Shown here piece after piece: positions 1 through 64,000 of a stretch of 64,000 nucleotides of DNA. A model generated the notes under the pieces. It did no database searches, had not been told where the DNA came from, and saw only the letters and a list, made by a program, of their open reading frames with translations. Location of the stretch: assembly GCA_018715805.1 (NCBI GenBank), contig DVKX01000091.1, positions 1 through 64,000 of the forward strand. Reading direction: 5' to 3'. The number at the start of each line of letters is the position of its first letter. Within the stretch, counting starts at the first letter, position 1. Made by a program: the position numbers and the translations under genes. The DNA is from Candidatus Faecousia intestinigallinarum (GTDB lineage: Bacteria; Bacillota; Clostridia; Oscillospirales; Oscillospiraceae).

Positions 1-1
1 C

Positions 2-352
2 ATCAACCGCGGCGGCGGAAACGTGCTGATCCGGGTATACAACAGCCTGCCCGACGAGTCCATCGACTATGAATCGGACGTGACCGTGCATACCGACGGC
101 CGCACCTATACCGTGCCCGCCGGCACCCAGATCCGCCTGACCCCGGGCGAGAGCATCCATGTGCAGCAGTACCTGTACCATGACTTCTCCGTGGAAGAGG
201 GCACCGGCCCTGTGCTGCTGGGCGAGGTGAGCCAGTGCAACGACGACAACACCGACAACCGCTTTAATCCCCCTGTGGGCCGCTTCCCCACCATTGAAGA
301 AGATGAAGCGCCCTACCGCCTGCTGTGCAACGAGTATCCCGCGGCGAAGTGA
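2..352 (+). CDS. D-lyxose isomerase family protein, C-terminal part (5' end outside window)
   Basis: The reading frame is open to the left edge, so only the last 116 residues are seen. The Arg-Gly-Gly-Gly-Asn stretch at the start, the segment VPAGTQIRLTPGESI and the following HVQQYLYHDF match the cupin barrel of D-lyxose ketol-isomerases, including a His expected to bind the metal. Enzymes of this family interconvert D-lyxose and D-xylulose, and many also interconvert D-mannose and D-fructose. A fructokinase gene starts 13 bases after the stop, and a beta-mannosidase lies in the same run, so the mannose-to-fructose reaction is the likely physiological one (inference). Cytoplasmic. The true start cannot be seen. 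Confidence 0.82.
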   Translation: MNRGGGNVLIRVYNSLPDESIDYESDVTVHTDGRTYTVPAGTQIRLTPGESIHVQQYLYHDFSVEEGTGPVLLGEVSQCNDDNTDNRFNPPVGRFPTIEEDEAPYRLLCNEYPAAK

Positions 353-364
353 GGGAAGGCGGCC

Positions 365-1321
365 ATGATTGATGTTGTCACCCTGGGAGAACTGCTCATC
401 GACTTTACCTGCGTTACCCAGGACGCAGACGGCTACCCCACCATGGTGGCGCACCCCGGCGGCGCGCCGGCCAACTTCCTGGCGGCGCTGACCAAGTTCG
501 GCGCCAAGACTGCCCTCATCGGCAAGGTGGGCAACGATACCTTCGGTAAGCTGCTCACAGGCACCCTGCGCAAGACGGGCATCGAGACCCGCGGCCTGGT
601 GGTGGCCGACGACGTGTTCACCACCCTGGCATTCGTCACCCTGGATGAGACGGGCAACCGGGAGTTTGCCTTTGCCCGGAAGCCGGGTGCGGATACCTGC
701 ATTACTTACGATGAGATCGACTTAAGCCTCATCGACGAGGCCAAGGTGTTCCATTTCGGTACCCTGTCCCTCACCGACGAGCCTGCCCGCGCCACCACCT
801 ACAGGGTCGTGGAATACGCCAAGGCGCAGGGCAAGCTGATTACCTTTGACCCCAACCTGCGCAAGCCGCTGTGGAAGGATCTGGAGGCTGCCAAGGAACA
901 GATCCTCTGGGGACTGAAGCAGGCGGATGTGGTGAAGATCAGCGATGAGGAAGTGGAGTTTCTCTGGGGTCTGGGCATTGAAGAGGGCGCAGACTACATC
1001 CTGAACAATTTCGGCGTGAAGCTGGTATTTGTGACCCGGGGGCCGGAAGGCTGCTACTTCAAAAACGCCGTTGCCTGCGGCAGTGAGCCAAGCCTGCGGG
1101 ACATCCAGGTGGCGGATACCACCGGCGCCGGCGACATTTTCGGCGGCAGCGCCGTATGGAAGCTGCTGAATCTGAACAAAGCGCCCGAGACGGTGACTGC
1201 GGAAGAACTTCATGATGTGGTGAAGTTTGCCTGCACCTCCGCCGGCCTGTCCACTACCCGTTCCGGCGGCATCTCCAGTGTGCCGGAATATGACGCTGTG
1301 ATGAAGAGGATGGGGGACTAA
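365..1321 (+). CDS. PfkB-family carbohydrate kinase, probable fructokinase
   Basis: This 318-residue protein has the usual length of a bacterial fructokinase. It carries the N-terminal glycine-rich substrate loop (GGAPAN at about 32-37), FDPNLR at 161-166, and PfkB signature 2, DTTGAGD at 251-257, whose last Asp is the catalytic base. It would phosphorylate fructose to fructose-6-phosphate with ATP in the cytoplasm. The upstream isomerase gene would supply fructose from mannose. Its stop codon overlaps the next gene's start as TAATG, so the two are translationally coupled. A different sugar substrate is possible because PfkB kinases are hard to separate by sequence alone, but the ScrK-like spacing favours fructose. 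Confidence 0.85.
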   Translation: MIDVVTLGELLIDFTCVTQDADGYPTMVAHPGGAPANFLAALTKFGAKTALIGKVGNDTFGKLLTGTLRKTGIETRGLVVADDVFTTLAFVTLDETGNREFAFARKPGADTCITYDEIDLSLIDEAKVFHFGTLSLTDEPARATTYRVVEYAKAQGKLITFDPNLRKPLWKDLEAAKEQILWGLKQADVVKISDEEVEFLWGLGIEEGADYILNNFGVKLVFVTRGPEGCYFKNAVACGSEPSLRDIQVADTTGAGDIFGGSAVWKLLNLNKAPETVTAEELHDVVKFACTSAGLSTTRSGGISSVPEYDAVMKRMGD

Positions 1322-2193
1322 TGGTAACGATTCACAATGAATTTCTCACAGTCACCGCGGCAGAAAAGGGCGCCGAGCTGCAATCTATCCTGGGCGCGGA
1401 CGGCACGGAATATCTGTGGCAGGGAGACGCGAAATATTGGCCTGACCGGGCGCTGAATATTTTCCCCTATGTGGCGCGGCTGACCAACGGCAGTTTTTAT
1501 CTGGACGGGAAGCTTCATCATATGGCCATCCACGGCATCGCCCCTTACCAGGAGTTCCGAACGGCGGCGCATACCGACACCGAAATGGTGCTGGAGCTGG
1601 TCTCCAACGCGGAAACCTATGAAAGCTATCCCCGGCAGTTTGCGTTCCGGGTGATCTATGCCCTGCGGGGGAATACCCTGGAGGTGACCTATCAGGTGGA
1701 AAACCGCGACGAAAAGACGATGTACTTTGGTCTGGGCGGACACCCCGGCTTTAACGTACCGCTGGAGAAAGGGCAGTCCTTTGAGGACTACCGCCTGCGC
1801 TTCCGCCATGCCCATACCCCCAGCCGGGTGGGCTTCACGGAGCAGTGCTATTTGGATGGTACCGCCGCTCCCTATGCCTTGGAGGATGGCCGGGATATTC
1901 CCCTGCACCACGATCTCTTCGACCAGGACGCCATCGTGCTCCAGGAGATGGATCATGAAGTTACTTTGGAGAGCGGCAAGGGCGGCCACAGCGTTACCGT
2001 GACCTATCCCCAGATGAACTACCTGGGTATCTGGCATATGCCCCGTACGGACGCGCCCTATGTATGCATTGAGCCTTGGAGCTCCCTGCCGTCCGCCCAG
2101 GATACTGTCGCGGTACTGGAGGAGCAAAAAGATTTGATTTCGCTGGAACCGGGGAATACCTATCGCAGCGTGTGGACGATCCGCGTAGAGTAA
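1321..2193 (+). CDS. Aldose 1-epimerase family protein (LacX-like)
   Basis: The 290-residue protein matches the LacX branch of galactose mutarotase-like proteins. The start has the typical MVTIHNEFLTVTAAEKGAEL pattern, followed by YLWQGDAKYW (31-40), HGIAPYQEF (71-79) and GLGGHPGFNVPL (137-148), where the His is the likely active-site residue. The family adopts the beta-sandwich mutarotase fold and interconverts sugar anomers; the exact substrate of LacX proteins is not settled. Its ATG overlaps the fructokinase stop. The beta-mannosidase gene starts 22 bases downstream behind a clear AAAAGGAG site, consistent with one operon that converts released sugars to the form used by the kinase or isomerase. 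Confidence 0.8.
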   Translation: MVTIHNEFLTVTAAEKGAELQSILGADGTEYLWQGDAKYWPDRALNIFPYVARLTNGSFYLDGKLHHMAIHGIAPYQEFRTAAHTDTEMVLELVSNAETYESYPRQFAFRVIYALRGNTLEVTYQVENRDEKTMYFGLGGHPGFNVPLEKGQSFEDYRLRFRHAHTPSRVGFTEQCYLDGTAAPYALEDGRDIPLHHDLFDQDAIVLQEMDHEVTLESGKGGHSVTVTYPQMNYLGIWHMPRTDAPYVCIEPWSSLPSAQDTVAVLEEQKDLISLEPGNTYRSVWTIRVE

Positions 2194-2215
2194 TGCCCGG
2201 AAAAGGAGTACAGAG

Positions 2216-4612
2216 ATGCTGATTAAAAATTGGACGCTGCATTATCCGGGCTTTGCACCGCTGCCCTGTGAGGCTCCTGCCACCATGTACAGCGTGCTCT
2301 GGGATCATCGGAAGATTCCCGATCCCTTTTATGGCCTCAATGAGCGGGAGCTGACCCGCCTGGCGGACAAGGACTGCGTTTTTGAAGCCCAGGTAGAGGT
2401 GGATGCACAGGTGATGGCCAGGGACTATGTGGAGCTGACGTTCCACGGTCTGGACACCCTCTGCCGTATTTTCCTCAACGGCAGGCTCCTTGCCAATGTG
2501 AAGAATATGCACCGTGCCTACACCTACGATGTAAAGGCGCTGCTGCATATCGGCAGCAATACCCTGCGGCTGGAATTTCAGTCTCCCACCCGGTTCTTTG
2601 CCCGGATGGCGCAGAAGCATTACCTCTACATGAACGACGGGGACACCATTCCCGGCACTGCCCACCTGCGCAAGGCGCTGTACCAATCTGGCTGGGACTG
2701 GGGTCCCACCCTGCCGGATATGGGCATCTACCGCCCGGTGGAGCTGAACGCCTATGACATTGACCGTATTGACGATGTGGCTGTCCGCCAGGAGCACCGG
2801 GAGGATGGCAGTGTGGAGGTGGAAATCGCCGTCACCGGCAAGCGGGGGGCGGAGACTGCCTGCTATGCCAATATGGACGGTCAGCGGGTTCTGCTGGAGA
2901 ACGGCGTGGGTCGCATCCGTATTGAGAACCCCAAGCTCTGGTGGGTGCGGGGCTACGGTGAGCAGCACCTCTACGATCTGGACGTGGAAATGACAGCCGG
3001 CGGCAAGGTGATCGATACCTGCCATAAGGATATTGGCCTGCGCACGCTGACGGTGAGCACCCAGAAAGACGCGGATGGCCAGGGCAGCGAGTTCTGCTTT
3101 GTAATCAATGGCGTGAAGATCTTCGCCATGGGCGCTAACTATATCCCCCAGGACAATCTGCTCAGCCGGGTCACCCGGGAGCGGCTGGATGAGATGATGG
3201 TGCAGTGCCTGGACGGCAACTTCAATACCCTCCGGGTCTGGGGCGGCGGCTATTATCCCGACGATTACTTTTTTGAATTGTGCGACAAGAACGGCATCAT
3301 TGTCTGGCTGGATTTCATGGTGGCCTGCGCCAACGTGTACCTGACGGCAGAATTTGAACAGGAGTGCATCGAAGAGGCCACAGGCGTGCTGAAGCGGCTG
3401 CATCACCACGCCAGCCTGGGTCTGTTCTGCGGCAACAACGAGATGGAGGAGATGATTGCCAACCAGGGCAAGGGCGACAGCCTGCTGGTGCGCAACGATT
3501 ATATCCGCCTCCATGAGCACCTGCTGCCGGAGCTGTGCGACCGTTACGCGCCCAATACCTTCTATTGGCCCTCCAGCCCTTCCTCCGGCGGCGGCTTTGA
3601 GGAGCCGGGCAACCCTGCGAAGGGCGATACCCACTACTGGGAGGTGTGGCACGGCGGCGTGCCCTTCACCACCTACCGGAAAAAGCACTTCCGTTTCTGC
3701 TCCGAGTACGGCTTTGAGAGCTTCCCCTCTATGAAGACCATCCGTGCCTTCAGCGAGGAGAAGGACTGGAACTGCTTCTCCCGGGTAATGGAGAACCACC
3801 AGAAGTGCAAGGGCGGCAACAGCAAGATCCTGCGCTATCTGGCAGACAATTACCTCTATCCCACCAAGTTTGAGGATCTGGTGTATATTTCCCAGCTATT
3901 GCAGGCGGACGCCATCAAGTATGGCGTGGAGCATTTCCGCCGGGAGCGGGGCTACTGCATGGGTTCCATCTACTGGCAGTTCAACGACTGCTGGCCGGTG
4001 GCCTCCTGGTCCAGCGTGGACAGCTTTGGCCGGTATAAGGCGCTGCACTATGCGGCGAAAAAATTCTATGCGCCGGTGGCCATGGGGCTGTTCCTGGAGA
4101 ACGGCAAGCTCACCGTGAACATCTCCAACGAGACGATGCAGGACTTCCGCGGCAGCATCCATCTGGCCATGTGCCGGGCGGATATGACGGTGCTGGAGGA
4201 GCGCCGGACAGAGGTAGCGGTAGAGAAGCTCACTGCCGAGGATGTGTACCGCTATCCGGTGCAGGCGGAGGACAACTACAGCAATTACCTGTATGTGGAT
4301 CTGTACGACGAAAGCGGCGCATTCCTCATGCGCCAGACGGAGCTGCTGGTGCCGGCAAAGCACTTCTCCTGGGAGAAGCCCACGCTGCGCGCGGTGTGTG
4401 CCGATACGGAGCAGGGCGTGGAGATAACCGTGCAGGCGGATGTGTTTACCAAAGGCGTTGCCATTGATTTCCGGGATTTTGACTGCGTGCTTTCAGACAA
4501 TTTCTTTGACCTGACCAATGCAGAGCCTTACAAAATCCAGGTACGGACAGATCGCAGCGCCGAGGAACTGCAGGAGAACCTGCTGCTCCAGTGCGTAAAC
4601 GAGATTGGCTGA
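2216..4612 (+). CDS. GH2 family beta-mannosidase
   Basis: The 798-residue protein has the layout of a GH2 beta-mannosidase: an N-terminal jelly-roll (to about 170), an immunoglobulin-like domain (about 180-280), a TIM barrel (about 290-620) and C-terminal sandwich domains. YQSGWDWGPTLPDMGIYRPV at 156-175 is typical of mannosidases rather than galactosidases. GNNE (406-409) gives the acid/base Glu409, and FCSEYGFES gives the nucleophile Glu497. No signal peptide is visible, so it should act in the cytoplasm on imported oligosaccharides, for example the Man-beta-1,4-GlcNAc core of N-glycans or beta-mannan fragments. The start is fixed by AAAAGGAGTACAG just upstream. The next gene begins 35 bases after the stop. 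Confidence 0.9.
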   Translation: MLIKNWTLHYPGFAPLPCEAPATMYSVLWDHRKIPDPFYGLNERELTRLADKDCVFEAQVEVDAQVMARDYVELTFHGLDTLCRIFLNGRLLANVKNMHRAYTYDVKALLHIGSNTLRLEFQSPTRFFARMAQKHYLYMNDGDTIPGTAHLRKALYQSGWDWGPTLPDMGIYRPVELNAYDIDRIDDVAVRQEHREDGSVEVEIAVTGKRGAETACYANMDGQRVLLENGVGRIRIENPKLWWVRGYGEQHLYDLDVEMTAGGKVIDTCHKDIGLRTLTVSTQKDADGQGSEFCFVINGVKIFAMGANYIPQDNLLSRVTRERLDEMMVQCLDGNFNTLRVWGGGYYPDDYFFELCDKNGIIVWLDFMVACANVYLTAEFEQECIEEATGVLKRLHHHASLGLFCGNNEMEEMIANQGKGDSLLVRNDYIRLHEHLLPELCDRYAPNTFYWPSSPSSGGGFEEPGNPAKGDTHYWEVWHGGVPFTTYRKKHFRFCSEYGFESFPSMKTIRAFSEEKDWNCFSRVMENHQKCKGGNSKILRYLADNYLYPTKFEDLVYISQLLQADAIKYGVEHFRRERGYCMGSIYWQFNDCWPVASWSSVDSFGRYKALHYAAKKFYAPVAMGLFLENGKLTVNISNETMQDFRGSIHLAMCRADMTVLEERRTEVAVEKLTAEDVYRYPVQAEDNYSNYLYVDLYDESGAFLMRQTELLVPAKHFSWEKPTLRAVCADTEQGVEITVQADVFTKGVAIDFRDFDCVLSDNFFDLTNAEPYKIQVRTDRSAEELQENLLLQCVNEIG

Positions 4613-4647
4613 TGCCGGTCAATACATTAGGAAAGGGGGATCCATAA

Positions 4648-5454
4648 ATGTACCGCTTGTTGATTGTAGACAGCGACAAAAAAGCCTGCGAAAAGATAAA
4701 AGATATGCTGGACTGGTCCGCTTATGGATTCACCGCCGTGATGACGGCGTCCTCCTATGCCGATGGAGCGGGGAAAGCCGTGGATTTCTTACCCCATGTG
4801 GCGCTGGTGGATATGCACCTGGGGGAGCAGATGGGCTATGAGCTGGTGGAGCATTTGCGGGCGGTGGGTCTGAAAACCGTATTTTGCATGATCTCCAACG
4901 AGGATGACGCCACCCTCATCCGCCGATCCATGTGGGCGACCGCCCAGGGCTACTTGCTCAAGCCCCTGAACGGCAAAGAGCTGCGCGCCTTTGTGGAGCG
5001 CGTGGTCGTCAATGATCTGGGCGGGACGCTGCCGGAGAGCATCGTGGCCAGGAACGAAATCGACCCGGTGCTGAAGGTGGAGTATTCCAAGCTGTCCAAA
5101 ATCACCAATAAAATCATTCTGGTGGTAAAAAGCGACTACCACCAGCCCCAGACGCTTGCCGCCATCGCGGAGAGCTTCCATATGAGCAGCAAATACATTG
5201 GCCGGGTATTTCTGAAAGATACGGGCATCAAGTTTTCGGAATACTTGATGGCCTATCGGATGCTGGAAGCGCGTCGGCTGATCGTCAGCACCCGGGAGAA
5301 AATTTCCGCCATTGCCAATATGGTGGGGTATGTACAGCTGAATAATTTTTATATCCACTTTAAGAATTACTTCGGCGTGTCTCCCAGCGTACTGCGGAAT
5401 TTTGAGGAAGCTGCCCCGCAAGCTGCGGAGAAGGCGGAAGATCCCCGCCAGTGA
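4648..5454 (+). CDS. Response regulator with AraC-type DNA-binding domain (YesN-like)
   Basis: The 268-residue protein has a receiver domain (about 1-125) and an AraC/XylS helix-turn-helix pair (about 160-255). The receiver keeps the acidic pair near residues 8-10, the phospho-acceptor Asp55 in VALVDMHLG and Lys105 in YLLKPL. The DNA-binding part contains the typical second helix IANMVGYVQLNNFYIHFKN. Proteins of this type pair with YesM-like histidine kinases and activate carbohydrate uptake genes. No kinase gene is seen beside it, so the partner must be elsewhere. The start has a strong GAAAGGGGGATCC site. It probably regulates this locus, including the CUT1 operon at 15137-18691 (inference from context). 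Confidence 0.85.
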   Translation: MYRLLIVDSDKKACEKIKDMLDWSAYGFTAVMTASSYADGAGKAVDFLPHVALVDMHLGEQMGYELVEHLRAVGLKTVFCMISNEDDATLIRRSMWATAQGYLLKPLNGKELRAFVERVVVNDLGGTLPESIVARNEIDPVLKVEYSKLSKITNKIILVVKSDYHQPQTLAAIAESFHMSSKYIGRVFLKDTGIKFSEYLMAYRMLEARRLIVSTREKISAIANMVGYVQLNNFYIHFKNYFGVSPSVLRNFEEAAPQAAEKAEDPRQ

Positions 5455-5481
5455 GAAACGAGATATGGTAAGGAGAACCCC

Positions 5482-6141
5482 ATGAAGAGTATATTTGACC
5501 TGGACACGCCGCTGATGCGGTTTCTCACCAAGGTGGGTGAGATGATCATTGTAAACGTGCTGTTTTTGGTATGCTGCCTGCCGGTGGTCACGGCGGGCGC
5601 ATCCATCGCCGCGCTGTGCAAGATCAGCCAGGATATTATTTTGGATGAGGGCTACGGCATTGTGCGGACGTTTTTCCGGGCGTTCCGGGAGAACTTCAAG
5701 CAGGCCACCATCGCCTGGATAGTGATACTGGTGGTGATGGTGGCGCTGGGCGCCAACTGGATGCTGGTGTTCACGTTCCTGAACGGAACCACGCTTCGGT
5801 CGCTGCTCAATGGCTTGCTGGGCGTCCTGGCTGTGGTGGTCATCAGCATTGCAGTGTATCTGTTCCCGCTGCTGACCCGCTACCAGAACACCCTGAAGGA
5901 GCATGTGATGAACGCTATGATTCTGTCTGTGGTAAAGCTGCTGCGGACGGTGGTTATGGTTCTCATGACCCTGGCACCGGTGCTCATCGCCTGGTATTCT
6001 CTCCAGATGTTTGTGTATACCCTGGTTTTCTGGATCGTCATCGGCTTTGCTTTTGTCAACTATATGGGCACCCAGCTCTTGCTGCCGGTGTTCCGGGAAA
6101 TGGAGAAGAATAACGGCAAAGACATGAAGATCTTGAAGTAA
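5482..6141 (+). CDS. YesL family (DUF624) membrane protein
   Basis: The 219-residue protein begins with the signature of DUF624/YesL: short N-terminus with D-x-D-T-P-L-M-R-F, then FLTKVGEMIIVNVLFLVCCLPVVTAG as the first membrane helix. Three to four more hydrophobic helices follow (about 65-90, 100-125, 145-190). YesL proteins are found next to CUT1 sugar transporters and YesMN regulators in Firmicutes; their exact role is not known. AAGGAG lies just ahead of the ATG, 27 bases after the regulator's stop. A strong terminator at 6184-6227 closes the operon. Confidence 0.8.
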   Translation: MKSIFDLDTPLMRFLTKVGEMIIVNVLFLVCCLPVVTAGASIAALCKISQDIILDEGYGIVRTFFRAFRENFKQATIAWIVILVVMVALGANWMLVFTFLNGTTLRSLLNGLLGVLAVVVISIAVYLFPLLTRYQNTLKEHVMNAMILSVVKLLRTVVMVLMTLAPVLIAWYSLQMFVYTLVFWIVIGFAFVNYMGTQLLLPVFREMEKNNGKDMKILK

Positions 6142-6183
6142 ACGATTTTCCCCGGATAGCTTGATGGGGGAGGAAACGAGAAG

Positions 6184-6227
6184 AGCCTGCTGCGAAATGT
6201 ATGTTCGCAGCAGGCTTTGTTTTTTTG
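6184..6227 (+). terminator. Rho-independent terminator after yesL-like gene
   Basis: A perfect 13-bp stem, AGCCTGCTGCGAA pairing with TTCGCAGCAGGCT around a six-base loop, is followed by a T-rich run. It closes the rightward glycan operon and separates it from the recombinase gene. Confidence 0.9.
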
Positions 6228-6255
6228 AATTTCAGATAAGCGGGAGGGAGTAGAG

Positions 6256-6876
6256 ATCGCAGGGATTGCTTATGGATATATCCGCGTCAGCAGCAAAGAT
6301 CAGAATGAGGATCGGCAGCGGATCGCCTTGTGGGAGGTGCCCGTCCCAGAGAAAAACATTTATATGGACAAGCAATCGGGGAAGGATTTTCAGCGGCCGC
6401 AGTACAGGAAGCTTCTGCGGAAAATGAGAAAAGACGATCTGCTCTATATCAAGAGCATCGATCGTCTGGGGCGGAACTATGGGGAGATCCTGGAACAATG
6501 GCGGGTGCTGACCAAGGAAAAGGGCGTGGATATTGTGGTACTGGATATGCCGCTGCTGGATACCCGCCGGGGGAAGGACTTGCTGGGCGCGTTTCTCAGC
6601 GATATTGTGCTGCAAGTGCTCTCCTTTGTGGCGGAGAATGAGCGAACCAATATCCGCCAGCGTCAGGCGGAAGGAATTGCGGCAGCAAAGGCGCGGGGGG
6701 TACAATTTGGCCGCCCTCCAAAGCCGCTGCCTGAGAACTTTCATTCCGCCTATCAGCGCTGGAAAACGGGAGAAATCACCGGGACGGCTGCGGCAAAAGA
6801 ATGTAGAATGCCGCTGGCCACTTTCCGCTGTCGGGCGGAGACTTATGAAAAAGAATTTGCAATGGAAAAAGAGTAA
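6256..6876 (+). CDS. Small serine recombinase (resolvase/invertase family) with non-standard start
   Basis: The in-frame sequence reads A-Y-G-Y-I-R-V-S-S-K-D-Q, the start of the resolvase domain, with catalytic Ser in RVSS. It continues with IDRLGRNYGEILEQW, LDMPLLDT, and a C-terminal helix-turn-helix after GRPPKPLP. At about 206 residues it has the usual length for a DNA invertase or resolvase. No ATG, GTG or TTG lies ahead of the catalytic Ser in frame: the frame opens at 6229 after a TGA. The first standard codon is TTG 6328, which would remove the active site. GGGAGGGAG at 6242-6250 sits eight bases before ATC 6256, so I place the start there; ATT 6265 is the alternative. The adjacent inverted sites at 6876-7041 suggest it inverts them. 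Confidence 0.75.
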   Translation: MAGIAYGYIRVSSKDQNEDRQRIALWEVPVPEKNIYMDKQSGKDFQRPQYRKLLRKMRKDDLLYIKSIDRLGRNYGEILEQWRVLTKEKGVDIVVLDMPLLDTRRGKDLLGAFLSDIVLQVLSFVAENERTNIRQRQAEGIAAAKARGVQFGRPPKPLPENFHSAYQRWKTGEITGTAAAKECRMPLATFRCRAETYEKEFAMEKE

Positions 6877-6905
6877 TTTACAAAAAAGTGTACTTTTTTG
6901 TAAAT
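6876..6905. repeat. Left crossover-like inverted repeat of a putative invertible segment
   Basis: A 30-bp perfect palindrome with 14-bp arms (ATTTACAAAAAAGT and its complement) flanks a two-base asymmetric centre, GT at 6890-6891. Serine invertase sites are short palindromes around a two-base core, which this matches. GTGTACTTTTT inside it (6888-6898) recurs in inverted orientation at 7021-7031. It starts at the last base of the recombinase stop codon. It could also act as a weak terminator of that gene. Confidence 0.7.
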
Positions 6906-6929
6906 GGCCGTGACGCTTGAAACAATGTA

Positions 6930-6958
6930 AGTATAGCACAGCAGGATAAAAATTGCAA
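6930..6958 (-). promoter_or_regulatory. Sigma-A type promoter inside the putative invertible segment, now facing left
   Basis: Read on the minus strand, TTGCAA (6958-6953), a 17-base spacer and TATACT (6935-6930) form a good promoter. In this orientation it fires towards the 3' end of the recombinase gene, antisense to it. After inversion between the two GT/AC cores it would lie at about 6961-6989 on the plus strand, some 60 bases upstream of the lipoprotein gene at 7057. I see no comparable rightward promoter in the segment. Confidence 0.7.
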
Positions 6959-7014
6959 CACAATCTTTGGATAAATTTTACAGAAGCCGACGGAATATTT
7001 CCCGTGCCGCTTAC

Positions 7015-7041
7015 ATTACCAAAAAGTACACATTTTGAAAA
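7015..7041. repeat. Right crossover-like inverted repeat of a putative invertible segment
   Basis: AAAAAGTACAC at 7021-7031 is the exact inverse of GTGTACTTTTT in the left site. The inner flank extends the match (TTACC against TTACA), and the outer flank ends in TTTTG/CAAAA as in the left site. The central dinucleotide is AC (7028-7029), opposite in orientation to the left GT, as required for inversion rather than deletion. It lies just before the ribosome binding site of the gene at 7057. Confidence 0.65.
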
Positions 7042-7056
7042 GAGAGAGGTGAGACA

Positions 7057-7320
7057 ATGAAGCGAACGGCTCGTATATTGGCGGCGATTTTGCTGGTTGC
7101 CATCTGCCTGAGCGCCTGCTCCAGCAAAGAACCCTGTGCCTGGTGCGACAAAAGCCCAACAAAAGCTTACCGCACCTCCAGCGGCGACACCGTATATGTC
7201 TGCAAGGATTGCAGCAGCACCTGTATATTCTGTGGAAAGCCTGCCACCAAGCATTACACCAGCCTGCTGGGAGAGATGTTTGTGTGCGGCGACTGCTACG
7301 AGGCCAGGGTTCGGCGATAA
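7057..7320 (+). CDS. Small Cys-rich lipoprotein, unknown function
   Basis: The 87-residue protein starts with a lipoprotein signal peptide (MKRTARILAAILLVAICLSAC) with lipobox LSAC, so it should be anchored outside the membrane. The mature part has CAWC, CKDC, CIFC and CGDC pairs, which look like two small zinc-binding or disulfide knuckles: CxxC-x(n)-CxxC twice. I do not recognise the family. The start has GAGAGGTGA ahead of it and is the first gene after the putative invertible promoter. A perfect stem-loop (7302-7329) spans its stop codon. Confidence 0.7.
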   Translation: MKRTARILAAILLVAICLSACSSKEPCAWCDKSPTKAYRTSSGDTVYVCKDCSSTCIFCGKPATKHYTSLLGEMFVCGDCYEARVRR

Positions 7321-7329
7321 GAACCCTGG
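7302..7329 (+). other. Stem-loop spanning the lipoprotein stop codon
   Basis: GCCAGGGTTC pairs perfectly with GAACCCTGGC around an eight-base loop that includes the TAA stop. No T-run follows, so it is not a standard terminator. It may set mRNA stability or limit read-through into the next gene. Confidence 0.45.
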
Positions 7330-7415
7330 CTGGCCCCCCGTCGTGATCTTGGAAACCATGCGGACGCTGGATCGCTGACAGCGTTCCGGTAATCTTTGAG
7401 AAGGAAGTGCAAGCA

Positions 7416-7865
7416 ATGGAAAAAGGAAAATTGTTGGTATCCACCCGCACCAACGGCTGGGGGAAGAAGATCTTCTTCCTTTTGGGTGCGCTTATATGCG
7501 CTTTCGCAGGCAGCAACAGTCTTTCCCACCCGGAATTTTTCTTTCAATTCAGTTGGAGCAATTACAAAATCATCGCATATCTTTTCGCTATATGTTGTAT
7601 GCTGGGATTTGGGTTTAGCTTGGGCGCGGTTCTGTCCTATTGCGAGGTTTATGAGCACGGAGTTGTTGGGAGAACCCAAATCACTTTTAGGCACGGTTGG
7701 CAAAAATTCGATGTGCGTTACAGCGACATTTTGAATGTGACCGAATCCGGACCAATGGTTCTAACCATCACTGCGCAATACGGTAAGTATACCGTATATA
7801 CTTTTAGCAATCATGAGGCGGCGTTGCAGGAAATCCGCACACGGATGAAGGGCGGCGCGGCGTAA
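7416..7865 (+). CDS. Hypothetical membrane protein with PH-like C-terminal region
   Basis: The 149-residue protein has two hydrophobic segments (about 15-37 and 50-80) with a short loop between them. The C-terminal third, EHGVVGRTQITFRHGWQKFD followed by VRYSDILNVTES, resembles the beta-strand pattern of bacterial pleckstrin-like membrane proteins. That is a resemblance only; no named family is certain. I chose ATG 7416 over GTG 7407 because AAGGAAG at 7401-7407 is then at normal spacing. It lies in the rightward run of small genes that begins at 7057. Confidence 0.6.
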   Translation: MEKGKLLVSTRTNGWGKKIFFLLGALICAFAGSNSLSHPEFFFQFSWSNYKIIAYLFAICCMLGFGFSLGAVLSYCEVYEHGVVGRTQITFRHGWQKFDVRYSDILNVTESGPMVLTITAQYGKYTVYTFSNHEAALQEIRTRMKGGAA

Positions 7866-7883
7866 GGCGCGCCTTTCGGCTCC

Positions 7884-7936
7884 GCAGGGCAGCAGCCAAG
7901 CAGTCCACTCCGCCAGGAGTGAGCTGCTGCGCCCCG
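7884..7936 (+). other. GC-rich stem-loop between two small genes
   Basis: GCAGCAG near the start pairs with CTGCTGC near the end, and CACTCC with GGAGTG inside, giving a long interrupted hairpin. There is no T-run, so it may be a processing or stability element rather than a terminator. Confidence 0.35.
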
Positions 7937-7998
7937 CCAAAGCGTTATACAAGTACCCGCATTTTAAAAGAGTAACAAAATTGAAAGGAAGCTTTCTT

Positions 7999-8424
7999 AT
8001 GGAAACACAGATTGCTCAAAAAGTAGGGGCACTAAAAACAAACAGAGGGTTCATCAAATATCTTCTGCTGTCAACGATCACATTTGGGATCTATCACATT
8101 GTGATTATGTCCTCGATTTCAACCGACATCAACACCATTGCCAGCCGGCACGATGGGAAGAAAACGATGCATTACTGTTTGCTGTATTTTTTGGTTTCTT
8201 GGATCACGTTGTTTATTGGCAATTTGGTGTGGTATCACAATCTTTCTAAGCGAATTGAAGATGAACTGAAAAGGCGCAACATTACCTATTCTTTTGGCGT
8301 CATGTCCTACTGGGGATGGAACTTGCTTGGCCTATTGATTGCAATTGGCCCGCTTGTATATAAGTATAAGCTGTTCAAAGCGATGAATCTTTTGTCTGAG
8401 AATTATAATACAAACGGTTGCTAA
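7999..8424 (+). CDS. DUF4234-like membrane protein
   Basis: The 141-residue protein shows the DUF4234 pattern: a short polar N-terminus, R-G-F-I-K-Y-L-L-L, TFGIYHI, a second helix around LLYFLVSWITLFIGNLVWYH, then a helix after YSFGVMSYWGWN. Function of the family is unknown. ATG 7999 is preferred to the TTG at 7981 because GAAAGGAAG lies in front of it. It belongs to the same run of small accessory genes and has lower GC than the glycan genes around. Confidence 0.65.
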   Translation: METQIAQKVGALKTNRGFIKYLLLSTITFGIYHIVIMSSISTDINTIASRHDGKKTMHYCLLYFLVSWITLFIGNLVWYHNLSKRIEDELKRRNITYSFGVMSYWGWNLLGLLIAIGPLVYKYKLFKAMNLLSENYNTNGC

Positions 8425-8506
8425 AGCGTGCAATCCTTTTGTATACCGTCCGATTTGGCTGTTGTTTCTATGCCATACGGGCGGCGTGGAGAAAGGAGGG
8501 AAAGCT

Positions 8507-8749
8507 TTGGAGATTCCATTTGGAGGGATTATATGTGTATTATATGCGGTTTGCTATGTTACGGTTGGAATCACTGGCGCCAGAAGGTTCGCGGATAATT
8601 ATTTAGAGAAGTTATTTATGAAACCGAAGCTGTGGTGGCTTCGATATGTGCTCATTGCCATTTTGGCGTTTGGTTTTGCATACATAGAATTTGCACGCCT
8701 GATAATCACTGGTATTCTGAAAGTGATACAGTTTATGATGAGGGGTTAA
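8507..8749 (+). CDS. Small two-helix membrane protein, unknown
   Basis: The frame encodes about 80 residues from TTG 8507, which has AAAGGAGGG (8492-8500) at ideal spacing; a longer start at 8462 has no such site. Two membrane helices are visible (about 5-25 and 43-65). The basic loop between them contains KLFMKPKLWWLRY. I recognise no family. It lies between the DUF4234-like gene and the JAMM-domain gene. Confidence 0.5.
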   Translation: MEIPFGGIICVLYAVCYVTVGITGARRFADNYLEKLFMKPKLWWLRYVLIAILAFGFAYIEFARLIITGILKVIQFMMRG

Positions 8750-8761
8750 CGCATTTTCTTT

Positions 8762-9220
8762 GTGTTATTTTATGGTTGTGAAGCTATTCCGCTTATGATG
8801 ATTCAGAAACATATTTATTGGAAGCTGTTGAATTCCGTGCCCACGGCACCGCCAGAAGCCGGGGGAATCCTGGGCAGTGTGAATGGCATTGTTTGCGCAT
8901 ACCAAATGGATATCGGATATTTTGCTGGGCGCGGATGCTTTTATTCCCCCAATACAAGTTTTCTAAATTCCCACATAAAGAAATGGCAAGAGCAGGGCAT
9001 TCAATTTTGCGGTATATTTCACACGCATTTTTTCGGGGTGCAAACCCTATCGGATGGGGATGCCTGGTATATTCGCGCAATTATGCAAGCAATGCCACGC
9101 TGTATTCATCAATTATACTTTCCGATTGTTGTACTGCCGGAAAAGGAAATCGTGTCATATTTCGCAATACATAACGGAGAGATGGTTGAGATCAGAAACG
9201 ATGTCTTGCGCATTGTATGA
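8762..9220 (+). CDS. JAB/MPN (JAMM) metalloprotease-like protein
   Basis: The 152-residue protein has a complete JAMM motif: Glu32 in PEAGGILG, then His87-x-His89, seven residues, Ser97 and Asp100 (FHTHFFGVQTLSDGD). These residues bind zinc and activate water in de-ubiquitinase-like and RadC/Mec-like enzymes, so catalysis is plausible. Bacterial JAMM proteins often trim or release small proteins, so a substrate encoded nearby is possible. The start is uncertain: GTG 8762 opens the frame, while ATG 8795 or 8798 would also keep the motif; none has a clear ribosome site. The next gene, a tiny Cys-rich protein, follows within 15 bases. Confidence 0.75.
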   Translation: MLFYGCEAIPLMMIQKHIYWKLLNSVPTAPPEAGGILGSVNGIVCAYQMDIGYFAGRGCFYSPNTSFLNSHIKKWQEQGIQFCGIFHTHFFGVQTLSDGDAWYIRAIMQAMPRCIHQLYFPIVVLPEKEIVSYFAIHNGEMVEIRNDVLRIV

Positions 9221-9234
9221 AAGGAGGAATATCT

Positions 9235-9414
9235 GTGGAATCTGAATTTGAAATCAAATTGCCAGAGGGGACTTTCTTTGGCAACTGCCGCAATTGCCGG
9301 TATGCCGACTGGAATGATACCGATTCGAGTGGAAGAGTTTACTGCGACGGCGGCTATGGTGGGTATAATCGTCCCAGTGACAGAAACGGTTGCAATTATT
9401 GGAGAGAGGGCTAA
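9235..9414 (+). CDS. Small Cys-rich protein, unknown
   Basis: The 59-residue protein begins at GTG 9235, which has AAAGGAGG (9219-9226) at good spacing. It contains FGNCRNCRYADW, then RVYCDGGYGG and a C-terminal NGCNYWREG. The four Cys suggest a zinc or disulfide knot, and CRNCRY resembles small Cys-patch domains of unknown role. It lies 15 bases after the JAMM gene, so the two are probably co-expressed. It may be the partner or substrate of that enzyme; that is inference. Confidence 0.55.
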   Translation: MESEFEIKLPEGTFFGNCRNCRYADWNDTDSSGRVYCDGGYGGYNRPSDRNGCNYWREG

Positions 9415-9461
9415 CGGTACTTTTCCATTGTAATTGTTTGCGGAATCCCCCAATCAGGAGT

Positions 9462-9491
9462 TCAGCCCGGGTACGGAAGTACCCGGGCTGA
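9462..9491. terminator. Bidirectional terminator between convergent genes
   Basis: A perfect 13-bp stem (TCAGCCCGGGTAC and its complement) around GGAA lies between the rightward small genes and the leftward GH3 gene. It can serve both strands. Confidence 0.85.
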
Positions 9492-9511
9492 TGTTGTATT
9501 GCTCGTTGCTG

Positions 9512-11725
9512 TTATAATTGGAAGGAGCCGCGTAGGAATTCCTGGCCGTTGTCGCACAAGTACCAGGCGATTTCCCCGGGAACCGGCCGGAAGCGCATGG
9601 CACTGTCCCACTGCCCCAGACTCTCCGCCGGGATAGCAATGGTCAAGCGCTTACTTTCCCCTGCCTCCAGCCACACCTTGGTGAAGCCGCATAGCTGCCG
9701 TATCCGGGAGGTGGCGACCCCCTGGAGCCGATGGAGATAGAGCTGAGGCACCGCCCAGCCGCCCCGTGCACCGGTATTGGTCAGGGAGAAAGCTACCTGG
9801 CGGCTGTCTGCCGATAGCAGGGAATAGGCAAAGCAGGTATAGCTGAGACCGCAGCCAAAGGAGAACTGGGGCTGCAACGCATCGTAATAGGCCATGGGGC
9901 GGTAGGAATCCTTGGCGTTGTAGTAAACCGGCAGCTGCCCCGCCTGGTCGGGCAGGGAGACGCAGAGCCGTCCGGCCGGCTCCCGCAGGCCTAGGAGCAG
10001 GCGGGCAATGGCTTCGCCCCCGGTGGGGCCGGGATAGAAGCAGCAGAGGATGGCATCGGAGTACTGGGCAATTTCTGCCATTTCATAGGGGCGCCCGGCA
10101 ATAAGGACGGTAATCACCGTTTTTCCCGCTGCTTTCAGCCGGCGCAGCAGCTCCAGCTGCTCGCCAGGGAGCCGCAGCGTCGCTGTATCCACATTTTCTC
10201 CGCAGTCCATGGTAATATCCTGCTGATACTTCATGGCGCCGTTGCTGTCAAATTCTCCTGCCAGGGCAAAACGGCTGGAGGTGCCTCCCACCGCCGCGAT
10301 TACGGTATCGCACCCGCGCAGAGCTTCCAGAGCGGCGGGAATATCCGCTGCGCCGAACATCCCGCAGCCCGGGTGATAGCACAGGGAGGTTCCCTGCTCC
10401 GGGAGCAGCGCCTCCAGCCCCTGGCGCAGAGTGACGCCGCCCCGCACGGGCGGGGTATAATCTCCCAGCTGATTGTAAATGGCGTCCGCGTTGGGACCGG
10501 TGAGTCCTAGGACTTTCATGGGAGGCAAAGGCAGGCAATCGCTGTTTTTCAGCAGCACCGGGGTGTGTTCTGCCAGGGTTTTCACCTGGGGGTATTGTTC
10601 CGGGGTATATTGCTGCCAATGGTTGTTTTCCGGCACATAGGGATGCTCAAACAGTCCCCGACGGAACTTCAGGGTTAGGACGCGCAGGACGGCGTTGTCC
10701 ACCGTGGCCTCGTCTGTGCGCTCCTGGGCGATGGCTTCCTCCAGGCGGGCAAAGCCGGTGTCCCAAAGCCCCATGTCCACACCGGCGTTCAGTGCCAGTG
10801 CTCCGGAGGCGGCGCGGTTGCCGGTGACGGCGTCCAGCTGATCGATGGCCACACCGTCGGACATTACAAAGCCCTGGAATCCATATTCTTCCCGCAGAAG
10901 TTCGGTGAGCAGCCAGCGGTTGGCATGGCAGTAAATACCGTCGATCTCGTTATAAGCGGCCATAAAACCGGAAACCCCGGCTTCCACGCAGGCTTTTACC
11001 GGGGGCAGGTGAATTTCCCGCAGTTCCCGGAGGCCAATCCGGGCAGCGCTGGCATTCACACCGCCGGTGGTCTCTCCTTGGGCGCAGAGATGCTTGGCCA
11101 CCACATCTACCCCCTGGCTTTGGATAGCCTGCACCAGGGCTTGCGCCATCTGGGAGGCCAGATAGGGATCTTCTCCAAAGCACTCCTCGCTGCGCCCCCA
11201 CCGGGGATCCCGGAGTATGTCCAGCATGGATACCAGCGCCAGATCCACGCCCATAGCGGCCAGCTGCTTTCCGCAGATCTGCGCCGCCTGTGCCAACAAT
11301 TCCGGAGCAAAGGAGCAGCCGGAGGCCAGATTCACCGGCAGCAGATAACCGTCCAGCGCTTGGTGCCCGTGGGGGCACTCGGAACTGAACAGCACGGGGA
11401 TGCCCAGACGAGAATGCTCCAGGACGTATTTCTGCACTTCATTGCGGACTTTGGGGGCAAGCACCCCGTCCAGCCCGGTGTCAAAATCCTTTCCAGACCA
11501 GGGATCTGCCCGATGGAGGCCATAGAGCGCCCCCAGGCCGCCGTAGCGCGCCACCTCCGCTGTAAATTCCTCTGTAAATGTTACCTCCTGCCCCTGGCGA
11601 TGGTAAATGCCGAAGCCATAGAGCCGCTGGGTCAGCTGCCCGATCTTTTCCCGCAGAGTCATCCGGGAGAGAAGATCCGCCGCTCGGGCTTCCGGAGAAA
11701 GGTTTGGATTCTGATATGCTTCCAT
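9512..11725 (-). CDS. GH3 family glycoside hydrolase (beta-glucosidase-like)
   Basis: The 737-residue protein has a GH3 barrel (about 15-330), an alpha/beta sandwich (about 375-590) and a C-terminal fibronectin-like domain. The nucleophile Asp290 is in FVMSDGVAIDQ. The usual KHFAGHG segment is KHLCAQGETTGG here, a moderate departure. There is no signal peptide, so it should act inside the cell. GH3 enzymes remove terminal beta-linked glucose, xylose, GlcNAc or similar sugars; specificity cannot be read from sequence alone. ATG 11725 is chosen because GAGGTG precedes it. A 12-residue longer form from 11737 is not supported. It is the last gene of the leftward transporter operon. Confidence 0.85.
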   Translation of the reverse strand: MEAYQNPNLSPEARAADLLSRMTLREKIGQLTQRLYGFGIYHRQGQEVTFTEEFTAEVARYGGLGALYGLHRADPWSGKDFDTGLDGVLAPKVRNEVQKYVLEHSRLGIPVLFSSECPHGHQALDGYLLPVNLASGCSFAPELLAQAAQICGKQLAAMGVDLALVSMLDILRDPRWGRSEECFGEDPYLASQMAQALVQAIQSQGVDVVAKHLCAQGETTGGVNASAARIGLRELREIHLPPVKACVEAGVSGFMAAYNEIDGIYCHANRWLLTELLREEYGFQGFVMSDGVAIDQLDAVTGNRAASGALALNAGVDMGLWDTGFARLEEAIAQERTDEATVDNAVLRVLTLKFRRGLFEHPYVPENNHWQQYTPEQYPQVKTLAEHTPVLLKNSDCLPLPPMKVLGLTGPNADAIYNQLGDYTPPVRGGVTLRQGLEALLPEQGTSLCYHPGCGMFGAADIPAALEALRGCDTVIAAVGGTSSRFALAGEFDSNGAMKYQQDITMDCGENVDTATLRLPGEQLELLRRLKAAGKTVITVLIAGRPYEMAEIAQYSDAILCCFYPGPTGGEAIARLLLGLREPAGRLCVSLPDQAGQLPVYYNAKDSYRPMAYYDALQPQFSFGCGLSYTCFAYSLLSADSRQVAFSLTNTGARGGWAVPQLYLHRLQGVATSRIRQLCGFTKVWLEAGESKRLTIAIPAESLGQWDSAMRFRPVPGEIAWYLCDNGQEFLRGSFQL

Positions 11726-11747
11726 AAAACACCTCAAATTGCAAAAT

Positions 11748-11767
11748 GGGGCGGCTGAGGCCGCCCC
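11748..11767 (-). terminator. Stem-loop between GH38 and GH3 genes
   Basis: GGGGCGGC pairs with GCCGCCCC around a four-base loop. On the minus strand it is followed by ATTTTG. It may reduce read-through from the GH38 gene into the GH3 gene or protect the upstream mRNA end. Confidence 0.55.
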
Positions 11768-11780
11768 ATAATTGGATTGT

Positions 11781-14700
11781 TTACCGCAGGAGGATGGTCT
11801 TGATCTCGTAGGGCTTGATGGTAAAGGTTACCTTACCGTCTACGATGGGCAGTTCCTCCTCTACTTCCTCCAGCAGATTGGTGCTGTAGGCATGGGCAGC
11901 GGCGGCGGGAACGTGCAGCGTGGTCTTGGTACGGGCATTTTCGCACTCATACAGACGCAGCACAGTACCCTCGCCGTCCTCGGCCTGCTTCACCGTCTCC
12001 AGCACCACGTTGCGGGGCTCCACGCTGGCATAGCTGAACTGCTTGCCGGGAACGCCGCCCTGCACCGCGTAGGCGGGCTGGTTCAGGTTGTAGGACTCCT
12101 GCACAGTGTTGGCGCTCTTCCAGGTACCGGCATGGGGATACAGGGAGTAGGTGAAATAGTGCATCTCCACATCGGCGTTGGGGTTTGGCTCCACGCCGCA
12201 CTTGATCAGAGTCAGCGCCACAGTGCCGTCGTTGATGGAGTGGCCGTACTTGCAGTCGTTGAGCAGGCTCACGCCGTAGTTGCCTTCGGAGAAGTCCATC
12301 CACTTCTGGCCGCAGCTTTCGAAGCGCGCCTTGTCCCAGGAAGTGTTGGTGTGGGTCTTGCGGGTCACGTTGCCGAACTGCACGTCGAAGGTCGCCTCGT
12401 CGGAATGGACATCCACGGGGAACTCCACCTTCAGCAGATGCTGATGCTCTTTCCAGTCAACCACATTCTCAAAGTCAATGCGGCGGCTGTCCGCGTAGAA
12501 GTGGATCTTCTGACGGATGGTGCTCAGGCTGCAGCGATACTCCACTTCCAGCGTGGTGCGCACAGGGCCTTCCTCCGTCCAGCGCATAGCCACCAGGTCG
12601 TTCACCGGCCAGGACTTTTCGGTGTAGTACATATCCACGTCCCAGTTGTCAAAGTAGATGGGCTTGTCCTCGTAGAGACGGAACTGGTTGCCGGCTTTGC
12701 CGGACTTCAATACCTCGCGGTCGTTCTCCTTGTCGAAGATGGAGGTAAAGTTGCCGTTCTCATCCAGCACGATGGAATAGAAGGGCGTTTCCAAATGATA
12801 ATCATCGGTGCGGGTGAAGGGGCTGGCCGCAATGGCCTCCGTCTTGGCCAGGGTCTTGTAACCCTTGGAAGGAAGATCCTTCAGATAGGCCACGGCGCCG
12901 TCCTGCGTCTGCTGCACAGGGAACACATTACCATTTTCATCCCGCAGGGCGGAGGCGTCCACGCTGCCCAGATTCACGATGTCGTCACGCTGGAAGCCCA
13001 GGGTATTGAACACGGTCACGCCGTCGCCCTCGCCGGTGAGCGCTGCCAGCCGCTGATGGATGAGGCCGGTGACTTCCTCCGCCAGCTGCGCATATTCCAC
13101 CTTGGTCACGTCATAAACTTCCGCGATGGAGGAGCCGGGGAGGATGTCGTGGAACTGGTTCAGCAGAATAATATCCCGCCACAGCCGGGTATCCTCCTCG
13201 GCCGGGTAGTTGCCGGTCAGCACGCCCAGCAGCTCCAGATCCATCATCATGAACTCGCTCTTCCGGTTGCCCCGTTTGTTGCGCGCCATAGAGGTGTAGG
13301 TGCCGCGGTGGTACTCAAAGTAGAACTCGCCCTCCCAAGTATCCAGATGGGGGTTGTTCTTAACGCGTGCATTGAGTTCGTCGAAGTACACGCGGGCAGT
13401 CTCCTGCCGCACCATGGGAATCCCCTTTACGCCCTTTTCCATACGCTTGGAGGTTTCCAGCATCCAGCGGGTGGGGCCGCCGCCGCCGTCGCCATAGCCA
13501 TAGGAGATCAGGATGTCATTGTTGATCTCCTTGTTCTGGTAACGGGTCCAGCCGCCCATGATGGAGCCGGGGTGGAGCTTGCCGTTGTAAGTAGTGAAGA
13601 AGTTCTGCTTGGGATCCTGCTCCTCATCCACGGTGGTGATCAGGTGGGTCAGCACTTCGCTGCCGTCGATGCCCCGCCAGATGAAAGTATCGTTGGGAAT
13701 CTTGTTGATCTGGTTCCAAGCCAGTTTCGTGGTCATGAAGTAATCCACACCGGACTTCTTCATGATCTGAGGCAGGGCGCCGGAGTAGCCGAACACGTCG
13801 GGCAGCCAAAGGATCTTGTTGTCCCGGCCAAACTCCTCCCGGAAGAAACGCTTGCCGTACAGGAACTGCCGCACCAGGGACTCGCCGGAGGTCAGGTTGC
13901 AGTCGGCTTCCAGCCACATACCGCCTTCCACCTCCCAGCGACCCTCCGCCACGCGCTCCTTGATCTTGGCATACAGCTCGGGGTAGCGCTGCTTCAGGAA
14001 GTAGTACAGGACGGGCTGGCTGGACATGAACTTATAGTTGGGGTACTCCTCCATCAGCTTGAGCACAGTGGCAAAGGAGCGCACCACCTTTTCCCGGGTC
14101 TGGGCGACCGTCCACCACCATGCCACATCGATGTGGGTGTGGCCAATGCAGGTGGCGATCACGTCGGCGTGGCCGCCCATCTTCTCGTACAAATTCTCGG
14201 TAAGATAGGCCTGCGCCTGACGCAGGGTGGTGTAGAAAGCTTCGGAGTAGGGCTGGCGCATATCCAGCATATTGATGGCATTGTTCATCACGGTGCGGAT
14301 ATCCAGCCGGGTCTTGTCGTCATCCTCCATACGCTTGAAAGCCTGCAGGGGGATGAGCAGGTCGTAGTAGAAGTGATTGATTTCCTCATCCATGGTGAAG
14401 AGGGTGGCCAGGAAGTTGAACTCATGGTGCAGCGTGCCGGTATAGGCCTGGATGTCGATGTGCAGCACCTCTCCAGCCTTGCCCTTTTCCCGCAGCAGCA
14501 CTTCCCGGTGGTGCATATCTGCACCCTGCACCACCTCGCCGTTCACAAATACCAGGAACTGGGGATTCTTGCCGTCGTCCCACTCCTCGATCTGGGTGTG
14601 GATCTTGAACCAGACGGACTCGCCCTCCATGTCCTCGGGGACGGTGATGGTGCTGCGGAACCAGTAATGCTCGCCGGGGATACCCTTGAAGTCCGTCTTC

Positions 14701-14927
14701 ATGCCCACGAACTTGCCCTCGAACTGGTCGGAACCATTGAACTGGGCATACCAGTGCATATTCCGGCAATCAAACTTCTCCCAGGGTGTGGCGGAGGCTT
14801 CTGCCTCTTCCGGGCGGAAGAACTGACCGTGCTTGTACTCCCAGTCGGGAAGGTCATGGATGTTCCGCGTGCGGAACTGACCCATTTGGTTGCAGATGAC
14901 CTGGATTCTTTGGTCGATAAAGTACAT
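11781..14927 (-). CDS. GH38 family alpha-mannosidase
   Basis: The protein of about 1048 residues has the GH38 active-site segments HTHIDVAWWW (His and Asp at about 265-267 bind zinc) and WLPDVFGYSG (nucleophile Asp378). It also has an N-terminal beta-domain with GEHYWFRSTITVPE, and C-terminal beta-sandwich domains. GH38 enzymes remove alpha-mannose from N-glycans and related structures. No signal peptide is seen, so it acts on imported oligosaccharides. The frame is open upstream to 15065, but ATG 14927, with GAGGG ahead of it, aligns with the usual start MYFIDQRI. It follows the binding-protein gene and is probably co-transcribed with it, modulated by a hairpin at 15069-15100. Confidence 0.9.
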   Translation of the reverse strand: MYFIDQRIQVICNQMGQFRTRNIHDLPDWEYKHGQFFRPEEAEASATPWEKFDCRNMHWYAQFNGSDQFEGKFVGMKTDFKGIPGEHYWFRSTITVPEDMEGESVWFKIHTQIEEWDDGKNPQFLVFVNGEVVQGADMHHREVLLREKGKAGEVLHIDIQAYTGTLHHEFNFLATLFTMDEEINHFYYDLLIPLQAFKRMEDDDKTRLDIRTVMNNAINMLDMRQPYSEAFYTTLRQAQAYLTENLYEKMGGHADVIATCIGHTHIDVAWWWTVAQTREKVVRSFATVLKLMEEYPNYKFMSSQPVLYYFLKQRYPELYAKIKERVAEGRWEVEGGMWLEADCNLTSGESLVRQFLYGKRFFREEFGRDNKILWLPDVFGYSGALPQIMKKSGVDYFMTTKLAWNQINKIPNDTFIWRGIDGSEVLTHLITTVDEEQDPKQNFFTTYNGKLHPGSIMGGWTRYQNKEINNDILISYGYGDGGGGPTRWMLETSKRMEKGVKGIPMVRQETARVYFDELNARVKNNPHLDTWEGEFYFEYHRGTYTSMARNKRGNRKSEFMMMDLELLGVLTGNYPAEEDTRLWRDIILLNQFHDILPGSSIAEVYDVTKVEYAQLAEEVTGLIHQRLAALTGEGDGVTVFNTLGFQRDDIVNLGSVDASALRDENGNVFPVQQTQDGAVAYLKDLPSKGYKTLAKTEAIAASPFTRTDDYHLETPFYSIVLDENGNFTSIFDKENDREVLKSGKAGNQFRLYEDKPIYFDNWDVDMYYTEKSWPVNDLVAMRWTEEGPVRTTLEVEYRCSLSTIRQKIHFYADSRRIDFENVVDWKEHQHLLKVEFPVDVHSDEATFDVQFGNVTRKTHTNTSWDKARFESCGQKWMDFSEGNYGVSLLNDCKYGHSINDGTVALTLIKCGVEPNPNADVEMHYFTYSLYPHAGTWKSANTVQESYNLNQPAYAVQGGVPGKQFSYASVEPRNVVLETVKQAEDGEGTVLRLYECENARTKTTLHVPAAAAHAYSTNLLEEVEEELPIVDGKVTFTIKPYEIKTILLR

Positions 14928-15068
14928 AAATTGTGCCCTCGCAGTCTGTCCTTTATAAAATGCGTTATTTCTATCAACGATCTGTTGATAGGCCAGAGCC
15001 TCCGCCGCACGCGGGGGTTTTGGCCTGTCAACAGCGCGAAAAGCACTTGGCGGATTACGCCACAAAGT

Positions 15069-15100
15069 GGGGCAGATACAATCAAAGCTGTATCTGCCCC
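15069..15100 (-). other. Perfect stem-loop between binding-protein and GH38 genes
   Basis: GGGGCAGATACA pairs perfectly with TGTATCTGCCCC around an eight-base loop. No strong T-run follows on the minus strand. In transporter operons such a hairpin after the binding-protein gene often keeps that gene's mRNA more abundant than the downstream part; that role is inferred here. Confidence 0.6.
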
Positions 15101-15136
15101 ACAGGGGGGGTTAGACTAAGTACTTAGCTTGCCGGA

Positions 15137-16669
15137 TTAGCCCTGGGAAGCAATGTATTCGTCCAGCTGACGCTGAGCCTCGGCGATGACCTCATCCAGG
15201 CCGTCGGCGCGCATGGCTTCCAGCATCTGGGGAACGTAAACGTCGGGATCACCAGCGCCAGTCACCAGCATGGGCTTGTATTCCATCCAGGTGGCCACGC
15301 AGGCGGCCAGCTGGCTGGCAACAGGCGTGTTGTCGAAGTAGAAGCCCAGAGCCGGGGAACGGAGCGCAATCTCATTCTGATGCAGAATCTCAGAGACGGG
15401 ATCGCCCACGTCGGCCTCGTTCCAGGTCATGTGCAGGGTGGAACCCTGGGTGTAAGCAGCGGCCTTCCAGTTGTCGTTCAGCTTGTGGATCTTCTGCATG
15501 CCGTCCACTTCCACATACTCGAAGTGCACGCCTTCGATGCCCCAGGCCAGCATATCGCGCAGCTTGGTGTCGGTGTTGACCAGCTCCAGGAACTTCAGCG
15601 CCATCTCCTTGTTCTGGGAGGAAGCGTTGATGCAGGTGATGGAGCCCTGCACGGTGTCGTTGGAGAGCACGGGGTCGCCAAACTGGGAGACAACGACCTC
15701 AGTGCCGCGGCCTTGACCCCAGCTGCCAGCGTTGGAGGGCCAGCCCTGGGCAACGCCCACACCGGTCATACCGCTGAACTCACCCAGGGTATTGGCGTCG
15801 GAGTTGATGATGCCGTCCTGGAACCAGACGTGCATCTGACGCAGCTGCTCCAGCACGTCTTCCTGCTCGAACACGGAGACAACCTTGGCCTCGCCGGTGT
15901 AGTAGCTGACGCCGATGGCGGGCAGGGTGGAAGCAAAGGCGTCGTAACGGTTGCCGATGATGCAGGAGATGCCGTCCTTATTCATGCCCATGGTGGGACC
16001 CAGGTCGGGATACTTCTCGTTGATGGCGCGAACACCGGGGTCGATTTCAGCCAGGGTGTGGGCGTCGGCATACTCGGGGAAGCACTCGTCAATGACGTTG
16101 ACGATTTCGCCATTCGCATTCTCGTAGTTCTTGGTCCAGATGAAGAAGTTGGTCATGGCGGTGTCCTTGTAAGCGGGGATGCCGTAAATGTGGCCATCAG
16201 CCAGCTGCACGCCCTTCATGTAGTCCTCGGGGATGGTGTCGGTCAGGCCGGGATAGTCGGCCAGCAGATCGGTCAGATCGGCGAAAGCGCCCATCTTCAC
16301 GTCGTTGGCGTAGGTGCTCATGTCGGTGAAAATCAGGTCATAGGGCTCGTTGGTCTGCACGATCATGGTGCGGCGGTCGCCCCAGGTGCCCCAGTCAACC
16401 ACGTTCAGCTGCAGGTGGCAGCCGATCTTCTCTTCCAGGTAAGCGTTCACAACCTCATGCCACTGATCCAGGTCGGGAGACGTGCCGCCGCCAACCTGAT
16501 ACCAGACCAGAGTGGGGATGTCGCCATCGCTGCTGGGAGTAGAGGGGGTGGAATTGTCACCAGACGGGTTGGTGTTGTCAGAGCTTCCGGGAGTCTCAGT
16601 GGGGGCGCAGCCCGCAAACAGGGCGGCGACCATCAGGACAGCCAGAAGCAAAGCAATGATTCTCTTCAC
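15137..16669 (-). CDS. CUT1 ABC transporter substrate-binding lipoprotein
   Basis: The 510-residue protein starts with a lipoprotein signal peptide ending in the lipobox LFAGC. A low-complexity Ser/Thr/Asn/Pro linker (to about residue 50) leads into the binding fold, beginning IPTLVWYQVGGG. The C-terminal part resembles the DUF3502 region of LipO/YtcQ-type binding proteins. It would bind an oligosaccharide outside the cell and deliver it to the two permeases encoded just upstream. The neighbouring mannosidases suggest a mannose-containing ligand (inference). The start is GTG at 16669 with TAGGAGGA ahead. No ATP-binding subunit gene is in the window; CUT1 systems often share a housekeeping MsmK-type ATPase. 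Confidence 0.88.
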   Translation of the reverse strand: MKRIIALLLAVLMVAALFAGCAPTETPGSSDNTNPSGDNSTPSTPSSDGDIPTLVWYQVGGGTSPDLDQWHEVVNAYLEEKIGCHLQLNVVDWGTWGDRRTMIVQTNEPYDLIFTDMSTYANDVKMGAFADLTDLLADYPGLTDTIPEDYMKGVQLADGHIYGIPAYKDTAMTNFFIWTKNYENANGEIVNVIDECFPEYADAHTLAEIDPGVRAINEKYPDLGPTMGMNKDGISCIIGNRYDAFASTLPAIGVSYYTGEAKVVSVFEQEDVLEQLRQMHVWFQDGIINSDANTLGEFSGMTGVGVAQGWPSNAGSWGQGRGTEVVVSQFGDPVLSNDTVQGSITCINASSQNKEMALKFLELVNTDTKLRDMLAWGIEGVHFEYVEVDGMQKIHKLNDNWKAAAYTQGSTLHMTWNEADVGDPVSEILHQNEIALRSPALGFYFDNTPVASQLAACVATWMEYKPMLVTGAGDPDVYVPQMLEAMRADGLDEVIAEAQRQLDEYIASQG

Positions 16670-16749
16670 TTTTAGTTCCTCCTAAAGTTTTTTTATTACT
16701 GCGGCCGGCTGCCCGGCCGCAACAATACGGTAAGTAGTCCTTCCGGGAA

Positions 16750-17691
16750 TTAACCCTTCACCGCGCCCACAGTCAGGCCGGAGATGAAGTATTTCTGGAA
16801 GAAGGGGTACACGCAGGCGATAGGCACCGCGACCACAAAAGCGATGGCCATACGCACGGACTCTGTGGGCATGGATCTCAGCAGCGCGGCGGCGTCGCTG
16901 TAGGCAGCGGTGGGGTTCTTGGTCAGGTACTCCATATCGCTCTGGATCTGGTTCAGCATAGACTGCAGGGAACGCAGGTTGTCGCTGGTGATGTACAGCT
17001 TAGCCTGGAACCAGTCGTTCCAGTAACCGAAGGCCAGGAACAGACCAATGGTGGCCAGCACGGGCTTGGAGATGGGCAGCACGATTCTGAAGAAGATGGT
17101 CCACTGGGAGGCGCCGTCGATCCGGGCGGACTCAATGATGGAATCCGGAATGGTGCTGCGGAAGAAGGTACGGGAGATCGTGATGTTAAAGCTGGACACA
17201 GCCAGAGGCAGGATCAGCACCCACATGGAGTCGTACAGCCCCAGCATCTGGGAGTTCACCACATAGGTGGCAGCCATGCCGCCGCCGAAAACCATGGGGA
17301 TGAAGATCATAATGGTGAAGAAATTGTTCAGCTTATGCTCCCGGCGGGAGAGGACATAGCCCATGACGGTGGTCAGGGTCACGCCGATCACAGTACCCAG
17401 AACCGTGACATAGATGGATACCCACAGGGCGTTCAGAATGGTCATTCTCTGGGACCAGAGGTATTCATAGCCATTCAGGGAGATAGTCTCCGCAGTGACG
17501 AACCACTGGTAGCCCATGGTCTTGATCACTTCGTTATCCGTGAGGGAGATGATGGCGATAAACACGATGGGCAGGAAGCACACCAGCGCCAGGATCACGA
17601 ACAATAGATTGAAGAGGACATTGGTGGCCGGATGGATCCGGTTCAGCTTGCTCATTACGTCATCGCTGACGGGTTTTACTTTTTTACTCAT
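16750..17691 (-). CDS. CUT1 ABC transporter permease (YtcP/LplC-like)
   Basis: The 313-residue inner-membrane protein has six predicted helices and the permease EAA loop SARIDGASQWTIFFRIVLPI (about 188-207), which contacts the ATPase. The segment DNLRSLQSMLNQI and the C-terminal end FQKYFISGLTVGAVKG are typical of the LplC branch. It forms the channel with the permease encoded immediately upstream. ATG 17691 has AAGGAGG in front, and 19 bases separate it from the upstream gene. Like its neighbours it is transcribed leftward from the divergent region at 18701-19024. Confidence 0.9.
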   Translation of the reverse strand: MSKKVKPVSDDVMSKLNRIHPATNVLFNLLFVILALVCFLPIVFIAIISLTDNEVIKTMGYQWFVTAETISLNGYEYLWSQRMTILNALWVSIYVTVLGTVIGVTLTTVMGYVLSRREHKLNNFFTIMIFIPMVFGGGMAATYVVNSQMLGLYDSMWVLILPLAVSSFNITISRTFFRSTIPDSIIESARIDGASQWTIFFRIVLPISKPVLATIGLFLAFGYWNDWFQAKLYITSDNLRSLQSMLNQIQSDMEYLTKNPTAAYSDAAALLRSMPTESVRMAIAFVVAVPIACVYPFFQKYFISGLTVGAVKG

Positions 17692-17710
17692 AACCGTTTC
17701 CTCCTTCCAA

Positions 17711-18691
17711 TCAGATCAGCGCGCTGGACTTGTCGAACTTACGCACGACAGCATTGGCGGCCAGGATGGTGATACAGCCCACAACCGCCTGGAACATGGA
17801 AGCGGCGGAGGTCTGACCCAGAGAAACGGCGCTGGAGTTCAGCATCTGGAATACCTTCACGTCCAACGTAGCGACCACAGGCGTCAGCGGCTGGTTGGCG
17901 CCCTGGGTGACCTGGTAGAACAGGCCGAAGTCGGAGGAGAAGATGTGACCCACGGCCAGGATGAACATCATAATGATGATGGGCTTCAAAGAGGGCAGGG
18001 TGACGTATACAGCCTGCTGGGTTTTGCTGGCGCCGTCCAGCACGGCGGCTTCATACAGGCTGGAATCGATACCCGTAATGCTGGCCAGGTAAACCACCAT
18101 GTTGTAGCCCAGGGTCTTCCAGACGTGCATAAACACCAGGACGTACGGCCAAACCTTCGGCTCCATGTACCAGTTGATGTTCTGGCCGCCCAGCGCCCGG
18201 ATGACGGAGTTCAGCAGACCCTTATCCGCGACCAGGAACGCGTACACGAAGTAGCTGACCACGACCCAGCTCATGAAGTGCGGCATGAACATCAGGGTCT
18301 GGAACAGCTTGGACAGCTTCTTGCTGTACAAGTTGCTGATCACCATTGCCAGGGCTACCGGCAGGACGATGTCCAGTACAATAAACACCAGATTGTACAG
18401 GATGGTATTTCTCAGGATCATGGGGAAGTCGCGCAATCCAAAGAAATATTCGAAATTTGCGAATCCGACCCAGTCGCTCTTGAACAGGCTGCCCATGAAT
18501 CCCATCCCCTCAAAGAGGTGATAATCTTTGAATGAGATGATGATACCGAACATAGGCAGGTAGACAAAGAGTGCGAACCAAATCGTAGTGGGAATCGCGA
18601 GGATCGTCAATTCGGTATCGTCGCGAGTCCATTTCTTTTTCCCAATCTTGTTCAGCTTGGGGGCCTTTTTTGCGAGTTTCGTTTCGGCCAT
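17711..18691 (-). CDS. CUT1 ABC transporter permease (LplB-like)
   Basis: The protein of about 326 residues has the long N-terminal helix and LplB features: YLPMFGIIISFKDYH near residue 45 and the EAA loop YEAAVLDGASKTQQAVYVTLP (about 213-233). It is the first gene of the transporter operon. ATG 18691 is given; TTG 18700 is also possible, because AAGGAAGGG lies five bases ahead of it and the spacing to the ATG is long. Partner of the 16750 permease and the 15137 binding lipoprotein. Confidence 0.88.
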   Translation of the reverse strand: MAETKLAKKAPKLNKIGKKKWTRDDTELTILAIPTTIWFALFVYLPMFGIIISFKDYHLFEGMGFMGSLFKSDWVGFANFEYFFGLRDFPMILRNTILYNLVFIVLDIVLPVALAMVISNLYSKKLSKLFQTLMFMPHFMSWVVVSYFVYAFLVADKGLLNSVIRALGGQNINWYMEPKVWPYVLVFMHVWKTLGYNMVVYLASITGIDSSLYEAAVLDGASKTQQAVYVTLPSLKPIIIMMFILAVGHIFSSDFGLFYQVTQGANQPLTPVVATLDVKVFQMLNSSAVSLGQTSAASMFQAVVGCITILAANAVVRKFDKSSALI

Positions 18692-18700
18692 GGTCAACAA

Positions 18701-19024
18701 TCATTCCCTTCCTTTTTTATTTGTTGATTTACACAAAATCAACAAACTTTTCAGCACCCTTATTATAAAACTTTGTCAACGCTTGGGAAAGTACATAAAA
18801 GCTAGATTGCAGTATAAAAAAGCTACTTCAATTTTCACTAATTCCCAGTTCTGGAGAGAGGCTGGATAAAATTTCGGTAGAAATACACAAATATTGCGGT
18901 GGTTGTCAGAACGGGTCAAAAGAAAAAATAGGCAATATATCCTTTTGGTACTATCTTATCTTTGGCACATTTGCGATAATGGCTTTGTCCAAATCATACC
19001 ACATATATAAAGGAGTAAAATACT
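18701..19024. other. Divergent intergenic region between transporter operon and GH20-like gene
   Basis: This 324-base AT-rich stretch separates two divergent carbohydrate transcription units and must hold both promoters. On the minus strand TTGACA (18780-18775) and TATAAT (18768-18763) occur, but only six bases apart, so neither pair is a standard promoter by itself. An operator-like palindrome sits at 18720-18746. No gene is visible. Confidence 0.6.
18720..18746. promoter_or_regulatory. Operator-like palindrome upstream of the transporter operon
   Basis: TTTGTTGATTT and AAATCAACAAA are perfect inverted 11-mers around ACACA. They lie just downstream of promoter-like elements and about 30 bases before the first permease gene, a position suited to a repressor. 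The cognate regulator is not identifiable from the window. Confidence 0.6.
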
Positions 19025-20890
19025 ATGTATACTGCTGTCCATCTTACCGGCCAGCTGCCCGGGCAGTACGCCCAGGCCGTTGCCGCGCTGAAGGAAGATC
19101 TGGGCATGATCCCGGCGGATACCGGCATAGAGATTTGCTGCCGCCAGGGGGACGAGCTGGCTGTGGTCAGCGACGGCGTTTCCGTTCAGCTGACCTGGGC
19201 GAAGCCCGTCCAGTTCTACCGGGCGCTGAGCCTGATCCCTCTGCCGCTGACCCCCTGCGACATCCACGAGCAAGCCCGGTTCGAGACTTCCGGCGTGATG
19301 TTCGACTGCTCCCGCAACGCGGTGCTGAAGCCGGAGGCGCTGCGGATGTTCCTGCGGAAAATGGCGCTTATGGGTCTGAACCTGGGCATGATGTACACCG
19401 AGGACACCTACGAGGTGCCGGAGCAGCCCTTCTTTGGCTACAAGCGGGGACGCTACACCTATGCGGAATTAAAAGAACTGGATGATTACGCAGATATGCT
19501 GGGCATCGAGCTGTGCCCCTGCATCCAGGCGCTGGGACACCTGAAGCGTATCCTCCACTGGCCCGCATTCCGCCATCTGCGGGATAACGACGAGGTGCTG
19601 CTGGCGGATTATGAGGAGACCTATGTGCTGCTGGAGCAGATGATCCGGGCGGCTTCCGCGCCCTACCGCTCCAAGCGCATCCACCTGGGCATGGACGAGG
19701 CTTTCGGCGTAGGCATGGGCGCGCATTTCCAGCGCTTCGGCTATGAGCATCCCCACAGCGTCATTGGCCGGCATCTGAGCCGTGTGCTGGAGATCTGCGA
19801 CAAGTACGGCCTGAAAGCCATGATGTGGAGCGATATGTACTTCCATCTGGACGGCCGCGATTATCACAGCGAGGGAATGCCCTCCCAGCGAGCCAAGGAT
19901 GCGGTGGATCCCCGCGTTACCCTGATGTATTGGGACTATTACCAGGCGGACGAGGCCAAGTATGCCGATGCGCTCTATAAGCACGCCCAGTTCCCGGCGC
20001 CCACGGTGTTCGCCGGCGGCCTTTGGGTGTGGATTGGCCCGGCGCCTTCTTACACCACTGCCATTCAGAACAGCGTTCCCGGTCTGACTGCCGCCATGAA
20101 AGCGCATATCCCCCTGGTGGTGGCGACTGCCTGGGGCGACAACGGCGCGGAGACCAACATGACCGCCGCCTTGCTGGGCATGCAGCTCTACGGAGAAATG
20201 ACCTATACCGGCGTGTATGACCCGGAGGCGCTGGCCGCGCGTTTCCGCCGCTGCTGCGATGCCGATGCCCAGGCGTTCCTGGATCTGAGCCTGTTCAACG
20301 AAGTTCCGGGGATGCATTCCAAGCCCGGAGACCCGGTGAACGCCTGCAAATTCATGCTTTATCAGGATCCCCTGATCCAGCTTTTTGAGGCGGACACCGC
20401 CGGATTCCAGATGGCGAAGCACTATGAGATGCTGGTGCAGCGCTACGCCCGCTATACGCAGGAAAATCCCGCATACGCCACCCTTTTCGAGTTCTATACC
20501 GCCTTGGCGCACGCTCTGGCGCTGAAGTGCGCCTGGCACGAGCAGGCGGCGGACGCAGTACGCGGCGGCGACCGGGAGCGCGCTGCCGTGCTGGCGGAGG
20601 ATCTGACGGCGACTGTGGAGGCGGTGGACACCCTGCGGGTGCTGTGGCGGAAGCTGTGGGAATCCACCAACAAGCCCAACGGCTTTGAGATTATCGAGGT
20701 TCGGCTGGGCGGTGTTTGCGCCCGGCTGCAAACGGCGCAGGAAAAGATGCGCGCCTTTGCCGGCGGTCAGGTGGACGATATTCCTGAGCTGACGGAGAAG
20801 ACCCTGATCTGCAAGCGCCGGGAGGATGACTCCATCAACTGCACCAACACCATGGATGAGATCGCTACCCCTGGCAGAATCGACTACTAA
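19025..20890 (+). CDS. GH20-like beta-N-acetylhexosaminidase
   Basis: The 621-residue protein has an N-terminal alpha/beta domain, then a TIM barrel from about residue 85. HLGMDEAFG (220-228) is the GH20 Asp-Glu pair, Asp224 orienting the substrate acetamido group and Glu225 acting as acid. MALMGLNLGMMYTEDTYE (113-130) is the early barrel strand. It would release terminal beta-GlcNAc or GalNAc, fitting with the nearby alpha- and beta-mannosidases in N-glycan breakdown. No signal peptide, so cytoplasmic. ATG 19025 has AAAGGAG ahead of it. The family contains proteins of uncertain specificity, so the sugar released is inferred. Confidence 0.8.
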   Translation: MYTAVHLTGQLPGQYAQAVAALKEDLGMIPADTGIEICCRQGDELAVVSDGVSVQLTWAKPVQFYRALSLIPLPLTPCDIHEQARFETSGVMFDCSRNAVLKPEALRMFLRKMALMGLNLGMMYTEDTYEVPEQPFFGYKRGRYTYAELKELDDYADMLGIELCPCIQALGHLKRILHWPAFRHLRDNDEVLLADYEETYVLLEQMIRAASAPYRSKRIHLGMDEAFGVGMGAHFQRFGYEHPHSVIGRHLSRVLEICDKYGLKAMMWSDMYFHLDGRDYHSEGMPSQRAKDAVDPRVTLMYWDYYQADEAKYADALYKHAQFPAPTVFAGGLWVWIGPAPSYTTAIQNSVPGLTAAMKAHIPLVVATAWGDNGAETNMTAALLGMQLYGEMTYTGVYDPEALAARFRRCCDADAQAFLDLSLFNEVPGMHSKPGDPVNACKFMLYQDPLIQLFEADTAGFQMAKHYEMLVQRYARYTQENPAYATLFEFYTALAHALALKCAWHEQAADAVRGGDRERAAVLAEDLTATVEAVDTLRVLWRKLWESTNKPNGFEIIEVRLGGVCARLQTAQEKMRAFAGGQVDDIPELTEKTLICKRREDDSINCTNTMDEIATPGRIDY

Positions 20891-20897
20891 GAAACAA

Positions 20898-20924
20898 ACT
20901 CCCTCCGGCGACGCCGGAGGGAGT
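20898..20924. terminator. Bidirectional terminator
   Basis: ACTCCCTCCGGC pairs perfectly with GCCGGAGGGAGT around GAC. A T-rich run follows on the plus strand, and the hairpin also lies at the end of the convergent CofE-like gene. Confidence 0.9.
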
Positions 20925-20929
20925 GATTT

Positions 20930-22126
20930 TTATACCGTTTCTTTGGCGAAGTTATCGAAGTAGCCCTGAATGAGAATGATGGGCGTACCCTTGTCGCCGG
21001 AACCGGAGGTTAGGTCGCACAGGCTGCCGATCAGATCGGTGAGGCGGCGGGGCGTAGTGCCCTGGCTGGACATCTGACCGGTGAGGTCGCTCTCCTTGTG
21101 GGAAATGCTGTCCTTAATGGCGGCGGTGAGGGCATCGCCGGAGAGACCTGCGAAATCGTTGTCCGCCAGGTACTTCAGCTTCAGTTCGTTGGGCTGGCCT
21201 ACCAGACCGGATGTATAGGCCGGACTGACTACAGGATCGGCTAGCTCCCAGATTTTGCCCACGGGATCCTTGAAAGCGCCATCGCCATAAATCATGGCCT
21301 CGATCTGCTTGCCGGTGACCTTGCGCAGGCTGTCCGCCAGACGATCCACGAAGTCCTGACAGTTCCGGGGGAACAGCTTCACAGAATTTTCAGTGGCCTT
21401 GTTGGAACCCAGCAGGCCATACTGCTCGTTGTAGCCGCTGCCGTCCACGCTGGCGGTCATCAGGTCGCTGAGCAGCAGCACCTTCTCCGCCCCGGCGGCC
21501 AGCAGACGGCGCTTGGAGCGGTGGCGGCTGTGAATGTCGCAGCAGAGCACGTTTTTGGTGTAGGGGAGAATGGCGCGAACGTCATTGCCAAACACGAACT
21601 CCACTTCGCAGCCCTCGGAGCGGAACAGGTCGCCGTAGTATTCCACATAGTCCACGCCGGTGAAGGGGTGCTTCACGTAGCCGAACAGATCCCGGTACTG
21701 CTGCTCGGTGAGCACATCGCTCCAGGGGTTTACGCCCTTCTCGTCCAGCAGATCCTCATCAAAGAGGTGGTTGCCCACTTCATCGGAGGGATAGCTCATG
21801 AGGATATATACCTTCTGGAAAGCCTTGGCGATACCCCGCAGGCAGATGGCGATGCGGTTGCGGCTGAGGATGGGGAAAGTAAGTCCCACAGTGTCCACGC
21901 CGAACTTAGCGGCGCAGTCCTTGGCGATGGCGTCGGTGGTGGCGTAATTGCCCTGGCTCCGCGCCACTACGGCCTCTGTGACGGCTACGATGTCCTTGTC
22001 CTGGAATTGGATGTTCTGCTCCTGGGCGCAGGCCAGGATGGAGTCCGTGACGATCTGTACCAGGTCGTCGCCCTCTCGGATGACAGGGCAGCGAACGCCC
22101 CGGGATGTGGTTCCTACGGTTCTCAT
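20930..22126 (-). CDS. CofE-like (coenzyme F420-0:L-glutamate ligase family) protein
   Basis: The 398-residue protein matches the CofE/FbiB ligase family. It has DKDIVAVTEAVVARSQGN (43-60), LSRNRIAICLRGIAKAF and the central GNDVRAILPYTKNVLCCDIH region. In F420 producers the family adds glutamates to F420-0. This organism type does not make F420 as far as known, so the role in Clostridia is open; a gamma-glutamyl ligase for another cofactor is one possibility. The start has AAAGGAG upstream. A LysR regulator gene is divergent, so it may control this gene. Confidence 0.72.
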   Translation of the reverse strand: MRTVGTTSRGVRCPVIREGDDLVQIVTDSILACAQEQNIQFQDKDIVAVTEAVVARSQGNYATTDAIAKDCAAKFGVDTVGLTFPILSRNRIAICLRGIAKAFQKVYILMSYPSDEVGNHLFDEDLLDEKGVNPWSDVLTEQQYRDLFGYVKHPFTGVDYVEYYGDLFRSEGCEVEFVFGNDVRAILPYTKNVLCCDIHSRHRSKRRLLAAGAEKVLLLSDLMTASVDGSGYNEQYGLLGSNKATENSVKLFPRNCQDFVDRLADSLRKVTGKQIEAMIYGDGAFKDPVGKIWELADPVVSPAYTSGLVGQPNELKLKYLADNDFAGLSGDALTAAIKDSISHKESDLTGQMSSQGTTPRRLTDLIGSLCDLTSGSGDKGTPIILIQGYFDNFAKETV

Positions 22127-22280
22127 ATGCTGGAAACTCCTTTATAAATATATAATGAATGATACGCACAAATTTAGCCCTTGCAGATTGCGCCGCAGTC
22201 TATTATAATCCAAGGAGAGGTATAAGTAAAGTACCGATATATTATACTTTGTATAAATGAAATTGATAGGAGGAGATCCC

Positions 22281-23189
22281 ATGAGCATGGATCTGTCCTT
22301 ATACCGTATTTTTTTGGCGGTGGCAGAGGAGGAGAGTTTTGTCCGGGCGGCGGCCAGGCTGTACCTGACCCAGCCGGCGGTATCCCAGGCGGTGCAGCGG
22401 ATGGAGAAGCAGGCGGATACCAAGCTGTTCGTCCGCTCCCGGCGGGGCGTGCAGCTGACCAGCGAGGGAAAAATTCTTTACGAGCACGCCTCCGCAGCTA
22501 TGGCCATGCTGGAGGCAGGAGAGCGGCAGCTGGGCAGAGTCCAGAGCCTGGAGGCAGGGATGCTGCACCTGGGGGCGGCGGATACCATCACAAAGGAATT
22601 TTTGCTGCCGTATCTGCGTGCTTTCCGGGAGCTGCATCCTGGTATACAACTCCAGGTGACCAACCGCACTTCTGTGGAACTGGTGCAGAAGGTGCTTACC
22701 GGAAAGGTGGATATGGCGATTGTGAATCTGCCGGTGCAAAATAGCCGCCTGCGGGTACAGCCTATTCTGGAGGTGCACGATATTTTTGTGGCGGGTCCGG
22801 CCTTTGCCCATCTGCGGGGAAAAACCCTGACGCCGGCAGAATTGGCGGCGCTGCCCTTGGCGATGCTGGAGCGAGCCTCCAACTCCCGCCGGTATGTGGA
22901 GGACTATTTTTCCCGCCAAGGGGTGAAGCTGGCGCCCCAGATCGAGTTGGGCGCCCACGGCCTGCTGCCGGATTTTGCCGCCATTGGTTTCGGGCTTTCC
23001 TGCGTGGTGCAGGAGCTGTGTCCCCGGGAGCTGGAGGAGGGGACGGTATTTCCCGTCGCACTCCAGCCGCCCATCCCGCCCCGGTCTGTGGGAGCGTGCT
23101 GGCTGGCGGCGATGGAGCTGCCCCCGGCGGCGCGGGAGTTCCTGCGGCTATTGGAGGGGGCGCGTCCTCCAGCGCTCCAGGAGAAGTAG
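22281..23189 (+). CDS. LysR family transcriptional regulator
   Basis: The 303-residue protein has an N-terminal winged helix-turn-helix (about 5-65, with LYRIFLAVAEEESFVRAAARL and TQPAVSQAVQRMEKQ) followed by a periplasmic-binding-like effector domain. ATG 22281 is chosen since AGGAGGAG lies at correct spacing; the upstream ATG 22257 has none. LysR proteins usually regulate a divergent neighbour, here the CofE-like gene. The effector is unknown. A strong terminator follows at 23194-23223. Confidence 0.9.
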   Translation: MSMDLSLYRIFLAVAEEESFVRAAARLYLTQPAVSQAVQRMEKQADTKLFVRSRRGVQLTSEGKILYEHASAAMAMLEAGERQLGRVQSLEAGMLHLGAADTITKEFLLPYLRAFRELHPGIQLQVTNRTSVELVQKVLTGKVDMAIVNLPVQNSRLRVQPILEVHDIFVAGPAFAHLRGKTLTPAELAALPLAMLERASNSRRYVEDYFSRQGVKLAPQIELGAHGLLPDFAAIGFGLSCVVQELCPRELEEGTVFPVALQPPIPPRSVGACWLAAMELPPAAREFLRLLEGARPPALQEK

Positions 23190-23193
23190 AAAC

Positions 23194-23223
23194 AAAGGGG
23201 TCAGGTATTTACCTGACCCCTTT
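23194..23223 (+). terminator. Rho-independent terminator after the LysR gene
   Basis: A perfect 14-bp stem (AAAGGGGTCAGGTA and complement) around two bases directly follows the stop codon region. Confidence 0.85.
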
Positions 23224-23367
23224 GGCGTGCTTGTATCAATATATACAAGGCGCTGCTTCTTGATAAGGGATCTTGCGACACAGAACGCCATAGCGCAATG
23301 CAAAAGAATATTCAGCTGGACATATATGCGGCTGTAATAATGTTTCTTCCCGGAGATTTTGCTATTG

Positions 23368-23396
23368 TTGACAACCGGCAATCACCATGATATTAT
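23368..23396 (+). promoter_or_regulatory. Sigma-A promoter of the ABC exporter gene
   Basis: TTGACA (23368-23373), a 17-base spacer and TATTAT (23391-23396) lie 43 bases before the likely ATG at 23439. Confidence 0.8.
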
Positions 23397-23438
23397 CAAA
23401 ATAAGAAAATTCAAATTTTTTAGAAAGGGATGAGCTGC

Positions 23439-25239
23439 ATGGATCAAAAAACTGCCGCGAAAAAGCACGTTTCCGCATTCCTGCGTTCGGCGAAACTGAT
23501 TTATCAGGCAGACCGGAAAAACGCATTTTTTCTGTTGCTGCTGGCTCCCTTGCAGGGCTTGGCGCCCATATTTTGCGCATTCTTTGTCTCCAGGATCCTG
23601 GAAGCGCTTACCCAGCCCGGCAGTACGGTGGGGCGCATGGCGCCGCTGCTGGTTGGCTGGGGGCTGTGTACATTGCTGAACTATATTCTTTCTCCGCTGT
23701 CGCTGTTCCTGCAGGGAGAGCTGACGGATAAGCTGAGCAACTGCATCCACTGCAGCGTGTTTGATAAGACTGCGCAAATTGAGGACATGAAGACCGCCGA
23801 AAGCGCCGCATTTCAGGATGAAATGCAGGTGCTGCAAAACGAGGTCTCCTTCCGCCCGGTGAATCTGATTTTTTTCCGTGCGTACTGTGAGCGCGTGTAT
23901 CACAGTGCTGGGCATTCTTGGCAGCTTGGCGCGCTACAATCTGGTCATCGCCCTTCTGCTGATTCTCGCCCTCATTCCCCAGTCCATCGTTCTTTACAGG
24001 CTGCAAGGGGAGGCGTTTGATAATCTGGTGCAGCGAAGCCCCTTGTCCCGCCAGCTCAATAACTATTCGGATATCCTGCTGGAACGGGATTACGCAAAGG
24101 AGCTGCGGCTTTTCCATTATGGCAATTATATTCGGAAGCTGTATGCGAAGATCTTTGGCGAGATCTACGCCGCCAACTGCCGTATGCGCCGCCGGAAGCT
24201 GGCCACATCCATTGTGTTTTTCGTGCTTGGCGCGGCTTTTTGTACCTGTGCATTTGGATATGCCGTGTATTGGGCGTCCACAGGGAGCCTGAATATTGGC
24301 GATGTATCGCTGTTTGCGTCCTACATTGTATTGGCGAACGCGACGTTGATCGGCATGGCGGATGATTGTGCGATGCTGTACGACACGATCCTGTTCATGG
24401 AAAAATACTTTTCCTTCATGGACAGGACGCCGGAGATGCTTTGCGGCGAACGAAAAATCGGCGCCGATGGGATTGCTTCCATCGAATTCAAGGATGTTTC
24501 CTTTACATACCCCGGAAGCGCGGGCAAGGCGTTGGAGCACCTCTCATTCACGGTGGGCAAAGGCGAGAGAATTGGGCTGGTGGGCTTGAACGGCAGTGGA
24601 AAAAGCACAGTTATCAAGCTGCTATGCCGCTTGTACGATGTGGACGAAGGCGGAATTTGTATTAACGGCCATCCCATCGCGGAATATGACGTCCATTCCC
24701 TCCGCAGCCAATTCCGAATCGCCTTCCAGGATTTTTCAAAATACCAGCTGTCGGTGGAGGAAAATGTCTTTCTGTCCGACGTGGATCGCCCGCAATGCGA
24801 TGCGCAGGTAGACGAGGCGCTGCAGCGGGTACAGGCGGATGGATTTGTTGACCGTTTGCCCAACGGCAAAAAACAGTATGTGGGCAAGCGAATGAAGGGG
24901 AGCGTGGATTTATCGGGGGGCGAATGGCAAAAGCTGGCGCTGGCTCGAGCGCTGTACAAGCGCGGGTCGGTGCTGCTTTTCGATGAACCCTCCGCCGCGT
25001 TGGATGCCCAAAGCGCGGATGCTTACTGGAAAGCTATGCAGAAAGAATCCTGCGGAAACATCTCGTTTTTTATTACCCATTACCTATCCGGCATCGCTTT
25101 CGTAGACCGCATTTTGGTGCTGGATCATGGACAGCTGGTGGAATCCGGCGCCCATGCGGAACTTCTTGCAAAAAATGGCCTGTATGCGCAGCTTTTTCGC
25201 ACGCAGTCAGAGAGATTGCTGGGAACAGAACAAGCTTGA
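23439..25239 (+). pseudogene. ABC exporter (fused permease and ATPase), frameshifted in a T7 tract
   Basis: Two overlapping frames together make one ABC exporter of about 600 residues. The first (23439-24020) encodes the first transmembrane helices and ends in unrelated residues. The second, open from about 23878, carries the later helices and the ATPase with Walker A GLNGSGKST, signature LSGGEWQK and Walker B LLFDEPSAALD. Continuity is restored by removing one T from the T7 run at 23869-23875. ATG 23439 has AGAAAGGG ahead. Promoter and ribosome site are intact, so this may be a recent inactivation, a sequencing error, a slippage-prone phase-variable tract or programmed slippage. Substrate unknown; peptide or lipid export is typical. 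Confidence 0.8.
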
Positions 25240-25567
25240 AATACAATGATCTGTCATGAATATGATTTCTGCATACCCAGTATATATAGTCCTCTGAAAA
25301 GGTAAAACGAATATCCTGGATAAAGTCAGGGCTTCTCTTTCGATCTTTCCCGCTGCAATAATGCTTAAGCAGGTGCTTCATATACAGAAATATCCAGCGC
25401 TGATTTTGGGTATAAAAACACGAAAACCGCTAGTGAGCACTAGCGGTTTTCGCCGTGCAGTCATTAAGACCACACGTGTTGGCAGTATCGAACTTAATCT
25501 ATATTTTTGATCAAGATTGGAGACGGTAAAACGAGGAATCCCTGGAGCTGCAATGTTTTTCGAATAT
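25240..25567. other. Gene-free stretch at left edge of the mobile island
   Basis: No supported gene lies here. It contains the first copy of a 70-bp repeat (25412-25482) that recurs next to tRNA-Tyr. After it the sequence enters the 3' end of a truncated methylase gene. It probably includes the boundary between chromosome and island. Confidence 0.6.
25412..25482. repeat. 70-bp repeat copy 1 with terminator-like hairpin
   Basis: The copy is nearly identical to 36900-36969. It includes the stem CGAAAACCGCTAG/CTAGCGGTTTTCG (25421-25452) with a different loop, and the block ending CACACGTGTTGG. On the minus strand it begins with CCA, as the other copy does at the 3' end of tRNA-Tyr. It could be an attachment-site copy or a second tRNA-type terminator module. 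Confidence 0.75.
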
Positions 25568-26068
25568 TTAACTGTAATCAAATTTACCTTTTTTGCAACT
25601 CGAAAAATTTTGTCTTAGATACTTACGTGATTCAGCAGGAAGGTCTGCATAAGAAATATAAGGCGGATTGCCAAATATGTAGTCGTACTTTTTTTGACTA
25701 TCATCGGAAAGAAAATCGGCATTGCGAATATCCCATTTTACTGAAGTGAATCCGTTTTGTAAGGCGAGCGCATCAAGTTTTTGCTGAGTACATGCTACCA
25801 TTTGGGGATCAATGTCGTAAGCAACAATATCATTTTCAAGGCCCGACTTAATTAAATCTGTATGAAGTCCATGCAACTTACAATCAGATATGTAGCGATC
25901 TACAATACGAACTAGTATTTGACCATCTCCACAGGAGTTTTCTAAAAAAGATTTTCCATACAGACCATCATTGTAGATGGCCATATCGAGCATGTAATCT
26001 ACAATGTCGGTAGGCGTAAATACCTGGCACTTTTTCTTGAGCTGATCATCATCTATAATGGACGGCAT
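25568..26068 (-). pseudogene. DNA adenine methylase, N-terminal half only
   Basis: The 166-residue product has the SAM-binding fold of class I DNA N6-methylases: FTPTDIVDYMLDM (about 18-30), SCGDGQILVRIVDRYI as motif I, AYDIDPQ and catalytic YIFGNPPYIS. It stops right after CKKGKFDYS, where related proteins (TaqI/Eco57I type) continue for several hundred residues including the target-recognition region. The start is intact, with GAGGTG before ATG 26068, so the loss is at the 3' end, at the island border. Not expected to methylate DNA specifically. Confidence 0.75.
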
Positions 26069-26110
26069 AGAACACCTCAGAGTAAGAATTCACACAACAA
26101 AGGACTTTAC

Positions 26111-26530
26111 TTGCTTGTAGTGGGGCATTGTTATGTGACCAATTGCAAGCACGTAATTCTTGTACAAATTGGCAATCAGGATGTGCTCAATGCTGCAAGA
26201 GCGTACTATAGCGCTTTTTCAGAGCAAACCGAAAGCACAGGGTGTTTTTTTATAAACAGATTGGGCAATCGGTTATCAGATCAGTCAGTTCGAAATATGA
26301 TATTAAAGTACTGTGAGATTGCGGGAATACAGATGCATATTACACCACATATGTTTCGGCATTCGTTTGCTACATTACTGCTGGAAGAAGATGTCGATAT
26401 ACGCTATATACAGCAACTATTAGGACACAGTTCCATTGTCACTACACAGATATATACCCATGTAACTTCAAAAAAGCAACGAGATATCCTAACAACAAAG
26501 CATCCCAGAAACAAGATTCACACACCGTAG
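26111..26530 (+). pseudogene. Tyrosine recombinase/integrase, catalytic domain fragment
   Basis: The frame encodes the end of a phage-type integrase: H-x-x-R as HMFRHSFATLLL, then LGHSSIVTTQIYTHV with the nucleophile Tyr. The N-terminal DNA-binding domain and first catalytic Arg are missing; the match begins only around VILVQIGNQDVL. The 5' part abuts the methylase fragment, facing the other way, which points to a deletion or insertion joint. It is probably the relic of the integrase that brought part of the island to the tRNA. Confidence 0.8.
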
Positions 26531-26582
26531 ACGGAGGGTTTTGCCCTTTCGATTGCTGCTGTTAGCAACCGCAGGAGTATGG

Positions 26583-28223
26583 TTACTTGAGACTGATATA
26601 TTCAACAATGGTGTATCCGCCGTTGAAGATGATGTCGAGCTTACCATCGGGATAGACCTTTATGCATTCGACCATCTGGCGGACGGCATTGTCGTTGTAT
26701 TCACAACGACAGTTTTTAAGGCTGTCCATGGCTCGTTCCAATTCGGCCACCTGCGCTTGCCGTTGTTCATCTGTCTTTCCAGCCTGCCGTACCGCTTCCA
26801 GCCGCTGCGTAAGCAGGGCGATCTCGTCGGAGATATCCTTAAATTTTTGCTCATTTTCCTCAACGGAAAGATCGGCTTTTAGAGTCGCGTCCACCAGCGC
26901 CATCATCTCCTGATTGAGCATATTCAGCCGGCGTACCAGCAGGTCGGCTTCTTCGCTGTCCTCATTCATGCCGATGGCATCTGCAATGGAATCCATCATG
27001 ATGGCGTGGAAATGGTCGTAGTCATCATCTGTGAATTTGCTCATAGCTCTGACGATAGCCGCATGAAGATCACTTTCCCGAATGGTCGGCGAATGTTTGC
27101 AGAACTGTTTTCCATGATCCAGCCGGTTGCAGCACCGCCAGACGGGGACTTTCTCTCCCTTTATACACCAGATGGTTCTGCGGTATTTGGTACCGCATTC
27201 TCCGCAGTGTATGATATCCGAGAGGGCGTAACGGGAGTGACGGCCTTGTCCAGTGACGGAAGATTTATCGGAGGGGCTTCGTTTGCTGTTGCGCCGCGCC
27301 ATCTCAGATTGTGCCCTGTGGAATGTTTTTCGGTCAATGATGGCAGGGTGGTTGTCCCGGATATAGTACATGGGCGCTTCGCCGGTATTCTTCCTCCGGG
27401 TCTTGGAGATGCAGTCGATGGTGACGGTTTTCTGAGTGATGGCGTCACCACAGTATTTCTCATTTTTAAGGATATTCTGGATGGTGGCGATAGACCAGGT
27501 ATCGCCGCCAGCCTTGGTCTTGACACCCTCAGCTTTCAGATAGTCAGCAATCTCTCTGAGGGTCATGCCGGACAGGAACATATCGAAGATGCTTCGCACG
27601 ATTTCCGCTTCTTCGGGAATGATTTCCGGCTGCCCATTCTCTCCTTTTCGGTAGCCCAGTATCTTTTTGTAGTTGAATACGACTTCACCGTTTTCGAACC
27701 GCTTGCGGTAGCTCCATGTGATATTCCGGCTCATGCTTTCGCTTTCTGCCTGGGCAAAGCCCGCGTGGATGGTTATCAGAAGTTCGCTGTCACACTTGAG
27801 AGTGTCGATGTTCTGTTCTTCGAAGATGACCCCGATGCCCATCAGCTTTAGCTGGTGGACAAATTCAATGCACTCGGCGGTGTTTCGGGCAAACCGGGAC
27901 ACGGACTTGGTGATGATGTAGTCGATCTTGCCCCGCCTGCAATCCCGGATCATTCGCTGGAACTCGTCGCGCTTGTCTGCACGGGTGCCGGAGATGCCCT
28001 CGTCGGCATAGATGTCCACGAGCCACCATTCGGGTTTGCTCATAATCATCTCCGTGTATACCCGTTTCTGCATGGTGTAGCTGGTGAGCTGTTCTTCGGA
28101 GTCGGTAGACACGCGGCAGTAGGGCGCTACCCGAAGCTGGTCATATTTGGCGCGGTCGGAGCCCTTCCTGGCGGGAGGCGGTATCACTGATACCGTTTTC
28201 TTTGGAATGGTGGTCACTTGCAT
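26583..28223 (-). CDS. Large serine recombinase (resolvase + recombinase + zinc ribbon)
   Basis: The protein of about 546 residues has an N-terminal resolvase domain with catalytic Ser in YCRVST (about residue 39), ITKSVSRFARN, a recombinase DNA-binding domain (about 190-300), a zinc ribbon starting HCGECGTKYRR with CCN and C partners, and a long coiled coil before the C-terminus. Such enzymes integrate and excise phages, Tn4451-like transposons and ICEs. ATG 28223 is preferred to GTG 28235 because AGAGGTG is then well placed. It is third in a leftward set of recombinase genes that nearly overlap, suggesting one operon. Confidence 0.88.
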   Translation of the reverse strand: MQVTTIPKKTVSVIPPPARKGSDRAKYDQLRVAPYCRVSTDSEEQLTSYTMQKRVYTEMIMSKPEWWLVDIYADEGISGTRADKRDEFQRMIRDCRRGKIDYIITKSVSRFARNTAECIEFVHQLKLMGIGVIFEEQNIDTLKCDSELLITIHAGFAQAESESMSRNITWSYRKRFENGEVVFNYKKILGYRKGENGQPEIIPEEAEIVRSIFDMFLSGMTLREIADYLKAEGVKTKAGGDTWSIATIQNILKNEKYCGDAITQKTVTIDCISKTRRKNTGEAPMYYIRDNHPAIIDRKTFHRAQSEMARRNSKRSPSDKSSVTGQGRHSRYALSDIIHCGECGTKYRRTIWCIKGEKVPVWRCCNRLDHGKQFCKHSPTIRESDLHAAIVRAMSKFTDDDYDHFHAIMMDSIADAIGMNEDSEEADLLVRRLNMLNQEMMALVDATLKADLSVEENEQKFKDISDEIALLTQRLEAVRQAGKTDEQRQAQVAELERAMDSLKNCRCEYNDNAVRQMVECIKVYPDGKLDIIFNGGYTIVEYISLK

Positions 28224-28239
28224 TTTTTCACTCACCTCT

Positions 28240-29097
28240 TTAGATGATCTTGCCGCTGATCAGCCGGAGCTGGATACTTCCGTCGGGACTCATCAGGACG
28301 CTGCTCACGGTTTTGAGGAACAGCTCCGTGTTCAGTTTTTCGGATGGCGCTGTATTGCTATAGGCAAGGCATACTGCTGTTGCTGTGCGCCCCTGATCCT
28401 TGAAGAGGCGATCGTACCGCTTTTGGGTATCTTCCAGGATCATAGTTAGAAGCTGCTCGTCGGTATAGTGGCCGGTATCGCACATGCGGCTTAGTTCGGC
28501 AGTTATTTTTGACCGCTGTTGGACTTCAAGGTCGCCCATGATATAGCTTTCCGCATCTTCCAGCAGATGCGGATTTTCAATTATGAGGTTCATGCGGTCG
28601 ATGATCTTTCTTTCGAGAGTTTCATCGGCCAAGGCAATGCGGGAACGGCAGTCCGGGCAATCGCACCGCCAGTAGACTGGAATCCGATTCCGCTTTTCGT
28701 AGAAACGAACCATTCTTGATTCGCACTCGCCACAGAGGATTCTGGCGCGAATTATGCCGATTGTGCTGTTATCCTTGACAATGGCTCGTTTGGTGCGGCC
28801 AGATTTGGAAATATTGACCTCTTTGAATACGTCTATGTCAATAATAGGGGCGAATCCATCGGCGCCCGCATATCGTGGATTTGAGAGTATTCTGGCGATA
28901 ATGCTCTTGTTCCAGTCCACTCGCTTTTCGCAGTATGGAATTTGGAGAGCAGTCATTGTTGCCGCTAGTTCTGCCATGGATGCGCCGCTTTGGTATTCCG
29001 CAAAAATCCTGCGGATTATATCCGCTTCCGTTTTCTCGATGGTTCGGCGGCCATTTTGTATGGTGTAGCCATATGGAAGTGCCCGTTTCTTTTTCAT
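28240..29097 (-). CDS. Recombinase-domain protein lacking the catalytic resolvase domain
   Basis: The protein of about 285 residues starts directly at the recombinase DNA-binding domain (LPYGYTIQNGRRTIEK), goes on to a zinc ribbon (CGECESRMVRF, WRCDCPDC) and a helical C-terminus. There is no RVS-type catalytic Ser. Its start lies within the end of the upstream recombinase gene's stop region, and GAAAGG precedes ATG 29097, so it looks like a maintained gene rather than a 5' truncation. It may act as a DNA-binding subunit for the two full recombinases on either side. Confidence 0.75.
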   Translation of the reverse strand: MKKKRALPYGYTIQNGRRTIEKTEADIIRRIFAEYQSGASMAELAATMTALQIPYCEKRVDWNKSIIARILSNPRYAGADGFAPIIDIDVFKEVNISKSGRTKRAIVKDNSTIGIIRARILCGECESRMVRFYEKRNRIPVYWRCDCPDCRSRIALADETLERKIIDRMNLIIENPHLLEDAESYIMGDLEVQQRSKITAELSRMCDTGHYTDEQLLTMILEDTQKRYDRLFKDQGRTATAVCLAYSNTAPSEKLNTELFLKTVSSVLMSPDGSIQLRLISGKII

Positions 29098-29102
29098 GGT
29101 GT

Positions 29103-30647
29103 TCACAGCCTTTCTGAGAAGTGAAGATCACCCATCAGCGTGAACTCTATGATCCCGTCCGTGGTGATGGTAATGCTTTTGACGATGGCATCGAAGATGT
29201 CCTCATCGAAAGAGGTCATCTCCTGACCGTAGTCCTCTACGATGGCAGTCAGCCGCTTGATCTCCCCATAGGTGGCTTCAAGCCGGGTATCAAATAGGAT
29301 TTCTTTCTCTGTTCGCAGAGCTTGGAGCTGCTTATCAATATCACGGCACTGACTGAGGAACAGACTGTCCGGCAGATAGTCTTTGCTCCGAAGTTGTTCG
29401 ATCATGTGCTTCTTTTCCAGCAGTTGAACGATGCTTTGATTTAGCTCAACAGCCTGCTGGTTGTTTTTCTTTTTATAGGTCATGACGAAATCAAGCTGAT
29501 ACAGGGTGTTTCGGAGGATGCACCTGCTGTTGTAGTAGAGCTTGTTAAACATTATCATGAACGCGCCGTAGATTTGAGCCTCACGGTATCGCCTGGAATC
29601 GCACAGGTCTTTGCCTCGGATGTGATTGTGACAAGACCATACGGTATGGTCCTTGCCAGTCCTGCGGATATAGAAAGCCCCACACCTACTGCAGCGAATC
29701 TTCTTTGTCAGCGGGTATGGGGTGTTGGGGCGCTGTCTGCCGTAGTATTCAGATTTTTCTGCCATGAGCGATGCCACAGCCAGAAAATCTTCTCGGCTGA
29801 TGATTGCTTCATGACTTTCGGATGCATAGTATTGGTCAAGTTCACCGTTGTTTTTATGCTTGGTAAACGGGAGAGTGTCTGACTTGAATGTTTTCTGGAA
29901 GAGGGTGTCGCCTATGTACTTCTCATTAGTGAGAATGTACTGAACGGTCAGAGTATGCCATTTGTCATCGCTGTTTCGTTTGGGAATATGTCGTTGCCTG
30001 AGATCACGGACAATTTCAGCAAGAGACCAACCTGAGAGATAAGCAGCAAAAATCCAGCGGACGGTTTCGGCTTCCGGCTCGAAAACAGCAAGCCGCTTGT
30101 CCTGGTAGCGGTAGCCATAAGGAGCGGTACCTGCTACATACTCGCCACGCTTCATCCGTTCACGGTTCAGGTGCTTCAAGCGTTGGGATATCGCTATGGA
30201 TTCTTCCTGCGCGATGGCGCTGAAAGTGGATAGCATCAGCTCATCGCTCATGCGTAGGGTGTTGATGCCGTTTTCCTCGAAGATGATGCCGATTCCCTGC
30301 CTGCGGAGGGAACGGGCATATTCCAGACATTCCGGGACATTTCTGGCGAATCGGGACACGGACTTGGTGATAATCAGGTCGATCTGCTTGTGATTGCAAA
30401 GCTGAATCATTCGCTGAAATTCGGTTCGCTTGTCAGTCCTGGTGCCTGTGATGCCCTCATCGGCAAAGATATCCACAAGCTCCCAGTCCGCGCGGGACTG
30501 AATGGCTTTTGTGTAGTACCGTACCTGAACGGCATAGGAGTTAAGCTGATCGGCGGAATTGGAAGAAACACGGCAGTAAGCACAGGCCTTTAACTTTTTG
30601 CCCATGTGGGGATTGCTCATTGCTTCAATTCGCTGCGCAACAGCCAT
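29103..30647 (-). CDS. Large serine recombinase
   Basis: The 514-residue protein has the resolvase domain with catalytic Ser28 in AYCRVSS, TKSVSRFARNVPE, the recombinase domain (about 165-270), the zinc ribbon IRCSRCGAFYIRR with WSCHNH, and a coiled-coil C-terminus. It is first in the three-gene set and has AAGGAGACCGG before ATG 30647. It is diverged from the third gene, so the pair is not a recent duplication. It probably integrated or moved this island; the att sites are not identified. Confidence 0.88.
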   Translation of the reverse strand: MAVAQRIEAMSNPHMGKKLKACAYCRVSSNSADQLNSYAVQVRYYTKAIQSRADWELVDIFADEGITGTRTDKRTEFQRMIQLCNHKQIDLIITKSVSRFARNVPECLEYARSLRRQGIGIIFEENGINTLRMSDELMLSTFSAIAQEESIAISQRLKHLNRERMKRGEYVAGTAPYGYRYQDKRLAVFEPEAETVRWIFAAYLSGWSLAEIVRDLRQRHIPKRNSDDKWHTLTVQYILTNEKYIGDTLFQKTFKSDTLPFTKHKNNGELDQYYASESHEAIISREDFLAVASLMAEKSEYYGRQRPNTPYPLTKKIRCSRCGAFYIRRTGKDHTVWSCHNHIRGKDLCDSRRYREAQIYGAFMIMFNKLYYNSRCILRNTLYQLDFVMTYKKKNNQQAVELNQSIVQLLEKKHMIEQLRSKDYLPDSLFLSQCRDIDKQLQALRTEKEILFDTRLEATYGEIKRLTAIVEDYGQEMTSFDEDIFDAIVKSITITTDGIIEFTLMGDLHFSERL

Positions 30648-30800
30648 TTTTCCGGTCTCCTTCCTATTAAGCCAATGCTATTATCCCACATTTTGGGAGA
30701 ATTGCTATCCCGGAATAACCAACGAGAAAGCATCGTCCGATCTGTGGATATAAGCCATATTACATAATTGCGGTTTTGTTTATTTTTAGAGAAAGAAAAA

Positions 30801-30830
30801 GCCACAAGTGATGGGAGAATCACTTGTGGC
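30801..30830 (-). terminator. Rho-independent terminator of the PBECR4-type gene
   Basis: GCCACAAGTGAT pairs perfectly with ATCACTTGTGGC around six bases; on the minus strand it is followed by TTTTTCTTTC. It separates the nuclease-like unit from the recombinase operon. Confidence 0.9.
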
Positions 30831-30863
30831 CACGCAAATATATTCAGTATTAATTGCCCGCAG

Positions 30864-31526
30864 TTATACTTGGGCAGGTTCCGGTTTCAGCAGATAACTG
30901 TACTTCTCCGGGTACTCTACAGTTTCCCAGTCGATCTTCTTTGCAAAGTATGTAGCTTCGTCATATTGCTCGGCATCCATGGGCTTGCGGTAAACTGCGA
31001 TCACACGAACCTGATTGCTGATATAGTCCCGGATGTCGACTTTCAGGACGGTATTGGGAACATACCGTTTCGAAGGGCCGGTAGGAACAAATCCCATACA
31101 GGCAGCGGTGCTGCCTGCCAGCTTGTCCGTGACCAGCTTCGGATTACGGGAATTGTAGTCACCGATCATGGTTGCGGAGAGATTTCTGGAGATCAGCCGG
31201 GGCAGAACTTCCAGCTTGAGCTGGGTCGTGCCGTCCCTGGCAAACTCGAAGTCATTCACACTGAGCCGGTGAGCCAGGCATTTTTCGTAGAAGTCCTTTG
31301 CGCTGATGGCATCATCTGTGTCATTTTCGTTATACTTATGCTTCTTGACTTTAAGTCCGGTCAGATGCAGGAAGTTGCTGGCATCAAAGGAAAATTCAAT
31401 AGCAGATATTCTCTTGTGCTTATCCTGACAAATGAAGAGGAAATTCTTATTCGCAAGGTTCTCGCGATATTGCTCGGCACAAGCTACCACGATGGAGACG
31501 GCCTGTGCTTTGGTGTACTGTCCCAT
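30864..31526 (-). CDS. PBECR4-like (BECR-fold) nuclease-like protein, candidate toxin
   Basis: The protein of about 220 residues contains KNFLFICQDKHKRISAIEF, then SNFLHLTGLKV, KDFYEKCL, DGTTQLKLEVLP, MIGDYN, KLAGSTAACMGF and YVPNTVLKVDIRD. I recognise this pattern as that of proteins annotated PBECR4, a Barnase-EndoU-ColicinE5-RelE-like nuclease family found in phages and mobile elements; recognition is from memory. It has its own strong promoter (31793-31765), a structured leader with two tandem repeats, a hairpin before the ORF and a terminator after it. This is the order of genes in type III toxin-antitoxin loci. ATG 31526 is used; TTG 31538 is possible. Neither has a strong ribosome site. 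Confidence 0.62.
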   Translation of the reverse strand: MGQYTKAQAVSIVVACAEQYRENLANKNFLFICQDKHKRISAIEFSFDASNFLHLTGLKVKKHKYNENDTDDAISAKDFYEKCLAHRLSVNDFEFARDGTTQLKLEVLPRLISRNLSATMIGDYNSRNPKLVTDKLAGSTAACMGFVPTGPSKRYVPNTVLKVDIRDYISNQVRVIAVYRKPMDAEQYDEATYFAKKIDWETVEYPEKYSYLLKPEPAQV

Positions 31527-31559
31527 GTGCTTTCTCAACTCTCTGTCTGTAATAAAGGC

Positions 31560-31600
31560 AAAGGGAGACTGTAATACCGCGGCATTACTAGTCTCCCTTT
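31560..31600 (-). terminator. Hairpin between leader repeats and the PBECR4-like ORF
   Basis: AAAGGGAGACT pairs with AGTCTCCCTTT, and GTAAT with ATTAC inside, around a CCGCGG loop. On the minus strand GCCTTTATT follows. It resembles the leaky terminator between antitoxin RNA and toxin ORF in type III systems, or a riboswitch expression platform. Confidence 0.65.
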
Positions 31601-31602
31601 AA

Positions 31603-31733
31603 GTGACTGGTTTTTCCGTTGTCCGCCAACAGCCAGGTCTTTACAATCTGGATCGCTATCGGGTTTTTCCGTTGCCCGCCAACTCTCAGGCCCACAGGTC
31701 CTGCTTCTATTTCGGATTTTAAGTGCCAGTCAC
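31603..31733 (-). ncRNA. Structured leader RNA with two 53-nt tandem repeats (candidate RNA antitoxin)
   Basis: On the minus strand the leader has an outer stem GTGACTGG/CCAGTCAC (31733-31726 with 31610-31603) enclosing two repeat units (31715-31662 and 31661-31609). Each unit has a hairpin with CAGG/CCTG in one and CCAG/CTGG in the other (compensated pairing), then GTTG-GCGGR-CAAC as a second hairpin, then GGAAAAACC. The conserved parts differ by one base. Two units cannot be a CRISPR array. I know no riboswitch class with this pattern. An RNA antitoxin for the downstream nuclease-like protein is the best reading; a tandem riboswitch is the alternative. Confidence 0.55.
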
Positions 31734-31764
31734 ACTGATGAGATGTCGCTCATCTTCCATCTAT

Positions 31765-31793
31765 ATTATATGCTGTGAGAGGTGCATTGTCAA
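31765..31793 (-). promoter_or_regulatory. Consensus sigma-A promoter of the leader/PBECR4-like unit
   Basis: On the minus strand TTGACA (31793-31788), exactly 17 bases, and TATAAT (31770-31765) match consensus at every position. Transcription would start near 31757, giving a leader of about 230 bases before the ORF. Confidence 0.9.
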
Positions 31794-31899
31794 TATGAAA
31801 CTTGTAAAAAACAATTTGTTTCTCTGCAAACATGGAACTTTAAGCTAAGATAATCTCTTACTATGGCGAACATGGTATCTCCCTTCCCTGTTGCGGATT

Positions 31900-32184
31900 C
31901 TACGGCATCGCTCTGAGGACAGCCGCCATCCCATTGATGACAAAATCCACACAGGGGATGGCAACGCTGTTGCCCAATGCTTTATATCGGGCGGAGTCGG
32001 AAGCGTCCGGGATGTCCGTCCAGTAGTCCGGGAAGCCCTGGAGCCGCTCGCACTCCAGCGGGGTCAGGCGGCGGATCAGGTTGGCGCCCTCGATGACGCA
32101 TTGGAAGCCCATCTGCTGGCGGAATTCATAGGGAATGGTGATCCTGCCCCGCTTTTCCATCACGCGGTAGATGGTACGGCTCAT
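31900..32184 (-). pseudogene. Chimera: AbrB-like N-terminus fused to the end of a C5-cytosine DNA methylase
   Basis: Residues 1-27 (SRTIYRVMEKRGRITIPYEF) match the swapped-hairpin start of AbrB-type regulators found in ICEs. From about residue 38 the sequence changes to LTPLECERLQGFPDYW and SARYKALGNSVAIP, the last motifs of C5-methylases. The catalytic Cys, SAM-binding and target-recognition parts are absent. Its ATG overlaps the upstream stop as ATGA, so it is still in a translated operon. A deletion that joined two genes in frame explains it best; no enzymatic activity is expected. Confidence 0.7.
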
Positions 32185-32489
32185 TCCAATTCCTCCCCGA
32201 TGTAGTCCCGCAAGCAGGCGCCGCACTGGGGGCAGGTGTAGACGCAGCGGCCGGTACCGTCACTGGCGGGCTCGTACTCCGGGCAGCAACCCTCGCCATC
32301 CTCCAGTTCCTCATCTTCATCCTCATCGCAGCCGTCCCCGTCATCCCGGATGGCGGAAGCGGGAATCGCAGTGACAACGAGGATGGGAGAGCCCTTTGCC
32401 TGAAGCGCGTCCAGAAGACCGCCGTCCAGGGCTGTGAGCAGGTTCAGAAGCGCGTCCAGCATGGGTTCGTTGGGATTGTGTTTTTTCAT
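32181..32489 (-). CDS. Hypothetical acidic protein with CxxC pair
   Basis: The 102-residue protein has a hydrophobic/alpha-helical start (LDALLNLLTALDGGLLDALQ), a strongly acidic middle (about 50-65, nearly all Asp and Glu) and a C-terminal CPQCGACLRDYIGEE that looks like half a zinc ribbon, with an earlier CC at about 68-69. I do not recognise a family with a known role; such proteins are common in ICE cargo. It overlaps its neighbours on both sides (ATGA), so it is translationally coupled. Confidence 0.6.
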   Translation of the reverse strand: MKKHNPNEPMLDALLNLLTALDGGLLDALQAKGSPILVVTAIPASAIRDDGDGCDEDEDEELEDGEGCCPEYEPASDGTGRCVYTCPQCGACLRDYIGEELE

Positions 32490-33421
32490 ATGCGGATAAT
32501 CCTTTCATTTAATATAGTATGGCTGCGGAATCCGTGGCCGGGTCGCCCCACAATGTGAGCTGGGCGGGCGGACCGGGCCCGCTCGGTGGTGTCGTAGTTG
32601 GAAATCAGCAGCTCCGGGTACTGGCATCCCGCGTCATAACGCTGGGCGATGTTGGAAAGCCGGGTGATTCCCTCAATATAGATGCCGGGACGGTCATAGA
32701 GCTGCCGGATTTCCGGGCAGTCATTGTAGGACAGCAGAAATTTCCCCTCCATGGAAAGGAGGGCTTCTGCCAGACGGGCGTGGTCGCCCCGGCCAAAGCC
32801 GCCGCCCTCGTAATACCCTTCCGTTTCATAGTAGGGAGGATCGCAGTAGAAGAAGCTCTCCGGCCGGTCGTACTGCTCGATCACCTTCACGCAGTCCTTG
32901 TTCTCAATGACCACGCTTTGCAGCCGCCTGGCTGCCCTGTCAATCAGGGGGAAGTTGCGCCACATGGCGTGGGGCTGGCTTCCGAAGCTGTCAACGCCGG
33001 AGGCGTAGCTGTAGCGGATGAGGGCATAATAATAGGCCGCCCTGCGGATATCCGGGAGGCCGGCCTTGCTGTGGAGCATATATTTCATGTACTCGAAATC
33101 CAGACGGGAGTTGAGCATGAACCGGAGCTCCTGCCGCAGCTCGTCCGGGTGTTCCCGCACACAGCGGTACAGGTTCACCAGGTTGCCATTGAAGTCGTTG
33201 AACACCTCAAAATCCCTGCCGGGCGGCTTATGGAAGAGCACCCAGCCACCGCCGCCAAAGACCTCAATGTAGCGCCTGTATTCCAGGGGAAACCGGGCGA
33301 GGATTTGGTCCCGGAGGGCTTTCTTGCCGCCGACCCAGGACATGAAGCTGTTGATCTTATCACCCCTTTCTGTTCTTGTAAGTTCCTGTGCAGGAGCTTG
33401 GCGTTTACCTTTATATTCCAT
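32486..33421 (-). CDS. D12-class N6-adenine DNA methylase (Dam family)
   Basis: The 311-residue protein has SWVGGKKALRDQI (SAM-binding motif I), YIEVFGGGGWVLFHK, and the catalytic motif FFYCDPPYYETEGYY at about 190-205, the Dam/D12 order. It transfers methyl to adenine in a short target site. With no restriction gene nearby, it is an orphan methylase as often carried by phages and ICEs, perhaps to protect the element. The start is uncertain: the full frame begins at 33421 without a clear ribosome site, while most relatives start near the MSWVGGKK at about residue 27, with AAAGGGG upstream of it. The stop overlaps the next ATG. Confidence 0.85.
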   Translation of the reverse strand: MEYKGKRQAPAQELTRTERGDKINSFMSWVGGKKALRDQILARFPLEYRRYIEVFGGGGWVLFHKPPGRDFEVFNDFNGNLVNLYRCVREHPDELRQELRFMLNSRLDFEYMKYMLHSKAGLPDIRRAAYYYALIRYSYASGVDSFGSQPHAMWRNFPLIDRAARRLQSVVIENKDCVKVIEQYDRPESFFYCDPPYYETEGYYEGGGFGRGDHARLAEALLSMEGKFLLSYNDCPEIRQLYDRPGIYIEGITRLSNIAQRYDAGCQYPELLISNYDTTERARSARPAHIVGRPGHGFRSHTILNERIIRI

Positions 33422-33506
33422 CTATATTTCAAAAAGTCAGCAGAATTTGAAATAAGGGTATTGGATATTTGTGCTTATTTCAAAATCATGGATTCTGTTC
33501 AGCCCA

Positions 33507-34094
33507 TTACCGCATCACCATCCCTTCATCCAAATCCTCGTCCTGGCCGTCCGCAGCGGTGATATTCACATAGTCCCCGATGATCGCCAGGGCAGAGTCG
33601 TAGCTTTGGCACTGGGTAATGCGGCTTTGCATCTCCTGTGCCTGGTCAGACAGGCCATGCTCCTTGAGGGTACGGGAGGCAATACCCATCAGGTTAAAGA
33701 TGTTGCCATCCTGGCCGATAAGGGGACAGTCGGGCTTGCCGGTATCCTGCCGTGCGGGCTGATCTCTGGCAAACCCGCCCAGGCGGTTTTCCACATAGTC
33801 ACTGAGCCAAGTCCCGGCAAAGTTATGGTGGGTAGCCAGACACCACATGGCGAGTTTTCCGATATCGATGGAGTTGCCAGCTTCCAGCGGAAACATCAGG
33901 CAGGTCAGATTATCATTGCGGAAGGTATACACTTCCTCGAATTGGAATCCGTTTTGCAGGATGCCTTCCTGGGTGAGCAGGCTGTTGACGCCGTCCACCC
34001 ATTCCGTCAGGTCGCCTCCGCAGCCCTGCAGAATGAGGGCTTCCTGATCGCCCATTTTCCGCAGGTCATTGGGGGTGATATTCCGGATGGTCAT
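33507..34094 (-). CDS. ICE-type hypothetical protein
   Basis: The 195-residue protein has a short N-terminal helix (TPNDLRKMGDQEALILQGCGG), a central region with SIDIGKLAMWCLATHHNFAG, and a C-terminal part with GKPDCPLIGQDGNIFNLMG and ALAIIGDYVNI. Similar proteins occur in Tn1549-like elements of Firmicutes; I cannot name a domain. Its ATG overlaps the stop of the DUF4314-like gene. Transcribed leftward with the element operon. Confidence 0.6.
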   Translation of the reverse strand: MTIRNITPNDLRKMGDQEALILQGCGGDLTEWVDGVNSLLTQEGILQNGFQFEEVYTFRNDNLTCLMFPLEAGNSIDIGKLAMWCLATHHNFAGTWLSDYVENRLGGFARDQPARQDTGKPDCPLIGQDGNIFNLMGIASRTLKEHGLSDQAQEMQSRITQCQSYDSALAIIGDYVNITAADGQDEDLDEGMVMR

Positions 34095-34369
34095 AACCGC
34101 ATCTCCACCCCCATTTCTTCATCTTCATCGGCTGCCACTTCTTCCATGGCCAGCTTTCGGAACGAATCTTCTCCGGGGATAAGGGAGAGGCTCCGTCCGT
34201 TATCCCAGCGCATGAGAATCTGTTCGGCATCGTCCACCCCAAGGATCGTGCCGCGCGTCCCAGCTTCTATGGGATGGGGATCATCGCCCATGGCAATCAG
34301 CTCCAGCCGGGTGCCGGGCGGGTAGTTGAGCTGAGTCTGCGCGATTTTTTGCCGTTCTAATGATGTCAT
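34091..34369 (-). CDS. DUF4314-like protein
   Basis: The 92-residue protein reads YPPGTRLELIAMGDDPHPIEAGTRGTI, then a W-D-N-GRSLSLIPGEDSFRKL ending. This is the small beta-barrel pattern of DUF4314, common in conjugative elements; function unknown. GGAGGGATTAA precedes ATG 34369. It sits in the middle of the leftward element operon and overlaps the next gene. Confidence 0.75.
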   Translation of the reverse strand: MTSLERQKIAQTQLNYPPGTRLELIAMGDDPHPIEAGTRGTILGVDDAEQILMRWDNGRSLSLIPGEDSFRKLAMEEVAADEDEEMGVEMRL

Positions 34370-34449
34370 TTAATCCCTCCATTCGTTTTTAGGTATTTGG
34401 GCTTACAGGCTATACAACCATAGGCATCACTCCTTTCAGAGCAAGGTGG

Positions 34450-35301
34450 TTACATGGACATACCGCCCAGACTCTGTCCAGTCGGGAGGTATTCTTCCAG
34501 TTCATCATCCGCGGCGATGAAGTAATCGTCGCCGGAATTCCAGAAGTGGACATAGAGATCGCCATCCGCCGTTTCAATGGGGCGCTGCTCAAAGCCCTCG
34601 CCCAGACCATCGGAGTTCTGCCCGCGTATCCAATCCCCCATGGCCTTTTGCTCCTGGGGCGTAAAGGGTTCTGTCGCCGTTACCTCCACTCTGCCATAGA
34701 GTCCGCCATGGATTTCTTCCAGGCTCCACCGGCAGGCCAGGAGCTTATTTCGGATGGAGTCGTTGAGTTTCGGATCGGGAGTCCAGAAGTACATGGCCAT
34801 GGTGTCGATATCCCGCGCCTGTTCCCGTTCAATGGCGTCCTGGATTTCATCGGAGTAGAAGGTGAGATTCACAGAGTCATCCTCCAAGAGTTCTCCGTCC
34901 TCATCCTCCATGGAGCAGGCCAGCGGGAAGTAGTAATACTGCCTCGCGCCGCACTTCTGCTCCAAGAGGGCGTCCCGCCGGATGGCGATATCCTCTACCG
35001 TGTCCATGGCTCCATCCATGAGCTGTTGGCACAGCGCATCCCGGATCGGTGCGGGGGCAGCCTTAAGCGTATGAGCCGCGATATCCACATCCGACAGCAG
35101 GTCGCTGGGGCGGATGAGGGAGATGAGCTTCTGCCCAAGAGGATTGTCACTGGTAAATTCCGCGTTTACATCCCGGACGGAAACCTCATCCGGGGCGCGC
35201 ATGAGATTCACCTGATACAGCGCTATCCGCAAAGAGAGGAAGTCACAGGGCAGCTTCTGCTGCCGGACTTCCTCTGCGTTATGAATTGTCATTTTAATCA
35301 T
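34450..35301 (-). CDS. ICE-type hypothetical protein (possibly DUF6329)
   Basis: The protein of about 283 residues starts IKMTIHNAEEVRQQKLPCDF, then LSLRIALYQVNLMRAPDE; a long acidic middle and the ending NSGDDYFIAADDELEEYLPTG follow. Similar proteins occur beside DUF4314 genes in Tn1549-like elements. The DUF name is given from memory and is uncertain; no activity can be assigned. ATG 35301 is chosen because GAGGG lies just ahead of it; a GTG at 35316 would overlap the previous gene. Confidence 0.55.
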   Translation of the reverse strand: MIKMTIHNAEEVRQQKLPCDFLSLRIALYQVNLMRAPDEVSVRDVNAEFTSDNPLGQKLISLIRPSDLLSDVDIAAHTLKAAPAPIRDALCQQLMDGAMDTVEDIAIRRDALLEQKCGARQYYYFPLACSMEDEDGELLEDDSVNLTFYSDEIQDAIEREQARDIDTMAMYFWTPDPKLNDSIRNKLLACRWSLEEIHGGLYGRVEVTATEPFTPQEQKAMGDWIRGQNSDGLGEGFEQRPIETADGDLYVHFWNSGDDYFIAADDELEEYLPTGQSLGGMSM

Positions 35302-35312
35302 GGGCGTATCCC

Positions 35313-36571
35313 TCACTTGAAGTAGACGAAGTCCACCACCGCCCGCTGACCCGACCTGGCGCTGTTCAAGACTTTGCCCTGGAACACCATGGTGGAGCTG
35401 CCGCCGCCATCCAGGGGTATCCCGAAACTACAGCCCTTGTCACTCAACAGCCGTGCGCATTGGTTGTAGGTCAGACCTGCGGATTCTCCATCCGCATACC
35501 TGCCCTCGGATACCACAATCCAGATGTCGCCGGGGTTCCCGTTGGTTCCGATGAAGGTTCTCTGGGCGCGGCTGGTATCGGAGCCAGCGGTAACAGAGCC
35601 GCCCGCCAGGATGGGAGGGCCAAAGCAGAAGGTATCCGTCACCAGGCCGCTCTCTACCAGGGCGTCCACATTTGCCCCGGCAATTCCGGCCGTGCCGCCG
35701 GACTCCCAGGCGCTTTGCAGCAGACCGTTTCGGCTGCTGTAAACAGCGGGACACCAAAGGCTCCTGCCGCTGCCGTTGCAAAGTTCGCCGCTTCTGACCA
35801 CGATGTAGTTCAGGTAGGGGGCGGAGTAGCAGCCGTTCACCGCAAAGATGGCGTCCAGCCGGCTGGCGGCGTGGGAGGTGATCTCATAGCCGTTGCCGTA
35901 CCCGCCGTTGGCGCAGGAGGTGCCAAACCGGGTATAGTCGGTGAACTGCAGGTGGGCAATGTAGCACCAGGCGTTTTCGTACCATTCCTTGGTGATCTCA
36001 ATGGCGCAGGTGGCGTCGCTGTAGGTTTTGGGATAACCGGCCGTGTCCTGGGCGGGGTTGACCGTGGACAGGTAGGAAGCGTAGACATAGGCTTCCCTGC
36101 CGTTGTAGACCACCCGGCTCCAGCCCTGGCTGCCAATGCCGGTTCTCTGAACGGAATCGCCGTAACAGAGAGAGCCGATGATGGGGTCGTCCGTGCTGGA
36201 GCCGGAGCGGACGTTTACGTTGGCGATGGCATAGACCGTTTCGTTCACTTCCGCAAATGTTTCCGACGGGACTTCCGTGGGCAGCTCGGCGGCAAAGGTG
36301 GGATTGGCGGCAGGGGCTTTCGCTGCGGGAGGTTCGGTTTCGGCTTCCGTGGGAGCGGCGGATACATGCGTTTCCTCTGTGGGCATGGTAGCTGCGTCCG
36401 TAGTGTCAGCAGGGACAGCCGTGCGTTGGTGCTTTCACTGGGGCTGGTGGTTTCCATGGCGTCAGGTTCGGCGTGTGCTTCCTCGCCGGGGATACATCCG
36501 GCAAAGGAAGCCACCATGCAGACGGCCAGGAGCAGGGACAGGGCTTTCTTGAGAATGTGGATGTGTTTCAT
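35313..36571 (-). pseudogene. Lipoprotein with SH3 and phosphodiester glycosidase domains, frameshifted
   Basis: GGAGG precedes ATG 36571, which starts a lipoprotein signal peptide with lipobox FAGC. After about 50 residues this frame becomes Pro/Arg-rich nonsense ending at 36245. A second frame, open from about 36435, continues with a Thr/Glu/Pro/Ala linker, a bacterial SH3 domain (VYAIANVNVRSGSS to YVYASYLS) and a NAGPA-type phosphodiester glycosidase domain (IFAVNGCYSAPY, FGPPILAGG, LDGGGSSTMVFQG). A loss of one base near 36390-36435 explains the break. The in-frame ATG at 36386 has no ribosome site. The intact form would be a cell-surface enzyme; this copy is probably inactive or depends on slippage. 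Confidence 0.75.
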
Positions 36572-36617
36572 TGCGTACCTCCATGGTTTTGATTTGATTA
36601 CTTGGCTGAAAACAAAA

Positions 36618-36662
36618 AAGAGGGCCGGCAGAATGGTTAGAAACCAAACTGCCAGCCCTCTT
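36618..36662 (-). terminator. Terminator, minus strand
   Basis: AAGAGGGCTGGCAG pairs with CTGCCGGCCCTCTT (one G-U type pair) and is followed on the minus strand by TTTTGTTTTC. It would stop transcription coming from the tRNA side before the glycosidase gene. Confidence 0.8.
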
Positions 36663-36784
36663 AATGGACGGGAGTATTATGTTGTAAACTGTTCCGCAGA
36701 TTTTTGTGTTGTGATTGTACACAACACAGCCTCGTAATATTTGTGCAATATATTTTTTGAAAAATTCTACTAAAAACGAAAAAA

Positions 36785-36824
36785 GAGGGCTGGCTCCGCT
36801 GAATGATCAGCGAAACCAGCCCTC
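36785..36824 (-). terminator. Second terminator with the same stem core
   Basis: GAGGGCTGG pairs with CCAGCCCTC, and CGCTGA with TCAGCG inside; on the minus strand TTTTTTCG follows. It shares the GAGGGCTGG core with the hairpin at 36618-36662. Confidence 0.8.
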
Positions 36825-36899
36825 AAATCGCTTGTTCGGTCGTTCGAATCCCTCATGTTGATGATTTGTATCCATGAAAATCGAGCGAAAATTTTAGGG

Positions 36900-36969
36900 A
36901 TAAAAACACGAAAACCGCTAGAGTCTCTAGCGGTTTTCGCCGTGCAGCAATTAAGACCACACGTGTTGG
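36900..36969 (-). repeat. 70-bp repeat copy 2, containing the tRNA-Tyr terminator
   Basis: Near-identical to 25412-25482. On the minus strand it begins with the CCA end of tRNA-Tyr, runs through ACACGTGTGGTCTTAAT and ends with the stem CGAAAACCGCTAG/CTAGCGGTTTTCG plus TGTTTTTAT, a good terminator for the tRNA transcript. The loop differs from that of copy 1. Confidence 0.8.
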
Positions 36970-37051
36970 TGGGGGAGGGCGGATTCGAACCACCGAAGCG
37001 ATACGCAGCAGATTTACAGTCTGTCCCCTTTGGCCACTCGGGAACTCCCCC
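36967..37051 (-). tRNA. tRNA-Tyr (anticodon GTA)
   Basis: The 85-base gene has acceptor GGGGGAG/CTCCCCC, the anticodon loop CTGTAAA (anticodon GTA), a long variable arm as expected for bacterial Tyr, T-loop GGTTCGAATCC, discriminator A and encoded CCA. It lies 29 bases downstream of tRNA-Thr in the same direction. Its 3' end marks the island border. Confidence 0.96.
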
Positions 37052-37080
37052 GTATTCACTTGACTGCCTGAGAGGCTGAA

Positions 37081-37156
37081 TGGAGCCGGTAGACGGACTC
37101 GAACCCCCGACCTACTGATTACAAATCAGTTGCTCTACCGGCTGAGCTATACCGGC
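37081..37156 (-). tRNA. tRNA-Thr (anticodon TGT)
   Basis: The 76-base gene has acceptor GCCGGTA/TACCGGC, anticodon stem-loop CTGATTTGTAATCAG with anticodon TGT, T-loop GGTTCGAGTCC, and encoded CCA. It is transcribed leftward with tRNA-Tyr. Confidence 0.96.
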
Positions 37157-37251
37157 GTCTCAAACAGAACGTGCCTATTATAGCCGTCATATCCTAAATT
37201 GTCAAGCCCTTTTTTTGCTTTTTTGAAAATCGGTTTGAAAGTCAAGCCGTC

Positions 37252-37279
37252 TTGCAAAACGGAAAAACCGTGCTATAAT
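37252..37279 (+). promoter_or_regulatory. Promoter of the DUF3737 gene
   Basis: TTGCAA, a 16-base spacer and TATAAT lie 29 bases before the start codon; CAGGAG follows as ribosome site. Confidence 0.8.
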
Positions 37280-37307
37280 GTAAGAAAAATTCATCAGGAG
37301 CGAAACC

Positions 37308-38150
37308 ATGGAAACCATTATTGAAAAGCGGCAGTTTGATGAAGAACGGGCGCTGTACCACGCCCAGGATATGACCATCCGGAATTGTATCTTCGCCGGT
37401 CCGGCGGACGGAGAATCCGTGCTGAAGGAGGCGCGGCGGGTGGCTTTGGAGCAGTGTGATTTCTCTCTGCGCTACCCTCTCTGGCATGTGGAGGGCTTCA
37501 CATTGGATGGATGCCGTATGGACGAAAAGACCCGCGCTGCCATCTGGTACGCCAAGGACGGCGTGATCCGCCGCAGCACTCTGGGGGGCATCAAGGCTGT
37601 GCGGGAATGCGAGAATATCGTCATATCGGACAGCCGGATTGTTTCCCAGGAGTTCGGCTGGAAGAGCCGGGGCGTGTCCCTGACCGATACCGACGTTACT
37701 GCCGAGTACATTTTCTTTGACAGCCGGGACGTTGCCCTGGAGCGGGTACATATGCAGGGAAAATACTCTTTCCAGTATATGGAAAACCTGACCATTGCGG
37801 ACTCCGTGCTGGACACCAAGGACGCCTTCTGGCACAGCAAGAATGTCACCGTACGCAACAGCGTGGTGAAGGGGGAGTATCTGGCCTGGTTCTCGGATGG
37901 GCTGACCCTGATCGACTGTAAGATCATCGGCACGCAGCCCCTGTGCTACTGCAAAAACCTGAAATTGGTGAACTGCACCATGGAGGGGACGGATCTCTCC
38001 TTTGAATATTCGGATGTGGAGGCGGACATCATCGGCCATGTGGATTCGGTGAAGAATCCCCGTTCCGGCCTCATCACTCTGGACAGCGTGGGCGAGGTCA
38101 TCCTGGGCGACGCAGTGATGGAATGCAGCGGAAAGGTCGTTGTGCGATAA
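37308..38150 (+). CDS. DUF3737 family protein
   Basis: The 280-residue protein matches DUF3737: a start with ERALYHAQDM, then repeated short units such as LRYPLWHVEGFTLDGCRM, KAVRECENIVISDSRI and AFWHSKNVTVRNSVV. The repeats imply a right-handed parallel beta-helix, as in carbohydrate-active or scaffold proteins. No signal peptide, so cytoplasmic. Function of the family is unknown. It is a single-gene unit with its own promoter and terminator. Confidence 0.85.
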   Translation: METIIEKRQFDEERALYHAQDMTIRNCIFAGPADGESVLKEARRVALEQCDFSLRYPLWHVEGFTLDGCRMDEKTRAAIWYAKDGVIRRSTLGGIKAVRECENIVISDSRIVSQEFGWKSRGVSLTDTDVTAEYIFFDSRDVALERVHMQGKYSFQYMENLTIADSVLDTKDAFWHSKNVTVRNSVVKGEYLAWFSDGLTLIDCKIIGTQPLCYCKNLKLVNCTMEGTDLSFEYSDVEADIIGHVDSVKNPRSGLITLDSVGEVILGDAVMECSGKVVVR

Positions 38151-38159
38151 ATGCAAAAG

Positions 38160-38192
38160 CCCCCGGGTCGTACCATTCGGTACGCCCGGGGG
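38160..38192. terminator. Terminator between convergent genes
   Basis: CCCCCGGG pairs with CCCGGGGG and GTACC with GGTAC around ATTC. It follows the DUF3737 gene and precedes the end of the leftward GNAT gene. Confidence 0.85.
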
Positions 38193-38222
38193 TTTGTCTG
38201 GGAGCCGTTCCGATGCGCCCCC

Positions 38223-38657
38223 TTATAACTGCTTGGTAAAGCAGATGATCCGGCTTGCCTCGGCGAAGCCCAGAGCCTGGTGGAAGCGAAAGCTGTCCAG
38301 ATTGTCCAGGGCGCAGTCGCTGGCAAATTCCCGGCAGCCGCAGGCTTTTGCCCAGGCTTCGCAGGCTGCCAGCAGCGCCTTCCCATAGCCTCTGTGCCGG
38401 AAGTCCTCCCGAACGAAGATGCCTTCCAGATAGCCCACGGGGGAGGAATGAGTTCCTTCCACATAATCCTGACGGAGCTGGCACTGGGCGAAGCCCACCG
38501 CCCGGCCATTTTCAAATTGGAGGAAGCACCGGGCGCTCTTTGTGGAAAGAATCTCCGAAAATTCTTCCATCAGTTGGGAAACCGTGTGGTGGGGCCACAG
38601 AAGTGCGGCCAGATTGGCCAGGGTTTCTAAGTCTTTCATTTCTGCGGGATGAATCAT
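38223..38657 (-). CDS. GNAT acetyltransferase, aminoglycoside 6'-N-acetyltransferase-like
   Basis: The 144-residue protein resembles AAC(6')-I enzymes closely: AVGFAQCQLRQDYVEGT (about 54-70), SPVGYLEGIFV, REDFRHRGYGKALL (acetyl-CoA loop), EFASDCALDNLDS and FAEASRIICFTKQL. Family members acetylate the 6'-amino group of aminoglycosides, although many chromosomal homologues give little resistance. It lies six bases after the GNAT gene at 38664 and is co-transcribed with it. The ribosome site is weak. Confidence 0.75.
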   Translation of the reverse strand: MIHPAEMKDLETLANLAALLWPHHTVSQLMEEFSEILSTKSARCFLQFENGRAVGFAQCQLRQDYVEGTHSSPVGYLEGIFVREDFRHRGYGKALLAACEAWAKACGCREFASDCALDNLDSFRFHQALGFAEASRIICFTKQL

Positions 38658-38663
38658 GCCGCC

Positions 38664-39266
38664 CTACCGCCTTTCCGGGGACAGCCCCGCCTCCACAAAG
38701 TGGGTGGGGTAGGCGTCCCAATATTTTTTGTAGACCCGGCTTTCGTCCCCGTCCAGGTTCAGCTGGTAGAGCCGGAAGATCACCGGAATGTTTTTGGGCT
38801 GCCACTGCTCCTCATAGGAATACTGGTAGCGCATCCCCAGGTTCCGCATCACGCCGCCGCTGCGGGGATTGTTCCGGTCATGGGTGGCGGTGATATAGGG
38901 AAGGCCGTCCTTTTTGACCTGCTCCAGCACAGCCTTCCCGGCCTCGGTGACGATGCCCTGGTGCCAGAATTCCTTGCGAAGGCCGTAGCCAAAATCGTGA
39001 TGCTCCGCCATGTCTACCTGGATGTAGCCGATGGGCACATTGTCCTCTTTCCGGCAAATGGCATAGGCGTACCCTTGGGGCTGGGCGTAGACTGCTGCGT
39101 AGCGCTCCTGGAAAAAGGCGCGGGCTTCCGCCAGACTCCTCAGGGGATACCAGGGGAGAAAGGTGTTCACTTCTTCATCACGGTAAATTTGATAGAACGC
39201 GTCCAGGTCTTCTTCGGTAAATTTCCGCAGCACGAGCCGCGGGGTTTGCAAAGTGGGAGTGTTCAT
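38664..39266 (-). CDS. GNAT acetyltransferase, RimJ/RimL type
   Basis: The 200-residue protein begins with LQTPRLVLRKFTEEDLDAFY, the hallmark of RimJ/RimL N-acetyltransferases, and has IGYIQVDMAEHHDFGYGLRKEFWHQGIVTEA as the acetyl-CoA binding region. These enzymes acetylate protein N-termini or small molecules; the substrate is not predictable. GGAGAAACG precedes ATG 39266. The second GNAT gene follows within seven bases. Confidence 0.85.
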   Translation of the reverse strand: MNTPTLQTPRLVLRKFTEEDLDAFYQIYRDEEVNTFLPWYPLRSLAEARAFFQERYAAVYAQPQGYAYAICRKEDNVPIGYIQVDMAEHHDFGYGLRKEFWHQGIVTEAGKAVLEQVKKDGLPYITATHDRNNPRSGGVMRNLGMRYQYSYEEQWQPKNIPVIFRLYQLNLDGDESRVYKKYWDAYPTHFVEAGLSPERR

Positions 39267-39308
39267 GTTCGTTTCTCCTGCTGCTTGAGAACGGACGGCG
39301 GGGGAGAT

Positions 39309-40529
39309 TCAGGACTTACGCTTCCGGGCGAGATAGACGTCCAGCTTTTCCTTCATGTTCTCCGGCATTTCTCGGGCTACCGGGCAGCGCTGGGCGCAGG
39401 CCATGCGCTGGGCGAAAGCGGTGATGAAAGCGATGTCCGCCTCCATCTGCTCTCCCTGCATCACATCCATGGTATCATAGCGGTTGTGGATGGTGGCGGT
39501 ATTGTGGGGCGCGGAGCGGGCAAAGGACACCGCCGGGATACCCCGGTCGGCAAAGGGGGTGGAGTCGCTGGAATACACATCCTGGCTCACGCTGATGCCG
39601 AAGCCCAGTTCGGCCGCCATATAGCGAATGTAGTGGGTAAGCGCCTCCTCGCTGGTGCAGCAGGCAATGAACTTGCCCATAATGCAGCCGATCATGTCCA
39701 GGTTGATGTTCAGCATAATGTGCTTTAGCGCCTCTTCGTGCGCGGCGCAGTAGGCCTTGGAACCCAGGAGCCCCCGCTCCTCGCTGCCGCACCAGAGGAA
39801 TCGCAGGCTGTAGCGGTGAGGATGCTGGGAAAAATACTCTGCCATGGCCAGCAGGCCGATGCTGCCGGACATATTGTCGTAAGCTCCCTGGGAGAGGGAG
39901 GTGGAATCATAGTGGGCGGTGAAAATGATGGTTTCTGGGATCTCGCCGGGGAGCTCCAGCACCACATTCCGGGATTCACCCTCATATTCCTCCTGCCGCA
40001 GGGTAATTTTCGCCGTGGCGGCGCGGCTGCGCACCAGGTCGATGGCGTCCTTGGCATTGATATTGACGCCGGGGAGCTTGCCGTTCTGCGCCACGCTGGC
40101 GCGCAGCTCCCGCTGGTCTACATCGTGATCGGTGTAGTTGGCGTCGCCGCTGTAGGTAATGAAGCCCACTGCGCCGTTTTCCCGGATGTCCTGGAAGACC
40201 CAGTGCCCCAGGTAGCCGTCCACCAAAACGATTTTGCCCCGGCAGAGGGACAGGGAGTGGGGGTCAGTATTGCGCAGATAGTAAAGAGGCGCCTCCACCT
40301 CCCCGCTGCCGGCGTTCTGATAGCCCTTGCAGGGGATGGACTTTCCATCTACGGTAAGGATTGCCGCTTGAATATTGGCCATCTGCACCGGGAAGGCTTC
40401 CACCGCGGCCTGGCCATAGGGGCGGCAGGCTTCCGCGATGTACTGGGCGCACTGTAATTCCTCGGGGCTTCCGCCGGTGCGGATATAAGCGGTGTCCTGG
40501 AAGATCTGCATGATCTGCGGAAGGTTCAT
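39309..40529 (-). CDS. M28 family metallopeptidase
   Basis: The protein of about 406 residues has a PA insert (RGKIVLVDGYLGHWVFQDIRENGAVGF) and the M28 zinc sites: HYDST (His, Asp), YDNMSGSIG (bridging Asp) and SEERGLLGS (catalytic Glu and zinc Glu), then a distal His in HNRYDT. It is an aminopeptidase-type enzyme. No signal peptide is seen. The frame is open to 40721, but ATG 40529 with AGGAGGAG is the real start. The AGCS symporter gene is divergent. Confidence 0.88.
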   Translation of the reverse strand: MNLPQIMQIFQDTAYIRTGGSPEELQCAQYIAEACRPYGQAAVEAFPVQMANIQAAILTVDGKSIPCKGYQNAGSGEVEAPLYYLRNTDPHSLSLCRGKIVLVDGYLGHWVFQDIRENGAVGFITYSGDANYTDHDVDQRELRASVAQNGKLPGVNINAKDAIDLVRSRAATAKITLRQEEYEGESRNVVLELPGEIPETIIFTAHYDSTSLSQGAYDNMSGSIGLLAMAEYFSQHPHRYSLRFLWCGSEERGLLGSKAYCAAHEEALKHIMLNINLDMIGCIMGKFIACCTSEEALTHYIRYMAAELGFGISVSQDVYSSDSTPFADRGIPAVSFARSAPHNTATIHNRYDTMDVMQGEQMEADIAFITAFAQRMACAQRCPVAREMPENMKEKLDVYLARKRKS

Positions 40530-40562
40530 GATTTTTCTCCTCCTAAAAGAGCATTTTTCTAT

Positions 40563-40591
40563 ATGGTAGCACAGTTTTTTCGCTTTTTCAA
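40563..40591 (-). promoter_or_regulatory. Promoter of the M28 peptidase gene
   Basis: On the minus strand TTGAAA (40591-40586), 17 bases, TACCAT (40568-40563). Confidence 0.6.
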
Positions 40592-40610
40592 GAAAACTGC
40601 GGGGTTTTCT

Positions 40611-40638
40611 TTGACATCTCAGGATTTTGTGGTATGAT
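40611..40638 (+). promoter_or_regulatory. Promoter of the symporter gene
   Basis: TTGACA (40611-40616), a 16-base spacer and TATGAT (40633-40638) lie 36 bases before ATG 40675. Confidence 0.8.
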
Positions 40639-40674
40639 AAAGGCCGTAAAACCCACGATATTGGAGGGAGATCT

Positions 40675-42045
40675 ATGAATGCAATTGTAAGCGCCATTGA
40701 GACGGCAAACGGCTGGATCAACGATTTTGTCTGGGGCGTGCCGGTGCTGCTGCTGATCCTGGGTACAGGTCTATATTACACAGTGCGGCTGGGATTTCTC
40801 CAGTTTCGACACCCGGTGCTTCTGTTCCGGGAGACGGTGGGGAAAGCATTTCGAAAGAAAGATGAGGCAGACCGCAAGCCCGGAGAAGTGACCAGCTTCC
40901 AGGCGGCCATGACTTCGGTGGGCGCCATTGTTGGCTCGGGCAATATCGCCGGTGTGGCCACAGCCATTGTCATGGGCGGCCCCGGCGTACTGGTTTGGAT
41001 GATCCTGGCGGCGCTGGTGGGCATGGCCACGAAATTTGCAGAAATCGCGCTGGGTATGCGTTATCGGGAAGTACGCCCGGACGGCAGCGTCGGCGGCGGC
41101 GCGATGTATTATTTGGCCAAGGGATTAAAGCAGCGGTGGCTGGGGGTGTTTTTCTCCCTCCTGGTGATTCCCTATGCGTTTGTGATCTCTGCGGTGGTGG
41201 ACTCCAATACCATCGCCTTGACCTTGAACGATCGCTATGCCCTGCCCACGTGGGTATCCGGGCTGGTGCTTGCAGTTTTGGCAGCTATTGTGATCTTGGG
41301 CGGCGTCAAGCGGATAGGCCGCGCCAGCGAGATCATTGCGCCCTTCATGGGCGGTCTGTACATCCTGGCGGGTATTGCCGTGATCCTGCTGCATCTGCCC
41401 CAGGTGCCGGAAGCGCTGGGTCAGGTGATACAGGGCGCGTTCGATCCGCAGGCAGTGACCGGCGGCGCGGTTGGCTCCGTTTTCATTGCCATGCGTTATG
41501 GGATTGCCCGAGGCATCTATTCCAATGAGGCTGGGCTGGGCACCGCCGCTATGGTACACAGCAGTGCAAAGGTGGAGCATCCTGTTGAGCAGGCCATGTG
41601 GGAGCCGGTGGAAGTGTTTTTAGATACTGTGCTGGTATGTACCGTGACTGCGCTGACCATCGTATTTTCCGGATTGTGGGATACCGGCCTGGATGGAGCG
41701 GTGCTTACCATGCGCGCCTTTGAGGCCACGCTGCCCGGGGGCGTAGGAGGTATCGTATGCACTGCTTCCGTGGTGCTTTTCGGCTTTACCTGCCTAATCA
41801 GCTTTTACACCTACGCCGAGCGGGCGGCAGTGTACATCTTCGGGGATAGGAGCAGGCTTTTTGTGAAGATCCTCTGGGTGCTGATGATTTTTGTCGGTTC
41901 TCAGACGACACTGGGGCTGGCCTGGGATCTGGCGGATACCATCAACGGTTTGATGATTATTCCAAACCTGGTGGGGCTGATCCTCCTGAGCGGGGAAGTA
42001 GCGAAGCTGAAAAAAGAGTATTTTGGGCGACTGGCGGTTCATTGA
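40675..42045 (+). CDS. Alanine/glycine:cation (sodium) symporter, AGCS family
   Basis: The protein of about 456 residues has the AGCS signatures: FVWGVPVLLLILGTGLYYTVRLG at the first helix, GSGNIAGVATAIVMGGPGVLVWM with the substrate site, and GIARGIYSNEAGLGTAAMVHSSAKV. About eleven membrane helices are expected. It imports alanine or glycine with Na+. ATG 40675 follows GGAGGGAGA; the longer frame from 40627 covers the promoter. A terminator follows the stop. Confidence 0.93.
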   Translation: MNAIVSAIETANGWINDFVWGVPVLLLILGTGLYYTVRLGFLQFRHPVLLFRETVGKAFRKKDEADRKPGEVTSFQAAMTSVGAIVGSGNIAGVATAIVMGGPGVLVWMILAALVGMATKFAEIALGMRYREVRPDGSVGGGAMYYLAKGLKQRWLGVFFSLLVIPYAFVISAVVDSNTIALTLNDRYALPTWVSGLVLAVLAAIVILGGVKRIGRASEIIAPFMGGLYILAGIAVILLHLPQVPEALGQVIQGAFDPQAVTGGAVGSVFIAMRYGIARGIYSNEAGLGTAAMVHSSAKVEHPVEQAMWEPVEVFLDTVLVCTVTALTIVFSGLWDTGLDGAVLTMRAFEATLPGGVGGIVCTASVVLFGFTCLISFYTYAERAAVYIFGDRSRLFVKILWVLMIFVGSQTTLGLAWDLADTINGLMIIPNLVGLILLSGEVAKLKKEYFGRLAVH

Positions 42046-42085
42046 CCGCCAGGATTTAGGAAAATTCGTAATTCCAGCGGAGCAA

Positions 42086-42112
42086 GCGGCTCAGGGCATT
42101 GCCCTGAGCCGC
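42086..42112. terminator. Bidirectional terminator
   Basis: GCGGCTCAGGGC pairs perfectly with GCCCTGAGCCGC around ATT, with a T-rich run on the plus strand. It lies between the symporter gene and the convergent glycerol kinase gene. Confidence 0.9.
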
Positions 42113-42117
42113 TTTGG

Positions 42118-43617
42118 TTATTTTGCTTCCGCTGCCCAGCCATAGCTGCAGCGCACGGCCTTGCTCCATTCGAAAAGCCGCTTCTGCCGGACGCTTTCCT
42201 CCAGAGCCGGGGAAAAAACCCGGTCAATGGACCAGTTTTTCACCACTTCCTCCCGACTGCACCAATAGCCTGCGGCCAGCCCGGCCAGATAGGCTGCGCC
42301 CATGGCGGTGGTTTCCACGCATTTGGGACGCAGTACCGGTGCGGCGATGACGTCCGCCTGCGTCTGCAGGATGTAGTTGTTGGCGGAAGCGCCGCCGTCT
42401 ACCCGCAGGGAAGCCAGCGCGATCCCGGAGTCGGCGTGCATAGCCTGCAGTACCTCATAGGTTTGATAGCACAGGCTGTCCAGGGTGGCGCGGACAATGT
42501 GGGCGCGGCTGCACCCACGGGTAAGACCCACGATGGCGCCTCGGGCGTATTGATCCCAGTGCGGCGCCCCCAGGCCGGTGAAGGCGGGCACCACATAGCA
42601 GCCGTTGGTATCCGGCACGCTTTGCGCCAGATACTCGGATTCTGCCGCCGTGTCGATGAGGTGCATCTCGTCTCGCAGCCATTGGATAGCTGCGCCGGCC
42701 ACAAAGATAGAGCCCTCCAGGGCATACTCCACTTTCCCTTCCAGTCCCCAGGCGATGGTGGTCACCAGGCCATTTTTGCTGTAGATGGGACGCTCTCCAG
42801 TGTTCATCAGCAGGAAGCAGCCTGTGCCGTAGGTATTTTTCGCCTGTCCCGGCGCAAAGCAGGTCTGGCCGAAGAGGGCGGCCTGCTGATCCCCGGCCGC
42901 AGCTGCAATAGGAATGGGCGCGCCGAAAAACTGCGCCAGGGTATGGCCGTAGATGTGACTGCTGGGCAGCGCCTGGGGCAGCATTTCCCGGGGAATGTCC
43001 AGCCAGGAGAGGATATCGTCATCCCATTCCAGGGTGCGGATATTGAAGAGCATGGTGCGGGAGGCGTTGGAGTAGTCCGTTACATGCGCCCTGCCGCCTG
43101 TGAGCTTCCAGATGAGCCAGGTGTCCACCGTGCCGAACAGCAATTCCCCCCGTTCGGCTCGGGCACGAACGCCGGGGATATTTTCCAATATCCAGCGCAG
43201 CTTGGTGGCGGAAAAATAAGCGTCGATCACCAGTCCGGTTTTTTCCCGGAAGATCTCCGTCAGGCCGGCTTCTTTCAGCTGATCGCAGTATGCGCTGGTG
43301 CGGCGGCATTGCCAGACGATGGCGCGGCATACCGGCTCGCCAGTCTGCTTGTCCCAGACGATGGTAGTTTCCCGCTGATTGGTGATGCCGATGGCGGCAA
43401 TGTCCGCAGCTGTAGCGCCAATGTTGGCCATGGCCTGCTGCGCCGCCAGCAGCTGGGTGGCGAAAATCTCGTTGGCATCATGCTCCACCCAGCCGGGACG
43501 GGGAAAATACTGGGTAAACTCCCGCTGCGCCACCGAGCAGACCTGTCCGGCGTGGTCAAAAAGAATGCATCGGTTTGAAGTGGTGCCTGCGTCCAGAGCC
43601 ATAATGTATTTTGCCAT
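42118..43617 (-). CDS. glpK: Glycerol kinase
   Basis: The 499-residue protein has the normal GlpK length and motifs: [18 protein letters not shown] (ATP loop, 7-24), [19 protein letters not shown], the FGGY signature region [12 protein letters not shown], and [14 protein letters not shown]. It phosphorylates glycerol to glycerol-3-phosphate. GGGAGGCG lies before ATG 43617, and a promoter is at 43654-43682. No uptake or dehydrogenase gene is beside it. Confidence 0.95.
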
Positions 43618-43653
43618 GATCTTGCGCCTCCCGCGTGCAGAATTTGTGCAGTT

Positions 43654-43682
43654 AGTATAACATAAGCGGCTTGGAGATGCAA
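43654..43682 (-). promoter_or_regulatory. glpK promoter
   Basis: On the minus strand TTGCAT (43682-43677), 17 bases, TATACT (43659-43654), 37 bases ahead of the start. Confidence 0.75.
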
Positions 43683-43766
43683 TGCGTCACGGGCGGATAT
43701 CCGGGTTTTATATTAGCCTGCCGCAAATATGTACCGCCCTCTTTCCAGAAGGCGGTGTTTTTCCAC

Positions 43767-45146
43767 TTAAACAGTGGTCTCTCCGCAGCAGGTGAAATCC
43801 GTATCGATATAGTTGGCCAGGAAGCGCACCCGGAAATCCCGGGGATTGCAGATGCTGTTGGGACTTCCCCCGGACACATCCAGATCCTCCGGCAGCACGA
43901 AGCGGATACAGGCCACCTGCACGTCCCGGCAGCCGCCGGCGGTGTGGGCAGGGACAGTGATGGTTTTTATGCCCCGGGGATGCTCCTGCCCGTTGCCGTC
44001 CACTTCTGTGAGAATCACAGCCAGCGCCACCCGGCGGTGAGGACATACGTTGGGGATGGTCACATCCAGCTGCAGAATACGCCCTAGGGATTGCAGTTCC
44101 GTTTCACCCAGATCTACCGTCAGAGAATCCTGGCAGCCCTCAATGGTTACATTTACCGGGTTGGGGCATGGCTCCGGGGTAATAACGGCGTTGCAGTCCA
44201 CGCGCACGCTGGGATCGGGGAAGGTCACGACGTTCCCCTCGTTATCGGTGTAGGTGATCGCTTGATTCACATATTTCACTCCTGACGTTTGGGAAATATG
44301 GCGGATGCGAAATTCCAGGCTCGCACCCTCGCTGCCGCTGACGCCCAGCTCCGGAATATTCCAGCGCAGGGTGGTGTTGCTCAGCGTGGTGGCGGTGCCC
44401 ACGCTGGGCGGCGTCACGCCAATAATTACGAAATCCGGGTTGATGGTCTCATCGATGACGATACCGGTAGCGCCGGGCTTGGAAATATTCTTGGCCAGGT
44501 CGGCGAAAAGCGCTTCCAGATCGGCAGCATTCGGCGTAACCGCCACGTGGGAGGCGGCGGGAGGCGAGGCCCACTCATCCAGGGTAGCGACATCCACACC
44601 GTCCGCGCCAATGAGACCAATGCAGTAGATAATGACTCCGGCAGCCTTGGCGGCGGCTGCGATAGGAGCCGGAGGCGGGCCAACAGTGGTCTTGCCGTCA
44701 GTAAACATTACAATGACCTTGGCATTGGTGCTGGCTGGGGGAAATAGGCTCAGCGCCAGGGCAAAGGCGTCGCCATGGTTGGTGCTCCCCCCGGCGGAGA
44801 GGCTGTTGACTGCCGCTTTCAGATCGGAAACGGAGGTAATCAGCGGTTCATTGACGGAAGCGGTGGTGGCGAAGCTCACCACCGCCATGCGGCTGCCGCC
44901 GCCGATCTGGCCGGACTGCCCGCCGCCGGTGGTTTCCGCGATGATATTGATGAAGGTATCGGCGCCCAGCTTCATGTTGGCCAGAGGCGTCCCCGCCATG
45001 CTGTTGGAGCGATCCAGCACCAGCACGATATCGGTGGGATTTTCCGAGATATCCGGCGCAGCGGATAAAGCCAGGGTGACTTGCAAAGTGCCCTGACAGT
45101 CGATCGCGGACACATTGATCTGTTTGTTAGAGTTGGTGATTCCCAT
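43767..45146 (-). CDS. VWA-domain protein with Cys-rich C-terminus
   Basis: The protein of about 459 residues has a VWA domain (about 38-215) with an intact MIDAS: LVLDRSNSM, Thr in STNHGD and FTDGK. A DUF11-like beta domain follows (about 225-310, ending AITYTDNEGNVVTF), then a Cys-rich part with CNAVITPEPCPNPV and FTCCGE. There is no signal peptide or anchor, odd for such domains; a spore-coat or cytoplasmic assembly role is possible. ATG 45146 is used because AGGAGG is then properly spaced; ATG 45152 abuts it. Confidence 0.75.
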   Translation of the reverse strand: MGITNSNKQINVSAIDCQGTLQVTLALSAAPDISENPTDIVLVLDRSNSMAGTPLANMKLGADTFINIIAETTGGGQSGQIGGGSRMAVVSFATTASVNEPLITSVSDLKAAVNSLSAGGSTNHGDAFALALSLFPPASTNAKVIVMFTDGKTTVGPPPAPIAAAAKAAGVIIYCIGLIGADGVDVATLDEWASPPAASHVAVTPNAADLEALFADLAKNISKPGATGIVIDETINPDFVIIGVTPPSVGTATTLSNTTLRWNIPELGVSGSEGASLEFRIRHISQTSGVKYVNQAITYTDNEGNVVTFPDPSVRVDCNAVITPEPCPNPVNVTIEGCQDSLTVDLGETELQSLGRILQLDVTIPNVCPHRRVALAVILTEVDGNGQEHPRGIKTITVPAHTAGGCRDVQVACIRFVLPEDLDVSGGSPNSICNPRDFRVRFLANYIDTDFTCCGETTV

Positions 45147-45261
45147 TTGCATTCCTCCTGTTTACAGATTTTGGGAGATTCCCAGGCATCCTATGTGGAA
45201 CCGGGGGAAAGTGTTCGCAAGGCGGAGCGCCGGGGGATAACCCGATATGTCCTATACGCAT

Positions 45262-45301
45262 GGCACCCCGCCTCCGGAGTTATGCCCGGGAAGCGGGGTG
45301 C
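45262..45301 (-). terminator. GC-rich stem-loop after the 45321 gene
   Basis: GCACCCCGC pairs with GCGGGGTGC, with CCGG pairs inside, just downstream of a leftward gene. No strong T-run, so moderate confidence. Confidence 0.5.
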
Positions 45302-45320
45302 AGGGTTCACTGGCAATATT

Positions 45321-45764
45321 TTATAAGAACAGTGTTTTCTTGGCGGGGACGCCGGAAAGCAGGGCGGCAATTTCCGTATGTACGGGCAGGCGCTTATTTT
45401 TGGGAAACGCCCGGTCGTACCAAGCCCAGATGCTTGCGCGTTCCTCCGGGGTGAGGTAGGGAATAAGCCGGCGGCAGTGCGCCTGAGCGGCAAACAGGAA
45501 ACCGTAGGTCAATTCGCGCTCCCGCCCAATGGGGGCTTGGAGAATATATTCCGTGGCGGCAAAAATCTCCTCCCGGCGGGGATTGCGCAATAGCAGTTCG
45601 TCCACCCATTTGCCCACATCATCGTAAAATGCTTGATTGCAGGGGCTTTTCCTGGGGTCGGATCCCAGCCCTAGAAAGCCGCCGTTGGGGGATGCTTTTT
45701 TCGCTGCCTGCATATCGCGGGTATATTGCTGATACCGCGCCCGCAGGGAATCTAAAAAATCCAT
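45321..45764 (-). CDS. Hypothetical protein
   Basis: The 147-residue protein is largely helical and charged, with DPRKSPCNQAFYDDVGKWVDELL in the middle and LIPYLTPEERASIWAWYDRAF near the end. It has no signal peptide or membrane helix, and I know no family. AAAGGAGG precedes ATG 45764. It lies between larC and the VWA gene in the same direction. Confidence 0.7.
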   Translation of the reverse strand: MDFLDSLRARYQQYTRDMQAAKKASPNGGFLGLGSDPRKSPCNQAFYDDVGKWVDELLLRNPRREEIFAATEYILQAPIGRERELTYGFLFAAQAHCRRLIPYLTPEERASIWAWYDRAFPKNKRLPVHTEIAALLSGVPAKKTLFL

Positions 45765-45859
45765 GAAATTACCTCCTTTTGCGCGAAAGATACCATAGAA
45801 GTGCGCTGCTATACGATGGCAGCTTCCAAAAATTTGGCAGCGCGGGGAAGCGCTTGGGG

Positions 45860-47020
45860 TCAGTGCTCCGGCGGAATACGAATGCTTTGATAGGGGATGT
45901 CCGCCTCCCGCGCCAGTTGGGCGGCGTCCTCGTATTCCGCCTTCTGATGGCGGATGCCAAAGCCCTGGCCGGTTTTTACCGCCACCGTGCCCCAGGGGGT
46001 TTGGGCGGCTTCCTGGCCGGGGGTCAGAAAGTATTTGCCGCAGGCGCGCACCCGCAGGCCGTTGCTGGTGGTGAGCCGGAGGATCTGCCTGGCCATAGCC
46101 TGCTCCTGTGAAGGGTTACATAACACGGTAAGTTCCTGCCCCATCCGCCCTTTTTTCATATAGACGGGGGTGGTATATACATCCAGCGCTCCCAGCTCCA
46201 GCAACCGCCCGCAGGCAAAGGACAGCGCTTCACCAGTCATATCGTCTATATTGCATACCAGTTCCAGAATCTCTCCCCGGCCGCCGGCCGCTGTTTCCCC
46301 CAGGAATGCCCGGAGGCAATTGGGGCGGGAGAAGACTCTGCCGCCCAGTCCGCAGCCCACGCCCAGCAGCGTCATAGGGGGCATCGCGCCAAATTCGCCG
46401 GCGAAGTGGGTAAGCAGCGCAGCTCCGGTGGGTGTGCACAGCTCCCCCTGGATTTCTCCGCCGTAGATGGGCGCGCCGGCCAGGAGATTGGCTGTGGCGG
46501 GCGCAGGGACAGGCAGAAGCCCATGGGCGCAGCGCACTGTGCCCGCGCCCACATGGATCGGGGAGACGATAATTTTTTCCACCTTCAGCAATTCCAGGGC
46601 ATAACATACGCCAGCCACGTCGGCAATGGCGTCCAGTGCCCCTACCTCATGAAAATGCACTTCCGTCACCGGGCAGCCGTGTGCCTGAGCCTCTGCCTGG
46701 GCGATGGCGGCGTATACAGCCTGGGCATGGCGCTTAACGTCTCCCGGCAGGGACAAATGCTCCAAAATGTGGGAAATGGATTCCGGTGTGGCGTGGTGCT
46801 GGTGCTGGCAGTGATCCTCTTCCTCTCCGCCGACGGAAACCGCTATCCTTGTCCCGGTGACGCCGCAGCTCTCCCCAGAGAGAGCCGAAACCTGCACCCC
46901 GGGGATCAGTGCGTTCATGCTGCGGAGAAAGTCCGGCTTATCCGGCAATAGTTCATACAAGGCTGCCATGAGCATATCTCCGGCGGCGCCCATGCCGCAC
47001 TCTAAGTACAAGGTTTTCAT
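45860..47020 (-). CDS. larC: Nickel-pincer cofactor biosynthesis protein LarC
   Basis: The 386-residue protein begins MKTLYLECGMGAAGDMLMAAL, has the His-rich stretch DHCQHQHHATPE (about 72-83), HFHEVGALDAIADVAG, and the C-terminal half with CNIDDMTGEALSFACGRLLE. LarC inserts nickel into the pyridinium dithiocarboxylate ligand, using CTP. The gene is one uninterrupted frame, unlike the split larC1/larC2 of Lactobacillus. Its ATG overlaps the larB stop. The frame extends further upstream (to 47572) only as a shadow of larB. Confidence 0.93.
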   Translation of the reverse strand: MKTLYLECGMGAAGDMLMAALYELLPDKPDFLRSMNALIPGVQVSALSGESCGVTGTRIAVSVGGEEEDHCQHQHHATPESISHILEHLSLPGDVKRHAQAVYAAIAQAEAQAHGCPVTEVHFHEVGALDAIADVAGVCYALELLKVEKIIVSPIHVGAGTVRCAHGLLPVPAPATANLLAGAPIYGGEIQGELCTPTGAALLTHFAGEFGAMPPMTLLGVGCGLGGRVFSRPNCLRAFLGETAAGGRGEILELVCNIDDMTGEALSFACGRLLELGALDVYTTPVYMKKGRMGQELTVLCNPSQEQAMARQILRLTTSNGLRVRACGKYFLTPGQEAAQTPWGTVAVKTGQGFGIRHQKAEYEDAAQLAREADIPYQSIRIPPEH

Positions 47021-47775
47021 GAAAGCCCCTCCATCTGATTGATGCGGCTGGCCAGAAAGCCGGCGCCGAAACCATTGTCGATGTTTACCACGCTGCATCC
47101 GCTGGCACAGGAATTGAGCATGGCCAGCAGTGCGGACAGCCCGCCGAAATTTGCTCCGTAGCCCACGCTGGTGGGTACGGCGATCACCGGGCAGTCCACC
47201 AGACCTCCCACCACGGAAGCCAGCGCCCCCTCCATACCGGCCACGGCAATCACGCACCGGGCGGACATCAGGGTATCCAGATTGGAAAGCAGCCGGTGCA
47301 GTCCGGCTACGCCCACATCGTAGAGCCGCGTCACCCGGTTGCCCAGGATTTCGGCGGTGAGCGCCGCTTCCTCGGCTACGGGAATATCGCTGGTGCCGCC
47401 GGTGGCCACTACGATGTGCCCTGCGCTGTCCCTTTGGGCGGGGTAGGCAACGGCAAGTCGGGCGTTTTCGTGATATTCCAGGGGCAGTTCCTCCGCCAGC
47501 TTTGCAGCGGTGTCCGCATCCAAGCGGGTGATGAGGATATTCGTGCAGCCCCGGGCATACATTCTCTGGCAAATGCCCAGAATCTGCCCGCAGGTTTTGC
47601 CTGCGCCATAGATAACCTCGGCGGCGCCCTGGCGTACGCTGCGGTGCAAATCCACTTTGGCGTATCCTAAATCTTCAAAAGGCGCCTGCTTGAGCTGCAG
47701 CAGCGCCTCCTCCGGAGTCACATTTCCGTTGGCAACGTCCTGAAGCAGCGCCAGGGTAGTTTGTTTTGCATCCAT
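47017..47775 (-). CDS. larB: Nickel-pincer cofactor biosynthesis protein LarB
   Basis: The 252-residue protein has the AIR-carboxylase-like domain of LarB: GNVTPEEALLQLKQ near the N-terminus, VVATGGTSDIPVAEEAALTAEILG (about 122-145), YDVGVAGLHRL and NIDNGFGAGFLA. It carboxylates and hydrolyses nicotinic acid adenine dinucleotide to the two-carboxylate precursor. GAAGGAGA precedes ATG 47775, and larE ends two bases upstream, so larE-larB-larC is an operon. Confidence 0.93.
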   Translation of the reverse strand: MDAKQTTLALLQDVANGNVTPEEALLQLKQAPFEDLGYAKVDLHRSVRQGAAEVIYGAGKTCGQILGICQRMYARGCTNILITRLDADTAAKLAEELPLEYHENARLAVAYPAQRDSAGHIVVATGGTSDIPVAEEAALTAEILGNRVTRLYDVGVAGLHRLLSNLDTLMSARCVIAVAGMEGALASVVGGLVDCPVIAVPTSVGYGANFGGLSALLAMLNSCASGCSVVNIDNGFGAGFLASRINQMEGLS

Positions 47776-47777
47776 AG

Positions 47778-48530
47778 CTATTCTCCTTCGCGGGGATATA
47801 AGTCCAGCAAAACGCCGGAAAAATCCCGGCGCAGCGCCGACAGGATCTGCTCCCGGCAGTTCAGCGCCTGGGGGAATTGGGCTTCGGGCAGCTGGATGCG
47901 GGCATTTTCCCCCAGCAGCCGTACACGAAAGTCCGTAAAGCCCAGTCTGGCCAGGGCGCTTTCCGCCCGCGCCGCTTTTTCCAGGGCATCCAGGGTAATG
48001 GGCGTTCCTGTGGGAATCCGGGTGGCCAGGCAGGCGTAGGCGGGCTTATTCCAAGTGAACAGTCCCGCTTCCCGGGAGAGCTGCCGCACTTCCTGCTTCG
48101 TCAGGCCGCACAGCCGCAGAGGAGAGACGACCTCCAATTCCGCCAGCGCCTGAAAGCCCGGACGGTCTGCCACAGAATCGGAGGCGTTGGTTCCCTCCAG
48201 CAGGGTGGTATGTCCATCCCGGCGGGCGGCATCCCAAAGAGCGGCGAACAGGGCTTTCTTGCAGTGATAGCAGCGTTTGCGCCCGTTTTCTGCCGCGCCG
48301 GGAACAGCGAGAATGTCCACGTTCACCACGTGCATAGGAACATCCAGCTGCGCGGCCAGGCGCTGGGCGTCTGCCAACTCAAAAGAAGGCTGAAAGGCGG
48401 TTTCGGCATAATAGGCGGTGACATGGCAGCCATACCGCTGGGCGGCCCAGAGCAAAAAAGCGGAGTCCGCCCCGCCGGAAAACGCCACTGCCGCCTTAGG
48501 CAGCGAGGCAAAATAGGCTTCCAGAGTCAT
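47778..48530 (-). CDS. larE: Nickel-pincer cofactor biosynthesis protein LarE (ATP-dependent sulfur transferase)
   Basis: The protein of about 250 residues has the PP-loop AVAFSGGADSAFLLWAA (about 13-29), then KRCYHCKKALF (Cys residues that can carry sulfur or an iron-sulfur cluster), EGTNASD and PAYACLATRIP. LarE adds the sulfur atoms to the LarB product. AAGGAAGGACGG is upstream of ATG 48530; the frame to 48614 is not needed. No larA (lactate racemase) gene lies in the window. Confidence 0.92.
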   Translation of the reverse strand: MTLEAYFASLPKAAVAFSGGADSAFLLWAAQRYGCHVTAYYAETAFQPSFELADAQRLAAQLDVPMHVVNVDILAVPGAAENGRKRCYHCKKALFAALWDAARRDGHTTLLEGTNASDSVADRPGFQALAELEVVSPLRLCGLTKQEVRQLSREAGLFTWNKPAYACLATRIPTGTPITLDALEKAARAESALARLGFTDFRVRLLGENARIQLPEAQFPQALNCREQILSALRRDFSGVLLDLYPREGE

Positions 48531-48564
48531 GGCGTTCCGTCCTTCCTTTTCGATGCTGTATCTT

Positions 48565-48593
48565 AGTATACCACAGCTTTCCGGCAAAAGCAA
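48565..48593 (-). promoter_or_regulatory. Promoter of the larEBC operon
   Basis: On the minus strand TTGCTT (48593-48588), 17 bases, TATACT (48570-48565), 35 bases before larE. Confidence 0.65.
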
Positions 48594-48618
48594 ATGCCCC
48601 CCGCCGGGGGGCATTTGC
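48590..48618 (-). terminator. Terminator between Rieske flavoprotein and larE
   Basis: GCAAATGCCCCCC pairs perfectly with GGGGGGCATTTGC around GCC, then TTTTGCC on the minus strand. It ends the flavoprotein transcript just before the lar promoter. Confidence 0.85.
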
Positions 48619-49922
48619 TATTCCTGGGGAGGCAGATCCCCGGTGGCAGGGTTATTGAGCAGACGGCCGTTTTCCGCGAAGCGCGAACCGTGGCAGGGGC
48701 AGTCCCAGCTGTGCTCCTGGGGATTCCATTTCAGCGCGCAGCCCAGGTGGGGGCAGCGGGGACGGGTGGGGGTCAGCAGGTTGACGGAAGCCTCCCACCC
48801 ATTCACCAGAAGCTGTTTGCGGAGCATGGGGCGCTGCGGGGCAAAAACGCCTGCATATGCGTTGGGACGCGCCAGAATCGCGTCTTTCAACAGCTGCGCG
48901 GCCACCATGGAGCTGGTCATGCCCCATTTGTTGAAGCCGGTGGCCACATAAATATCCGGCAGCTTGGGGGAATACTGCCCAATATAGGGGATGCCGTCCA
49001 GAGTTATGCAGTCTTGGGTAGCCCAAGCTGCCCGCTCCCGACTGGCGGGGTAATACTGCCGGGCGAAGGCGCGCAGCGGCTCCCACCCGGCGCTTTTCTT
49101 CCCGGTGCGGTGACTGCCGCCTCCCAGCAGCAGGGCGCTGCCGGCGTTGCGCAGGGAAAGCCCGCCGCTTTTGGCATCAATATACATGCCGCCCACATCT
49201 CCGGCGTTTTCCAGTGCCAGCACATAGCTGCGCTCCTGGAAGAGCTTCAGGAAGTAAGCGCCGTGGCGGTTGAGGAAAGGAAAGTGGGTGGCAACGATGA
49301 CTTTCTGGGCGCGGATACGCCCGTGGGGCGTAACGGCATGGGTACCTTCCAGAGATAATACCGGTGTGTTTTCGTAGATGGTCAGTCCCGGCAGGATGCC
49401 CTGAAGGAATTGCAGCGGATGGAACTGCCCCTGGCTGGGAAATTTTACAGCGCCGTCCACGGGGAAGGGCAGGGGCGGCCTGCTCTCCCACGCGGGGCGA
49501 TAGCCAATATCCTCCAATGCGCGCAGTTCGCGCTGTAGGGGAGCGGCACCCTCCAGAGAATAGAGATAAGCGGGAAGCTCTTGAAACTGGCAGGGGATCT
49601 CCCGGCTCATGGCGCGGAACGCGTCCAGGGCGGATAGGTTGGCCTGGAGATATCCCTGGGCGACCTCTTTTCCAAACTGACGGAGCAGCTTGTGGTAGAG
49701 CAAGCCGTGCTGGGCGGTGAGTTTGGCGGTGGTATTGGCTGTCACACCCTGAGCGATGCGGCATCTTTCCGCCACTACGCAGCCCACCCCGGCCTCCTGG
49801 AGCAGGCGGGCGCACAGTAACCCCGCCATGCCGCCGCCGATTACCAGCACATCCGCAGCGATGCTGGTACGCAGCGGCGCATATTCAGGAAGCTGCGCTT
49901 CCGTCCAAATAGATTCCCCCAT
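48618..49922 (-). CDS. FAD-dependent oxidoreductase with C-terminal Rieske domain
   Basis: The 434-residue protein has the dinucleotide fold VLVIGGGMAGLLCARLLQEAG (about 25-45), a DAO-type middle, ATGFNKWGMTSSMVAAQLL near 330 for FAD binding, and a Rieske cluster CPHLGC...CPCHGS (about 385-410). The order is that of YhfW-like proteins in Firmicutes. The substrate is unknown; amine or glycine-betaine type oxidations have been suggested for related proteins. GGGAGGAATCG precedes ATG 49922. Confidence 0.88.
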   Translation of the reverse strand: MGESIWTEAQLPEYAPLRTSIAADVLVIGGGMAGLLCARLLQEAGVGCVVAERCRIAQGVTANTTAKLTAQHGLLYHKLLRQFGKEVAQGYLQANLSALDAFRAMSREIPCQFQELPAYLYSLEGAAPLQRELRALEDIGYRPAWESRPPLPFPVDGAVKFPSQGQFHPLQFLQGILPGLTIYENTPVLSLEGTHAVTPHGRIRAQKVIVATHFPFLNRHGAYFLKLFQERSYVLALENAGDVGGMYIDAKSGGLSLRNAGSALLLGGGSHRTGKKSAGWEPLRAFARQYYPASRERAAWATQDCITLDGIPYIGQYSPKLPDIYVATGFNKWGMTSSMVAAQLLKDAILARPNAYAGVFAPQRPMLRKQLLVNGWEASVNLLTPTRPRCPHLGCALKWNPQEHSWDCPCHGSRFAENGRLLNNPATGDLPPQE

Positions 49923-49990
49923 GGGCGATTCCTCCCGATATAGATATACGGGAAGTATTGCCCATGGGGGAAGATTTGATACAAGAGGGT

Positions 49991-50614
49991 TTAGTCTTTC
50001 CAGGCGGTAAAGCGCTGGAAGAGAAAACCGGCGATGGTAGCGCAGACGGTAACGATGAGGATGGTCTGCGCGTTGGCGTCGTGGAAATCGCCGGAGAGAT
50101 ACGCGCTCATTCTGCCGAAAACGCCTACGAGATCAGTCGTATCGCCGAAGTCCAGGGTTTTCAGACTGCTGAACCGCAGTACCAAAAAGCAAGCGGAGGG
50201 AGCCAGCAGGGAAGCGCCGGTATAAGCGGTGGACAGTATGATGATGAGCTTACTCCAGCGCACGGCGCACAGACCCAGAACCAGCGCCAGCGCAATGATG
50301 ACAGGCCACTGATATGCGCTGAGCTGTTCGGAAAACAGCAGTACCAGCAGTTCACCGATACCAGCGCCGGCCAGCGCGCCCAGCAGGAATACGCTGAGCT
50401 TATAGAGATATTTGGACAGCAGCGCTGCCGCCAGCGCGACCAGAATTGCAATCAGGATGGCCAGAACGCTCTGATCGCCGTAGGACATGGCCACATCATA
50501 AACTGCCAGGAATACAATGGCGGCAAAAACCTGGAAAAACAGCTTCTTGCCCCAAAAGCAGGCTGCCCCGCCAATAAGAATGCTCACAGCCAGATATAGT
50601 AGGATACCAGTCAT
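49991..50614 (-). CDS. Multi-pass membrane protein (DUF4203/TMEM198-like)
   Basis: The 207-residue protein has seven to eight hydrophobic helices with short loops and a small-residue-rich style (ALAGAGIGELLVLLF, IIALALVLGLCAVRW, STAYTGASLLA). This fits the DUF4203/TMEM198 group, role unknown. AAAAGGAG precedes ATG 50614. The APH-fold kinase gene lies 15 bases upstream, so both are probably co-transcribed. Confidence 0.6.
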   Translation of the reverse strand: MTGILLYLAVSILIGGAACFWGKKLFFQVFAAIVFLAVYDVAMSYGDQSVLAILIAILVALAAALLSKYLYKLSVFLLGALAGAGIGELLVLLFSEQLSAYQWPVIIALALVLGLCAVRWSKLIIILSTAYTGASLLAPSACFLVLRFSSLKTLDFGDTTDLVGVFGRMSAYLSGDFHDANAQTILIVTVCATIAGFLFQRFTAWKD

Positions 50615-50629
50615 AATTTGCTCCTTTTC

Positions 50630-51586
50630 CTAAAACTTCCTCAGAATGTCCGAAAGTCTTTTGTGATGCTCCTGGTAAAACGGAAGATGCGCGTACTCCG
50701 TATGCCAGATATAGGTTTCCATCAGGGCGTAATACAGCCGGTAAAGCTGTATGCGCTGCTGCTGATGCTGAGAGGGCGCCGGCCTGATCCCATAGCCCTC
50801 CAACAGCGCGGGATGCGCCATCCATCCGCTGGCAAATTCAAAATCCGGATCGCCGAACATGGCGCGGTCGCCGTCAATGACGGCGGCAATTTGGCGCTGA
50901 TCGTCCAGCAGGATGTTTCCCGCCCAGATGTCGCAGTGCAGCAGATGGGGAACCGTGATCTCATCCAGCAGCGGCCTGTGCGCCTGAAAAACGGCGCGAA
51001 CAGCGGCGGCCTCTGCCTCCTCCAGGGCGGCAGTATTCAGCGAGCGCTGAAGCATATCCTCCACTTCATAAAGCAGCGCGTCGCTCCAGGAGGAGAAGCC
51101 GATTCCCTGGGATTGCCGGGAGAGATAACCGAATTGCGCGCCGGTCACACGGTGCAGTCTGGCAAGGTATTGTCCAATTTGCCGATAAAGCGCCGGCTGC
51201 TCCTGCTCCGGCGGCAAATTCTCCGACATAGGACAGGAGGGGATATATCGGACGATCATAATGTCCCGGTCCAGCAGCGCCTTGGAGGTGTCCAGCGCCA
51301 GAATCTCCGAGCAGGGGATCTCCAAATCCCGGCAGCGGCGGCACATCTCCGCCTCCGCCTCCATGAGATGCGTCTCAAAGCCCAGAATAAGCTGCCGGTT
51401 TACCGGCGCCAGGCGCAGCACAGCCGCCTGCCCGCCGTCATATTCCACATAGTATGTGGTGTTAAACAGTCCGCCGGGTAAAAGTTCGTGTTTGCCCACT
51501 TCCCCGGCGCCCAGCAGCTGACGGAACACCGCAGAGATTTGCTGGGGAGAGATCTCCTGAAATAAGGGGGAATCCTTGTGTATCAC
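50630..51586 (-). CDS. Aminoglycoside phosphotransferase (APH)-fold kinase
   Basis: The 318-residue protein has the APH/choline kinase fold: AVLRLAP (ATP-site Lys replaced by Arg region), then HCDIWAGNILLDD (catalytic loop, about 213-225) and DGDRAMFGDPDFEFAS (metal-binding Asp). Substrates in this fold range from aminoglycosides to homoserine, fructosamine and choline; none can be chosen here. It starts at GTG 51586 with AAAGGAG upstream. Confidence 0.8.
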   Translation of the reverse strand: MIHKDSPLFQEISPQQISAVFRQLLGAGEVGKHELLPGGLFNTTYYVEYDGGQAAVLRLAPVNRQLILGFETHLMEAEAEMCRRCRDLEIPCSEILALDTSKALLDRDIMIVRYIPSCPMSENLPPEQEQPALYRQIGQYLARLHRVTGAQFGYLSRQSQGIGFSSWSDALLYEVEDMLQRSLNTAALEEAEAAAVRAVFQAHRPLLDEITVPHLLHCDIWAGNILLDDQRQIAAVIDGDRAMFGDPDFEFASGWMAHPALLEGYGIRPAPSQHQQQRIQLYRLYYALMETYIWHTEYAHLPFYQEHHKRLSDILRKF

Positions 51587-51627
51587 AGCGCGGCGCTCCT
51601 TTCCGGCAGCTTTTGGAAAACAGAGAT

Positions 51628-51656
51628 AGTATACGGGATTTGCGGAAAAAAATCAA
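51628..51656 (-). promoter_or_regulatory. Promoter of the APH-fold kinase gene
   Basis: On the minus strand TTGATT (51656-51651), 17 bases, TATACT (51633-51628), 42 bases before GTG 51586. Confidence 0.7.
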
Positions 51657-51800
51657 GATGCCTCTGCCGCCCCTTTTGGGAAATCCTACCCAATGACGCG
51701 CCAATTCAGACCCAAAAAGCGCCGCTATGAAAACTTTGCGCAGCTTTCCGCAGTTTATTTTGCCAACCAGACTGGATAAGAGGGGAATTGACAGGAAAAC

Positions 51801-51819
51801 CCCGCCCCCTTAGGGCGGG
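51801..51819 (-). terminator. Terminator of the cobalamin operon
   Basis: CCCGCCC pairs with GGGCGGG around five bases; on the minus strand GTTTTCC follows. It lies about 100 bases downstream of cobC. Confidence 0.7.
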
Positions 51820-51920
51820 ATTCGCGATCAGGAATGGCATAGGATAAACTCTCTGCGATGGCTTTGCCCCGCAGCGCTGGATGAACAATCGCAGGGAGCG
51901 GCGCGGTCTGTCCAGTTGCG

Positions 51921-52478
51921 CTACCGGCTTATTACGCCGTTTTCATACTTACACACAATGTATTCGCCGTTACCGATGTGATATTCGTAAAATCCCCGGC
52001 GTGGTTTTGCATAGGCTTCCAAAATTGCCATGATCGTCCCGCCGTGAACGACAAAGGCGATAACCGCCTGCTGGCTTTCTGCCTGCATGATTTGCGCAAA
52101 AGCCTTACAGCATCGTTCTTTGAAATGCTCAATTTTCTCGCCGCTGGGAATAGGATCCTGGCAGAAGGAATTGACCCAATTTTGGTATTCCGCATTATCC
52201 GATAGTTCTGCTGCCGATTTTCCTTCGAATATCCCAAAGTCAGTTTCCCGAAAATCGTCAATAACAGTGTAGGCAGTTCCCGGAAACAGAATTTCTGCGG
52301 TTTCCTTTGCGCGTCTCATGGGACTTACAAATAGTTTGTCGATAGGAAAGCGCTGCTTTCTCAACGCGTTCACTTGCGCAATGCCAACATCGCAAAGAGG
52401 CTCGTCGGTTCGCCCAATATATCGCTTGTGCAGATTCCCCTCCGTTGCGCCATGCCGTATCAATATGAGTGTTGTCAT
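51921..52478 (-). CDS. cobC: Alpha-ribazole phosphatase (histidine phosphatase family)
   Basis: The protein of about 185 residues has the phosphohistidine motif LILIRHGATEGN (5-16), SPMRRAKETAEILF, and the distal FVVHGGTIMAI. The context with cobS, cobU and cobT supports removal of the phosphate from alpha-ribazole-5'-phosphate or the last cobalamin phosphate. ATG 52478 overlaps the cobS stop as ATGA; the longer frame to 52526 lies inside cobS. Last gene of the operon. Confidence 0.88.
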   Translation of the reverse strand: MTTLILIRHGATEGNLHKRYIGRTDEPLCDVGIAQVNALRKQRFPIDKLFVSPMRRAKETAEILFPGTAYTVIDDFRETDFGIFEGKSAAELSDNAEYQNWVNSFCQDPIPSGEKIEHFKERCCKAFAQIMQAESQQAVIAFVVHGGTIMAILEAYAKPRRGFYEYHIGNGEYIVCKYENGVISR

Positions 52479-53236
52479 GCAATCATGTCTCCTATAAGAG
52501 CGCCGATTAACAGCAATAGTTCGCATACCTGCAAAAAATATCCCGAAGTATCCCCGGTAACGCCGCCAAAATTTTTTATGGCGATGCTATGATAGCGCCA
52601 TACCCATAAAAGGGAAAACAATACGCCGCCTGTCCCCGCCGCAGGATTTGCAAAAATCATGCCCGCGCAAGATACAAGTGTGAAGAAAATCAGCACAATA
52701 TTGCTGTTTCTTTTCTGGGTGTTTGCCGTTATGGAGACCAGCATACCGGTTTTTTTGGCGTTAGGCATATTCACTGCGCACAGACCGGACAATGCCCTGG
52801 ACAAAACAAATCCAAGGAAGATAACGGGAATCGCCTTCGCGGTATATAATTCGTGGAGAATGCCCAGCGTAGATATTAAATAGATGCCGCAATAGATCAC
52901 GGCAAACGCGCCGCAGTGCGAGTCCTTCATAATCTCCAATTTTCGTTCTCTGGACTGATGAGAAGCCAGCGCATCCACAGTGTCCATATAACCATCCATA
53001 TGGATTCCGCCGGTAATGAGCAGCGGGATTACCGTGGCGCCGGCGGAAAACAATAGCGCGCCCATGGAAAAGATACTGCAAATTGTGTACCAAGCCGCTG
53101 CGCCAATTCCACAAACGACCCCGACAATGGGAAGAAAGCAGATAGAATACTTTGTGGCGTTGTCGTCCCAGGCATATTGAGGAACGGGAATGACGCTAAA
53201 GGCAGACAACGCGACCCATAACGATTTAATCAGCAT
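52475..53236 (-). CDS. cobS: Cobalamin synthase (adenosylcobinamide-GDP ribazoletransferase)
   Basis: The 253-residue membrane protein begins with KSLWVALSAFSVIPVP, has GGIHMDGYMDTVDALASHQSRERKLEIMKDSHCGAFAV (split across about 75-112; the Asp residues bind magnesium), and several helices. It joins adenosylcobinamide-GDP and alpha-ribazole. AAAGGAGCG precedes the ATG, which overlaps the cobU 3' end. Confidence 0.93.
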   Translation of the reverse strand: MLIKSLWVALSAFSVIPVPQYAWDDNATKYSICFLPIVGVVCGIGAAAWYTICSIFSMGALLFSAGATVIPLLITGGIHMDGYMDTVDALASHQSRERKLEIMKDSHCGAFAVIYCGIYLISTLGILHELYTAKAIPVIFLGFVLSRALSGLCAVNMPNAKKTGMLVSITANTQKRNSNIVLIFFTLVSCAGMIFANPAAGTGGVLFSLLWVWRYHSIAIKNFGGVTGDTSGYFLQVCELLLLIGALIGDMIA

Positions 53237-53747
53237 ACGGCGGCGCTCCTTTAAGAAAAACTGGGGAACCGGCTTCCATGCGGATGTGGATTTCCGCTCT
53301 TTCAGAAAGAGCCTGATTCAATTTGTTCAGCATATCAATATAGGCCGCAGTCTCTCCATCATAATTATCAGAATTCAAATCGGAAATTGTGACAGCCACC
53401 AGCGTTTTACACCGCTCTGAGAGCTTCCATATATCGTCCAATACTGATGCGCCATCCCCGCCTTTCTCGAAAACCGCATTGGAGAGAAGATTGGAGACGT
53501 CCTCCAGCAGCGCCACGGAATCAGGCGATACTGCGCTTTCTGCAACGCAATAGGGACATTCCAAGGTATGAAAGTTAAGCCCAGATCGCTGGCGGATATG
53601 TTTCTGGATCCGTATTCTGTTTTCTTCCGTGTGCGGAACCATGGTGGCTATATAGAAACGCGTAGCGCCTGCTTGCACCGCTATTCTCTCAGCGTACAAA
53701 CTCTTTCCGCTGTTATTCTCTCCGGAAATCAGAATCAGTTTTCCCAT
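53226..53747 (-). CDS. cobU: Adenosylcobinamide kinase/guanylyltransferase
   Basis: The 173-residue protein has the P-loop GENNSGKS (9-16), then ATRFYIATM and the RIQKHIRQRSGLNFHTLE region where the GMP-accepting His lies, as in CobU. It phosphorylates adenosylcobinamide and adds GMP. It overlaps cobT upstream by 13 bases and cobS downstream by 11. AAGGAG lies upstream of the start. Confidence 0.92.
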   Translation of the reverse strand: MGKLILISGENNSGKSLYAERIAVQAGATRFYIATMVPHTEENRIRIQKHIRQRSGLNFHTLECPYCVAESAVSPDSVALLEDVSNLLSNAVFEKGGDGASVLDDIWKLSERCKTLVAVTISDLNSDNYDGETAAYIDMLNKLNQALSERAEIHIRMEAGSPVFLKGAPPYAD

Positions 53748-54841
53748 GATGCGGCCTGCTCCTTTACCGTAAAAGAATCCCCCCGGCGAATTTCTTCCAG
53801 ATAGTCGTCGTTTATCCCGGCCTCGTCAAATGTGGCCATATTGTTCAATATGGCGCACGATGCTTTCAGCACTTGAAAGGCGAGAGGACAACCGCTGCCC
53901 TCGCCAAGCCGCATCCCCAGTAAAAATATGGGTTCCAACGCCAATGCGTTCATAGCCAGCTTGTAGCCGATTTCGTAGGATGCATGACTGGGAATTAAAT
54001 AGTCCCGAACCAAAGGACAGAGTTGACAGGCGCATAAAGCAGCTACCGCTGAGATGAATCCGTCAATGACTACCGGGCGATGCGTGGCGGCGGCGCCTAA
54101 ATAAGCGCCGCACATGGCGGCAATATCATATCCGCCAACTTTGGAGAGCACGTCCACGGCATCGGTCTTACATGGTTGGTTTACTGCAATGGCTTGGCGA
54201 ATTACCTGCTTCTTTTTTTGAAAGGCCGCATCGGTAATACCGCCGCCTCGCCCGGTGACAGCTTCGATATCTGCATCCAGCAGGACGGCTAGAACCGCAG
54301 AGGATGTGGTTGTATTGCCGATTCCCATTTCTCCAATTCCAATGGCGTCCGCAGAGGTGTTCATTGCAAGGTCTGCACCGGCCAATATGGCGCGGACTGC
54401 CTGCTCACGGGTCATAGCGGGGCCTTTCACAATATTCTGCGTACCATAGGAGATCTTTCGATTCAAAACGGCTTTCTCCGTGATAATTGCATTGACGCCT
54501 ACATCGCACACTGTGATACCACAGCCAAAATACTGACACAGAACGGAAGCGCCTGTTTTTGCGCGGGTAAGATTAATTGTTTGCTGTAAGGTAACAGACA
54601 TGGGAGAACTGGAAACCCCTTCTTCCACCACGCCGTTATCGGCGGCAAATACCAGAAGATGCGTAGTGTCGATTTGATTATGTACCTTTCCGGTAATGCC
54701 TGCCAGCTGAATAGACAAGCGCTCCAGCCGTCCCAAACTTCCTGGCGGTTTGGCAAGCTGGGCTTGGCGCTTTTGGGCGGCGTCCATCGCAGCTGTGTCC
54801 AACTGCTGAATTTTATCTATCACATCTTGCAGAGCGGCCAT
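53735..54841 (-). CDS. cobT: Nicotinate-nucleotide:dimethylbenzimidazole phosphoribosyltransferase
   Basis: The protein of about 368 residues has the CobT signatures KPPGSLGRLE (about 31-40), FAADNGVVEEGVSSSP, GEMGIGNTTTSSAVLAVL, VTGRGGG and the late MRLGEGSGCPLAFQVL with the catalytic Glu. It activates the lower-ligand base to alpha-ribazole phosphate. ATG 54841 follows AAGGAG; the preceding gene ends just ahead of it. Confidence 0.94.
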   Translation of the reverse strand: MAALQDVIDKIQQLDTAAMDAAQKRQAQLAKPPGSLGRLERLSIQLAGITGKVHNQIDTTHLLVFAADNGVVEEGVSSSPMSVTLQQTINLTRAKTGASVLCQYFGCGITVCDVGVNAIITEKAVLNRKISYGTQNIVKGPAMTREQAVRAILAGADLAMNTSADAIGIGEMGIGNTTTSSAVLAVLLDADIEAVTGRGGGITDAAFQKKKQVIRQAIAVNQPCKTDAVDVLSKVGGYDIAAMCGAYLGAAATHRPVVIDGFISAVAALCACQLCPLVRDYLIPSHASYEIGYKLAMNALALEPIFLLGMRLGEGSGCPLAFQVLKASCAILNNMATFDEAGINDDYLEEIRRGDSFTVKEQAASWEN

Positions 54842-54843
54842 GA

Positions 54844-55779
54844 TCAAGTCTCCTTATAATTGATAAAGTAGGGTTGTTTCTTTCCAATATGCAGTCCCGT
54901 CTGCGGATCTGTTCCATGATCTCCCACCACCATAATTTCGTGTCCGGAATGGATCAGGGAAGGAAGAACGATGCTGTCTATCTTCAGAAGGAATTGCCGT
55001 TTTTCTGATTCGCTGTGCCGATGTGCGGCTTCATCCGCTCCATTTATATGCAGAACGACAAACGGATAATGTCTTGCCGCCTCCAGCGCTGCGGCAGCTT
55101 TTGCTGGAAGGTCGGTATCTGTATCCCCGGTAGCGCCTTTTACCGGAATGTACTCCATCTGCAGCAATTTAGCAATTCCTTTTACTACAGACGTGCCGCT
55201 GATGACTGCGCTCTTTTCTGGAAATGGCGGCAACGCGGAGCAGACGGACTCCCCCCATGGAACCAGACATCGGTTTTCCTGCAGCCATGTGTCAAAGCAT
55301 TTTTCTGCGTCAGGACATCCTTTAGGGCGGTAAGACAGCGCCTTTCTTTCCGTATTTCCGTAAGGCGGATATGTAACGATCTTGTCCACATAAGAGGCCA
55401 TTCCCGGGAAAATCAGAAGCGCTTTGTACTGGTCAATGAGATAGTACTGATACTTTTCTTCCGGTACAGCAATTCTTGCCGCTCCGCGCACCGGGCCGCC
55501 GCAATTTCCCAATTGATCCACTGCCAGCCAGCTGCCCCGGAGGATAAGGTCGTTGGCTTTTACCGGAATGCCTTCCGCAAGCGCCTCGACATATCCACGC
55601 AAATTTTGCGGAAATTGTTCCACCCCTAATAGGTGCAGAATACAATTCAAGCTTTCGACCTTGCCGCCTTTTGCTGTGTCGATTTCACCTGCATACAGCA
55701 TGGAAGCGAGATTGGGGAAGTCCGCGGCGGAAAATCCTGGGTCAGTCATTCCGTCTATAATGCAAAGGATTCGACTCAT
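54844..55779 (-). CDS. ApgM-like (cofactor-independent phosphoglycerate mutase type) protein in the cobalamin operon
   Basis: The 311-residue protein belongs to the alkaline phosphatase/iPGM superfamily: IIDGMTDPGF at the start (metal Asp), KVESLNCILHLLG near 40-53 in the position of the nucleophile Ser, VLHINGADEAAHRHSESEKRQ and VVGDHGTDPQTGLHIG (metal Asp and His). ApgM-type proteins are known in archaeal cobalamin clusters, where CobZ acts as alpha-ribazole phosphatase. A phosphatase step in cobalamin assembly is thus plausible, but cobC is also present. AGGAGGGATAGC precedes the ATG. Confidence 0.75.
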   Translation of the reverse strand: MSRILCIIDGMTDPGFSAADFPNLASMLYAGEIDTAKGGKVESLNCILHLLGVEQFPQNLRGYVEALAEGIPVKANDLILRGSWLAVDQLGNCGGPVRGAARIAVPEEKYQYYLIDQYKALLIFPGMASYVDKIVTYPPYGNTERKALSYRPKGCPDAEKCFDTWLQENRCLVPWGESVCSALPPFPEKSAVISGTSVVKGIAKLLQMEYIPVKGATGDTDTDLPAKAAAALEAARHYPFVVLHINGADEAAHRHSESEKRQFLLKIDSIVLPSLIHSGHEIMVVGDHGTDPQTGLHIGKKQPYFINYKET

Positions 55780-55799
55780 GCTATCCCTCCTGGCAAACG

Positions 55800-56318
55800 C
55801 TAAAACTCAACGCCCAATCGCGCATGAACGCCATCATCGTATGGGTGTTTTCGCTTCCGCATCTCTGTCACATAGTGTGCAAGCCCCAGTAGTTTTTCCG
55901 ATGGATTTCTTCCCGTCAGCACAACTTCCAATAATGCTGGCTTGTTCTGCAAAAACCGATATAGATCCATTTCCTCTACAACGCCATGATTACAAGCGGA
56001 AATGATTTCGTCCAACACCAACAGATCAAACTTGCTGGAGGCAGATAATACGTCCCTCAGCATTGCGGAATAATCCCTCGAGGCCTGTTCCCGTTCTTCT
56101 GCGGTCATATTGCGGTAAAAACCGGAAACGGTTTTGCAGTTCATAACAGAAACGTGTTCAATATTCCGTAAGACTTTCAACTCAGAGGATTTTCCGCTTT
56201 TCATAAACTGTGCGAAAAGAATCTTTTTACCGGCGCCCGCCGCCCGAATCGTTAATCCTACGGCCGCCGTTGTTTTACCCTTTCCATCCCCGCAATAAAT
56301 ATGAATCATGCCGTCCAT
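55800..56318 (-). CDS. cobO: Corrinoid adenosyltransferase (CobO/BtuR type)
   Basis: The 172-residue protein has the P-loop IYCGDGKGKTTAAVG (6-20) and LVLDEIISACNHG (Walker B-like) of CobO, with LTGRNPSEKLLGLAHYVTEM near the end. It adds the adenosyl ligand to cob(I)yrinic acid a,c-diamide or other corrinoids. GAGGTATAAGAA precedes ATG 56318, four bases from the cobQ stop. Confidence 0.95.
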   Translation of the reverse strand: MDGMIHIYCGDGKGKTTAAVGLTIRAAGAGKKILFAQFMKSGKSSELKVLRNIEHVSVMNCKTVSGFYRNMTAEEREQASRDYSAMLRDVLSASSKFDLLVLDEIISACNHGVVEEMDLYRFLQNKPALLEVVLTGRNPSEKLLGLAHYVTEMRKRKHPYDDGVHARLGVEF

Positions 56319-56321
56319 TTC

Positions 56322-57785
56322 TTATACCTCACGATTCAGCACACGATAGATGTAGTCCATATCCAATCCGCTGCGAACGACATCTGCCAGTTTATTATAT
56401 TGCTGCTCTCGGTATGCCTTCCCGTCAAAAGCACTTAGAGCGTCTGCGTCGATCCCTTTTGCATGGCACACTGCCTGTAAAACCGTATCTGCAATATGCG
56501 GTGCGTCGAAAATCCCATGGAGATAGCTGCCGTACACATGCCCGCTGCCAACAAGGGGGGGTAAAACCATATTGCTGCGCCCCATATGAATCTCATAGCC
56601 CTCATAGGCAAGCCCGTTTAGTTTGGCCAGCATCCCTGCTACATTGGAAAAGGTTCCGCAGGTTTGGCGCTGTATTTTCTCCCCCAAAAACACGGTATCC
56701 ATATCCAGCAGACCCATACCAGCAATTTCTGTAAGACCGCTGGATTCCACTTGCATGGGATCCGCAATGCTGCGTCCCAGCATTTGATAACCGCCGCAGA
56801 TACCAAATATCAAAGCGCCTGCTGCAGCCGATTTTTGGATTGCGGCTTCCAGCCCGCTCTGCCGCAGCCATATCAGGTCGGAAATGGTGCTTTTTGTACC
56901 GGGAATGAATATAATGTCCGGCTGGTGTAGGTCGGAGACCCGTTCTACATACCGCAGAGAAACATTCTCATAACGCTCAAAGGGGCTAAAATCCGTAAAG
57001 TTGGAAATACGAGGCAGACGGATCACTGCAATATCCAGAAGCTTGCGCGTTTCATTTCGATGAAAGCGTTCGCTTAGACTATCCTCATCATCAATGTCTA
57101 CATGGGTATATGGAATAACGCCTGCCACGGGAACACCGCATATTTTTTCGAGGGTTTCAAGACCGGGTGCTAATATAGAGCGATCACCCCGGAACTTGTT
57201 GACAATCGTACCCTTGATTCGCTGCCGTTCCTCCTGCTCCAGCAGCGCCACAGTGCCATAGAGCTGTGCAAATACGCCGCCTCTATCAATATCGCCAACC
57301 AGCAATACCGGAGCGTCCACAAGCTTTGCCAGCCCCATATTCACAATATCATCCTGTTTGAGATTGATCTCCGCAGGACTGCCCGCACCTTCTATGACAA
57401 CAATGTCGTATTCCGCTGCCAGCGTATGATATGCTTCCAAGACCGTGGGAATATATTCCCGCTTCCTTCGGTAATACTCCATAGCTCTCATATTACCCTG
57501 AACGCGGCCGTTCACAATTACCTGACTTCCAATATCCGTGGTAGGCTTCAAAAGAATGGGATTCATGCGTACGTCCGGTTCAATACAGGCGGCCTCCGCC
57601 TGTACGACCTGTGCTCGCCCCATTTCTCGGCCGTCTTTTGTAATAAAAGAATTAAGCGCCATATTTTGGCTTTTGAAAGGGGCAACGCGATAGCCGTCTT
57701 GCTTAAAAATTCGGCACAGACCGGCGCAGAGCAGACTCTTCCCGGCATTTGACATAGTGCCTTGAATCATAATGTTTTTCGCCAT
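56322..57785 (-). CDS. cbiP/cobQ: Cobyric acid synthase
   Basis: The protein of about 487 residues has the dethiobiotin-synthetase-like ATP domain (MIQGTMSNAGKSLLCAGLCRIF) and the class I glutamine amidotransferase domain with FGICGGYQMLGR (catalytic Cys) and a late YGSYLHGIFD (His). It amidates four side chains of adenosylcobyrinic acid a,c-diamide. ATG 57785 is preceded by GGAGGAACGG inside the cbiL end. Confidence 0.96.
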   Translation of the reverse strand: MAKNIMIQGTMSNAGKSLLCAGLCRIFKQDGYRVAPFKSQNMALNSFITKDGREMGRAQVVQAEAACIEPDVRMNPILLKPTTDIGSQVIVNGRVQGNMRAMEYYRRKREYIPTVLEAYHTLAAEYDIVVIEGAGSPAEINLKQDDIVNMGLAKLVDAPVLLVGDIDRGGVFAQLYGTVALLEQEERQRIKGTIVNKFRGDRSILAPGLETLEKICGVPVAGVIPYTHVDIDDEDSLSERFHRNETRKLLDIAVIRLPRISNFTDFSPFERYENVSLRYVERVSDLHQPDIIFIPGTKSTISDLIWLRQSGLEAAIQKSAAAGALIFGICGGYQMLGRSIADPMQVESSGLTEIAGMGLLDMDTVFLGEKIQRQTCGTFSNVAGMLAKLNGLAYEGYEIHMGRSNMVLPPLVGSGHVYGSYLHGIFDAPHIADTVLQAVCHAKGIDADALSAFDGKAYREQQYNKLADVVRSGLDMDYIYRVLNREV

Positions 57786-57787
57786 GG

Positions 57788-58522
57788 TCACTGCCGTTCC
57801 TCCGCTTCGATGTGCTGCATGGCAGGGGATATCTTCTTTACCAAAATTGTTACGAAATAGCCTGCTTCTTCGTCTAAGTCTCGGATACTTGGATAAATCG
57901 TTTGGTTTTCCATGCCGCAGTTGGCGACAGCCGAAATATCGTAATCACCGCGCATTTCTATGTCCTGCAACTGCCGCTTTACCGCAGGCAGTTTGCTTGC
58001 CGGCTTCATCAATACTTTTGTTCCATCTATTTTATCCAGACTGCGCAAATCATAATTTCCGGGAAAGATGTGGATGGCCTCGTCTCTTTCCCCCAATGCT
58101 TCTCCCAAGGCGGCAGCAACTGCGCAAATGGAAGGGATGCCATTCACAATTTCCGCGCGATAACCTAACGAACAGATCCGTTTGTGTATTTCCATATAGC
58201 TGCCATAGAGCGTCGGATCTCCCAAATTCAAGAATGCGATATTTTTTCCGGAATCCAACGTTTTTGCTATATTTTTGCATCCCTCAATATAGGCGTTGTT
58301 TAATTTCGATATGTCCTTTGTCATTGGCACGGGTACGCGAAGGATCTCTTTTCCCGCGATTTCAGGAACGGCCAGCACAGCAATTTTCCAGGCTGTGCAA
58401 AGCGCCGTGTCTGCATTTGGTATCCCAATTACCGCACAAGCAGAAAGCGTTTTTACTGCTTTCATGGTCAGCAGTTCCGGGTCTCCCGGACCCACGCCAA
58501 TACCATATAGAGTTCCGGCCAT
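57788..58522 (-). CDS. cbiL: Cobalt-precorrin-2 C20-methyltransferase
   Basis: The 244-residue protein has the tetrapyrrole methylase start LYGIGVGPGDPELLTMKAV (5-23), NLGDPTLYGSYMEIHKRI and GIPSICAVAAALGEALGERDE, as in CbiL/CobI. It uses SAM to methylate C20 of the ring. AAGGAGGGC precedes ATG 58522. Confidence 0.93.
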   Translation of the reverse strand: MAGTLYGIGVGPGDPELLTMKAVKTLSACAVIGIPNADTALCTAWKIAVLAVPEIAGKEILRVPVPMTKDISKLNNAYIEGCKNIAKTLDSGKNIAFLNLGDPTLYGSYMEIHKRICSLGYRAEIVNGIPSICAVAAALGEALGERDEAIHIFPGNYDLRSLDKIDGTKVLMKPASKLPAVKRQLQDIEMRGDYDISAVANCGMENQTIYPSIRDLDEEAGYFVTILVKKISPAMQHIEAEERQ

Positions 58523-58561
58523 AATAAGCCCTCCTTTGTAAAATTATCCCATCCGAAAGCT

Positions 58562-59605
58562 TTACAGAGCACTGCGAATGGCAGAAATCAGCCGCTCGTT
58601 TTCATTGTGGAGCCGTACGGCGATCCGATACCAGCCGGATCCCAGCCCGTAATAGTTGTCGCAATTCCGGATGGCGATTCCGAATTCCTGCAATGCTGTG
58701 TGCAGTCCGACAGGTCCCTGAAACAACAAATAATTTGCATCAGAAGGACAGACCGTAAACCCCATATGGATGAGCTGGGTTATCAGCCATCGCTTTTCGG
58801 AAACAATGGTTTTTTTGGCGCTTACTAGAAAGTCCTGTTCTTTTAACGCTGCAACACCGGCGGCTTGCGCAACGACAGATACGTTCCAAGGCTGTACGGT
58901 CTGCGACATTTTCCGCAGCAGCGCTGCGTCTGAACTCATGCAGTACCCTAAACGAACGCCTGCCATACCATAGCTTTTTGTAAATGCTTTCAGAATCAAC
59001 AGCTGGGGATTATCGGAAAGATGCCCCTTCAGACTCTCGCCGCACGCAGAAAGGTCAAGAAAGCACTCGTCTATAAAAAGCCGGATATTGTGCCGCTTGG
59101 TATGGCAGAGAATATCTGTCAATCGTTTTGGATCTATAATTACCCCGGTGGGGTTATTGGGATTGCATAGAAAAACGACTTCCGGCTTTGCGTCTTCCAA
59201 GAAGGGGAGAAAATCTTCGTCGAGCACAAAACGCTGCTCCGCTTTTAGGCGGTATCGTTTGACTTTGGCGCCTACCCGCTGCAGACCCGATGAATACTCA
59301 GAAAAGGTAGGCGCGAGTTCGACCGCAGTCTTTGGGCGAATTGCTTCGCAGTAGGAGTAGATCAACTCTGCCGCACCATTACCGCACAGAATATAGTCAC
59401 AGGGAACGCCTTCAAAGTCGGAAATTGCAGCGACCAGCTCCCTGCAATAAGGGTCGGGGTACTGCCAGATCTGAGGCAAAGTATTTTGTATCGCCGCTAA
59501 AACCCCCTGGGGGGTTCCGTATGGATTTGTGTTTGCGGAAAAGTCCAGCGCAATTTCTTTACCGTATATATCCCCGCCGTGCGGATTGCGTACTTGATAG
59601 AGCAT
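58562..59605 (-). CDS. cobD: Threonine-phosphate decarboxylase-like PLP enzyme
   Basis: The 347-residue protein is an aspartate-aminotransferase-fold PLP enzyme: LDFSANTNPYGTPQGVL at the start, CNPNNPTGVIIDPKRL, and the PLP Lys in LILKAFTKSYGMAGVRLGY (about 208-226). The setting beside cbiB supports L-threonine-O-3-phosphate decarboxylation to aminopropanol phosphate rather than histidinol phosphate transamination. AGGAGAAG is just before the ATG. Confidence 0.9.
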   Translation of the reverse strand: MLYQVRNPHGGDIYGKEIALDFSANTNPYGTPQGVLAAIQNTLPQIWQYPDPYCRELVAAISDFEGVPCDYILCGNGAAELIYSYCEAIRPKTAVELAPTFSEYSSGLQRVGAKVKRYRLKAEQRFVLDEDFLPFLEDAKPEVVFLCNPNNPTGVIIDPKRLTDILCHTKRHNIRLFIDECFLDLSACGESLKGHLSDNPQLLILKAFTKSYGMAGVRLGYCMSSDAALLRKMSQTVQPWNVSVVAQAAGVAALKEQDFLVSAKKTIVSEKRWLITQLIHMGFTVCPSDANYLLFQGPVGLHTALQEFGIAIRNCDNYYGLGSGWYRIAVRLHNENERLISAIRSAL

Positions 59606-59614
59606 CTTCTTCTC

Positions 59615-60577
59615 CTATCGACAAATCATAAATTTGACTATCCCAATCAGTATGAGGGCTATGGCAGCCGTTACGGTCATCAACCGGCAAACCCTGGGAA
59701 TGTCCTTTCGTTCTACAGCCCGGAGCGGGTCGCCGATATAGGCTTTTTTATGAAGTACCCCATGGTACCAGGCGTCTCCTGCCAGCTGGATTCTCATAAG
59801 TCCAGCGCAGACGGCCTCGGTTTGTGCAGCGTTGGGACTGGCATGCTTACGGCGATCTCTGCGGAAGATGCGCCAACCGTTTTTGACATCCATATGGAGT
59901 ATGGCGCCTGCGGCAAGCATGAGCAATGCCGATACCCTGGCAGGAATATAATTCATGACATCATCCATCTTGGCAGGAACAAACCCGATATTTTTGTATG
60001 GGGGCTCTATATAGCCCAGCATGGAGTCCATAGTATTGACGGCCTTATAGAAAAAGCCCAGAGGCGCTCCGCCCACGGCAATGAATAGCATAGGGGCAAT
60101 GATCCCATCAGAAGTATTTTCCGCCACAGTCTCTACAGCCGCCTTCATAATGCCAAGTTCATCAAGCTTTGCAGTATCTCTGCCCACGATCATAGAGACG
60201 GCGTCCCGTGCTTTTTCAATGTCGTCGCTTTGGAGCGCGGAATACACTTTCATCGTTTCAACACGCAAGGATTTGACTGCCAGAATCTGCCAGCACATTA
60301 TGCTCTCAGCGGCCAGCCGCAACCAAGGACTGATTTTGTGGCATCCCCATAAAAGAACGGCGGGGAAAAGGGTGGATACAAGCACAACAATGCTCCAAAG
60401 AATGGCGCCTGCAAATTTTTCGCCTTTTTCCGTTTTAGGAAAAACGCTTCGCAGGCGTTTATCCAACAAAGAAATTAGCTTTCCAATCCATATGACAGGA
60501 TGCGGAAATCCATGGGGATCTCCCAAGATGAAATCGATCCCAAAACCAATGAGAAGTGCATATAGCGACCAAATCAT
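59615..60577 (-). CDS. cbiB: Adenosylcobinamide-phosphate synthase
   Basis: The 320-residue membrane protein has FILGDPHGFPHPVIWIGKLI (about 16-35), then VETVAENTSDGIIAPMLF and HASPNAAQTEAVCAG, the typical CbiB motifs. It attaches aminopropanol phosphate to cobyric acid. Its ATG overlaps the upstream stop as ATGA. Confidence 0.95.
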   Translation of the reverse strand: MIWSLYALLIGFGIDFILGDPHGFPHPVIWIGKLISLLDKRLRSVFPKTEKGEKFAGAILWSIVVLVSTLFPAVLLWGCHKISPWLRLAAESIMCWQILAVKSLRVETMKVYSALQSDDIEKARDAVSMIVGRDTAKLDELGIMKAAVETVAENTSDGIIAPMLFIAVGGAPLGFFYKAVNTMDSMLGYIEPPYKNIGFVPAKMDDVMNYIPARVSALLMLAAGAILHMDVKNGWRIFRRDRRKHASPNAAQTEAVCAGLMRIQLAGDAWYHGVLHKKAYIGDPLRAVERKDIPRVCRLMTVTAAIALILIGIVKFMICR

Positions 60578-62562
60578 ACAGAATCTCCCCTGCGCTGCAA
60601 AGTAAAAATGTAGATAGGATTTTGTCCGCGCATTAAATGATACTGTCCCGCAGTCTGACTGCGCGCAACGTTAAGCGAAACCACTTCCCGGACATCAAAG
60701 GCAGATTCTTTTATGGAATCTGTCAGTTCGGCAATAGATTCCAAAGAAATTGCCGTTGCTACGATACGGGCATGGGGGTTTTTCTCTAAAACACAGGAAA
60801 GAATGCTTCGCATATTGCCGCTGCTTCCCCCTATAAAAACATGCGTAGGCTTGGGTAATTCTTCACAGCTTTCGGGGGCGTGCCCATGAATGATGGAAAG
60901 ATTGCTTAAGCCAAACGTTTCCTTGTTTTTATTGAGCAACGCAATGGCGTTGCTTTTTTGTTCGATGGCATAAACTTGACCTCGGGTTGCTTGAAGCGCC
61001 ATTTCAACGGCAACGGAACCCGTTCCAGCGCCGACATCCCAACATATGGCATTTCTAACCAGCTGCAGTTTGGAAAGGCAGACGGAACGAATCTCGCTTT
61101 TCGTCATAGGAACAACGGAGTCATTCTTATCGCTCCGATGAAATACTTCATCCGGCAAGCCATGGGTAATAACCGGAGAGGCAGCGGCATTTTCAATGAG
61201 GGCAACGCTCAGGGGATCATATGTCCCGCCGGCTAATTTTCCGGCCTCGCCCACAGTTATCTTTTCGTCCGGATAGCTTAATCGTTCCCCGATGTACATT
61301 TTCACAGTTCCAAGCCCAGAAGAAGTAAGTCTGCTGCAAAGTTCGCGCATTCCATTTTCGCCGCCTACCAAGGCGAACACTCTGGGGTTTGCCCGTACAT
61401 CGCCGGTTATATCATGGCTTCGACCGTGCAGGCTCACGGGAACAATATCATCATAAGGCGTTTGGAGTTTGGCGCACAGATAAACCAGAGAATTTAACCC
61501 GGGAAGAACGCGCACCGTATGATCTGCCAGCAGCGGCAGGAGCTTCTTTGCCCCGCTAAAAAAGCCGACATCTCCCGACATGACCACAGCAATGCGGCGA
61601 TACGCTTGATGCTCTCGAATGAAATTTGCAATTATTTCTGGAGCAATAGCATAAGAAACAGCCTGGCCAGGGCGTGAAACGGCATCGACCATTCGTTTTG
61701 CTCCGATTAAGCAATCTGCTTTTTGAAGGATTGCGCTTACCTCCATGGTCATTGCGTTCTGACTGCCGGGTCCAATCCCAACGACGGCAATATCAGTTTT
61801 GGGCATAAGATGGAAGCGCTGGCACAGCGTGCGAATGGTAGTATTCAAGTCAATGCCGGTTCGCTGCGCAGGCCGCCCAACAATAATCAGCCTTACGCCA
61901 GCCGCTTGCGCTGCCGCAACCTTTTCGTAAAAGCCGCCTGCACTGCCGCAATCTTTTGTTACCATGTACTGTGCAGAGACTTGATGAAGCATAGCGCGAT
62001 TCATTTCCAGGGAAAAAGGGCCTTGCATAGCGATAATGTGCGCGGGTTTTACTCCCGCAGCATGGCAAGCAGCCAAGGAATCTGCCATAGGCAAGATACG
62101 CACATAAACGCGTTGTTCAAAATCGCGGATGGCAGTATATGCGGATAACTCTTTACTGCCGGTAGTTAATAGGACATTTCCTTTGGCAGCGTTCAAAAAT
62201 TCTACTGCCTGCGCAATGCTTTCTACATAAACCGCATCCTCCGGCACTGCGCCGGAGTCTCTGAGCAGGCGAAGATATTCCGTTCCCGTCTCAGAACAGG
62301 CTTGCGCCACACTCTCCGTAATGCTGGTGGCGTAGGGATGGGTAGCATCCACAACCAAGTCAAACTTAGCTTCCTGGAACATTGCCTTGATCTCATCTTT
62401 GGGTAAGCGCCGGGCGGAAACCGTAGTATTCTCTGCCGGCTCCAGGAGTTCTTCACCATACTCCGTAGCAACGCAGGCCGTTACAGATACAGGCTGAGAA
62501 GCCAGAAATGCAATAAGCCTCCGCCCCTCCGTTGTCCCTCCGAATACGCATATCTTAAACAT
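60574..62562 (-). CDS. CobK-CbiE-CbiT triple fusion (precorrin-6A reductase, C5-methyltransferase, C15-methyltransferase/decarboxylase)
   Basis: The 662-residue protein joins three enzymes. Residues 1-250 are CobK/CbiJ-like: CVFGGTTEGRRLIAFL, VDATHPYA, LTTGSKEL. Residues about 255-460 are CbiE: IAVVGIGPGSQNAMTMEV, VMSGDVGFFSGAKKLL. Residues about 475-655 are CbiT: WDVGAGTGSVAVEMAL (SAM motif I) and PTHVFIGGSSGNMRSIL. Together they carry out consecutive ring steps of the anaerobic pathway. The ATG overlaps the end of cbiH by eight bases, and the last codons overlap cbiB. CbiE-CbiT fusions (CobL) are common; the three-part form is less usual. Confidence 0.92.
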   Translation of the reverse strand: MFKICVFGGTTEGRRLIAFLASQPVSVTACVATEYGEELLEPAENTTVSARRLPKDEIKAMFQEAKFDLVVDATHPYATSITESVAQACSETGTEYLRLLRDSGAVPEDAVYVESIAQAVEFLNAAKGNVLLTTGSKELSAYTAIRDFEQRVYVRILPMADSLAACHAAGVKPAHIIAMQGPFSLEMNRAMLHQVSAQYMVTKDCGSAGGFYEKVAAAQAAGVRLIIVGRPAQRTGIDLNTTIRTLCQRFHLMPKTDIAVVGIGPGSQNAMTMEVSAILQKADCLIGAKRMVDAVSRPGQAVSYAIAPEIIANFIREHQAYRRIAVVMSGDVGFFSGAKKLLPLLADHTVRVLPGLNSLVYLCAKLQTPYDDIVPVSLHGRSHDITGDVRANPRVFALVGGENGMRELCSRLTSSGLGTVKMYIGERLSYPDEKITVGEAGKLAGGTYDPLSVALIENAAASPVITHGLPDEVFHRSDKNDSVVPMTKSEIRSVCLSKLQLVRNAICWDVGAGTGSVAVEMALQATRGQVYAIEQKSNAIALLNKNKETFGLSNLSIIHGHAPESCEELPKPTHVFIGGSSGNMRSILSCVLEKNPHARIVATAISLESIAELTDSIKESAFDVREVVSLNVARSQTAGQYHLMRGQNPIYIFTLQRRGDSV

Positions 62563-63286
62563 TACGGTATCCTCGCGGTGTAATCATCTTGCCATCAATT
62601 ACAGAGGTCTGCGCATTTCCAATGAATACAGTGCAGAACATATCCACATTGGCATTTTCCAGTTCTTCCAGCGTCAAGACTGCGGCCATCTCGCCGGCTC
62701 TGCCAATATTGCGGCAAATTCCGCATATTCTGTTCTTCGGAAGCTTCCGCAATAAAATTTTGCAGGCATTTCGCAGATGATCGGGGCGTCCATGACTGGC
62801 CGGGTTATACAGAACAATGGACAGATCCGCCGCTGCGGCGGAGAGCAGTCTCTTTTCGATCTTATCCCATGGAGTCAGGCGATCGCTCAGGCTGATAACG
62901 GCAAAATCGTGGGTCAATGGAGCGCCCAGCAGGGAAGCGCCGCTGCAAGCTGAGGTCAGACCGGGAATAACTTCCACTTCTGGTTCACGCGCCTCTCCTC
63001 TTAGCTCATAGATGAGCGATGCCATTCCATAAATGCCGCTATCACCAGAGCAGACCATAGCCACCATTTTTCCAGTCAAGGCTGTCTCTAAAGCCATGCG
63101 GCAGCGATCGACCTCTTTTGTCATAGGGGTCGTTATGTATTCTTTTCCAGGGTATCGCTCTTTTACAAGCTCCACATATACATGATATCCAATGATTACG
63201 TCGCAGTGCCGAAGCGCTGCATCTGCCCGTATGGTCATGTTTTCATAGTTCCCTGGGCCAATGCCCACAACAATTACTTTACGCAA
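62555..63286 (-). CDS. cbiH: Precorrin-3B C17-methyltransferase
   Basis: The protein of about 243 residues has VIVVGIGPGNYENMTIRADAAL, VCSGDSGIYGMASLIYEL and SLSDRLTPWDKIEKRL of CbiH/CobJ. It methylates C17 and contracts the ring. I place the start at TTG 63286, where GGAGG lies six bases ahead and relatives begin K-V-I-V-V-G; the longer frame to 63319 lies in cbiG. It overlaps the cbiG end by eight bases. Confidence 0.9.
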   Translation of the reverse strand: MRKVIVVGIGPGNYENMTIRADAALRHCDVIIGYHVYVELVKERYPGKEYITTPMTKEVDRCRMALETALTGKMVAMVCSGDSGIYGMASLIYELRGEAREPEVEVIPGLTSACSGASLLGAPLTHDFAVISLSDRLTPWDKIEKRLLSAAAADLSIVLYNPASHGRPDHLRNACKILLRKLPKNRICGICRNIGRAGEMAAVLTLEELENANVDMFCTVFIGNAQTSVIDGKMITPRGYRNV

Positions 63287-64000
63287 AGGAAACCTCCATA
63301 TTCTCTGCTGCGACCGCAACAGTAACGCCGTTGATTGCAGTTTTTTTGACGATTAAATGATCCGCGCCCATCATAGCGGCTCTTTCGCAGACAGTATCCA
63401 CGCCGGCAATACGCTGAACAAAAGAAGACGCCGTATATTCTCCCCGAAGTTCCATCAGCTGTTCTGCGGAATAACAATGCAGTTCCCAGTTATTCTTCTT
63501 AGCAAATTCCGTTAGTCCCGGCTCATTTGCTTTTAAGTCTATGGACGCTACGCATTTGACCGAACGCCTGTCCAGGTGATGCTCCTCCAGGACAGCCGCA
63601 ACCGCCTGTCCGATGGTTTGTGCAGAAGCGCCTTTCCGGCATCCGATCCCCACGTGAAGCACTGGAGGGAAAATATGCAACGTCTGCCCGTAAATCGCCT
63701 TTTTTTGATACCCCACATAGATTCCAATTTTTCCTGCTTCGCCATGGATAAGCCCGTTCGGCAGGGCTGCTGCAACCGTGAAGTCAGAGGAAATAGGAAC
63801 ATTGCCCTCCAAAATGGCTGCCGATACAGCTTTTGCGGTTTTCATGTTTCCAATGACATATCCTTTTTTTACAGCCCAAGCATCTACCGAGAATCTATTG
63901 TTAATATCCGTAGCAGTTGTGATCACGGCGGTGGCGTTCAGCGCTGCGGCAAGGGCTTTTGCAAGATCGTTTGCCCCGCCGATATGACCAGAGAGCAGGG
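63279..64000 (-). CDS. cbiG: Cobalt-precorrin-5A hydrolase CbiG, C-terminal part (5' end outside window)
   Basis: The frame is open to the right edge; 240 residues are seen. LLSGHIGGANDLAKALAAAL, then TTATDINNRFSVDAWA, and the C-terminal domain HVGIGCRKGASAQTIGQAV with EPGLTEFAKKN match CbiG. It opens the delta-lactone of cobalt-precorrin-5A, which marks the anaerobic (early cobalt) pathway. It is the first visible gene of the leftward cobalamin operon. Confidence 0.94.
   Translation of the reverse strand, partial: LLSGHIGGANDLAKALAAALNATAVITTATDINNRFSVDAWAVKKGYVIGNMKTAKAVSAAILEGNVPISSDFTVAAALPNGLIHGEAGKIGIYVGYQKKAIYGQTLHIFPPVLHVGIGCRKGASAQTIGQAVAAVLEEHHLDRRSVKCVASIDLKANEPGLTEFAKKNNWELHCYSAEQLMELRGEYTASSFVQRIAGVDTVCERAAMMGADHLIVKKTAINGVTVAVAAENMEVSFA

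Follow-up and report, generated by a model that had tools for sequence, protein, structure and literature searches.

A JAMM metallopeptidase-like protein and its small four-cysteine neighbour behind a predicted invertible promoter in a gut Clostridia genome

Which of the six small genes that lie behind a DNA invertase in Candidatus Faecousia intestinigallinarum belong together, and what might they do? We analyzed a stretch of 64,000 nucleotides from this genome (contig DVKX01000091.1, positions 1 to 64,000; hereafter the window). A first-pass annotation had described six small rightward genes and proposed that they form one surface or envelope system, switched by inversion, whose JAMM enzyme acts on or with a small Cys-rich partner. 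All six ORFs exist at 7057–9414, flanked on one side by an invertase and its GTGTAC inverted-repeat promoter switch and on the other by a strong terminator, and some of their starts could be refined. The features are as follows.

6271–6876, + strand: serine recombinase (DNA invertase, Mpi/Pin type; Pfam Resolvase 1.2e-28, PHROG DNA invertase 5.8e-50)
6876–6905, + strand: left recombination site, ATTTACAAAAAAGT-GT-ACTTTTTTGTAAAT, central dinucleotide GT
6930–6958, − strand: putative promoter within the invertible segment, TTGCAA-17-TATACT with extended −10 (a consensus match only, the best in the segment)
7014–7038, − strand: right recombination site, inverted, central dinucleotide AC on the + strand
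7057–7320, + strand: gene 1, Cys-rich lipoprotein with two zinc-ribbon-like CxxC units (ATG 7057; lipobox LSAC)
7416–7865, + strand: gene 2, two-TM protein with a C-terminal beta domain (ATG 7416), PH-like in the judgement of the first-pass annotation
7999–8424, + strand: gene 3, DUF4234 membrane protein (ATG 7999; Pfam accession PF14018, 7.7e-21)
8507–8749, + strand: gene 4, small two-helix membrane protein (TTG 8507, preceded by AAAGGAGG)
8795–9220, + strand: gene 5, JAMM/MPN+ metallopeptidase-like protein of 141 aa with an intact motif
9235–9414, + strand: gene 6, 59-aa four-cysteine (Cys4) protein, Cx2Cx15Cx15C (GTG 9235, preceded by AAAGGAGG), an obligate neighbour of the JAMM gene
9462–9491, + strand: terminator-like hairpin closing the run (13 pairs, then a T-rich tail)

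Strong terminator-like hairpins lie on both sides of the run (6182–6218 and 9462–9491). Promoter and terminator matches inside it are weak, with 8 promoter matches against 5.2 expected from shuffled sequence, in agreement with the earlier statement that the run has no clear internal promoter or terminator. The lipobox of gene 1 and the PF14018 match of gene 3 likewise bear out the calls of a Cys-rich lipoprotein and a DUF4234-like protein. Gene 1 also has a weak zf-C4_ClpX-like match (7.5e-5), and genes 2, 4, 5 and 6, searched singly in Pfam and NCBIfam, gave no match. A longer start at 8462 is less likely for gene 4, and alignment places the start of gene 5 at ATG 8795 or 8798 rather than at 8762. 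The GC content of genes 2–6 (0.40–0.48) is lower than that of the flanking genes (0.54–0.62), which is consistent with horizontal acquisition. A search for an empty site via the upstream DUF624 gene returned distant homologues only.

The switch upstream of the run is an ordinary example of a known switch type. As in other serine-invertase switches, the invertase sits beside opposed sites that flank a promoter, and homologous invertases show the same arrangement. The invertase matches the NCBIfam Mpi family at 6e-14, below that model's cutoff. Oppositely oriented 21-nt arms (6883–6903 and 7016–7036) are complementary at 90%, and the recombination-site pattern occurs three times in the window, where 0.01 matches would be expected. 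Around its central GT the left site is almost perfectly palindromic, and the right site is centred on AC; inverted GT and AC centres fit inversion by the serine recombinase family. Because the best promoter lies on the minus strand, directed away from the cassette, the cassette is predicted to be OFF in the assembled orientation. Invertons with an adjacent serine invertase occur in gut bacteria (PMC11892184), and the window resembles them in its invertase, inverted sites, internal promoter and downstream cargo. Unlike the known invertons, it carries a JAMM-Cys4 module, a cargo without report in the inverton literature that we compared.

Of 200 genomes from the window's taxonomic family, 67 contain an invertase of this family, with GTGTAC-type inverted repeats after the invertase in about 25 of the 40 loci inspected. 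Cargo genes, recognised by reading the sequences, include restriction-modification-like genes (L056, L058, L061, L067), an Erm-type methylase (L057), S-layer or pilin-like surface proteins (e.g. L059, L063, L070, L093) and flagellin (L083, L088, L095). Since this cargo is varied, its identity alone indicates neither a surface nor a defence function.

The JAMM-Cys4 pair recurs well beyond the window. We collected 40 JAMM genes from 39 loci, mostly in gut Clostridia, and built HMMs from nine of these loci. A same-strand gene for a four-cysteine protein of about 60 aa is present in the locus of every one of the 40, is detected at E<1e-3 for 38 and lies within 100 bp for 35; the copies in L122 and L133 are weaker yet recognisable. 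The loci were picked by JAMM motif or protein, with the single exception of L152, found via the Cys profile, so their choice is not biased towards the Cys gene. L013, whose contig ends within its JAMM gene, was left out of the pair count. The converse search, with the Cys profile only, covered 299 genomes of the phylum and yielded one new true carrier (L152), JAMM gene included. A Cys match in genome G1088 proved to be a false positive inside an unrelated ORF. Distance matrices of the JAMM and Cys proteins correlate at r=0.57, a value reached in 0 of 9999 permutations (Mantel test, which ignores species kinship). From these sequences, the JAMM and Cys4 proteins are well supported as partners.

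In the closest pairs, the Cys protein is 85–97% identical and the JAMM protein 58–74%. The better conservation of the Cys protein favours a constrained structural, cofactor or substrate protein; a structural or cofactor role explains it no less well than cleavage as a substrate would. The pair is patchily distributed (2 of 150 genomes of the family). Its cultured carriers include Ruminococcus sp. zg-924 (L129) and Pseudoflavonifractor phocaeensis An569 (L132). Single-protein scans found no relative in the genome contigs and viral contigs searched, alignment scans found none in viral contigs and none in plasmids, and a phage scan gave one match, in an unannotated 4-kb record. One further JAMM relative, in genome G259 (L014), has neither a Cys4 nor an E1 partner in view. 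Two loci have unusual arrangements. L152 carries five tandem Cys4 genes upstream of a single JAMM gene (9857–12814), with short repeats (LSINIVRSR in translation) dispersed among the copies. In L119 (5861–6757), a Cys4 domain is fused to about 200 more residues, which have no Pfam match, beside a second JAMM fragment.

Gene 5 is predicted to encode a JAMM-type zinc metallopeptidase. The motif of JAMM/MPN+ metallopeptidases is EXnHS/THX7SXXD (PMC300881). The window protein has HTHx7SxxD and the upstream Glu, confirming the intact motif reported earlier, and E..HxHx7SxxD is intact in 39 of 39 aligned proteins with the catalytic E, H, H, S and D invariant. These residues are E20, H75, H77, S85 and D88 in the nine-row alignment and occupy the same columns in 39 rows; HxHx6-8SxxD is found in all 39, with S or T as the usual middle residue and N in L012. 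A profile of the subfamily matches the solved structure of Pyrococcus furiosus JAMM1 (5lda and 5ld9, 1.5e-5 and 2e-5, positions 2–91). Prok-JAB is matched by five of nine relatives. Weak matches link 13 of 39 members to the NCBIfam desampylase (best 3e-6) and 11 of 39 to the cap2_3 model of the anti-phage 6A-MBL system. By inspection, neither the JAMM nor the Cys proteins have a signal peptide or a membrane segment.

Archaeal JAMM1 proteins and desampylases act on ubiquitin-like SAMP proteins. The window JAMM shares its catalytic motif with these enzymes (P. furiosus JAMM1, HvJAMM1); unlike them, it is paired with a Cys4 protein that lacks a Gly-Gly tail, and no E1 homologue is found near it. 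Distant JAMM relatives have no Cys partner and instead have E1/ThiF-like genes fused or adjacent. In the nearest outgroups, L142–L144 (and L141, by position), ThiF/E1 is fused to the JAMM domain or adjoins it, which recalls the JAB-E1 fusions and 6A-type JAB/E1/E2 systems (Iyer et al. 2006, PMC1779556; anti-phage 6A-MBL cap2_3). The paired loci differ from these systems in that the Cys4 gene occupies the partner position. Homologues of the L142 E1 domain were found in no Cys-paired locus, only in outgroups L141, L143 and L144. The window groups with L111, L113 and L115 in a tree (100/95) whose deeper forks are poorly supported and in which the L141 row, read in a wrong frame, was disregarded. 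A change of partner, putatively from E1 to the Cys4 protein, would be the natural reading of these comparisons.

The four cysteines of the small protein are invariant in 45 of 45 family members, with spacings that vary among relatives, and most likely bind zinc or an Fe-S cluster. Searched against Pfam, the family gave nothing above noise. Its members stop a few residues past the last Cys and have no Gly-Gly tail of the kind expected for a ubiquitin-like C-terminus. AlphaFold models are poor (pLDDT 66 with 9 rows and 68 with 45 rows), and Foldseek and VIA-align searches with the low-confidence model (pLDDT 68) found no match. Weak profile matches that pointed to HiPIP, SPT4 and cytochrome c3 were not confirmed, and no HiPIP was matched in profile searches of solved structures.

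Gene 4 adjoins the pair throughout the window's clade (the window, L111, L113 and L115). Its homologues are 55% identical over 80 aa in L115 (3e-22) and 52% over 54 aa in L113; that in L111 was recognised by clustering. The pair is preceded by a window-type invertase or by GTGTAC repeats in six loci (the window, L011, L013, L111, L115 and L123), which upholds the placement of these genes behind an invertible promoter. Most paired loci have no invertible promoter. Recombinases occur in five loci, those of L013, L115 and L123 being of the window type. Recurrent neighbours of the pair include Sel1-repeat or zinc-ribbon proteins (16 loci), XRE regulators (11 loci) and a second Cys-rich family (5 loci). 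Tiny proteins with a repeated D..G.WR.P or D..G.YR.. unit lie beside the pair in L109 (7787–8029), L111 (6401–6625) and L131 (4928–5173). In L130 (3266–6090), the pair is preceded by protein-kinase genes in tandem whose products have zinc ribbons at the N-terminus, one of them with a lectin-C-like domain.

Three other readings of the cassette have to be weighed. That all six genes make up one co-transcribed surface or envelope system is suggested by their common strand, the terminators at both ends, the lack of a strong internal promoter, and the lipo- or membrane proteins encoded by genes 1–4. Genes 1–3 have no homologue in any related locus examined, and genes 4–6 or 5–6 recur elsewhere without them, which indicates that the six genes do not form a single conserved system. 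We consider this reading very improbable, and the earlier proposal of a single surface or envelope system is not supported, on the same point and on the soluble appearance of the JAMM and Cys proteins. A possible identity of the Cys4 protein as a small HiPIP-like [4Fe-4S] protein, akin to the accessory subunits of glycyl-radical enzymes, with the JAMM protein as its maturation or turnover protease, draws on its length and on the Cx2Cx15Cx15C spacing, of the same CX2CXnCXnC type as in MASS-gamma and BSS-gamma (PMC12358834), as well as on a weak Pfam HIPIP match in one of 45 members (E 0.035). Unlike those subunits, the Cys4 protein has no detectable sequence or fold match, the latter judged from a low-confidence model, and we noticed no glycyl-radical enzyme near the pair. 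We regard this possibility as unlikely.

A phase-variable anti-phage or toxin-antitoxin module, in which the Cys4 protein neutralises or senses a JAMM effector, would fit the patchy distribution, the AT-rich, foreign make-up and the XRE-type regulators, and restriction-modification-like genes are among the other cargo of this invertase family. Surface proteins, flagellin and a drug-resistance methylase belong to that cargo as well. A fast-evolving antitoxin is hard to reconcile with the small protein's higher conservation relative to the enzyme, and the small protein is sometimes multi-copy. PADLOC, run on 99 pooled neighbours without a background control, returned mostly regulator matches (HTH, capH, RmrA) together with isolated single matches, and no coherent defence system. 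A defence reading of the pair is not supported, and we give it a low probability.

The reading that we prefer, with about an even chance of being correct, is a module acquired horizontally and expressed phase-variably, whose cytosolic JAMM metallopeptidase acts with or on a dedicated metal- or Fe-S-binding Cys4 partner. The sequences themselves show the elements of the switch, an intact JAMM motif, strict pairing, inheritance of the two genes together and no E1 homologue near the paired JAMMs. The invertase would flip a promoter segment of about 150 bp, and expression of the entire run would thereby be switched on or off in a subset of cells. In the ON state, the JAMM and Cys4 proteins would be produced together, and the JAMM protein may cleave a peptide or isopeptide bond, either within the Cys4 protein or within targets presented by the latter. 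Within the window's clade, the pair is probably recruited to the membrane by the small two-helix product of gene 4. The partnership proposed by the first-pass annotation held in 39 of 39 loci, while enzyme action on the partner, like the substrate and chemistry of the pair, is something that we infer, given the missing Gly-Gly tail and the lack of a nearby E1. Points against the preferred reading are that no ubiquitin-like protein or E1 is recognisable, that the Cys protein is conserved more tightly than the enzyme, that its model is poor and matched nothing, and that most paired loci have no invertible promoter.

JAMM enzymes of known role mostly act on ubiquitin-like proteins. The paired loci encode no recognisable ubiquitin-like protein or E1, and every member of the subfamily lies beside one Cys4 protein; this suggests a different substrate class or a ubiquitin-independent use. 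Published prokaryotic JAB/JAMM systems mostly pair with a ubiquitin-like protein or E1 (PMC1779556), and a nuclease function has been suggested for JAB domains of the RadC and toxin types (PMC3482391), a role that the window protein may conceivably share. The JAMM-Cys4 pair is a new, tightly conserved variation on a known enzyme fold. More tentatively, and with somewhat less than an even chance, it may be a previously undescribed two-protein system of gut Clostridia, phase-variable in some lineages, in which a JAMM isopeptidase swapped its ubiquitin-like/E1 context for a Cys4 substrate or cofactor. The pair is small, soluble-looking and made up of two genes, and is thus directly testable. The pair also extends the cargo under invertible-promoter control in gut bacteria by an enzyme module.

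Related switches were seen at other sites. In L057, an Erm-type rRNA methylase-like gene (3503–4623) sits immediately behind the same kind of invertible switch. The window's own genome contains a second invertase, 86% identical, with a site pair (G000:C4, L018, 1042–1894); a cytosine-5 DNA methyltransferase-like ORF lies across this second switch, and methylation may be phase-variable in this genome through it. Two further site pairs without an adjacent invertase lie upstream of TM2/SPFH/zinc-ribbon genes (G000:C28:6301-6460, L026) and of a repeat protein (G000:C31:18793-18949, L025), and are probably flipped in trans.
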